Virus record (IMG/VR): IMGVR_UViG_3300007541_000160
Coordinates: 1-27,140 of that record
DNA from: a virus
Length of the DNA: 27,140 bases
Direction: 5' to 3' (one strand)
The translations under genes and the position numbers were made by a program. Shown here in pieces: positions 1 through 27,140 of the stretch (position 1 is the stretch's first letter; every line of letters starts with the position of its first letter). Under the pieces are notes generated by a model. It was not told where the DNA came from, did no database searches, and saw only the letters and a program-made list of their open reading frames with translations.

Positions 1-1
1 A

Positions 2-187
2 ATGACTCGCAAACACTTCAAGGCTATCGCGCAAGCGCTAGCCCGCTACCGCCAAAAAATTCAATACGGCCACACCTATGGGGAATCTGAAGATTTCTCA
101 CTTCTCATTGATGACCTCATGGCCATCTTCCAAGAAACAAACCCCCGATTCGACAAAAAACGATTCTGGGACGCAACACACGCATGA
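2..187 (+). CDS. Small actinophage-type hypothetical protein (61 aa)
   Basis: The protein begins MTRKHFKAIAQAL and ends with NPRFDKKRFWDA. This N- and C-terminal pair recurs in small uncharacterised proteins of many actinobacteriophages, which I recall from knowledge of those genomes. The function is unknown. The usual length in that family is about 55-70 residues, so the protein looks complete, but the window begins one base before the ATG, so neither the ribosome binding site nor a longer start can be judged. The stop at 185-187 is followed six bases later by a perfect GC-rich hairpin, which suggests this is the last gene of an upstream rightward transcription unit. Confidence 0.75.
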   Translation: MTRKHFKAIAQALARYRQKIQYGHTYGESEDFSLLIDDLMAIFQETNPRFDKKRFWDATHA

Positions 188-192
188 CGGGA

Positions 193-214
193 GGGGACCC
201 CGCAAGGGGTCCCC
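193..214 (+). terminator. Perfect 9-bp GC-rich hairpin after the first gene
   Basis: GGGGACCCC (193-201) pairs perfectly with GGGGTCCCC (206-214) around a GCAA loop, a GNRA-type tetraloop. It lies six bases after a stop codon, as expected for a terminator. No T-run follows, so it would be a hairpin-only terminator or an mRNA 3'-end stabiliser. Confidence 0.6.
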
Positions 215-252
215 TACACCGCCCGCCCTGGAAACCAAGTGGACGATTGATT

Positions 253-280
253 GGTTGGTTGCCTGTCGGTTGATTGCCTG
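253..280. repeat. Tandem 13-bp imperfect direct repeat
   Basis: GGTTGGTTGCCTG (253-265) and GGTTGATTGCCTG (268-280) differ at one base and are offset by 15 bp. They lie in non-coding sequence. Repeats of this size could be protein-binding iterons or residue of local duplication; no function is established. Confidence 0.5.
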
Positions 281-390
281 CCCCATGGAAACCAGACGGA
301 AAAATAGCCTGCCCGATTGCTCGGACAAACCAGCAGACGAATTACCCCTTTGTGTGTGTTTCGAGTGGGTGTGTTGTGTGTGCCTTTGGT

Positions 391-430
391 GTGGCCCACG
401 TAGGGCCCTTAGGCCCGGAGTGTGGGCCAC
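391..430. ncRNA. Nested two-tier hairpin, candidate structured RNA element
   Basis: GTGGCCCAC (391-399) is the exact reverse complement of GTGGGCCAC (422-430). Inside it GGGCC (403-407) pairs with GGCCC (412-416) around a CTTA loop, leaving a 3-nt/5-nt internal bulge. The two stacked stems form a compact GC-rich element 18 bp upstream of another strong hairpin. It may be part of a small non-coding RNA ending at the 449-489 terminator, or a structured leader. No promoter for such an RNA was recognised. Confidence 0.4.
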
Positions 431-448
431 TTGATGTCTTCCCCTCTT

Positions 449-495
449 ATTTCCCCGATAACCTCCTTGATGGAGGTTAGCGGGGAAATTTATAT
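449..495 (+). terminator. Strong intrinsic terminator-like hairpin
   Basis: ATTTCCCCG (449-457) pairs with CGGGGAAAT (481-489), and TAACCTCC (459-466) pairs with GGAGGTTA (472-479). There is one A/G mismatch between the two blocks and a 5-nt loop (467-471). The T/A-rich TTATATA follows on the plus strand. It would stop rightward transcripts entering from the left before the early promoter near 595. Its presence 260 bp after the previous gene implies that something in 215-448 is transcribed, or that read-through is backed up. Confidence 0.65.
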
Positions 496-504
496 AGGTC
501 AACC

Positions 505-591
505 TTGCAAGTCTGGTGTGAAATTGTCGGCCTAGTGTTTATGTGGTATCGGAGCGCGACACGCCCACGAATTTGCAAGTCAGGGTTGCAA
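505..591. promoter_or_regulatory. Three TTGCAA boxes upstream of the early promoter (candidate operator)
   Basis: TTGCAA, itself palindromic, occurs at 505-510, 573-578 and 586-591. The first two extend to a shared 9-mer TTGCAAGTC (505-513, 573-581), and the last two are 13 bp apart, directly upstream of the TTGACA at 595-600. Repeated palindromes adjacent to a -35 element are typical of regulator binding sites. No regulator is identified, though a winged-helix protein is encoded downstream at 2957. Confidence 0.4.
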
Positions 592-594
592 TAC

Positions 595-624
595 TTGACA
601 GAGTACGCTAACCTCTAGTTATGA
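595..624 (+). promoter_or_regulatory. Sigma70-like promoter for the early gene run
   Basis: A perfect -35 hexamer TTGACA lies at 595-600. The best -10 candidate is TTATGA (619-624) with an 18-bp spacer, which is weak. Transcription would start near 630 and read into the gene at 657. The placement just after a terminator and just before a long run of overlapping genes supports it. Confidence 0.5.
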
Positions 625-656
625 GGTCAGAGATACTGGCCAGATAGGACGAAACA

Positions 657-1028
657 ATGAGTTACAAAATTATTGGAGACCGGCTCGACGCCAGTGTGCA
701 CTACGACGGTGTGCCTGATGGCACCTACCTGAAACTCAGCGCCACCACGATTGTGCCTGTTGAGTTTGATTATGGCTACCAAGTCGCCTACACAGAATTC
801 CGGGCACCGAGTAGCACGTACACCACGACAGACCGCCTCGCAATATGGGAGCTGGTCAACGAACACTACGTTGATGAGTTTGTCGGAGTTTGGACTGACG
901 ACGAAGGCGTGACCTGGGTTGAGAAGTGCTACTGGATAGAGTCTGAGTTCCCTGCAGTGGAGCTAGGCAAAGCATGGCACCAAAAGGCAATCTGGGACTG
1001 GTCGGCTGATGAGGAGGTGACCCTGTGA
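657..1028 (+). CDS. Hypothetical early protein (123 aa)
   Basis: I do not recognise a family. The protein is soluble, acidic and rich in aromatic residues (many Tyr and Trp), has no membrane segment or cysteine cluster, and looks beta-rich in its first half. The ATG at 657 follows AGGAC at 646-650. It is the first gene after the probable early promoter, a position often held by host take-over proteins in phages, but no such activity can be read from the sequence. Its stop overlaps the next start in a GTGA junction, so translation of the two is probably coupled. Confidence 0.75.
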   Translation: MSYKIIGDRLDASVHYDGVPDGTYLKLSATTIVPVEFDYGYQVAYTEFRAPSSTYTTTDRLAIWELVNEHYVDEFVGVWTDDEGVTWVEKCYWIESEFPAVELGKAWHQKAIWDWSADEEVTL

Positions 1029-1369
1029 TTGTCAAACAAAAAGCAAACGACTGGAAGGGTGCGGTCAGAGCCATTAGGCAGGCAGGCATCCGAGTCAAGA
1101 CAACTATCCAAGCTTGTTGCCCTGGCTGTATCGACAACGACAAAGAAGGCATTATCGACGAACAACCGTTGGTGTTCTCTTTGCGGAGCCGATTCAGCAG
1201 TATCGATGGTGGCGTGTTGTATCACCAGAATATTGCTGGCACGGAGCTGGCCGACAAGTTGGACAACATACTGTACAACCACCGACTGATATACCAGTGG
1301 GACAAGTCTGGTAGTAAAGCTATCATTGTCGACCTGGACCCCGACACACCACGACGGAGGTACGAATGA
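1025..1369 (+). CDS. DUF6891-like cysteine-containing protein (114 aa)
   Basis: It starts at GTG 1025, whose last bases overlap the previous stop, behind a strong GGAGGTG at 1011-1018. The order of features, basic helical N-terminus, ACCPGC (C31, C32, C35), then a YHQN segment and a C-terminal part ending in a beta-strand-like AIIVDL, resembles the DUF6891-type proteins found in actinobacteria and their phages, which pair a CC..C motif with a YHxxD-like strand. That match is from memory and moderate. The function of the family is unknown; the cysteines could bind a metal. It is followed by an ATGA overlap. Confidence 0.7.
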   Translation: MIVKQKANDWKGAVRAIRQAGIRVKTTIQACCPGCIDNDKEGIIDEQPLVFSLRSRFSSIDGGVLYHQNIAGTELADKLDNILYNHRLIYQWDKSGSKAIIVDLDPDTPRRRYE

Positions 1370-1626
1370 GTGACCTCTACCAAGTGAGACGTATCAACGA
1401 GTTCTATACCCGTGGCGGTTCACGTCGACGACGTATCGAACACGGACAAGAGTTGACGGTTGCCCGCATTGGACGTGTCAAGTTTGTGGCGCACGTCATC
1501 TCGGGTGGCGACACGACACGTATTGTGGAGTGGCTTGACGTAAAGGACAAGAAGGGCATGATACGTTCTGTCCGACCCGACGAGATAAAGCGGGTGCATT
1601 ACAAGAAGAAGGGATGGTTAAGATAG
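1366..1626 (+). CDS. Small basic hypothetical protein (86 aa)
   Basis: The ATG at 1366 overlaps the previous TGA. The protein is strongly basic, with an RRRR run near residue 20 and a C-terminal RSVRPDEIKRVHYKKK segment. Small actinophage proteins with a similar RPxRIKxVHR ending are common and uncharacterised. The charge suggests nucleic-acid contact, but no fold is recognised. Confidence 0.7.
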   Translation: MSDLYQVRRINEFYTRGGSRRRRIEHGQELTVARIGRVKFVAHVISGGDTTRIVEWLDVKDKKGMIRSVRPDEIKRVHYKKKGWLR

Positions 1627-1808
1627 TGTTCAGAGTTGAGTATCAAACAACTGGTGGTGCGATTGGCTGGTTGAACACGCAGTACGATGACCCGGATGAT
1701 GCTGACATGATTGCGAAGCGTCTCGTCGGGCATGACAACAGTGACATCAAGCGCACGACTGTAATTGAGCAGGCTGGTCATGTTTACTCGCAGTGGGTGG
1801 CACGATAA
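1614..1808 (+). CDS. Hypothetical protein (64 aa)
   Basis: The ATG at 1614 lies inside the last codons of the preceding gene, with the purine-rich AAGAAGAAGG just upstream as ribosome binding site. The predicted pattern is strand (VKIVFRVEYQT), acidic loop (DDPDDAD), helix, strand. No known domain is recognised. It ends in TAATG, shared with the start of a zinc microprotein. Confidence 0.65.
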   Translation: MVKIVFRVEYQTTGGAIGWLNTQYDDPDDADMIAKRLVGHDNSDIKRTTVIEQAGHVYSQWVAR

Positions 1809-1909
1809 TGTGTGAGCTGTGTGATAAGCGTGAAGCGACAACTGATGGATTGTGTGACTTGTGCATGGAGCGCAGGTATTGGGATTACCAAGAGAGCAGG
1901 GTGTTCTGA
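1808..1909 (+). CDS. Zinc-ribbon microprotein A (33 aa)
   Basis: This tiny gene fits exactly between two neighbours: its ATG shares a base with the previous TAA, and its TGA overlaps the next ATG. Four cysteines (C2, C5, C16, C19) form a CX2C-X10-CX2C knuckle, expected to bind one Zn ion. The second half, GLCDLC, closely matches GLCDDC in the 45-aa protein at 2055, so the two look like paralogues. Proteins this small with a single zinc knuckle usually act by binding protein or nucleic acid; the target is unknown. Confidence 0.7.
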   Translation: MCELCDKREATTDGLCDLCMERRYWDYQESRVF

Positions 1910-2058
1910 TGCTTGACCGTATGCCCCTGTATACCCCGCGCCCCGATGGAACAATTTCCAAGTGGACGCCACTGGAGCGTAAGGCGTTGTACTATCACGG
2001 CTTTCACGACACGGTGGATGTTGATTGCAATGCGTGTGCGTGGGAGGATGCGATATGA
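1909..2058 (+). CDS. Small hypothetical protein with C-terminal CX2C (49 aa)
   Basis: I chose ATG 1909 because it overlaps the preceding TGA (TGATG), matching the packing of the neighbours. An in-frame GTG at 1861 would bury 48 bases inside the previous gene. H30, H33, C40 and C43 could form a HX2H...CX2C metal site. The gene sits between two zinc-knuckle microproteins and may be a diverged member of the same group. Its TGA overlaps the next ATG. Confidence 0.6.
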   Translation: MLDRMPLYTPRPDGTISKWTPLERKALYYHGFHDTVDVDCNACAWEDAI

Positions 2059-2192
2059 GTACGCTAACGTGTACACTGTGTGAAGAGCCAATGGAGCCTC
2101 ATTTCAGTGGTTTGTGTGACGACTGCTACTGGCTTGAGACGAGATTGGGAAGACAATACAAAGGAGCAACTGATGCAACTGACAATGATTAG
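2055..2192 (+). CDS. Zinc-ribbon microprotein B (45 aa)
   Basis: C6, C9, C21 and C24 give CX2C-X11-CX2C, predicted to hold one Zn ion. The spacing and the GLCDDC half match microprotein A two genes upstream. A polar tail with no further motif follows. The ATG overlaps the previous stop in ATGA. Its end overlaps the ribosome binding site and the first 20 bases of the next gene. Confidence 0.65.
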   Translation: MSTLTCTLCEEPMEPHFSGLCDDCYWLETRLGRQYKGATDATDND

Positions 2193-2584
2193 TGAGACGG
2201 TGAACCAGTTACAGTCACCGACCTACGACATCAACGTATGGTCTCGGGAGGGTTACGTGTATCTCACGTTTTACCCGCTGAGGTATCCGGGTGACAAGTA
2301 TTACCCTGACGCGGACTTGGAGCACGGTCTGCCTGTTGTCGACACGAGTACGTTTTACTCGTTGAAGATTGACCGCAGGTCTCGTGGCCCGTTGCGTCGT
2401 GACGCGTTGGAGTATTTGCGCAACCTGGTGAATGAGGACCACTTTGACTATCCGGAGCGTTATCCCGCTGAGTTGTGGGATGACGAGGACGGTATGGACT
2501 GGTGGAGCTGTGAGACGGTGCTGACGAAGGCACCTGAATTGATTAGGGACTTTGTGTCCACACTTCCAAGAAGGAGCAACTGAT
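2161..2584. repeat. 14-bp direct repeats at two translation-start sites
   Basis: AAGGAGCAACTGAT occurs at 2161-2174 and again at 2571-2584, 410 bp apart. Each copy holds the Shine-Dalgarno sequence and start region of a gene, so the pair brackets the gene at 2173-2583. Recombination between the copies would remove that gene and leave an intact start site for the next one. Confidence 0.7.
2173..2583 (+). CDS. Hypothetical acidic protein (136 aa)
   Basis: I chose ATG 2173 because AAGGAG at 2161-2166 stands six bases upstream. The longer frame back to a GTG at 2080 would overlap the previous gene by over 100 bases. The protein is acidic and rich in Tyr, Trp and Asp, with a clear alternation of strand and helix, and no cysteine cluster or membrane segment. 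No family is recognised. It is flanked by identical 14-bp start-site repeats, which suggests it behaves as a removable module. Confidence 0.7.
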   Translation: MQLTMISETVNQLQSPTYDINVWSREGYVYLTFYPLRYPGDKYYPDADLEHGLPVVDTSTFYSLKIDRRSRGPLRRDALEYLRNLVNEDHFDYPERYPAELWDDEDGMDWWSCETVLTKAPELIRDFVSTLPRRSN

Positions 2585-2713
2585 ATGTGGTACGTGAGAG
2601 CTAAAGATGGCACGTTGGAGCTTGTGCACAACTTATCCACAGCCAAGTTTTATGCACGCAAGTATGGGACAGCCATCGTTGATGGTTGGACCGGGAGGGA
2701 GTATGCACCATGA
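2585..2713 (+). CDS. Hypothetical protein (42 aa)
   Basis: The ATG at 2585 follows AAGGAGC at 2571-2577. The short sequence begins MWYVRAKDG and reads as a strand, a turn, then a helix (STAKFYARKYG) and a WTGREYAP end. No known family is recognised. The stop overlaps the next start in ATGA. Confidence 0.6.
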   Translation: MWYVRAKDGTLELVHNLSTAKFYARKYGTAIVDGWTGREYAP

Positions 2714-2835
2714 TGTTTGAGCCTCCTTACCCCATCATGTCTGACGACATGTTGGAGGAAGAAGAAAAGTCAGACCCTGATGACTGGCATGACCAACGAC
2801 AGTTTGATAGAGCTTGTGAGGAGCTAGGACTATGA
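2710..2835 (+). CDS. Acidic hypothetical protein (41 aa)
   Basis: Two adjacent ATGs (2710 and 2713) are possible. I use 2710 because it gives the ATGA overlap used throughout this run. GGGAGGGAG at about 2692-2700 is the ribosome binding site. The protein is very acidic (an EEEE run and many Asp). Small acidic phage proteins sometimes mimic DNA or bind host RNA polymerase, but nothing here proves that. The ATG of the next gene overlaps its stop. Confidence 0.55.
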   Translation: MMFEPPYPIMSDDMLEEEEKSDPDDWHDQRQFDRACEELGL

Positions 2836-2960
2836 CGATTCGTATGGTGTCTCGTTGTTTGGAGTGCAACCACATGTATTGGGGTGAAGATTTTGATTAC
2901 GACATTCACATGTGTGTTGGTTGTGCTGAGCATTGGAACCCGGAGGGTGAAGACGCGTGA
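2832..2960 (+). CDS. Zinc-ribbon microprotein C (42 aa)
   Basis: C9, C12, C28 and C31 form CX2C-X15-CX2C, a longer loop than in microproteins A and B. The surrounding residues are RCLECNHMYW and HMCVGCAEHW. It probably binds one Zn ion. It ends in GTGA, overlapping the start of a winged-helix protein. The C-terminus is acidic. The partner is unknown. Confidence 0.65.
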   Translation: MTIRMVSRCLECNHMYWGEDFDYDIHMCVGCAEHWNPEGEDA

Positions 2961-3421
2961 TACACACTGAGAAGAACAGGTTAGCTGTGTTGTTCACGCT
3001 TGCTTTGGCTCGTGCACCGCTTTCGATTCCGGACCTGGCGAAACGTACAGGCAGGTCATACAACACGGTGAAAAAGGTTGTGACGAAAGAAGTGCAGGTC
3101 AGCACAGTGCCTGGCAAACCTACGCGTTACCATCTGGCGATGCCTGAACAGTTGCAGAGTGATGTTATCCGTGTGTCGGGTGAGCAACCTGCTGAGGGTT
3201 GGGTGCGTTGGACAGCGAAGGTGCGTCCGAAGTTGATTGAGCTGACAACTTTGGATAAGACACGACAGCTCGACGAAGTAAAGAAGCAGGGCATGATTCT
3301 GGAGGCGCTTGGTATCAACCTTGTGTCGCTTGGGCGTGCACTACAGAACAACGCGGACCAGCCCGACTGGTATACGCAGATAGGCGGTAATGAAGATGGC
3401 ACTGTTGAACGGGTTTCTTGA
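2957..3421 (+). CDS. Winged-helix DNA-binding protein (154 aa)
   Basis: The GTG at 2957 overlaps the previous stop. Residues of about 5-60 read as a helix-turn-helix with wing: AVLFTLALARAPLSIPDLAK, then RTGRSYNTVKKVV (recognition-helix-like), then a strand pair ending TRYHLAM. This is the pattern of MarR/ArsR-type or plasmid-replication winged helices. The rest is helical without a known domain. It may regulate transcription of this run or recruit replication proteins. It is the only clear DNA-binding regulator candidate in the window. Confidence 0.7.
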   Translation: MIHTEKNRLAVLFTLALARAPLSIPDLAKRTGRSYNTVKKVVTKEVQVSTVPGKPTRYHLAMPEQLQSDVIRVSGEQPAEGWVRWTAKVRPKLIELTTLDKTRQLDEVKKQGMILEALGINLVSLGRALQNNADQPDWYTQIGGNEDGTVERVS

Positions 3422-3629
3422 CCCGAACGACGACTTCTGGGTCGACGACTTGTATGACATGGACGACGACCAGTTGCGTGCAGAAGCACAACGCTACGAA
3501 CGTGTAGCCAAAAAATATGAGCAAGTGAAGGACAAGCGGAAACTGGGCGAACAGCGTTTGTCATACCAGTTCGCATACTTGCGACACCACGAAGCATTGA
3601 AGATATTGGAGGCAAAGACAAATGTTTGA
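3396..3629 (+). CDS. Helical hypothetical protein (77 aa)
   Basis: ATG 3396 is preferred to ATG 3390 because AGGCGG at 3382-3387 stands eight bases upstream of it. The N-terminus is acidic (DPNDDFWVDDLYDMDDDQL). Residues of about 27-75 form a long charged, coiled-coil-like helix. The start lies about 25 bases inside the winged-helix gene, so the two are probably translated together and might interact. No family is recognised. Confidence 0.65.
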   Translation: MALLNGFLDPNDDFWVDDLYDMDDDQLRAEAQRYERVAKKYEQVKDKRKLGEQRLSYQFAYLRHHEALKILEAKTNV

Positions 3630-3756
3630 GTTCTGGTATTTGACGTGGGCCATTGGGACCGGGTTCATCATGGGCATGGTGGCCTATCGGCTGATGCAAC
3701 TTCTTATCCGATACATCATGTCCCCGCGTCCTCGATACAGGAGACATGGCCGTTGA
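3622..3756 (+). CDS. Small single-pass membrane protein (44 aa)
   Basis: ATG 3622 overlaps the end of the previous gene. Residues of about 4-30 are hydrophobic with small glycine steps (IGTGFIMGMVAY), and the tail RPRYRRHGR is strongly basic. This fits one membrane helix with a cytoplasmic C-terminus. Early phage proteins of this type can act at the host membrane (superinfection exclusion, inhibition of host functions), but no specific role can be assigned. Its TGA overlaps the TTG start of the helicase gene. Confidence 0.6.
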   Translation: MFEFWYLTWAIGTGFIMGMVAYRLMQLLIRYIMSPRPRYRRHGR

Positions 3757-5681
3757 CATTGTTTGATGAGGTCAGCGACCTTGAGGCTCGCAGACGACAG
3801 AAGCTTGCTGATGCTGAGGCTAAGCGCAAAGAGATTGCCAAGTTACTTGGTGGTTTGCAGGATGACGAGAAGGCTGAACGTGAGCATCGTCGTCAGATGC
3901 GGGAGGTCAAGAAGCAACAGGAGGCCCAGCAACGTAGAGAAGAATCTATTGAGCAGGGTGAGGCTGTTAAGGCGAAAGCTGAAGAGTTAGCTAACTTTTA
4001 TCTGCAACGTGCTGTGGGTAAGCCTTGGTATAGCGGTAACGATGAGGTGCCACCTATCCTTGACTTCCAATGGCGTGGCGCATTGTTTGGTGCGGGTGCG
4101 GGACGTTGGATTCTGGGCGATGGTATGGGCTTGGGCAAGACACGACAGAGTGTTGGTTGGCTCGACCTTGTCGATGCCAAGCGTGTGCTGGTGGTGTGTC
4201 AGGCTGACATTTGTGACCAGTTCGCGGGCGAGCTGATGACGCTTGCGCCACACCGTGACGTGTACAACTTGTACAAAAAGACGCCTAAAACGCGTCATGC
4301 GCAGATGGACAAAATAGTAGGCGCGGACCAGGCTGTTGTGATTGTCAACTACGAAATTTGGCGACGCGACAAGGATTTGTTGCGCAAGCTTATTGCGTGG
4401 CAGATTGACACGGTCATCGTTGATGAAGCGCACAACCTAAAAAACACGGCGACATCTAACTTCAAAAACGTGGAAGCGATTATCAAAGCTGATAATCAGT
4501 GTGCGCAGTGTGGGGACTTCATGGAGGGTTTATATGACCCGAAATATAAACCACGCCTGGTACCGCGTCTGTGCGCCTCCTGTGGCTGGCGGAAAGGTGC
4601 TGGAGGGGAGACCTACAAGTATTTGTTGGATGAGTGGTTGTCGACGAAGAGTGTGAAGCATGTGTGCTTTACGACAGGTACACCGTTGCTAAACAGTCCG
4701 CTTGACATTTTCTCGATGCTAAACTTGTGTGACCCGATGCTGTTCAAACGCAAGACAGAGTTTATTCGCTCGTTCTGTATCCAAAACTATCACTCGGGCA
4801 AGGTTGAGTTCCGTGACGGTCAGCTTGAAAACTTGAAGCCTTTGATTGCTGGGCGTTTTATTGCAAGAAGCAGAGACGACGCAGGCATTGTGTTGCCTGT
4901 GCAACGTAAGCACATTGTGCGTGTCGACATTGACCCTGAAACGTATAGCAAACAGTACAAGATTATTCGCCAACTGTCGGAGCGTGCCTCCATCATGTTG
5001 GACAGTGGCGAACACATGACAGTGATGCATTTGATTGCGCTGATTACCCGCAAGCGCCAAGCAAACGTGTGGCCTGCAGGTATTGAGCTGACAGATTATG
5101 ACGGCAACGTCATATTTTCTGTGGGCAGTGAGGTGCAGGAGTCAGCGAAGATTGATGCGCTTGTAGAGCAAGCGTTGATTATGCATAAGCAACAGCGCAG
5201 ACAAGTAGTATTTAGCCAGTTCAGTACAGCGCTAGAAGCTTTGCGAACCAGGCTTGAAGCGGAAGGGTTGAGTGTTGCATTGCTGACAGGTGCAACACCT
5301 AAGAATTTGCGGCAAGAAATTAAAGACAATTTCTATTTGGCTAAGGGAGAAGAACCACGATGGGACATCGTACTGTGCAACTACAAGACGGGTGGGACGG
5401 GCCTAAACCTGACCAGTGCAACTGTTACGCACATACTCGACGAAGAATGGAATCCGGGCAAGAGGGACCAGGCTTACGCGAGGACAGACCGCATTGGCCA
5501 ACAGCAAGAGAACGACGTGTACATTTACCGAGTGCCAGCGAGTATCGACACTTGGATGAGCAACACGATTCACCGTAAAGAGCAGATGGTGTCGGCGTTC
5601 AACGATACAATGACAGAATCTGAAGGCGAGATGACGGCTGAGAGCTTGAGCGAAGCGATGAAAAGTGGTGAGGTACTGTGA
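3753..5681 (+). CDS. SNF2-family DNA helicase/translocase with zinc-ribbon insert (642 aa)
   Basis: This is a superfamily 2 ATPase of the SNF2 group, which translocates on double-stranded DNA. From the chosen start the motifs are GDGMGLGKT (Walker A, about 122-130), DEAH (224-227), FTTGTPLLN (motif III, about 306-314), VVFSQF (motif IV, about 485-490), TGGTGLNL (motif V) and YARTDRIGQ (motif VI, about 574-582). A CX2C-X20-CX2C zinc site (C250, C253, C274, C277) sits between motifs II and III. Residues 10-85 are a charged coiled coil. I chose TTG 3753 because AGGAG (3739-3743) stands nine bases upstream and it forms a TTGA overlap with the preceding stop; an in-frame GTG at 3645 would overlap that gene by over 110 bases. 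Related phage proteins sit near replication genes and probably remodel forks or clear DNA-bound proteins. Confidence 0.92.
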   Translation: MTLFDEVSDLEARRRQKLADAEAKRKEIAKLLGGLQDDEKAEREHRRQMREVKKQQEAQQRREESIEQGEAVKAKAEELANFYLQRAVGKPWYSGNDEVPPILDFQWRGALFGAGAGRWILGDGMGLGKTRQSVGWLDLVDAKRVLVVCQADICDQFAGELMTLAPHRDVYNLYKKTPKTRHAQMDKIVGADQAVVIVNYEIWRRDKDLLRKLIAWQIDTVIVDEAHNLKNTATSNFKNVEAIIKADNQCAQCGDFMEGLYDPKYKPRLVPRLCASCGWRKGAGGETYKYLLDEWLSTKSVKHVCFTTGTPLLNSPLDIFSMLNLCDPMLFKRKTEFIRSFCIQNYHSGKVEFRDGQLENLKPLIAGRFIARSRDDAGIVLPVQRKHIVRVDIDPETYSKQYKIIRQLSERASIMLDSGEHMTVMHLIALITRKRQANVWPAGIELTDYDGNVIFSVGSEVQESAKIDALVEQALIMHKQQRRQVVFSQFSTALEALRTRLEAEGLSVALLTGATPKNLRQEIKDNFYLAKGEEPRWDIVLCNYKTGGTGLNLTSATVTHILDEEWNPGKRDQAYARTDRIGQQQENDVYIYRVPASIDTWMSNTIHRKEQMVSAFNDTMTESEGEMTAESLSEAMKSGEVL

Positions 5682-6244
5682 CATTTGACCCCGACAAGTA
5701 CGAAGAAGCATGGCTTGACCTGCACTTGAAACTGTACGAACCACACCAAGACGACGTTGCCATCATCGAGATAGAACGCGGTGTCGGCAGGCCAATGGCT
5801 GAGCCAAGTGATATCACTGATATCACATCGACAGGGCGCAAGCGAGCCGCAATGATGTACCCCATTTTCAAAGACATGAAATGTGAGTGGGCTGGGCTCA
5901 AGTATGCAGGTGGCGGTGTTGAACCCATCATCGGCTGTGCGGGCAGTATTATTCAGCCCACCAAAGGACCTGACAAAGGAGACAGGCACCACGGGCCAGA
6001 CAAGAACGTCATCAACAACGCACCCGACAATGTGCACAGGATTTGCAGTACCTGCCACAACAGATGGCACGCAATGAACAACAAGTATTATGGCGAGCGG
6101 CCACCAGCCGACGAGCCATACCTGCCCAAGCAGGAGTACAAGAAACACGATGCAGAAACTAAAGCGACTGAAGAAGAGATAGCAGAAAACGAAGAATGGT
6201 GGGCGACACGCCGTAAATTGACAAAGGGTGTAACCCTCGATTAG
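5678..6244 (+). CDS. HNH-endonuclease-like protein (188 aa)
   Basis: The GTG at 5678 overlaps the helicase stop. Residues of about 68-140 contain CEW, a long loop, DRHHGPDK (candidate catalytic His pair), NNAPDNVHRIC, then CX2C-like STCHNRWH. This matches an HNH/zinc nuclease layout: a metal-binding cysteine frame with H...N...H. The first zinc half is irregular (C69 and C87 rather than a tight CX2C), so activity is less certain than for a canonical HNH. The tail is acidic and helical. Coupling to the helicase gene suggests joint action on DNA, or that the nuclease is a homing-type passenger. Confidence 0.65.
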   Translation: MTFDPDKYEEAWLDLHLKLYEPHQDDVAIIEIERGVGRPMAEPSDITDITSTGRKRAAMMYPIFKDMKCEWAGLKYAGGGVEPIIGCAGSIIQPTKGPDKGDRHHGPDKNVINNAPDNVHRICSTCHNRWHAMNNKYYGERPPADEPYLPKQEYKKHDAETKATEEEIAENEEWWATRRKLTKGVTLD

Positions 6245-6260
6245 TGTTACGCTAGTAACA
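6245..6260. promoter_or_regulatory. 16-bp palindrome before the exonuclease gene (candidate operator or hairpin)
   Basis: TGTTAC (6245-6250) and GTAACA (6255-6260) are perfect inverted repeats around GCTA. It begins right after the preceding stop and ends at the first base before the ribosome binding site GGACGGAG (6261-6268). A short AGGGT/ACCCT stem (6225-6237) lies just upstream. It could be an operator, or an mRNA fold that controls access to the ribosome binding site. Confidence 0.4.
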
Positions 6261-6274
6261 GGACGGAGATGAAA

Positions 6275-6853
6275 ATGCAACTATGGATTGATTTGGAAAC
6301 AACTGGTTTGAGCCCTGACAGTGCAGAGATTATTGAAGTTGGCTGGTTTGTGAGCGACAACTGGGAATGGCTCACGCAACCGCAATTTGCTGTGGTTACG
6401 CCAGACAAAACTACTTGGGAGCTGCTCAAGCAAGACCTTGTTGTGCAGACAATGCACACACAAAACAATCTGGTCCACGAGCTTACCTATGGTGACACGC
6501 TGATGATTGAAGACATTGAAGACCAGATTCTGGATGACCTACGGCCACTGCAGGCACAGACGCCTAAGCAACCCGTCATCCTCGCTGGTTCAAGTGTCCA
6601 CTTTGACCGGGGCTTCATCAGCGAATACATGCCACGTCTAGACAGGCAACTGTCTCACCGACACTTGGATGTGTCGACACTCCGGATGTTCTTTGACAGC
6701 CTTGGTTATGCAAACCTTGGCGACGACATGCCGTTGTCGAACCACCGTGCCCAAGACGACATTGTCAAAAGCTACGAGCTGGCTCGCAAATACGTAAACC
6801 TGGTGAACCTCATGTCTGAACTACGCGAAGGAGCAGAAAATGCCCAGCGTTAG
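6275..6853 (+). CDS. Oligoribonuclease-like DEDDh 3'-5' exonuclease (192 aa)
   Basis: This is an Orn-type member of the DEDDh exonuclease family, which degrades short RNA or DNA oligonucleotides from the 3' end. From ATG 6275, exo I is WIDLETTGL (D6, E8), exo II lies in AGSSVHFDRGFI (D111) and exo III in HRAQDDI (H157, D162). The intervening RHLDVSTLRMF is typical of oligoribonucleases. ATG 6275 is chosen over ATG 6269 because the ribosome binding site abuts the latter. In a phage it could recycle nucleotides from degraded mRNA or remove primers. It overlaps the next gene by 14 bases. Confidence 0.88.
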   Translation: MQLWIDLETTGLSPDSAEIIEVGWFVSDNWEWLTQPQFAVVTPDKTTWELLKQDLVVQTMHTQNNLVHELTYGDTLMIEDIEDQILDDLRPLQAQTPKQPVILAGSSVHFDRGFISEYMPRLDRQLSHRHLDVSTLRMFFDSLGYANLGDDMPLSNHRAQDDIVKSYELARKYVNLVNLMSELREGAENAQR

Positions 6854-7763
6854 TCACAGCGAAGTCGACAGCTACCTGTTGTGTCGACGCAAACACTACT
6901 ACGGCTACGGTCTTAGCCTGCAACGTGTGCAAGAAAGCAACAGCCTTGCCACTGGTACTGCAGGCCACAAGGTTTTAGAAGTTTTTTACAGCACAGTTGC
7001 GTCCTACGGGGACACAGCTGGCGAGCAAAAAGAAAACTTTGAGGCGGGCCTATTGGCAGCTAGAGATGCGTATGCAGAAATAGTCAGGGAAGGCTATGAA
7101 GACGCATCTAATCGGGCCCGCCTCGAAGACATTTTGTTTGACGAAACCTACGGCTACTTCGCCAACGAGTACATACTCAACAGCGGAGCACGTATCTTAG
7201 CTGTCGAAAAAGAGTTCAACCTGCTTTACGACACTGACAACGATTCAACCTACCCGTTTGTCGTAGACCTCGTCATTCAAGACAAAGAAGGCAAGTATGC
7301 AGTAGTCGACCACAAGTTGGTGTACGACTTCTACACGCCAGAACAAACGGACCTGCAACCACAGATTCCCAAGTACATCGGCGCGTTGCGTGCACTTGGC
7401 TTTGAGATTGAGTACGGTGCCTACAACATGCTTCGCACCCGTAAACTCAAAGACCCCAAGGCAGACAACATGCAGTATTACATGATGTTAAAGCCCAACA
7501 CACAACGTGTTGTCAACACCTTCATGGAACAGCTGGGTGTAGCTGCTGAGATTCAAGCACTAAAAGACTTGAGCATCGAAGACCAGGAGAAGAGGGCTTA
7601 CCGCACAGCCAACAAGATGGTGTGCCAGTCCTGCTCATTCCGCGACATCTGCTCAACAGAATTAGTTGGCGGCAACGTCGAACTAATGAAGAAAACTGAA
7701 TACAAAATACGCGAACGGCGAGAGTTTGCTCCCGCCACAATTGAAGGAAGCACTAATGAATAA
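6840..7763 (+). CDS. Cas4/RecB-like PD-(D/E)XK exonuclease with Fe-S cluster motif (307 aa)
   Basis: The nuclease core is seen as VVDLVIQ (D143), VVDHK (D157, K159) and QIPKY (Q175-xxx-Y179, the QxxxY motif of RecB-family nucleases). Four cysteines, C15 near the N-terminus and C262, C265 and C271 near the C-terminus, match the [4Fe-4S] staple of Cas4/AddB-type nucleases. N-terminal SHSEVDSYLLCRRKHYY is also typical. It should be a 5'-3' or processive DNA exonuclease that makes single strands for recombination. There is no CRISPR array or other cas gene here. The next two genes encode a Sak4-like recombinase and an SSB-like protein, completing a phage recombination module. Confidence 0.9.
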   Translation: MPSVSHSEVDSYLLCRRKHYYGYGLSLQRVQESNSLATGTAGHKVLEVFYSTVASYGDTAGEQKENFEAGLLAARDAYAEIVREGYEDASNRARLEDILFDETYGYFANEYILNSGARILAVEKEFNLLYDTDNDSTYPFVVDLVIQDKEGKYAVVDHKLVYDFYTPEQTDLQPQIPKYIGALRALGFEIEYGAYNMLRTRKLKDPKADNMQYYMMLKPNTQRVVNTFMEQLGVAAEIQALKDLSIEDQEKRAYRTANKMVCQSCSFRDICSTELVGGNVELMKKTEYKIRERREFAPATIEGSTNE

Positions 7764-8655
7764 ACGCCTTGATGAAATCCTTGGGCGCATGACCGACCTT
7801 GGGTCAGAGAAAGTTGCTAAGAACCTGATGGCAATGCTGTATGGCAAGCCTGGTACTGGCAAAACTGTCCTGTCGGTTGCGCTCGCACAACAGATAATCA
7901 AACCAAAGCAGAAGGTGCTATACATCGACACCAAAGAAGGATGGGTGTCGCTGGAGAACCACCCCAAGCTGCTCAAGAATGTCGTACGTGCCGAGTACAA
8001 TGCGTTCTCTGACTTTGCCGTAATCGCTAATGCGATTGCGACAGGCGAGAGCGGGTTTGACAAGGTCGGCGCTGTCGTCATCGATGAGTTCTCTACTGCC
8101 GCAGACATGCTGCTAGACGACCTGTTCAGGCAAGACGTTGGCGCACAAGCCGACGAAATCCCTACAGAAGCCTTAGACGCCCGGCTGTACAAGCCTCTGG
8201 GTGATGCGTGCCGCAAAGCAGTAGAGATGTTTCAAAACCTTGCAGGTGTCCACGTCATCCTCGTAGCTCACGAGCGCGAAGTTGTCGACCACCGCAAGGT
8301 CAAGGTAACTAAGCCCGGCTTTACCCCGAAGAACAATGACGGGTTGCAGAAGCTGATGCACGTTACCGCACACGTCACCAACGAAATCAAGGGAGCTGGT
8401 AAGAACATCAGCTACGAGCGTCTGGTACAGTCGCACCCTTCAGCGTTGGTTGACGCCAAGTCACGCATTGGTGGCTTACCCTTAACCTCCACGCCGGAGG
8501 ACTTCATTGCCGTTATTGCCGACTGGCTTGGCGACAACACCAAAGGCGTGGTAGCAGAGGACAAAACCTTGGCCTCTGATGAACTGCCTGACGAAGGCGT
8601 GCCCGTCTCTGAAGAGTACATCGAAGACGACGAGCCCGTCTACACAGGCGAATAA
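7756..8655 (+). CDS. Sak4-like RecA-fold ATPase, probable single-strand annealing recombinase (299 aa)
   Basis: ATG 7756 follows GAAGGAAG at 7743-7750 and overlaps the previous gene by eight bases. Walker A is GKPGTGKT (about 30-37), followed by VLYIDTKEGW, Walker B AVVIDEF (about 106-112) and a sensor-like HVILVAHEREV. This matches the AAA/RecA-like Sak4 group of phage proteins, which anneal or pair DNA strands with help from a phage SSB. The C-terminal 40 residues are acidic and probably flexible. Its place between a 5'-3'-type nuclease and an SSB-like gene supports a recombination role. Confidence 0.85.
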   Translation: MNKRLDEILGRMTDLGSEKVAKNLMAMLYGKPGTGKTVLSVALAQQIIKPKQKVLYIDTKEGWVSLENHPKLLKNVVRAEYNAFSDFAVIANAIATGESGFDKVGAVVIDEFSTAADMLLDDLFRQDVGAQADEIPTEALDARLYKPLGDACRKAVEMFQNLAGVHVILVAHEREVVDHRKVKVTKPGFTPKNNDGLQKLMHVTAHVTNEIKGAGKNISYERLVQSHPSALVDAKSRIGGLPLTSTPEDFIAVIADWLGDNTKGVVAEDKTLASDELPDEGVPVSEEYIEDDEPVYTGE

Positions 8656-8680
8656 CTGATAACACTGAAAGGACAAGAAA

Positions 8681-9169
8681 ATGGCATTGCTTGAAGACTA
8701 TGGCATTGACACCTCTGACATTGAGGCACCGTCATATGACCTTGAGGACGGCATCTACGAATTTGAAGTCGGAGATGTTTATGTGAAGCAGGGAAGCCAG
8801 GCTTACCCTGACCGCTCATGGGTCATCATGGAGTACCTTGTCGGAGACACCGGAATCAAGAAGAGCGAACTCTTTGAGCTTCCGCAGGACCCCGAGAACC
8901 TGACTGACCGGGAACGCACTAAGCTTGGCTACTACGTGGCACGGCTTATGGACCTTGGTGTTGCACGGGATGAGGTCAACAGCGTTGACCGTGACGACCT
9001 GATTGGTCTCCGTGGAACTCTCCAGCTTTACAGCTCTGCTGGTAAAGGCAAAAACGCTGGTAAGATGTTCCAGAACATCAAGAATGTAAAGGTTGGTAAG
9101 TCTTCTGGCGCTCCCCAGCCAGCCCAGAAGAAAGCCCGTCAGACCGCTGCTGATAACCCCTTCGCCTAG
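8681..9169 (+). CDS. Single-stranded DNA-binding-like protein (162 aa)
   Basis: The protein has a beta-rich body of about 120 residues (IYEFEVGDVYV, SWVIMEYLVGD) and a flexible Lys/Ala/Pro tail ending DNPFA. Phage SSB-like proteins downstream of Sak4 in actinophages have this design, and the short C-terminal tip resembles the partner-binding ends of SSBs, though it is less acidic than usual. It should coat single strands for replication and for Sak4. The ATG at 8681 follows AAAGGACAAG. A long hairpin follows the gene. Confidence 0.7.
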   Translation: MALLEDYGIDTSDIEAPSYDLEDGIYEFEVGDVYVKQGSQAYPDRSWVIMEYLVGDTGIKKSELFELPQDPENLTDRERTKLGYYVARLMDLGVARDEVNSVDRDDLIGLRGTLQLYSSAGKGKNAGKMFQNIKNVKVGKSSGAPQPAQKKARQTAADNPFA

Positions 9170-9181
9170 CAGCGACGGGCA

Positions 9182-9220
9182 GGTGGCCCCGAGTTTTAAA
9201 CCTTTGTACTCGGGGCCACC
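9182..9220 (+). terminator. 13-bp hairpin between SSB-like and primase genes
   Basis: GGTGGCCCCGAGT (9182-9194) pairs perfectly with ACTCGGGGCCACC (9208-9220) around a 13-nt A/T-rich loop. It begins 13 bases after the SSB-like stop and precedes the primase ATG by 20 bases. No T-run follows, so it may only attenuate transcription or protect the 3' end of the abundant SSB message. Confidence 0.65.
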
Positions 9221-9239
9221 ATTCCCCTAAGGACGAATA

Positions 9240-9818
9240 ATGGATGCGACGACAGAATTAACAGAGTTTTACAACTACATCTGGGGCGAAGACCCCGTAA
9301 CCGACAGCCCCACATATGTGTACATACCTGTCGAACACGAAGGCAAATGGGTGCCTTACATGTTTGCGTGGCCTCGTCAACGAGCAGGCGTCATCAAACA
9401 CACACTGAAATGGTCAGCTGTCAAAGCCAACGTGTTCTACTCACCAGCACTATACAAGGCTGCTAAGCCAATTAAAGAGAACGTTCTCGGCAGTAATGTG
9501 CTGTGGGTTGACTTCGACGGTAACGCGCCGCAAGAGTGGCCAGACGAAGAACCCGACGTAGTATACATACCACCACCGACACTCATTGTGCAGTCCTCTA
9601 TTGAAGGGCACGAGCACTGCTACTGGAAGCTTGATAAGTTTCTGGACAACATTGAGACACTAGAAGACCGAAATAGAGCGATTGCGTATTTGATGCACGC
9701 GGATACGTCAGGCTGGGACGCCGACCAAATCCTGCGTCCGATAAGGACAACTAATCACAAGCGCAACATGCCAGTGATTGTGAAGGAGTGGGAGCGTGAA
9801 GACGCGTTACAGTCTTGA
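9240..9818 (+). CDS. AEP-superfamily (RepB/prim-pol-like) DNA primase (192 aa)
   Basis: The three archaeo-eukaryotic primase motifs are visible: hDhD in LWVDFDGN (D91, D93), the SxH-like block QSSIEGHEHCYWKL (H124 or H126) and the third motif DADQILRPIRTTNHK (D162, R166, N172). The protein should make primers de novo. It is short because the helicase is a separate gene: the following gene overlaps by 23 bases and supplies the helical linker and ATPase, so the two are probably a split primase-helicase. The ATG at 9240 follows CTAAGGACG. Confidence 0.85.
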   Translation: MDATTELTEFYNYIWGEDPVTDSPTYVYIPVEHEGKWVPYMFAWPRQRAGVIKHTLKWSAVKANVFYSPALYKAAKPIKENVLGSNVLWVDFDGNAPQEWPDEEPDVVYIPPPTLIVQSSIEGHEHCYWKLDKFLDNIETLEDRNRAIAYLMHADTSGWDADQILRPIRTTNHKRNMPVIVKEWEREDALQS

Positions 9819-11037
9819 AGATTTTGCTCAAATACCGTCAGCCAGAAAGATTGTTAGCACTGACATAGTTCTTGGCAAACTGCCTTCTCTTGACGAGGTC
9901 AGGTCTCTCGCACACTGGACCTCCGACCTGCTGGAAAAGTTTAACCGAGACGCCAAATACTTTGAAGGGCCGCCGAAGAAGGACAGGTCTGCGGCCATGT
10001 CGGAGCTGTCACACTTGGGTGCTGAGCTGGGCTGGCATGACGAGCAGATTGCAGTAATGCTGTATGACGCTGACGACAGGTGGGGCAAGTACAAAGGTCG
10101 TTATGACCGTGACCGGCGCATGGCTGACTTCATCAACCGTGCTCGACAGAAGCACGGTTACAACTCGTTAGACAATGTTGACCTGACCAAGATGATTGAG
10201 TCGGCCAACCAAACTACGCCTATCATGGGCGAGTCCAAACTGATTTATGGGTATCAAGAGTTTGTCGATGCCGAGTTCAAGATTGAGTGGATACTTGACG
10301 GCCTGCTTGCGCAGGGCGGTTTAGGTTTGATTACTGGGTACCCAGGTACTGGTAAGACCCAGTTTTCTATAGCTGTGGGGGCGCACCTCGCACTCTCCAA
10401 AGAGAAGTTCCTGAAATGGTCCAACGTCGCAGGGTCAAAGAAGGTTCTCTTTCTGTCGCTGGAGATGGGTGCGGCCCCACTTAATCATTTCATGGGCACC
10501 ATTGCCAAAGGGTACGACGACATGAACACGCTTAACCGCAACTTCCTCGTCGCACCCTTTGGCACGCCCGTATATCTCGACACGCCCGAGGGTCAAGTAT
10601 TTCTTGACCAGATAATGAATGAGCACATGCCCGACGTCATCATTATCGACTCACTGCAGAAGGTGTCGTCTAAAGAGCTGACCGACGAGCAAGCGGTGAA
10701 GACGTTGATTCACTATTTGGCCACGGTACGTGCCAAGTATTCTTGCGCCATGCTGATGATTCACCACAACCGCAAGAAACCAAACGATGGGCAGAAGAAG
10801 GGTGTAGAGCTGTCGGATGTGTACGGCTCTACGTACATTACGACAGACGCTGACTTTGTAGTGTCGCTCAAGATTGTTGAGGGTGACCTGCTGCAAGTCG
10901 ACACGCTGAAGAACAGGCTCGGGCCAACTTATGACCCGTTCCAGATTGAACGTAACCCAGAGACGCTTGGGTTTACGTCAGAACTAGGTAGAGTGTTTGA
11001 ACAATTTGGAGTGAGAGATGGCGATATTGAAATCTAA
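9796..11037 (+). CDS. RepA/DnaB-type replicative helicase ATPase (413 aa)
   Basis: The GTG at 9796 is preceded by AGGAG (9784-9788). Residues of about 45-122 form a helical region like the PriCT domain that links primase and helicase. The RecA-like core follows: Walker A GYPGTGKT (181-188), FLSLEM with E223, Walker B VIIIDS (281-286) and LMIHHNRK (about 320-327). This is the AAA_25/RepA-type hexameric helicase seen in phages and plasmids. It should unwind the fork for the family A polymerase. It overlaps the polymerase gene by 20 bases. Confidence 0.88.
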   Translation: MKTRYSLEDFAQIPSARKIVSTDIVLGKLPSLDEVRSLAHWTSDLLEKFNRDAKYFEGPPKKDRSAAMSELSHLGAELGWHDEQIAVMLYDADDRWGKYKGRYDRDRRMADFINRARQKHGYNSLDNVDLTKMIESANQTTPIMGESKLIYGYQEFVDAEFKIEWILDGLLAQGGLGLITGYPGTGKTQFSIAVGAHLALSKEKFLKWSNVAGSKKVLFLSLEMGAAPLNHFMGTIAKGYDDMNTLNRNFLVAPFGTPVYLDTPEGQVFLDQIMNEHMPDVIIIDSLQKVSSKELTDEQAVKTLIHYLATVRAKYSCAMLMIHHNRKKPNDGQKKGVELSDVYGSTYITTDADFVVSLKIVEGDLLQVDTLKNRLGPTYDPFQIERNPETLGFTSELGRVFEQFGVRDGDIEI

Positions 11038-12799
11038 AGATATTGATGCGGAGAGCCGCAAAGTATTAGAGCTGTTAGCTGCTAACCCAGGAAGCGTAAT
11101 AGCGCTGGACACGGAAGCCACAGGCATCAGGGTTGCATCCCACGAGGACACATGTATCGGTGCAAGCATTGCTGCTGTAATTGGTAACAACGCGTTCAGT
11201 CATTACTTTCCTTTCCGCCACGAAGTAGGCGACAACATTGGGACCGAAACCTTTAACTTGTTTAAAAAAGTTATGGAAGAAGGCGAGCACACATTTGTGT
11301 ATGTCAACGCACAGTTCGACATTTTATCGCTGGAAACTGTGGGCATTTATCTTGGTCCCGAAAACTTTTATGATGTGCCGACGATGGCGCATCTTATTGA
11401 CGAGAACAAACCTTTTGCCAAGAGTCTTGACCAGCTGTCGCAGCATTACATTCACAAAAGCATTGGCAAGGTTAAAGACATCAACATTGAGCGCGAGAAA
11501 AAATCTGGATGGACAAACACAGACTGGCGTACCATTTGGGATTACGCTGTGACTGATGCGCAATTGACGTGGCGGCTGTACGACATTTTGCGTAAGCGGC
11601 CTGAGTGGTTGGCGTTGCCTGAAGATTTTTGGCAGCACAAACAAAAACTGATTCGCGTGTTGTTGTCGATGAAGCGAAAAGGTGTACAGATTGATGTACA
11701 ACTTGCCGAAGAATATGTACAAAAAGGTGAGGCTGAGATGGCTCGCATTGTCGAAAAGCTTGGCATCAACCCTGCTAGTCCTAAGCAGATGCGCAAGCTG
11801 CTGATTGATGACCTGGGACTTCCTGTTGTCAAAGCTAGCCAACGTACTGGTGCACCCAGTTTCGACAAGCAAGCTATGACCAAGTATGACGAAATGCTGG
11901 AGAAAATGGACTCTCCGGTAGCCACACTCATCAAAGAGTACAGAGGCTGGCAGAAAGCCGTCACAGCGGCCTACAGGCCCTATCTGAGCCTCCGTGGACC
12001 TGACGATAGGCTCAGATGCTCATATAAGACTCACGGGACCGCTACGGGCCGTCTGAGCTGTTCTGAGCCCAACCTACAGCAGATACCAAAATCGTCTGAC
12101 AAACCTTGGAACGGCAAAGTTAAAGAGTGCTTTATTGCCAAACCAGGATTTACTCTGGTCAACGCCGACTTCTCACAGCTAGAACTGCGCCTAGCCACAG
12201 CCTACGCAGGAGAAGAAGAACTCAAAAAAGTGTTCCTGGAAGGACGAGACATCTTTACCGAAATGTCCAAACAACTGGGCATGTCGCGTCACGACACCAA
12301 AACACTTGTTTACTCCATGCAGTACGGGGCTGGCGAGCAACGCATCATGGACGCGTTTAATGTCGACAGAGAAAAAGCAAAAGAAATCCGCGCCAACTAT
12401 TTTGCTACATATCCACACTTTCGTAGGTTTAATGACAGATGCTCAGCAAAAGTAGAGCAGTCCGGTTCCATCAAAATTTGGTCAGGACGCGAACGACACT
12501 TTGAAAGCACCAGCGAATCCTATAAAGCAATGAACAGTGTCATCCAAGGAGGAGCAGCAGACATTGTCGAACGCATCATGGTTCGATGCTTTGAAGAACT
12601 CGAATCCGAGGATTGCTCAATGTTGCTTCAAGTCCACGACTCTATTACATTTGAGGTACGGGAAACCAAAGTACACCAATACATAGAGAAGATACGGACA
12701 GTTATGGAAGACGTTAACGCCGTAACAGGTGAAGTTAACTTCGATGTCCGATTTGCAGTAGATGTAGATTATTGGGTTCCCAAGAAGGACGGCGAATAA
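11018..12799 (+). CDS. Family A DNA polymerase with 3'-5' exonuclease (593 aa)
   Basis: The exonuclease domain has ALDTEATG (D31, E33), NAQFDIL (D101) and DYAVTDAQ (Y176, D180), so proofreading should be active. The polymerase domain has TGRLSCSEPNLQQIP, motif A VNADFSQLELR (D384), motif B with R424, K428, Y432 and Y436, and motif C QVHDS (H540, D541). No 5'-3' nuclease domain is present, as usual in phages. The residue equivalent to Phe762 of E. coli Pol I is Tyr432, as in T7 polymerase (Tyr526). The ATG at 11018 follows GGAGTGAGAG. It replicates the phage genome with the two preceding gene products. Confidence 0.95.
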   Translation: MAILKSKDIDAESRKVLELLAANPGSVIALDTEATGIRVASHEDTCIGASIAAVIGNNAFSHYFPFRHEVGDNIGTETFNLFKKVMEEGEHTFVYVNAQFDILSLETVGIYLGPENFYDVPTMAHLIDENKPFAKSLDQLSQHYIHKSIGKVKDINIEREKKSGWTNTDWRTIWDYAVTDAQLTWRLYDILRKRPEWLALPEDFWQHKQKLIRVLLSMKRKGVQIDVQLAEEYVQKGEAEMARIVEKLGINPASPKQMRKLLIDDLGLPVVKASQRTGAPSFDKQAMTKYDEMLEKMDSPVATLIKEYRGWQKAVTAAYRPYLSLRGPDDRLRCSYKTHGTATGRLSCSEPNLQQIPKSSDKPWNGKVKECFIAKPGFTLVNADFSQLELRLATAYAGEEELKKVFLEGRDIFTEMSKQLGMSRHDTKTLVYSMQYGAGEQRIMDAFNVDREKAKEIRANYFATYPHFRRFNDRCSAKVEQSGSIKIWSGRERHFESTSESYKAMNSVIQGGAADIVERIMVRCFEELESEDCSMLLQVHDSITFEVRETKVHQYIEKIRTVMEDVNAVTGEVNFDVRFAVDVDYWVPKKDGE

Positions 12800-12901
12800 A
12801 TGGTAACGATACTGTACGAGTGCCCCAGCTGTGGCTATTTAGACAACGACCAAGAATCAGCCACCAACCACTGCCTCGATAGCGAAAGCCACCTGTGGTA
12901 A
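12800..12901 (+). CDS. Zinc-binding microprotein D (33 aa)
   Basis: The ATG follows the polymerase TAA without a gap. YECPSCGYLD carries C8 and C11; H24, C25 and H31 near the end complete a CX2C...H/C...H metal site. It differs from microproteins A-C in replacing the second CX2C. Its stop overlaps the start of the resolvase gene. It could be an accessory to polymerase or resolvase, but no evidence beyond position supports that. Confidence 0.6.
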   Translation: MVTILYECPSCGYLDNDQESATNHCLDSESHLW

Positions 12902-13305
12902 TCAGTGTTGACCCAGGAGACACAACCGGCATCGCATACTGGAAGGATGACGGTGAATTCATCGAACGCGAAATGTTGGACTTCGACAGTCTCCTCGAAA
13001 GACTGGAAGCGTTAGAAGGCGTCACTACCGTCGTATGCGAAGATTACCGGCTCCGTCAGGGAAAACAAATGGTCCAGACCGGGAGCAGGTTCCCCGCCGT
13101 ACAAGTCATCGGAGCGCTGAAAGCTTACGCAAAACGACACAAAGCCAAGATGGTTCTACAGGACGCATCCGTCCTCGTAGTCGCAGAACTACACTCCGGC
13201 GAACACCGCCCCAAGACCCATAAGAAAAGCCATGATGTAGACGCTTACAACCACGGTTACTATTTTTTTGAAACTCAAGGTATCCTCCGTCCCAAGCCTT
13301 TGTGA
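12895..13305 (+). CDS. RuvC-like Holliday junction resolvase (136 aa)
   Basis: This is an RNase H-fold nuclease of the RuvC type. It has a first acidic residue in ISVDPGDTTGIA (D6), a second in VVCEDYR (E49) and a C-terminal HDVDAYNH (D114, D116), the usual four-acid metal site. The protein should cut branched DNA made by replication and by the recombination genes upstream, before packaging. The start is GTG 12895, inside the end of the microprotein gene; no strong ribosome binding site is seen, so translation is probably coupled. It is the last gene of the rightward unit. Confidence 0.85.
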   Translation: MVISVDPGDTTGIAYWKDDGEFIEREMLDFDSLLERLEALEGVTTVVCEDYRLRQGKQMVQTGSRFPAVQVIGALKAYAKRHKAKMVLQDASVLVVAELHSGEHRPKTHKKSHDVDAYNHGYYFFETQGILRPKPL

Positions 13306-13316
13306 TAATATTTAGT

Positions 13317-13348
13317 GCACCCTCAGTTTCCGTCCTAGCTGGGGGTGC
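13317..13348. terminator. Hairpin terminator between convergent early and late units
   Basis: GCACCCTCAG (13317-13326) pairs with CTGGGGGTGC (13339-13348), a 10-bp stem with one G-T pair and a 12-nt loop. It lies in the 44-bp gap between the rightward resolvase gene and the leftward holin-like gene. TTACTTTATA follows on the plus strand, and AATATTA/T-rich sequence follows on the minus strand, so it could stop transcription from both sides. Confidence 0.75.
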
Positions 13349-13349
13349 G

Positions 13350-13625
13350 TTACTTTATAGAGTACAAGTGGTCTTCGATGCGTTTCACAGCATCTTTAAT
13401 ACTTGACCCGCCATTTGTTTTAACTTCTTGTTCCACATTCTCCAGGCGCTTTTCTATTTTGTCAAGCCTGTCTGGAAGCTCAGAAATGATGTCGATAACT
13501 TTAACAACCTTAGAAATAAAGGGCCAAACTTTGATGAGTGCTGCGAGAATTCCCACAATGAGAAAAACGGTCCAAATAATTGGGCCGTAATCCATCAGGA
13601 ACTGAGCTGCCTGGTCGGGTGTCAT
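13350..13625 (-). CDS. Holin-like membrane protein, DUF2746-like (91 aa)
   Basis: One hydrophobic helix spans residues of about 15-35 (PIIWTVFLIVGILAALIKVW). An amphipathic or coiled-coil part follows (about 42-69), then TNGGSSIKDAV (70-80) and a charged end. The helix plus coiled coil plus NGGSS-KDAV block is typical of DUF2746-like membrane proteins coded near the lysis genes of actinophages. It is probably a holin or holin partner, oriented with the N-terminus outside. AGGAG lies nine bases upstream of the ATG. It directly follows the peptidoglycan hydrolase gene and is the last gene of the late unit. Confidence 0.7.
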   Translation of the reverse strand: MTPDQAAQFLMDYGPIIWTVFLIVGILAALIKVWPFISKVVKVIDIISELPDRLDKIEKRLENVEQEVKTNGGSSIKDAVKRIEDHLYSIK

Positions 13626-13629
13626 GTCA

Positions 13630-14364
13630 TTATTCTCCTGGCAACCTTAAGGCTATGCCATACACTTCTTGCGGCGAGGCCCATAGTGACCGGCGCGTTG
13701 TACCTTTGCTTCTTGAAGCATCAATGATTTCTCCGTTTCCGGCGTAAATAGCAATGTGGCTTCCATCCTTCCAAGCCACTATATCACCCGGACGTAAATT
13801 ACTTACAGACGTACGGACACCTGGAATGTTACGACCCTGCCATCCAGCAGAATGTTGCGAAATTCCGTAACCCAACTGGTTATATACAGCCATGACAAGA
13901 CCAGAACAGTCAATACCGCGAGCAGAAGTCCCTCCGAGTTGGTAAGGTGTTCCTCTATACGAACTTGCAGACTGCACTGCAAATCTTCGTGCGTCAGAGA
14001 GATTTCCGTTAGCATCAAAAGCCTCTCCAACCTGGTCAGATGTCAGGTTACCTTGATAATCGTATGTTTGTTGCGGTACTTGCCGAGCTAATTCTTGTTG
14101 CCTTTGAGCAGCTGCCATAGCCCTCTGTCGGACAGCAATTTCTTGCTGCTGTTCTGCCAGCCTAGCGCTTTCTTCACCGACACGCTGTAGCGTATCCATC
14201 GCCCCACGCTCAATGGCACTAATTGGTTCCCCAACGACAGGAGTCATGGCAGGCAAAAAATCTCCTACACGCGTGTCGGGCTGGCGTACCCGAGCAGCGA
14301 ACTCTTCAGCAGATTCTCGTGGGTTACGTTTCTGCTGCTCCTGAATAAAACCAATCATTGACAT
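13630..14364 (-). CDS. NlpC/P60 peptidoglycan hydrolase (244 aa)
   Basis: Residues of about 125-240 are an NlpC/P60 cysteine peptidase: YRGTPYQLGG, then DCSGLVMAVYNQLG (C153), LRPGDIVAW and SHIAIYAGNG (H203), with D215 a possible third residue. It should cut the peptide part of peptidoglycan. The first 120 residues are helical and Gln/Arg-rich, with no signal peptide and no typical cell-wall binding repeats. Two roles are possible: endolysin working with the adjacent holin-like protein, or a virion-associated enzyme that opens the wall during DNA entry. The TAATG overlap with the giant internal protein favours the second; the adjacent membrane protein favours the first. It may do both. Confidence 0.88.
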   Translation of the reverse strand: MSMIGFIQEQQKRNPRESAEEFAARVRQPDTRVGDFLPAMTPVVGEPISAIERGAMDTLQRVGEESARLAEQQQEIAVRQRAMAAAQRQQELARQVPQQTYDYQGNLTSDQVGEAFDANGNLSDARRFAVQSASSYRGTPYQLGGTSARGIDCSGLVMAVYNQLGYGISQHSAGWQGRNIPGVRTSVSNLRPGDIVAWKDGSHIAIYAGNGEIIDASRSKGTTRRSLWASPQEVYGIALRLPGE

Positions 14365-17300
14365 TACTGGTTCTTTTCCCTTTCCTCAGCACGTCTAAGC
14401 TGTTCCTCAATTTTAGCCAAATTGACGTAACTGCTTCTACTGTAAGGCGTAATACCAAAACCAGTCAGCCAGTTGCTAAACGACAGTGCCTGGTCCCACA
14501 CGTTTTTGTTGCCAGATTCGTATTGGAACTGCCTGTCTAGGCCGCTACCAGTCAGCAGGCCAAGCAGCGAGCCCGTCACACTGTAACTTGATACGTTGCT
14601 GACGTAACCTGCGCCAGGGATACTGGAGTCAATGTATTCGCTCATGTCACGAATACGTGACTGTGAGCCAAGCCTGGTGCCTGTTGCAAGTTCAATAGGC
14701 AGTTTAAATGCGGGGTTTAGGCCATCAAAGAACGCCTCATCAATACCGCCACCAAACTGGTTGATAACGTCCCATGAAGCAATACCTGGCCGTACGCCGT
14801 AGTATTTACCGTTAATTTCAAACGTCGGTCCCTGTTGCTCTTCAGTCAAGAAGCTGGGGAATCGCTGGTCGACAGGGAACGGGTCATACATTGAGTGAGG
14901 GTCAAGTCCCATCGCTACCGCAAGGTTATAACTAGCCTTGTTAGGCAGCTGAATTCTGTGTGGTGCCATAACCGCTGTCTCAAGCACTGCTTGTACAGCG
15001 CCCTTGTTCCAGTGGTAGAACGAGTAAAGCCTACGAGCAAACGTCTTCTCGCCAACACTCATGGTCATCAAGTCGGGGTGAAATTTACCGACACGCTCTG
15101 CAGCAAACTCAAACAGCTCTTCTTTAGATTTAGGCGTAACTGTCACACCAAAAGTTCTTGCCATCGGCTCGCCGTCTTGCGCCTGTCGGATGTATTGCAA
15201 GAAGTGTTGGATACGCGAGTAGTGGTCTTGGCCTTCAGAAAGCGTTGTCCAAGCACGCTCCCATTTACCGCCACGAAGAGCAGTACCCAAGCTGGCAATA
15301 CCAAAGAATTTTTCTAGGAATCGGCTTGCCTTTGTCTCAATTAGTTCTTCGCCAATAGCCTCGGACTTGTACAACGCTTGGGCGCTCTTAGCAGGAGGCA
15401 GCACACCATAACGGAGCATGGCTTCAGCAATTTCGTCTTCGGTAATGGTGCCAAAGTTTTTGCTCTTAATACCAAACTGTCGACCACTTTTAACTGTAAC
15501 AAGTGGCTCTTCCAAGTAACCCAAAGCACGAACTACGTCAACATCTGTGTAGTTTCTTCCGCCCTCACGCATAAACCGCCATGCCGCACGGTGGCTTTCA
15601 GCAGCGTATTTAAGGCCCTGAGCCAGGTAGGTCATTGTGATACCGCCGACAAAGTTTCTGACGTGGTGACCAAGACGCGCCACCGTCACAGCGTACTTCC
15701 AAGCCTCAGTGAACGGGTCAAGAATTTTACTAACAAGCTGACCAACCTCGCCGTTAAGACGAGTGCTGCTGCCCACAACTCTGTTTACAGCATCCCATGC
15801 CTCGGCAATATCAGGGTGTACCCAAAACTCTGTCTCAACTAACTGGTCGAGTCGTCCATCACCCGTGGCACTAATCTTGACCCAGCCTTTAACTTTCTCA
15901 GCTGAACCGACACCGGACTGCAGGGCTTTCTGTCGGAACTTAGTGACGTATCCTACCTCTGCCGAGGCTTGAATGGCGGCATTGTAGACACCTTTCATAA
16001 AGTCGACAGGGTCTTGGATGTCCCACTCTTTCCACTGGTTTAGCGTAGCCTTAAGGATGTCCTCATTTGTCAGCGGACGTCCCGCATCTTGAGCAATTTT
16101 GGCCGCATCAGCCAAGCCTTTGTTTAAGTCAAAGAATCCATCCTCAGTAGCCGTTACAACCGTAGACTTGGTCCGACCCAGCACAGCTTTGCTCTTAAAC
16201 AACATGTTCAAGTAAGCCACACCTGCACCAGTACGGAAGAACGTGTTACCTAACAAGTCGTTAATTGGGTTATCGGAAATGTTAAACACGCGGCCAAAAT
16301 GGGTAGACAGGGCTTCGTAAGCTTCCTTAACCATCGGATTTTTGGGTACACCAAGTGCAGGGTTTTTTACGTGTTTAAACGCTTCCTGAATAATGGTCGT
16401 ACTGCCATCCTCTATGACACCAGCAAACTTCTTCGACAGTGCATCCAAAGGCATCAAATACTTGTGCTGTAAATACAGCGGCAACGTTTCCTTAGTCCTA
16501 AACAGGCTGTGAATCCACAGCTGGTTGCGGCTGTGCATACCGGCACGAGCGTTAAAGAACTTGTTAAGAGGCTCCAAGAACTTAATTGTAGCTACCTTAA
16601 TGTTCTTGTAGCCTTCTCCCTCCAAGAACCTGTTGAGGTTAAACCTGGCCTCACCCATTTCATCGTAAGCATTGTCAATAAACTTTTGCGGCGTGTCGGG
16701 GTCAAAACCGCGCTGACCGTCGTTAGCGGCGTTAAGCAAATCTTCCGTATTCTTTTCAATCGCCTCTACTTGCTCATCAGCAGCCTTCAGCGACTCTTCG
16801 CGTCCCTTAACAATGTCTTCCTTTTTGCCTTTAGCAACCTTGTCTGCCAGGTCGACAGTGGTCTCAGCGTTTCGCTTATAACCGTAACCCAGTGCAGCGT
16901 TAACACGGAGCATTGCAATCTTAGAGCCGAGCGGCGACACCTTATCCATCGACTCTTGAATATCCCTAATGACACGGCCATCCTTAGCGACAATGTTTAA
17001 CTGCTCAGCAAGTTTTGTTGCGTCAGCTGCAATGTCCAAGAAAATGCCCGCATAAATGTCGCTAAGCACCTCTCCCTCTGCCTGCCCACGAGCTTTTATA
17101 GCAAGCTGCCTGTTAGTGGCTACCTGTGCCAAGTCTTCGCGTGCGTTATAAATGGCATCAACTAGTTTCTCCCTGGCCACGCCACTGTTCCACTCCAAAG
17201 CCTTACCCGCCTGGCGTACCCCATCACCAAAGTTACCGGCCTTACCAACACCGTACTTAAACCAGCTGTCGTCCTCGGCCAAGAAGTTAGGGATGGGCTT

Positions 17301-19667
17301 AGTTCTGCTGTTGTCTGCGCTGTCAAGGACAGGATTACGGCGCTCTGTCGACTTCAAAATGTCGTCGATAAGCATACGAAGCTCGTCTTCGGGCAAATCT
17401 TTCTTGACGACAGTTGCGGCCACAGCGTCCATAAACTTGGTGTACGGAAGTGTGCTCTTAATGTTGTTGTGGAACAAAAGCTGCAAAATCTTGTCGTTAC
17501 CGAGGTAAGCCTTAACAACATCGTAAGCATCCGTCCAACGCAACGACACAACCTCTTTAGCTGCGTCGCCCAAGAACTGCACATCGAAATGCATCGTCAA
17601 ACCGTGCTCATCAAAAAGCTTTTCAATAAGCTTCATAGACGCCAGGTGCAGCCTCTCGGCTTCGGCACCACGAATAAAACCGCGAGTAGCGCCCGCTAAA
17701 ACGTCAGGAGCCTTGCCGATTTCTAGCAACTTAACTAGGTTGCGCTGCAGCGACAAAATAACGTCTAAGAAGAAGTGGGTGTTGGCTGCCAAAGCCTTGA
17801 CACCAGTACCTTCGCCGTAAACGCCAGCAGTTCTAAACGTACCGTCGTCGGTAATAAAGTCGTGCTTGCCGTTAATAACGTCAAGGTCCATCTTCTCAAA
17901 AATAGGGCCTGGCTTGTCCTTACCGCCGTACTTCAACGTGTCCTCGACAAGCTTCAAAACAATTGGCGCAAGCTGCTCAGGAGCCAAAGCTCTAGTATCA
18001 GAAGGTAAATACCCCAGGTTACGCAAAATCTGCTCAGCATCCGTACCGGCATCAATGCTTTCACTGATAGCAGTCAAATCGTCGGCAAGCGATTCCGGAG
18101 TAACTGTCGGAATATCCATTGCCTTACCCGCAGCATCATCAAGAGCCGCCTGATACATTTTCTCGTCAATACTGAAACGACGCAGGAACTCAGAACGCGC
18201 TTTCTTAATTGTGCCAAATGTAGGCAACGTACCCGCCTCATCAAGGGCTAATTTAATGCTGTCAATAAGCTTAGCCAGCGAGTTGACAGAAAGCCTGCGG
18301 GCTTCTTTAAACAGGTCCTCGCCAAAAACTTTCATCGCTATTTCAAGTGTTTCGCCCTCAGCTTCTTTAAGCTGCCTTGCAATCGTCAAATTGACGTTCT
18401 CTTGAATGTCATTAACAACCGTGTCAGACGCTTTAATAAAGTTACCAACCGCATCAACCGGCTTGCCCGTCTTAGCCCTCTCAACATAACGTTTGTGCAT
18501 CGGCTTAAGAATCTGGTTCTCAATCTCACGAACCATTGCAAAGTCTTTGTTCTTAATAGAGTTTTCGTAAAAACTAAGCAAAGCTTTCATGCTTGTCGTA
18601 TTACCGCCCATACGACTAGCAATAAATTTAAACGGCCTTAAGTTAATAGTTTGTGCAGTAAAAGCCTTAGCAGAAACAGACTGTCCAAACTCAGCAGCCC
18701 ACTTATTAAATGGTTTATAAGCAACTTTGACAGCCGCAGGAGTAATCGTCGCCAACCGCTCAAACAACTTAGTAAACTCGCCACTAAGCGGCTCATTCTT
18801 ACGACCAACCCTAATCTTCTTCTTCTGCAACAACTCACGCACAACCTGAGACGGCGCATTAATATTGTCAGGCTCAGCAGCCAACTTCTTAGCAATTGCC
18901 TCGTTAGCCTCAGCGACAGGGAATGACTCAGAAGAAACAGCCTTACCTTTAGGAACAGCCGCTTCACCATCCTGAACAAACTGGTCCTTAGCAGCAGTCT
19001 TAGGTGCTTTCTTAGCTTGTACTCTAGCCGCTTCCTCAACAACACTGGTACCCTTTTCAGCTGCCCTAACACCGGCCTCAGCTACGTCAGCACCGACAGT
19101 GGCTACTTCCTTAGACGCTTTAGCAGCAGCCTTAGCTGCCCAAACACCAGGAATCAGGTTAATCGGGTCAAGAACAACATCCCCAACAAAACCTAACGCG
19201 CCCCTAACCTTAGGGTCAACGTTATTCTCAACATCAACATAGTTAGGGTTATTGCGGTAATAGGTATCGACACCTTTCTCAATAACACCTTCCCACGTAA
19301 TCCTGTCCTCCGGAGAATACTCAATACCGGGAACAAGGCCATGCAAAGCACCACGAGCAGGCGACGTAAGGTTCTTAACATACACGCCAAACGCGTCCTT
19401 CATCGCACCAGCAGTATCACCAGTACGCGCCGTTTGCTGAATACGCTCAATATCTTTAGGCAAATCCAGCAAACTAGAAATCGGCTCAGTAAGCGAATAC
19501 ACGCCACGGTTTAACGCGTCAACAAAACCCGCCAAAAACCCGCGATTGCCTGGACTAGATTTTAAAGGCTCTGTCGGCGCAGGAAAATTAAACAGCGGCT
19601 GAGACTGTACCCCAGGCTGGCGGTTTTTAGCATATTCAGAAAAACTCTTAGGAGAGGTGTCTGACAC
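14364..19667 (-). CDS. Giant internal virion (ejection) protein (1767 aa)
   Basis: No enzyme motif was found by eye. The protein is mostly helical. It has an early hydrophobic stretch (about 165-190, around DVVLDPINLIPGVW), an Ala/Lys/Glu-rich coiled-coil region (about 190-250), a long alpha-helical middle and a C-terminal part with LYSFYHWNKGAVQAVLETAV, then a Ser/Gly-rich region and a charged end. In podoviruses such very large helical proteins sit inside the capsid and form the channel through which DNA crosses the cell envelope; position between internal proteins and a wall hydrolase fits that. The start is GTG 19667, close behind AGGAGG (19672-19677). It is the largest gene in the window, about 5.3 kb. 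Confidence 0.75.
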   Translation of the reverse strand: MSDTSPKSFSEYAKNRQPGVQSQPLFNFPAPTEPLKSSPGNRGFLAGFVDALNRGVYSLTEPISSLLDLPKDIERIQQTARTGDTAGAMKDAFGVYVKNLTSPARGALHGLVPGIEYSPEDRITWEGVIEKGVDTYYRNNPNYVDVENNVDPKVRGALGFVGDVVLDPINLIPGVWAAKAAAKASKEVATVGADVAEAGVRAAEKGTSVVEEAARVQAKKAPKTAAKDQFVQDGEAAVPKGKAVSSESFPVAEANEAIAKKLAAEPDNINAPSQVVRELLQKKKIRVGRKNEPLSGEFTKLFERLATITPAAVKVAYKPFNKWAAEFGQSVSAKAFTAQTINLRPFKFIASRMGGNTTSMKALLSFYENSIKNKDFAMVREIENQILKPMHKRYVERAKTGKPVDAVGNFIKASDTVVNDIQENVNLTIARQLKEAEGETLEIAMKVFGEDLFKEARRLSVNSLAKLIDSIKLALDEAGTLPTFGTIKKARSEFLRRFSIDEKMYQAALDDAAGKAMDIPTVTPESLADDLTAISESIDAGTDAEQILRNLGYLPSDTRALAPEQLAPIVLKLVEDTLKYGGKDKPGPIFEKMDLDVINGKHDFITDDGTFRTAGVYGEGTGVKALAANTHFFLDVILSLQRNLVKLLEIGKAPDVLAGATRGFIRGAEAERLHLASMKLIEKLFDEHGLTMHFDVQFLGDAAKEVVSLRWTDAYDVVKAYLGNDKILQLLFHNNIKSTLPYTKFMDAVAATVVKKDLPEDELRMLIDDILKSTERRNPVLDSADNSRTKPIPNFLAEDDSWFKYGVGKAGNFGDGVRQAGKALEWNSGVAREKLVDAIYNAREDLAQVATNRQLAIKARGQAEGEVLSDIYAGIFLDIAADATKLAEQLNIVAKDGRVIRDIQESMDKVSPLGSKIAMLRVNAALGYGYKRNAETTVDLADKVAKGKKEDIVKGREESLKAADEQVEAIEKNTEDLLNAANDGQRGFDPDTPQKFIDNAYDEMGEARFNLNRFLEGEGYKNIKVATIKFLEPLNKFFNARAGMHSRNQLWIHSLFRTKETLPLYLQHKYLMPLDALSKKFAGVIEDGSTTIIQEAFKHVKNPALGVPKNPMVKEAYEALSTHFGRVFNISDNPINDLLGNTFFRTGAGVAYLNMLFKSKAVLGRTKSTVVTATEDGFFDLNKGLADAAKIAQDAGRPLTNEDILKATLNQWKEWDIQDPVDFMKGVYNAAIQASAEVGYVTKFRQKALQSGVGSAEKVKGWVKISATGDGRLDQLVETEFWVHPDIAEAWDAVNRVVGSSTRLNGEVGQLVSKILDPFTEAWKYAVTVARLGHHVRNFVGGITMTYLAQGLKYAAESHRAAWRFMREGGRNYTDVDVVRALGYLEEPLVTVKSGRQFGIKSKNFGTITEDEIAEAMLRYGVLPPAKSAQALYKSEAIGEELIETKASRFLEKFFGIASLGTALRGGKWERAWTTLSEGQDHYSRIQHFLQYIRQAQDGEPMARTFGVTVTPKSKEELFEFAAERVGKFHPDLMTMSVGEKTFARRLYSFYHWNKGAVQAVLETAVMAPHRIQLPNKASYNLAVAMGLDPHSMYDPFPVDQRFPSFLTEEQQGPTFEINGKYYGVRPGIASWDVINQFGGGIDEAFFDGLNPAFKLPIELATGTRLGSQSRIRDMSEYIDSSIPGAGYVSNVSSYSVTGSLLGLLTGSGLDRQFQYESGNKNVWDQALSFSNWLTGFGITPYSRSSYVNLAKIEEQLRRAEEREKNQ

Positions 19668-19678
19668 TTAGCCTCCTA

Positions 19679-20908
19679 TTACTGAGCCGCGCCACCCAAT
19701 ACTGAAGGCGCTACCTGCAAGTACCTCTCCAAAGCAGTTGCTTCATCGCCGGTCTGGGCTAGAAGAGCCTGGAAAAGGTCACTTTGAAGTTTAGCAGCAT
19801 CCAATTGGGCTTGCTGGCCTTTAAACTGTTGTTCAGCCATAAACTCGCTAAACGCCTGGTCCATAGCTGGGTCACCCGTCGGGCTAGCCAAACGAGCCCT
19901 CAAATCCAAGTCCTGAGCAAGCTGCTCACGAGCTGTCGGACCCTGGCCAAGAGCCATAGCCTCAGCCAGCTGCGACTCAGCAATCTGCCGTTGCAGAGCA
20001 CGCAACACCGCAGTCTGCTGTTCAGCACCCTGTTGCTGTGCAGCCTGCGCCATTTGAGAACCAAACTCACCAGCAGACGCACCATAACGTGCCGTAGCCG
20101 ACAAGCCGCCAGCACGTCCCGTTTCAAGCTGTGCCAACGCCTCAGCCTGAGACAAAGCCTGCGACGGAAGAATCTGCCCAGCAGCTTCCTCAATACCCAA
20201 ACGAGCCATCTGGTCAGCAGCCTGCTGTTGAGCAGACTCGTAAGCCTGACGCACGTTCTGAGCCGAACTGTCGTAAGTTTGACCAATGCCAGCTTCAGCA
20301 GAACCATAGATGTCACGCAGACGGTCAATGTTTTGCTGGGCTGTACCACCAAGCTGACTGTACAAAGCAGCAATTTGTGCGTTCAAATCCGTAGCTTGCC
20401 CCATCAAAGCATCGCGGTAACCGCTGTAATCAACGACAGGGTCGGTGTAACCAGCGAGCGCTTCAGCTAAAGCATCCGTAACGGTAGGCTCTGCAACCGG
20501 ATACTGGGTACCCCCAGTTCTTCCACGTAAACCTGCAGAAGCTGCGCGGTCTGTTTCGGCTGGACCAGAATAAGGAAGAGCGTCAGTCGAATAGGCGCGG
20601 CTACCCAGACCCTGCTGGTAATCTGCCTGAGGCTGAGACGTAAGAAAACGGTAAACAGCCTCTCCAGCGTTCAGCAAGCCAGCCTCAACACCGCGCCCAA
20701 TACCACGCAAACCGCCACCAAGAGCAGAAATACCATACTGTTGCTCTGGAACCTGTCCTACAGGCGAATATTCGACACTTCCGGGCTGCGTAGCTTCCTG
20801 AATACGCCCACCAGGAGTACCGGCATAAAACCTTTTAAACCAGTCTGGGATACCGCCAATACCGATTTGCTTGTCTTTCTTACCGTCGTCAAGTTTTACG
20901 TCGCTCAT
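19679..20908 (-). CDS. Probable internal virion protein, Ala/Gln-rich (409 aa)
   Basis: The N-terminal 150 residues are Gly/Pro/Tyr-rich and probably disordered (it opens MSDVKLDDGKKDKQ). From about residue 175 to the end the protein is a long helical, Ala/Gln-rich region (LNAQIAALYSQLGGTAQQNI, AYESAQQQAADQMARL). This composition is typical of podovirus internal core or ejection proteins. The ATG shares a base with the stop of the gene before it (TAATG). No sequence family is recognised with certainty. Confidence 0.6.
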   Translation of the reverse strand: MSDVKLDDGKKDKQIGIGGIPDWFKRFYAGTPGGRIQEATQPGSVEYSPVGQVPEQQYGISALGGGLRGIGRGVEAGLLNAGEAVYRFLTSQPQADYQQGLGSRAYSTDALPYSGPAETDRAASAGLRGRTGGTQYPVAEPTVTDALAEALAGYTDPVVDYSGYRDALMGQATDLNAQIAALYSQLGGTAQQNIDRLRDIYGSAEAGIGQTYDSSAQNVRQAYESAQQQAADQMARLGIEEAAGQILPSQALSQAEALAQLETGRAGGLSATARYGASAGEFGSQMAQAAQQQGAEQQTAVLRALQRQIAESQLAEAMALGQGPTAREQLAQDLDLRARLASPTGDPAMDQAFSEFMAEQQFKGQQAQLDAAKLQSDLFQALLAQTGDEATALERYLQVAPSVLGGAAQ

Positions 20909-21738
20909 TAGAAACCAGCCTCCTGAATCGCACGCATAATAGCCCTATTCTCGGCATCACGACGCACCTGCTGACGCCGCTCCTCAGCTGTCGTACGCTG
21001 TTGAGCAAGCTCAGTATCCAAATCTTGTCTAAATCGACTACGACCTGTCTCCATACCCTCAAGCTGCTGGTTAAGACGGTTTTGGAACTCCGCAAAATTA
21101 CGAACAAAGTCACTAGACCTCAACGTTCCACGAGCAGCAAACTCATCACGAGCAGAACGAGTACCCATAGCCGCAGCACTAAACGGGTCGTACTCACCTT
21201 CAATATCAAACTGGCCTCTAATTTTATCGGGCTCAGCAGCGGCAGTTAAAGCCCCAGCAACCGGGTCAGCAGCCTGCTCGCCAATAGGTCTCATAGCTAC
21301 AAAACCTTCTTGCGGCCTATACCCAAGACGACGCAAACCAGTCAAATAGTCCATTCCGTAACGTTCACCACGGGTCTGGGCACCTGTTTCAAAGTCGCGC
21401 AAGGCACGGTCAATTGCGGCAATCTGTGAAGCGTATAGTGAGTCGTTCCAGTTAATAGGACCAAGCCCTCTAGATTGTGTAGTTGCGGGAAGAGCCTGAA
21501 TGTTCTGAGAGCCTCCACCTTGGCTTCCTCCACCTCCGCCAGTGTCATTACTTTTAATTGTTGGTGCTTTTAGCTCGTAGCCAGGGTTTCTAACAAAAGT
21601 ACCTTGTTGTATATTTCCAACATCTTTTTTAGCATAGCTTTGAGCTAAATCAGCTTGCCGAGGATTAGTAATTTTAAATCCAACAGCTCTTCTTTTTGCA
21701 GCATCTAAATCGGCTTGTCTAGGATTTGTAATAGCCAT
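20908..21738 (-). CDS. Probable internal virion protein with duplicated N-terminal motif (276 aa)
   Basis: ITNPRQADL occurs twice near the N-terminus (residues 3-11 and 23-31). A Gly-rich linker (GGGGGSQGGGS, about 68-78) separates this from a helical, Arg/Gln-rich C-terminal part ending RAIMRAIQEAGF. The shape matches that of the next protein: disordered front, helical back. It is probably a partner in the ejection apparatus. The same TAATG overlap connects it to its neighbours on both sides. Confidence 0.6.
   Translation of the reverse strand: MAITNPRQADLDAAKRRAVGFKITNPRQADLAQSYAKKDVGNIQQGTFVRNPGYELKAPTIKSNDTGGGGGSQGGGSQNIQALPATTQSRGLGPINWNDSLYASQIAAIDRALRDFETGAQTRGERYGMDYLTGLRRLGYRPQEGFVAMRPIGEQAADPVAGALTAAAEPDKIRGQFDIEGEYDPFSAAAMGTRSARDEFAARGTLRSSDFVRNFAEFQNRLNQQLEGMETGRSRFRQDLDTELAQQRTTAEERRQQVRRDAENRAIMRAIQEAGF
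21650..21732 (-). repeat. Duplicated segment encoding ITNPRQADL twice
   Basis: On the minus strand two similar stretches of about 27 bases (around 21646-21672 and 21706-21732) encode the same nine residues 60 bases apart. They differ at several third positions (for example GGATTTGTAAT versus GGATTAGTAAT on the plus strand), so the duplication is not very recent and the peptide has been conserved. Confidence 0.65.
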
Positions 21739-21875
21739 TAGTACATCCCCGAAGAAGTCTTACCAGGGCTACCAGAAAGCTTACGCATCATGGCCTTTTT
21801 ACGCTCCTCATTCTCGTCATACTTAGACTTCTGAGGAGCAAGACGATTGCCCATACTCATTTTATCGCGGTACAT
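21738..21875 (-). CDS. Tiny basic late protein 3 (45 aa)
   Basis: The ATG (cat at 21873-21875) overlaps the previous stop and its TAA overlaps the next ATG. The protein is basic. Its middle reads DENEERKKAMMRKLS, which lines up with the C-termini of the two small proteins just upstream, and is followed by a short Ser/Gly tail. The function is unknown; place and charge suggest a minor virion or DNA-associated protein. Confidence 0.6.
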   Translation of the reverse strand: MYRDKMSMGNRLAPQKSKYDENEERKKAMMRKLSGSPGKTSSGMY

Positions 21876-22051
21876 TACGACAGCCTCTTTCGTATAGCTT
21901 TCTGTCTAGCAGCTGCCATATTATCCACCAAATTAGGATAAGGCCGTCCTGCAGCTTTAGCTCTTGATTTAGCCTCAGACTTCTGTGCAGGAGTCAAAGA
22001 CTTCCGCTCGCTTTTCGGTTTAGGGTTTTTTGTTTCCCACACTTTTTTCAA
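21875..22051 (-). CDS. Tiny basic late protein 2, TTG start (58 aa)
   Basis: The TTG (caa at 22049-22051) is preceded by AGGAGG five bases upstream and forms a TTGA overlap with the stop of the gene before it, so the start is well supported. The protein is very rich in Lys and Arg. It contains AAGRPYP and ends DNMAAARQKAIRKRLS, closely matching the end of the 65-aa protein upstream. The function is unknown. It could bind DNA in the capsid or contact internal proteins. Confidence 0.65.
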   Translation of the reverse strand: MKKVWETKNPKPKSERKSLTPAQKSEAKSRAKAAGRPYPNLVDNMAAARQKAIRKRLS

Positions 22052-22245
22052 GATAGCCTCCTGAGCAAAGCGTCCCGTCTAGCGGCAGCTTTATTATCAC
22101 GTATAGTATAGCCCGCCCTATCCCTTACTTTACCAACAGTAGGCATAGGACGTCCACTCCCGTAATGCTTCTTTCCAGCAGCATACGGGTTAAAACCGCC
22201 ACCCCCCTGGGGTACGCGGCTAAACTCAGTACGAACGCGGTTCAT
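22048..22245 (-). CDS. Tiny basic late protein 1 (65 aa)
   Basis: The ATG (22243-22245) shares a base with the stop of the nozzle gene. The protein is basic with a Gly-rich front (PQGGGGFNPYAAGKK), then GSGRPMP and the C-terminus DNKAAARRDALLRRLS. The GRPxP and DNxAAAR..A...RLS blocks recur in the next gene, so the pair appears duplicated. No family is recognised. Confidence 0.65.
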   Translation of the reverse strand: MNRVRTEFSRVPQGGGGFNPYAAGKKHYGSGRPMPTVGKVRDRAGYTIRDNKAAARRDALLRRLS

Positions 22246-23789
22246 TAAGTGATTTCCTTAGACACGGTCTGCTTCGGGTTCACATAAGTCATCAATGAGA
22301 ATAGTCTAACAGGCGCATCAGCAGCAGTACCTGTCGTCTCAAACGACACAGTGAAATAAATTTGCCTAAACCGCAGCGATTTAAGGAACTTAGTAAACAC
22401 ACGACGGAACGTTAAAGCGGTTTCTGTAACGCTTGTCGATACGGGGGCTGCACCAGAAGCAGGGTTAGCCCACGCATTAGACAACGAAGCCTGCCAAGTT
22501 TGAGACAACAAAACCTGCCACGTTGTAGCAAAAGACTGTGTAATAGGGTGCGCCGTACCCACGACAGTGCCCTTAAACCTGGCATCCAAGCCCCACCAAA
22601 ACAAGCGCTTGTAAATAGAACTCGCCTGGTAATTAAAGTTCTTTGTTTGAATATTGCACGTCATCGTCTCCGTAACACCACTCACATACTCATCAGTGAT
22701 GCGCAATAGTGGGGCAGAACGAGAACCACCAGCAGGCACCTCAATATTCTTATGCGTCAAAACAATAGCTTTATCCTGGTCATTACTCCAAGTCGCCATC
22801 TTGCACAGCGAGCCAAACGTGTTGGACACCCACTTAGTCCACGAACGTGTCTGCAGACTGTATACAAACATTTGGTCAAAATACGTGAAAACAATGCGGC
22901 GGTTAAACTCTGACACAGCATAGTTATTGTGAAAACCCGACGTAACCGTAGAACTAAAAGGTGTTTTCACGTTAATCTGCGACGCACGGTTGTTTGCAAA
23001 CTCGTACGCCTTTTCGTCATACATAAAGTAAATGTACGACTCAAACTGTGTAATCGCATACCGCGAGTTCAACCCCACTGTCGGAAGAATTGACGACACC
23101 ACAGCTGCTGCGGGGTCAGTCGTGTACTGCAAACCAAACGTAGAATTAGTGCGGAAAATTAGCAGCGTGTTAAAGTACACCACCAACTCAACAATGTTCT
23201 GACCGTCGCCAGAACCAATATCCACAAAGTCATTACTCGCTACCCACAAAGACGGGTCAGCCGTCGTTTTAGACCTGTACAGCCTTGTACCCTGGTTAGT
23301 GCTGTCTTTACCCTCAGCAATCCATAAACGGCCCTTAAACGACACAATACACTCACCCTTAGGCATATTTGCGTCAGCCGTAAAACCACCAGCAACAGTC
23401 CAATAACCGCCAGGATTAGCAGAACCGACAGGGGCGGTCAGCCACGCCTTATCATCAAACTGTACAAAACCAGCAGCAGCAATCGTGTTAGTAATAAGAG
23501 TCCACGCAGTGCCGTTAAAATAGTATGTTTTGCTGTCACCATCGCTAGCAATCAAATATGACTGTGTTTGCGAAACCTGAAACGTACCCAGAAATTCTAT
23601 GTCTCCCGTCGCCGCAAGTGGAAAATCGATATCTAGGTCTTCAATAGGTGGGCGCGACTTTAGCGAACCATCAAGGTCCAACTCAAAGTTATTGCAGACG
23701 GTAAGTTCGTTGTCTGCAATAGCGGTAGGGTCACTGAACGTGTTGAGGCCACCAACAAAGGGCCCTACCTGTATCGACGTACCCGGCAT
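22245..23789 (-). CDS. Tail nozzle-like structural protein (514 aa)
   Basis: The start GPFVGGLNTFSDPTAIADNE, followed by CNNFELDLDGSLKSRPP, is the pattern of podovirus tail tube or nozzle proteins (gp12 of T7, gp10-like stabilisation proteins of P22), which wrap a beta-propeller around the DNA exit channel. The body is made of repeated beta strands with Trp/Tyr/Phe (YYFNGTAWTL, RLYRSKT, FMYDEKAYEF, VYSLQTRSWTKW). It comes directly after the adaptor gene, as in many podoviruses. The assignment is by pattern; which known family it belongs to is not settled. Confidence 0.75.
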   Translation of the reverse strand: MPGTSIQVGPFVGGLNTFSDPTAIADNELTVCNNFELDLDGSLKSRPPIEDLDIDFPLAATGDIEFLGTFQVSQTQSYLIASDGDSKTYYFNGTAWTLITNTIAAAGFVQFDDKAWLTAPVGSANPGGYWTVAGGFTADANMPKGECIVSFKGRLWIAEGKDSTNQGTRLYRSKTTADPSLWVASNDFVDIGSGDGQNIVELVVYFNTLLIFRTNSTFGLQYTTDPAAAVVSSILPTVGLNSRYAITQFESYIYFMYDEKAYEFANNRASQINVKTPFSSTVTSGFHNNYAVSEFNRRIVFTYFDQMFVYSLQTRSWTKWVSNTFGSLCKMATWSNDQDKAIVLTHKNIEVPAGGSRSAPLLRITDEYVSGVTETMTCNIQTKNFNYQASSIYKRLFWWGLDARFKGTVVGTAHPITQSFATTWQVLLSQTWQASLSNAWANPASGAAPVSTSVTETALTFRRVFTKFLKSLRFRQIYFTVSFETTGTAADAPVRLFSLMTYVNPKQTVSKEIT

Positions 23790-23797
23790 GGCCTCTC

Positions 23798-24454
23798 CTA
23801 GATAAGCTCGAACGTAATGTTAGTCTCGTATGTCATGCTGGCAGCAATACGCTCGTTTTCGCCCCGTTCAGCAACACTGGAGCTGTACTCTGCCTGCTTG
23901 ACTGCCATCATTTCGGGGTTTTCGTCCATTTCGTAAGCCTTCATCAAAACAAAGTTCACAATGTCGGTAAAGCACTCGTTCGGAAGTGCAAGCACGTCAC
24001 TGGCGGTAGTGGTTACGTCTGTCGGCTGTGCCGTGTACCTAATCGTCATTGTGTAGTTTTGGATAGGTTTAGGCCAGAAAATAACTTCGCCGCCCCAGGA
24101 ATACCAAAACTGTGGCGCACCAGTTTCAGTAGATTCTGGGTCTGCAAGCGAAATGCTTTCTTCCGCCTGAGAAATAGGAATATTTCCGACACGCCGCCCA
24201 TCAAGCAAGATAGACGCTACCTCATCAATTTTTGGGGTAATAGAAGACAGCGAATAAGTGGCAGTGCCCGCAGTAACCGGCAACGTTGCTGTCGTTTGCA
24301 AAATTTGGTTTTGCTGTGAAATGTCCACCTGTGCTTCGTTAATCCAACGCACAATGTCGTCATTAGTAAGCTGCACACCAGCTTCATCACCAAAAATACG
24401 TTTTACAGCATCGTACACGTTGCCTACGGTTTTACTCGGGGTACTGTAACTCAT
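23798..24454 (-). CDS. Head-to-tail adaptor protein, gp4/gp11-like (218 aa)
   Basis: The N-terminal VYDAVKRIFGDEAGVQLTND and IVRWINEAQVDISQQ are typical of podovirus tail adaptor proteins (T7 gp11, P22 gp4), which dock on the portal. A beta-rich middle (DEVASILLDGRRVGNIPIS, WPKPIQNYTMTIRY) and a helical end (ECFTDIVNFVLMKAYEM) follow the same plan. It precedes the nozzle gene by eight bases and overlaps the gene upstream by four. Confidence 0.8.
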   Translation of the reverse strand: MSYSTPSKTVGNVYDAVKRIFGDEAGVQLTNDDIVRWINEAQVDISQQNQILQTTATLPVTAGTATYSLSSITPKIDEVASILLDGRRVGNIPISQAEESISLADPESTETGAPQFWYSWGGEVIFWPKPIQNYTMTIRYTAQPTDVTTTASDVLALPNECFTDIVNFVLMKAYEMDENPEMMAVKQAEYSSSVAERGENERIAASMTYETNITFELI

Positions 24455-24921
24455 CGTTCAAACTTCCTGCCATTGTGGGTAAACGTGTGCTTTTTGTCCC
24501 GTCCCCCAGTAGCTATGAAAGCACCAAACTCAATTCTATCTTCTAATTCGTCCTCTTGTCTCTTCAACTCCAACAGCTTTTTAGCCGTCTCTTCAGCCTC
24601 AATACGCTTCAACACGTTTTCGGCACCGTGGCGCACAATGTCGCCATCAAATAGCCACGCAAGAATCTTGTGTGGTTCCTTCATTTCTTCTTCCGACAAA
24701 AAACGCACCACATATTCTTGTACGTTGTCGGGCCTGTCAACGATGGCCCACGGTTTTTGTTTTTCTTCCGGTGTTTTTCGGTCTTTCTGCGGAATGTACA
24801 CCAAACTGTACGTCGGTTTAAAATCCTGCAGAATCTCTGCAAAACGTGCGTGGTCTTCTCTAATGAATTCGCCAAGGTCCGAATTGAACACTTGAGCCGA
24901 TTGTCCTAATGTACTAAACAT
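24451..24921 (-). CDS. Hypothetical late protein with C-terminal coiled coil (156 aa)
   Basis: A compact N-terminal domain of about 100 residues (FKPTYSLVYIPQKDRKT, EYVVRFLSEEEM) is followed by a charged helix (about 100-135, NVLKRIEAEETAKKLLELKR) and a short basic end. Similar proteins seem to occur between capsid and tail genes in other environmental phages, from memory only, and no function is established. It may be a scaffold, chaperone or minor head protein. The stop overlaps the adaptor start in ATGA. Confidence 0.6.
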   Translation of the reverse strand: MFSTLGQSAQVFNSDLGEFIREDHARFAEILQDFKPTYSLVYIPQKDRKTPEEKQKPWAIVDRPDNVQEYVVRFLSEEEMKEPHKILAWLFDGDIVRHGAENVLKRIEAEETAKKLLELKRQEDELEDRIEFGAFIATGGRDKKHTFTHNGRKFER

Positions 24922-24935
24922 ACGCCGATTTTATC

Positions 24936-26051
24936 CTAAACTCCCGCTACTTGGCCCCATGTAAGGCCGTTCTGATTTACCCACTCTGTTCCGTCGTACA
25001 CAAGAAAATCATTGTTTGCAACACTGGTAATAGTCACGTCGTCAATGTCGTGAATGTGAGTACTGGGCAAAGCGCGAACAACTATACGTCCACCGGTTGC
25101 GTCAACACGAGTTACTGCCGCGATTGGCCTGCGCCAAGCGGGTGCAACAGGCTGTGTTTTAGTGAGCCCGCCTGGACTGCTTGCGTCCATGTATAGCAAA
25201 TCGCCAAGGGCCCACCCCGCATAGTCAGTTTTAATGTGGTCAACCGTACCAAATTGCATAACAAAACCAAAGCCGTCAGCATCAATTTCCTGGTACGTGA
25301 TACCCACAAGTAAGTCTGGCTCGTAACTTCCGTTCGACACAGCTGGGGTAACTGTTACGGTATCGCCGGTAGCTCCCGCAAACATGACCGGAGTGCCTTT
25401 AGCTATTGGGGTAGAGCCGGACGAGTTTTTAACACGAAAACCATGCATCTGACCAACACGCAGATTTACTGCATCTGGCAGCCCAACCTGCAGCGTGTCA
25501 AAGTCGCTATCCCACGAAATTTCGCCTTCTTCGGGGTCGTACTCTGCTGTGGTGTCAAAATCAATGTACTCAATTTCAGTTAAGTTACCAACAGCAGAAC
25601 CGTCAAAACCAACCGTCTGAGTACCGCTGTCGTATGTAATAGGTAGCGTTGCTGCAACCACCCCAGTAGGTCCGGGAGGGCCAGCAGGTCCCGTGTCACC
25701 AGTATCTCCCTTAGGTCCGACAGGGCCTACACTGGCAGCAAAAACAGTCCCATCAAACAAATACAGCGTGTCGTCAGTGGTATCAAACCAAATATCGCCA
25801 GTTGCCGGGTCAGTGGGTTCAACAGTACCGACAGTTACGGTAACACCAGTACCTCCTCCCCCGGCACCATTAACCCACTGACCCGCATCTGCGTCATAGA
25901 CGAGCGTTTGCCCGTCTTCAACATCAGTAAGAGTTACCGTTAAAATCTGCTTTCCAGCGTTATCGCTGTAAAACTTCCACTCATAATCAGAAAGAGAAAG
26001 GCCCTCAGGCAATGCAGAAACAGCCTGGTAAAAGAGAAACTTATTTTCCAT
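24936..26051 (-). CDS. Fibre protein with collagen-like stalk (371 aa)
   Basis: A short N-terminal domain is followed by a Gly-rich hinge (62-69), a DIWFDTTDDTLYLFDG strand block and a collagen-like G-x-y stalk at 109-130 (GPVGPKGDTGDTGPAGPPG). The C-terminal half contains EISWDSDFDTLQVGL and VGQMHGFRVKNSSGSTPIAK, a module common in phage fibres and head-decorating fibres. LVYD....WVN occurs near both ends (about 50-61 and 350-359), as does a HIHDIDD motif near the C-terminus. A trimer is expected. The gene directly follows the capsid gene, so a head fibre is as likely as a tail fibre. GGAG lies four bases before the ATG. Confidence 0.75.
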   Translation of the reverse strand: MENKFLFYQAVSALPEGLSLSDYEWKFYSDNAGKQILTVTLTDVEDGQTLVYDADAGQWVNGAGGGGTGVTVTVGTVEPTDPATGDIWFDTTDDTLYLFDGTVFAASVGPVGPKGDTGDTGPAGPPGPTGVVAATLPITYDSGTQTVGFDGSAVGNLTEIEYIDFDTTAEYDPEEGEISWDSDFDTLQVGLPDAVNLRVGQMHGFRVKNSSGSTPIAKGTPVMFAGATGDTVTVTPAVSNGSYEPDLLVGITYQEIDADGFGFVMQFGTVDHIKTDYAGWALGDLLYMDASSPGGLTKTQPVAPAWRRPIAAVTRVDATGGRIVVRALPSTHIHDIDDVTITSVANNDFLVYDGTEWVNQNGLTWGQVAGV

Positions 26052-26057
26052 AACGCT

Positions 26058-26101
26058 CCAAAAAGATGATGGCCCGTCCCCATTATAAGGGACGGGCCAT
26101 C
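26058..26101 (-). terminator. Intrinsic terminator after the capsid gene
   Basis: GATGGCCCGTCCC (26068-26080) and GGGACGGGCCATC (26089-26101) form a perfect 13-bp stem with an 8-nt loop. On the minus strand the stem is followed by ATCTTTTT, a proper T-run. It lies 12 bases after the capsid stop. It should end most capsid transcripts and let a fraction continue into fibre and tail genes, giving the excess of capsid message needed. Confidence 0.85.
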
Positions 26102-26113
26102 TGAAGTCGAAGC

Positions 26114-27140
26114 TTACGCTTCGGTGATGTCCTCAATCACACCGTGGCTGTTACGACGGTCAGTACCAAGCTCGTGGTATTCAACCATGCGAGCGTAGTA
26201 TGCGTCGTAGTCACCGCTGTTGTCGCGGACCTGCTTCCACATTGAACCGTCACGGTCAATGAAGTGCCAGTCCTCGTCACGGTAGTAGGTCAGAGCGTCT
26301 TCGTTGATGAACCACTGCTTGTTCAGAGGTGCGTCAACGTCAGCCACGACAGGGATTTCTCCACGGTCAGTGGTGAACGCAAGACCGGAGAAACCACCGG
26401 TGAATTCCTGCGTGTTAACCGTCTGACGCAGCTGCGACAGAAGGTTGAAGTACGCACGGCGAACACCGAGCGACTGCAGGATAAGAGTGGTAGAACCACC
26501 CTTGGTGCGGATGCTGTCAACCATGTTAATCATCAGCGACTCCGACAGGGCGCGTGCGGTTCCACCGTTGTCGTCAACGGTAGCTTTCCACTCGGGCTCT
26601 GAGGTCGGGTCAATGTTGTACAAAGTACCCGAGTCGCTCACGATAGCACGAAGACCCGTCAGTTCACGGTTACCAGCAGCAGCAACACCGGAGCCCTTGC
26701 GGACGATGATGTCGTTGTTAGCGGTAGCGGTACCGGGGGTCGTGGTGAAGGTAACAGTGTTGGCACCAGGGGTCAGGTCCACAGAAGCAACAACCAGTCC
26801 GGTGTTGTCAACGGTGGTACCAGTCTGGGTGTCAACGACCATACCAATCTGGAAGTAACGAGCGTCAGCAACAGGAACGACAGCACCGGTGTTAGCACCG
26901 GTAGCAACGGCAATAGCACCGTTACCAGAACCATAAACCTGGCGGTTCATGTCCTTCTTCAGGTCGTTCTTGAGGCCCTCAACCTCGTTGTCCAACGCAC
27001 GGGCAAAAGCCTTAGCGTCGGTGTCGGACAGGCTGATGGCCTGACCAGTGAGCTGGACACCACCGTATGCGTACTTAAGGTTGACGCGTGCGGCAGCGTG
27101 TCCCTGCTGACCAGGAGTCGGCAGAGCTTCGGACTCGAAA
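26114..27140 (-). CDS. Major capsid protein, HK97-fold type (5' end outside window)
   Basis: The open frame runs without a stop to the window edge, so the visible 341 residues lack the true N-terminus; the TTG at 26993-26995 that could open the frame is internal. The readable upstream part contains GHAAARVNLKYAYGGVQLTG and DAKAFARALDNEVEGL, and the body KNDLKKDMNRQVYGSGNG, a pattern common in phage major capsid proteins (an alpha spine helix followed by a DLxxDxxRQxxG block). ADVDAPLNKQWFINEDAL and a helical end complete the fold. A GT/ST-rich segment (PGANTVTFTTTPGTATANND) looks like an inserted surface loop. It precedes a strong terminator. Confidence 0.85.
   Translation of the reverse strand, partial: FESEALPTPGQQGHAAARVNLKYAYGGVQLTGQAISLSDTDAKAFARALDNEVEGLKNDLKKDMNRQVYGSGNGAIAVATGANTGAVVPVADARYFQIGMVVDTQTGTTVDNTGLVVASVDLTPGANTVTFTTTPGTATANNDIIVRKGSGVAAAGNRELTGLRAIVSDSGTLYNIDPTSEPEWKATVDDNGGTARALSESLMINMVDSIRTKGGSTTLILQSLGVRRAYFNLLSQLRQTVNTQEFTGGFSGLAFTTDRGEIPVVADVDAPLNKQWFINEDALTYYRDEDWHFIDRDGSMWKQVRDNSGDYDAYYARMVEYHELGTDRRNSHGVIEDITEA

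Follow-up and report, generated by a model that had tools for sequence, protein, structure and literature searches.

In phage T7, gp13 and gp7.3 aid assembly, and in phage T4 the capsid targeting sequence (CTS) of internal proteins is N-terminal and is removed by the prohead protease. The internal proteins of T-even phages are highly diverse and are injected, and only the CTS, which places them in the scaffolding core, is conserved (PMC3012670). In T7, gp6.7 (88 aa) bridges the portal barrel, gp14 and gp15, and after ejection its short helices bundle with gp14; gp7.3 is located at the adaptor-nozzle junction (PMC11784390). According to a review, ejection proteins like gp14, gp15 and gp16 have been described for phages of Gram-negative hosts and are absent from phi29-like phages (PMC8954989).

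The window analysed here is the whole stretch of 27,140 bases of a virus record, and shows a T7-like order of structural genes on the minus strand, on which all its features described below are located. This order is: major capsid protein, fibre, a 156-aa protein, a gp11-like protein, a gp12/nozzle-like protein, three tiny genes (P1, P2 and P3), P4 (276 aa), P5 (409 aa), a 1767-aa protein, an NlpC/P60-like protein of 244 aa and a small ORF of 91 aa. The nozzle-like protein (514 aa, 22245..23789) occupies the gp12 position, lacks the motif described below and forms the upstream border of a slot which extends to P4 (20908..21738), a predicted gp14-like internal virion protein with two long helices. 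P5 (19679..20908) and the 1767-aa protein (14364..19667) are in the gp15 and gp16 positions, respectively. A fibre-like protein of 371 aa (24936-26051) contains a collagen-like stretch, GPxGPKGDTGDTGPAGPPGPTG. At the N-terminus of P4 (21649-21735), ITNPRQADL is repeated in tandem (residues 2-10 and residues 23-31), each copy in a predicted short helix, and NPRQAD is also found at the P4 N-terminus in the related loci L034, L038, L039 and L044.

The ORFs of P1, P2 and P3 were confirmed in tandem, with overlaps of 1-4 bases. P1 (65 aa, ATG start, 22048..22245) is the conserved member of the slot and has a Gly-rich body, mostly predicted to be disordered, followed by a C-terminal helix which contains the motif ARRDALLRRL (residues 55-64, 22054..22083). 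P2 (58 aa, TTG start, 21875..22051) is missing from many relatives and combines a body of the phrog_34011 family (GRPYPN..DNM) and, added to it at the C-terminus, the tag ARQKAIRKRL (residues 48-57, 21881..21910). P3 (45 aa, ATG start, 21738..21875) shows a GNRLAPQK body, then the motif ERKKAMMRKL (residues 24-33, 21777..21806) and then a SGSPGKTSSGMY tail. The three proteins have in common A-R-x-x-A-[ILM]-x-[RK]-[RK]-[LM] at or near the C-terminus, and P4 has a weaker version of it at its C-terminal end, VRRDAENRAI (residues 258-267, 20938..20967), which is clearer in relatives (ARQDALRRRA). The earlier note had described a basic motif in three adjacent tiny proteins, two finishing on it and the third continuing, and the ORFs, coordinates and C-termini bear this out: in P1 and P2 the motif is followed by a single Ser and the stop, and in P3 by 11 further residues beyond RKLS.

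When only the window sequences are compared by whole-protein shuffles, the similarity is clear between P1 and P2 (p=0.0006), with p=0.057 between P1 and P3 and p=0.21 between P2 and P3. However, the relatives of P3 mostly show ARERAMMNRLSS or ARREAMMKRLS, to be compared with ARREAMLRRLS in the P1 of locus L023, and a profile comparison of P1 and P3 with hhalign gives a probability of 82%; at the family level, judged from these alignments, P3 is far nearer to P1 than the single sequences suggest. A scoring matrix of 10 columns was trained on P1 tails only, which avoids circularity when it is applied to other proteins, with a threshold of at least 6. When the C-termini of 36 non-overlapping ORFs in the window are ranked by this score, the adjacent P1, P3, P2 and P4 take the first four places, that of P1 being given by construction; the motif scores are 31.2 for P1, 17.4 for P3 and 14.9 for P2. 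P1 and P2 match different profiles, both annotated as of unknown function: phrog_33964 matches P1 (E 4.9e-7, residues 14-64, the GxKxYGxG...GYxxRD...ARRxAL region) and phrog_34011 matches P2 (E 3.7e-20, residues 2-51, LTPxxK..AGRPYPN..DNM), with the tag outside the match. In Pfam no match was found for P1 or P3, and P2 shows only a sub-threshold match to DUF3072. Matches of P3 to S-CAM3 were rejected as chance. The motif is almost certainly real and shared by unrelated neighbours.

P1 was found first in 57 viral-contig loci and later in over 150, many of which are repeated contigs. The slot is also present in three cultured relatives, Microbacterium phage Shocker (where P1 is gp34 and P4 is gp35), Cellulosimicrobium phage DS1 and Arthrobacter phage Jasmine, all of which show the gene order of the window (nozzle, slot and P4, then the genes whose products in the window have 409 and 1767 aa). 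Jasmine is a podovirus by electron microscopy (PMC5513430). These three (loci L060, L059 and L062, respectively) are podophages of Gram-positive hosts which retain a gp14/gp15/gp16-like gene set. A scan of bacterial genomes for a prophage or host clue gave no relative, and neither DUF6321 nor phage DS1 was found in the open-access papers searched.

In the relatives, the slot between the nozzle gene and P4 contains from 0 to 4 accessory proteins with unrelated bodies, the set of which varies, and most of them end in the motif. In L101, P1 (ARRNALLRRMGK) is followed by a DUF6321 protein (ARQKAAAIQRRMGK), by proteins of 74 aa (PRKKAIMKKMGKY) and 59 aa (QSLDAIKRRLQGM) and then by P4 (AREAAIQRRRQALMMGLGG), and L055 shows five genes in a row, including a zinc ribbon protein (ARKGALSKMA) and an MPFKS protein (ARTNALMKKA). 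In hold-out loci, the matrix score reaches at least 6 in 62% of the accessory proteins versus 2.9% of their own shuffled tails, and in 76% of P4 versus 6.2% of shuffled tails; it does so in 10% of P5, whose family mostly lacks the motif, and in 0/194 upstream structural proteins. The pattern [AS][ILMV]x[RK][RK][LMIA] is present within the last 35 residues of 24/45 accessory proteins (0.8 expected) and 17/29 P4, and is absent from the same part of 29 P5 and 194 upstream proteins; a search of upstream proteins by regular expression also gave 0/344. Twelve of the 19 accessory sequence families from loci with a clean P1 to P4 chain carry the motif (median member at least 6), where 0.42 are expected, the loci used being phylogenetically correlated. 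In all carriers the motif is confined to the last 45 residues, and in the accessory tags Ala at column 5 (95%) and [ILM] at column 6 (92%) are the most constant residues, the Arg/Lys columns being less constant. The occurrence of the motif in neighbouring small proteins is thus found across related loci, and the shuffled tails, which do not reproduce it, rule out Lys/Arg/Ala composition as its only explanation. The description in the earlier note holds for the three proteins and misses the motif on P4 and on other tagged accessory proteins (zinc ribbon, DUF6321, MPFKS and more).

The slot also contains proteins without the motif: those of 53-190 aa of the DINDAFFG type and those of the LysM type. 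In L004, L006, L007, L011 and others, a hypervariable protein of 53-190 aa, often with PAxDINDAFFG and without the motif, is located between P3 and P4; this protein of close relatives is missing from the window. Two DUF6321 proteins (L053, 6198-6500; L057, 3485-3778) contain an internal NPRRASFLARMGNMPGP resembling the tail of the P3 family, RERAMMNRLSSMPGK. Outside the slot, L418 shows small basic motif proteins (2676-2951 and 3434-3721) on that side of the scaffold gene which faces the portal, a second site of tagged proteins, and L105, L106 and L111 have a small basic motif protein on this side too, at about 6 kb upstream of P1.

The AlphaFold model of P1 is disordered save for a helix at residues 44-64, which contains the motif (pLDDT about 83). 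The prediction for P4 shows two long helices (residues 100-138 and 209-273), the second of which has the motif at its end. The best structural matches of this model are to ejected-state T7 gp14 (9jz0_0, Z 9.3, rmsd 2.5, 118/119 residues aligned; 8e4g_a, Z 9.5), a Z below 13 being also compatible with a common helical arrangement; unrelated coiled coils rank lower, with rmsd of 5.5-7.4. The Foldseek match to gp14 is a helical hairpin with an E of 1.7, alone not significant, so the assignment leans on synteny, and a profile of 47 P4 sequences matches no PDB chain at E up to 1. From the structural matches and the gene order, P4 is likely the gp14 equivalent. An amphipathic-helix reading of the motif was rejected, since its hydrophobic moments are no higher than those of shuffles. 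The accessory tags are more similar to the P1 tag found in their own genome than to those of other genomes (permutation p=0.003, uncorrected for phylogeny), which fits a shared partner. Between the tags of P4 and of the accessory proteins no covariation within genomes was detected (p=0.93), so the tag of P4 may be an older version under separate constraint.

Compared with the described systems, T7 gp14 resembles P4 in the gene order (nozzle, P4, P5, giant protein), may also do so in fold, given the predicted two helices of P4 and their match to ejected gp14, and differs in that P4 has an extra disordered N-terminus and a motif end, while gp14 lacks the motif. T7 gp6.7 and gp7.3 are likewise very small and for the most part non-globular, and belong to a portal-nozzle-core system of the T7 type, in which the helices of gp6.7 bind gp14; however, they are encoded upstream of the portal gene and not between nozzle and gp14, no common tag has been described for them, and they show no sequence similarity to the motif. 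The motif was not found in T7 gp6.7, gp7.3, gp13, gp14 or gp15, and the P1-trained matrix gives scores of 0.7 for gp6.7 and -5.4 for gp7.3. The T4 CTS is also a short sequence shared by otherwise highly diverse small phage proteins and would be the nearest functional parallel, if the role proposed below holds, but the podophage tag is C-terminal, helical and basic, and from its C-terminal position it is not a member of the T4 CTS. No description of such a C-terminal tag was found in the open-access papers searched.

It had been proposed that P1, P2 and P3 arose by local triplication of a peptide module. In one form of this reading, the motif would be the residual homology of diverged copies and have no special role. 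The tails of P1 and P2 do agree at 10/16 residues, and in the window 4/5 identical scored residues use the same codons. The P2 family (phrog_34011), however, is widespread in unrelated phages, with homologues that have GRPYPN..DNM, and none of 62 distinct members away from P1 carries the tag (among the best 80 loci, "away" being no P1 in the 3-kb flanks): they stop 4-9 residues past DNM (e.g. AAARKK), and the copy of Synechococcus phage MinM2 ends in DNMRAAGRQKRGK, whereas P2 of the slot ends in AAARQKAIRKRLS. The GRPxP common to P1 and P2 does exist, but GRPYPN is native to the P2 family elsewhere, as is DNM; shared GRPxP was thus rejected as a sign of common origin, and two of the P1-P2 similarities are coincidental. 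The MPFKS family is tagged within the slot and in 1/30 members elsewhere (likewise among the best 80 loci); the lone exception is L418, which belongs to the same phage group by portal and capsid protein and contains an MPFKS protein and a 95-aa protein, both bearing the motif, between portal and scaffold, and motif proteins are similarly placed in three further loci. In L129 (Flavobacterium phage elemoA_7-9A) an MPFKS module is found within a 3694-aa protein annotated as a structural protein, and may be a virion module there. Codon identity at identical tag residues is 0.29 within genomes versus 0.25 across genomes, with no excess identity at the DNA level. Since the P2 and MPFKS bodies come from widespread families without the motif and codon identity is close to the cross-genome level, the tag was either added to different bodies or arose on them by convergence; DUF6321 supports an added tag less well, as a related basic extension, ADARKKARNISMRLKKKK, is present in Pelagibacter phage Hodr. 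At least 12 unrelated families bear the motif, and P4 has a different architecture; duplication is refuted for P2 and very improbable as a general explanation. Equally improbable is that the motif is a by-product of translation, in which tight gene packing requires a Shine-Dalgarno site in the last codons and an in-frame AGG AGG yields Arg-Arg. This would explain that the AGGAGG encoding the Arg-Arg of P1 (22057..22062) is also a Shine-Dalgarno site 5 nt ahead of the TTG start of P2, and that, where the motif ends no more than 2 residues from the stop, 24/31 RR pairs are AGGAGA or AGGAGG. Where it lies at least 6 residues from the stop, however, AGGAGG encodes 0/41 RR pairs and CGN codons predominate, which largely refutes this reading; the A-R-x-x-A-[ILM] part is unlike a Shine-Dalgarno site, and the upstream proteins of the same genomes, many of them tightly packed too, are motif-free, as given above. 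This switch with distance to the stop indicates that ribosome-binding needs shape codon choice and not the motif, and the Shine-Dalgarno constraint accounts only for codon choice where the motif abuts the stop codon.

We lean towards reading the motif as a helix for docking or loading that would act at the virion core; among the roles suggested in the earlier note, a targeting tag or a dock for the internal proteins is the best one. Presence in the virion, the partner and ejection are inferred. P1, P2 and P3 would be small proteins of a T7-like podophage, either structural or co-packaged, each finishing, or nearly so, in a short basic alpha-helix, and the gp14-like P4 would end in a similar one. 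This helix would be a common docking signal binding a single shared site close to the portal and the internal core, for which the portal barrel, the gp15-like P5 or, during assembly, the scaffold are candidates; different small bodies would thereby enter the virion and would probably leave it together with the core on ejection. The docking role is supported by the motif, by its recurrence on unrelated bodies of the slot and by its absence from their homologues elsewhere, and, among the models, by the predicted helix of P1 and the predicted fold and position of P4; the slot order gp12-slot-gp14-gp15-gp16 and the precedent of T7 gp6.7 were counted in its favour. No proteomics on any of the motif proteins was found. 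The Arg/Lys-rich tags, and the many accessory bodies that are basic as well, would also suit tails that bind packaged DNA non-specifically, as DNA-condensing or DNA-escort proteins in need of no specific partner, but this is unlikely: Ala at column 5 and [ILM] at column 6 are more constant than the basic columns, which makes the motif more than charge, and composition-preserving shuffles do not reproduce it. It is still less probable that the tag serves assembly only, binding a factor present only transiently (the scaffold, for instance, or a chaperone of assembly) and not loading the virion. In its favour, the slot is located where T7 has gene 13, and in L418, L105, L106 and L111 the scaffold gene has motif proteins on its portal side; against it, P4 as a gp14-like internal protein also bears the motif, which suggests that one carrier or more remains in the particle. 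Returning to the docking helix, we extend it only tentatively to a set of interchangeable small proteins (zinc ribbon, DUF6321, MPFKS, P2 and others) which might be loaded by one C-terminal address tag and delivered with the gp14-like ejection core.

If the docking reading is right, a motif of 10 residues would predict virion-core membership of small unknown proteins in a large, mostly uncultured group of podophages, and would give those small protein families their first testable function. It would also provide a short C-terminal label to try for the loading of foreign proteins into podophage particles. Widespread small families such as DUF6321, MPFKS and phrog_34011 would have been adapted to one virus group via their last dozen residues only. 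If the small proteins are also delivered with the ejection core, the tag would be a podophage counterpart of the T4 CTS, with its arsenal of injected proteins.
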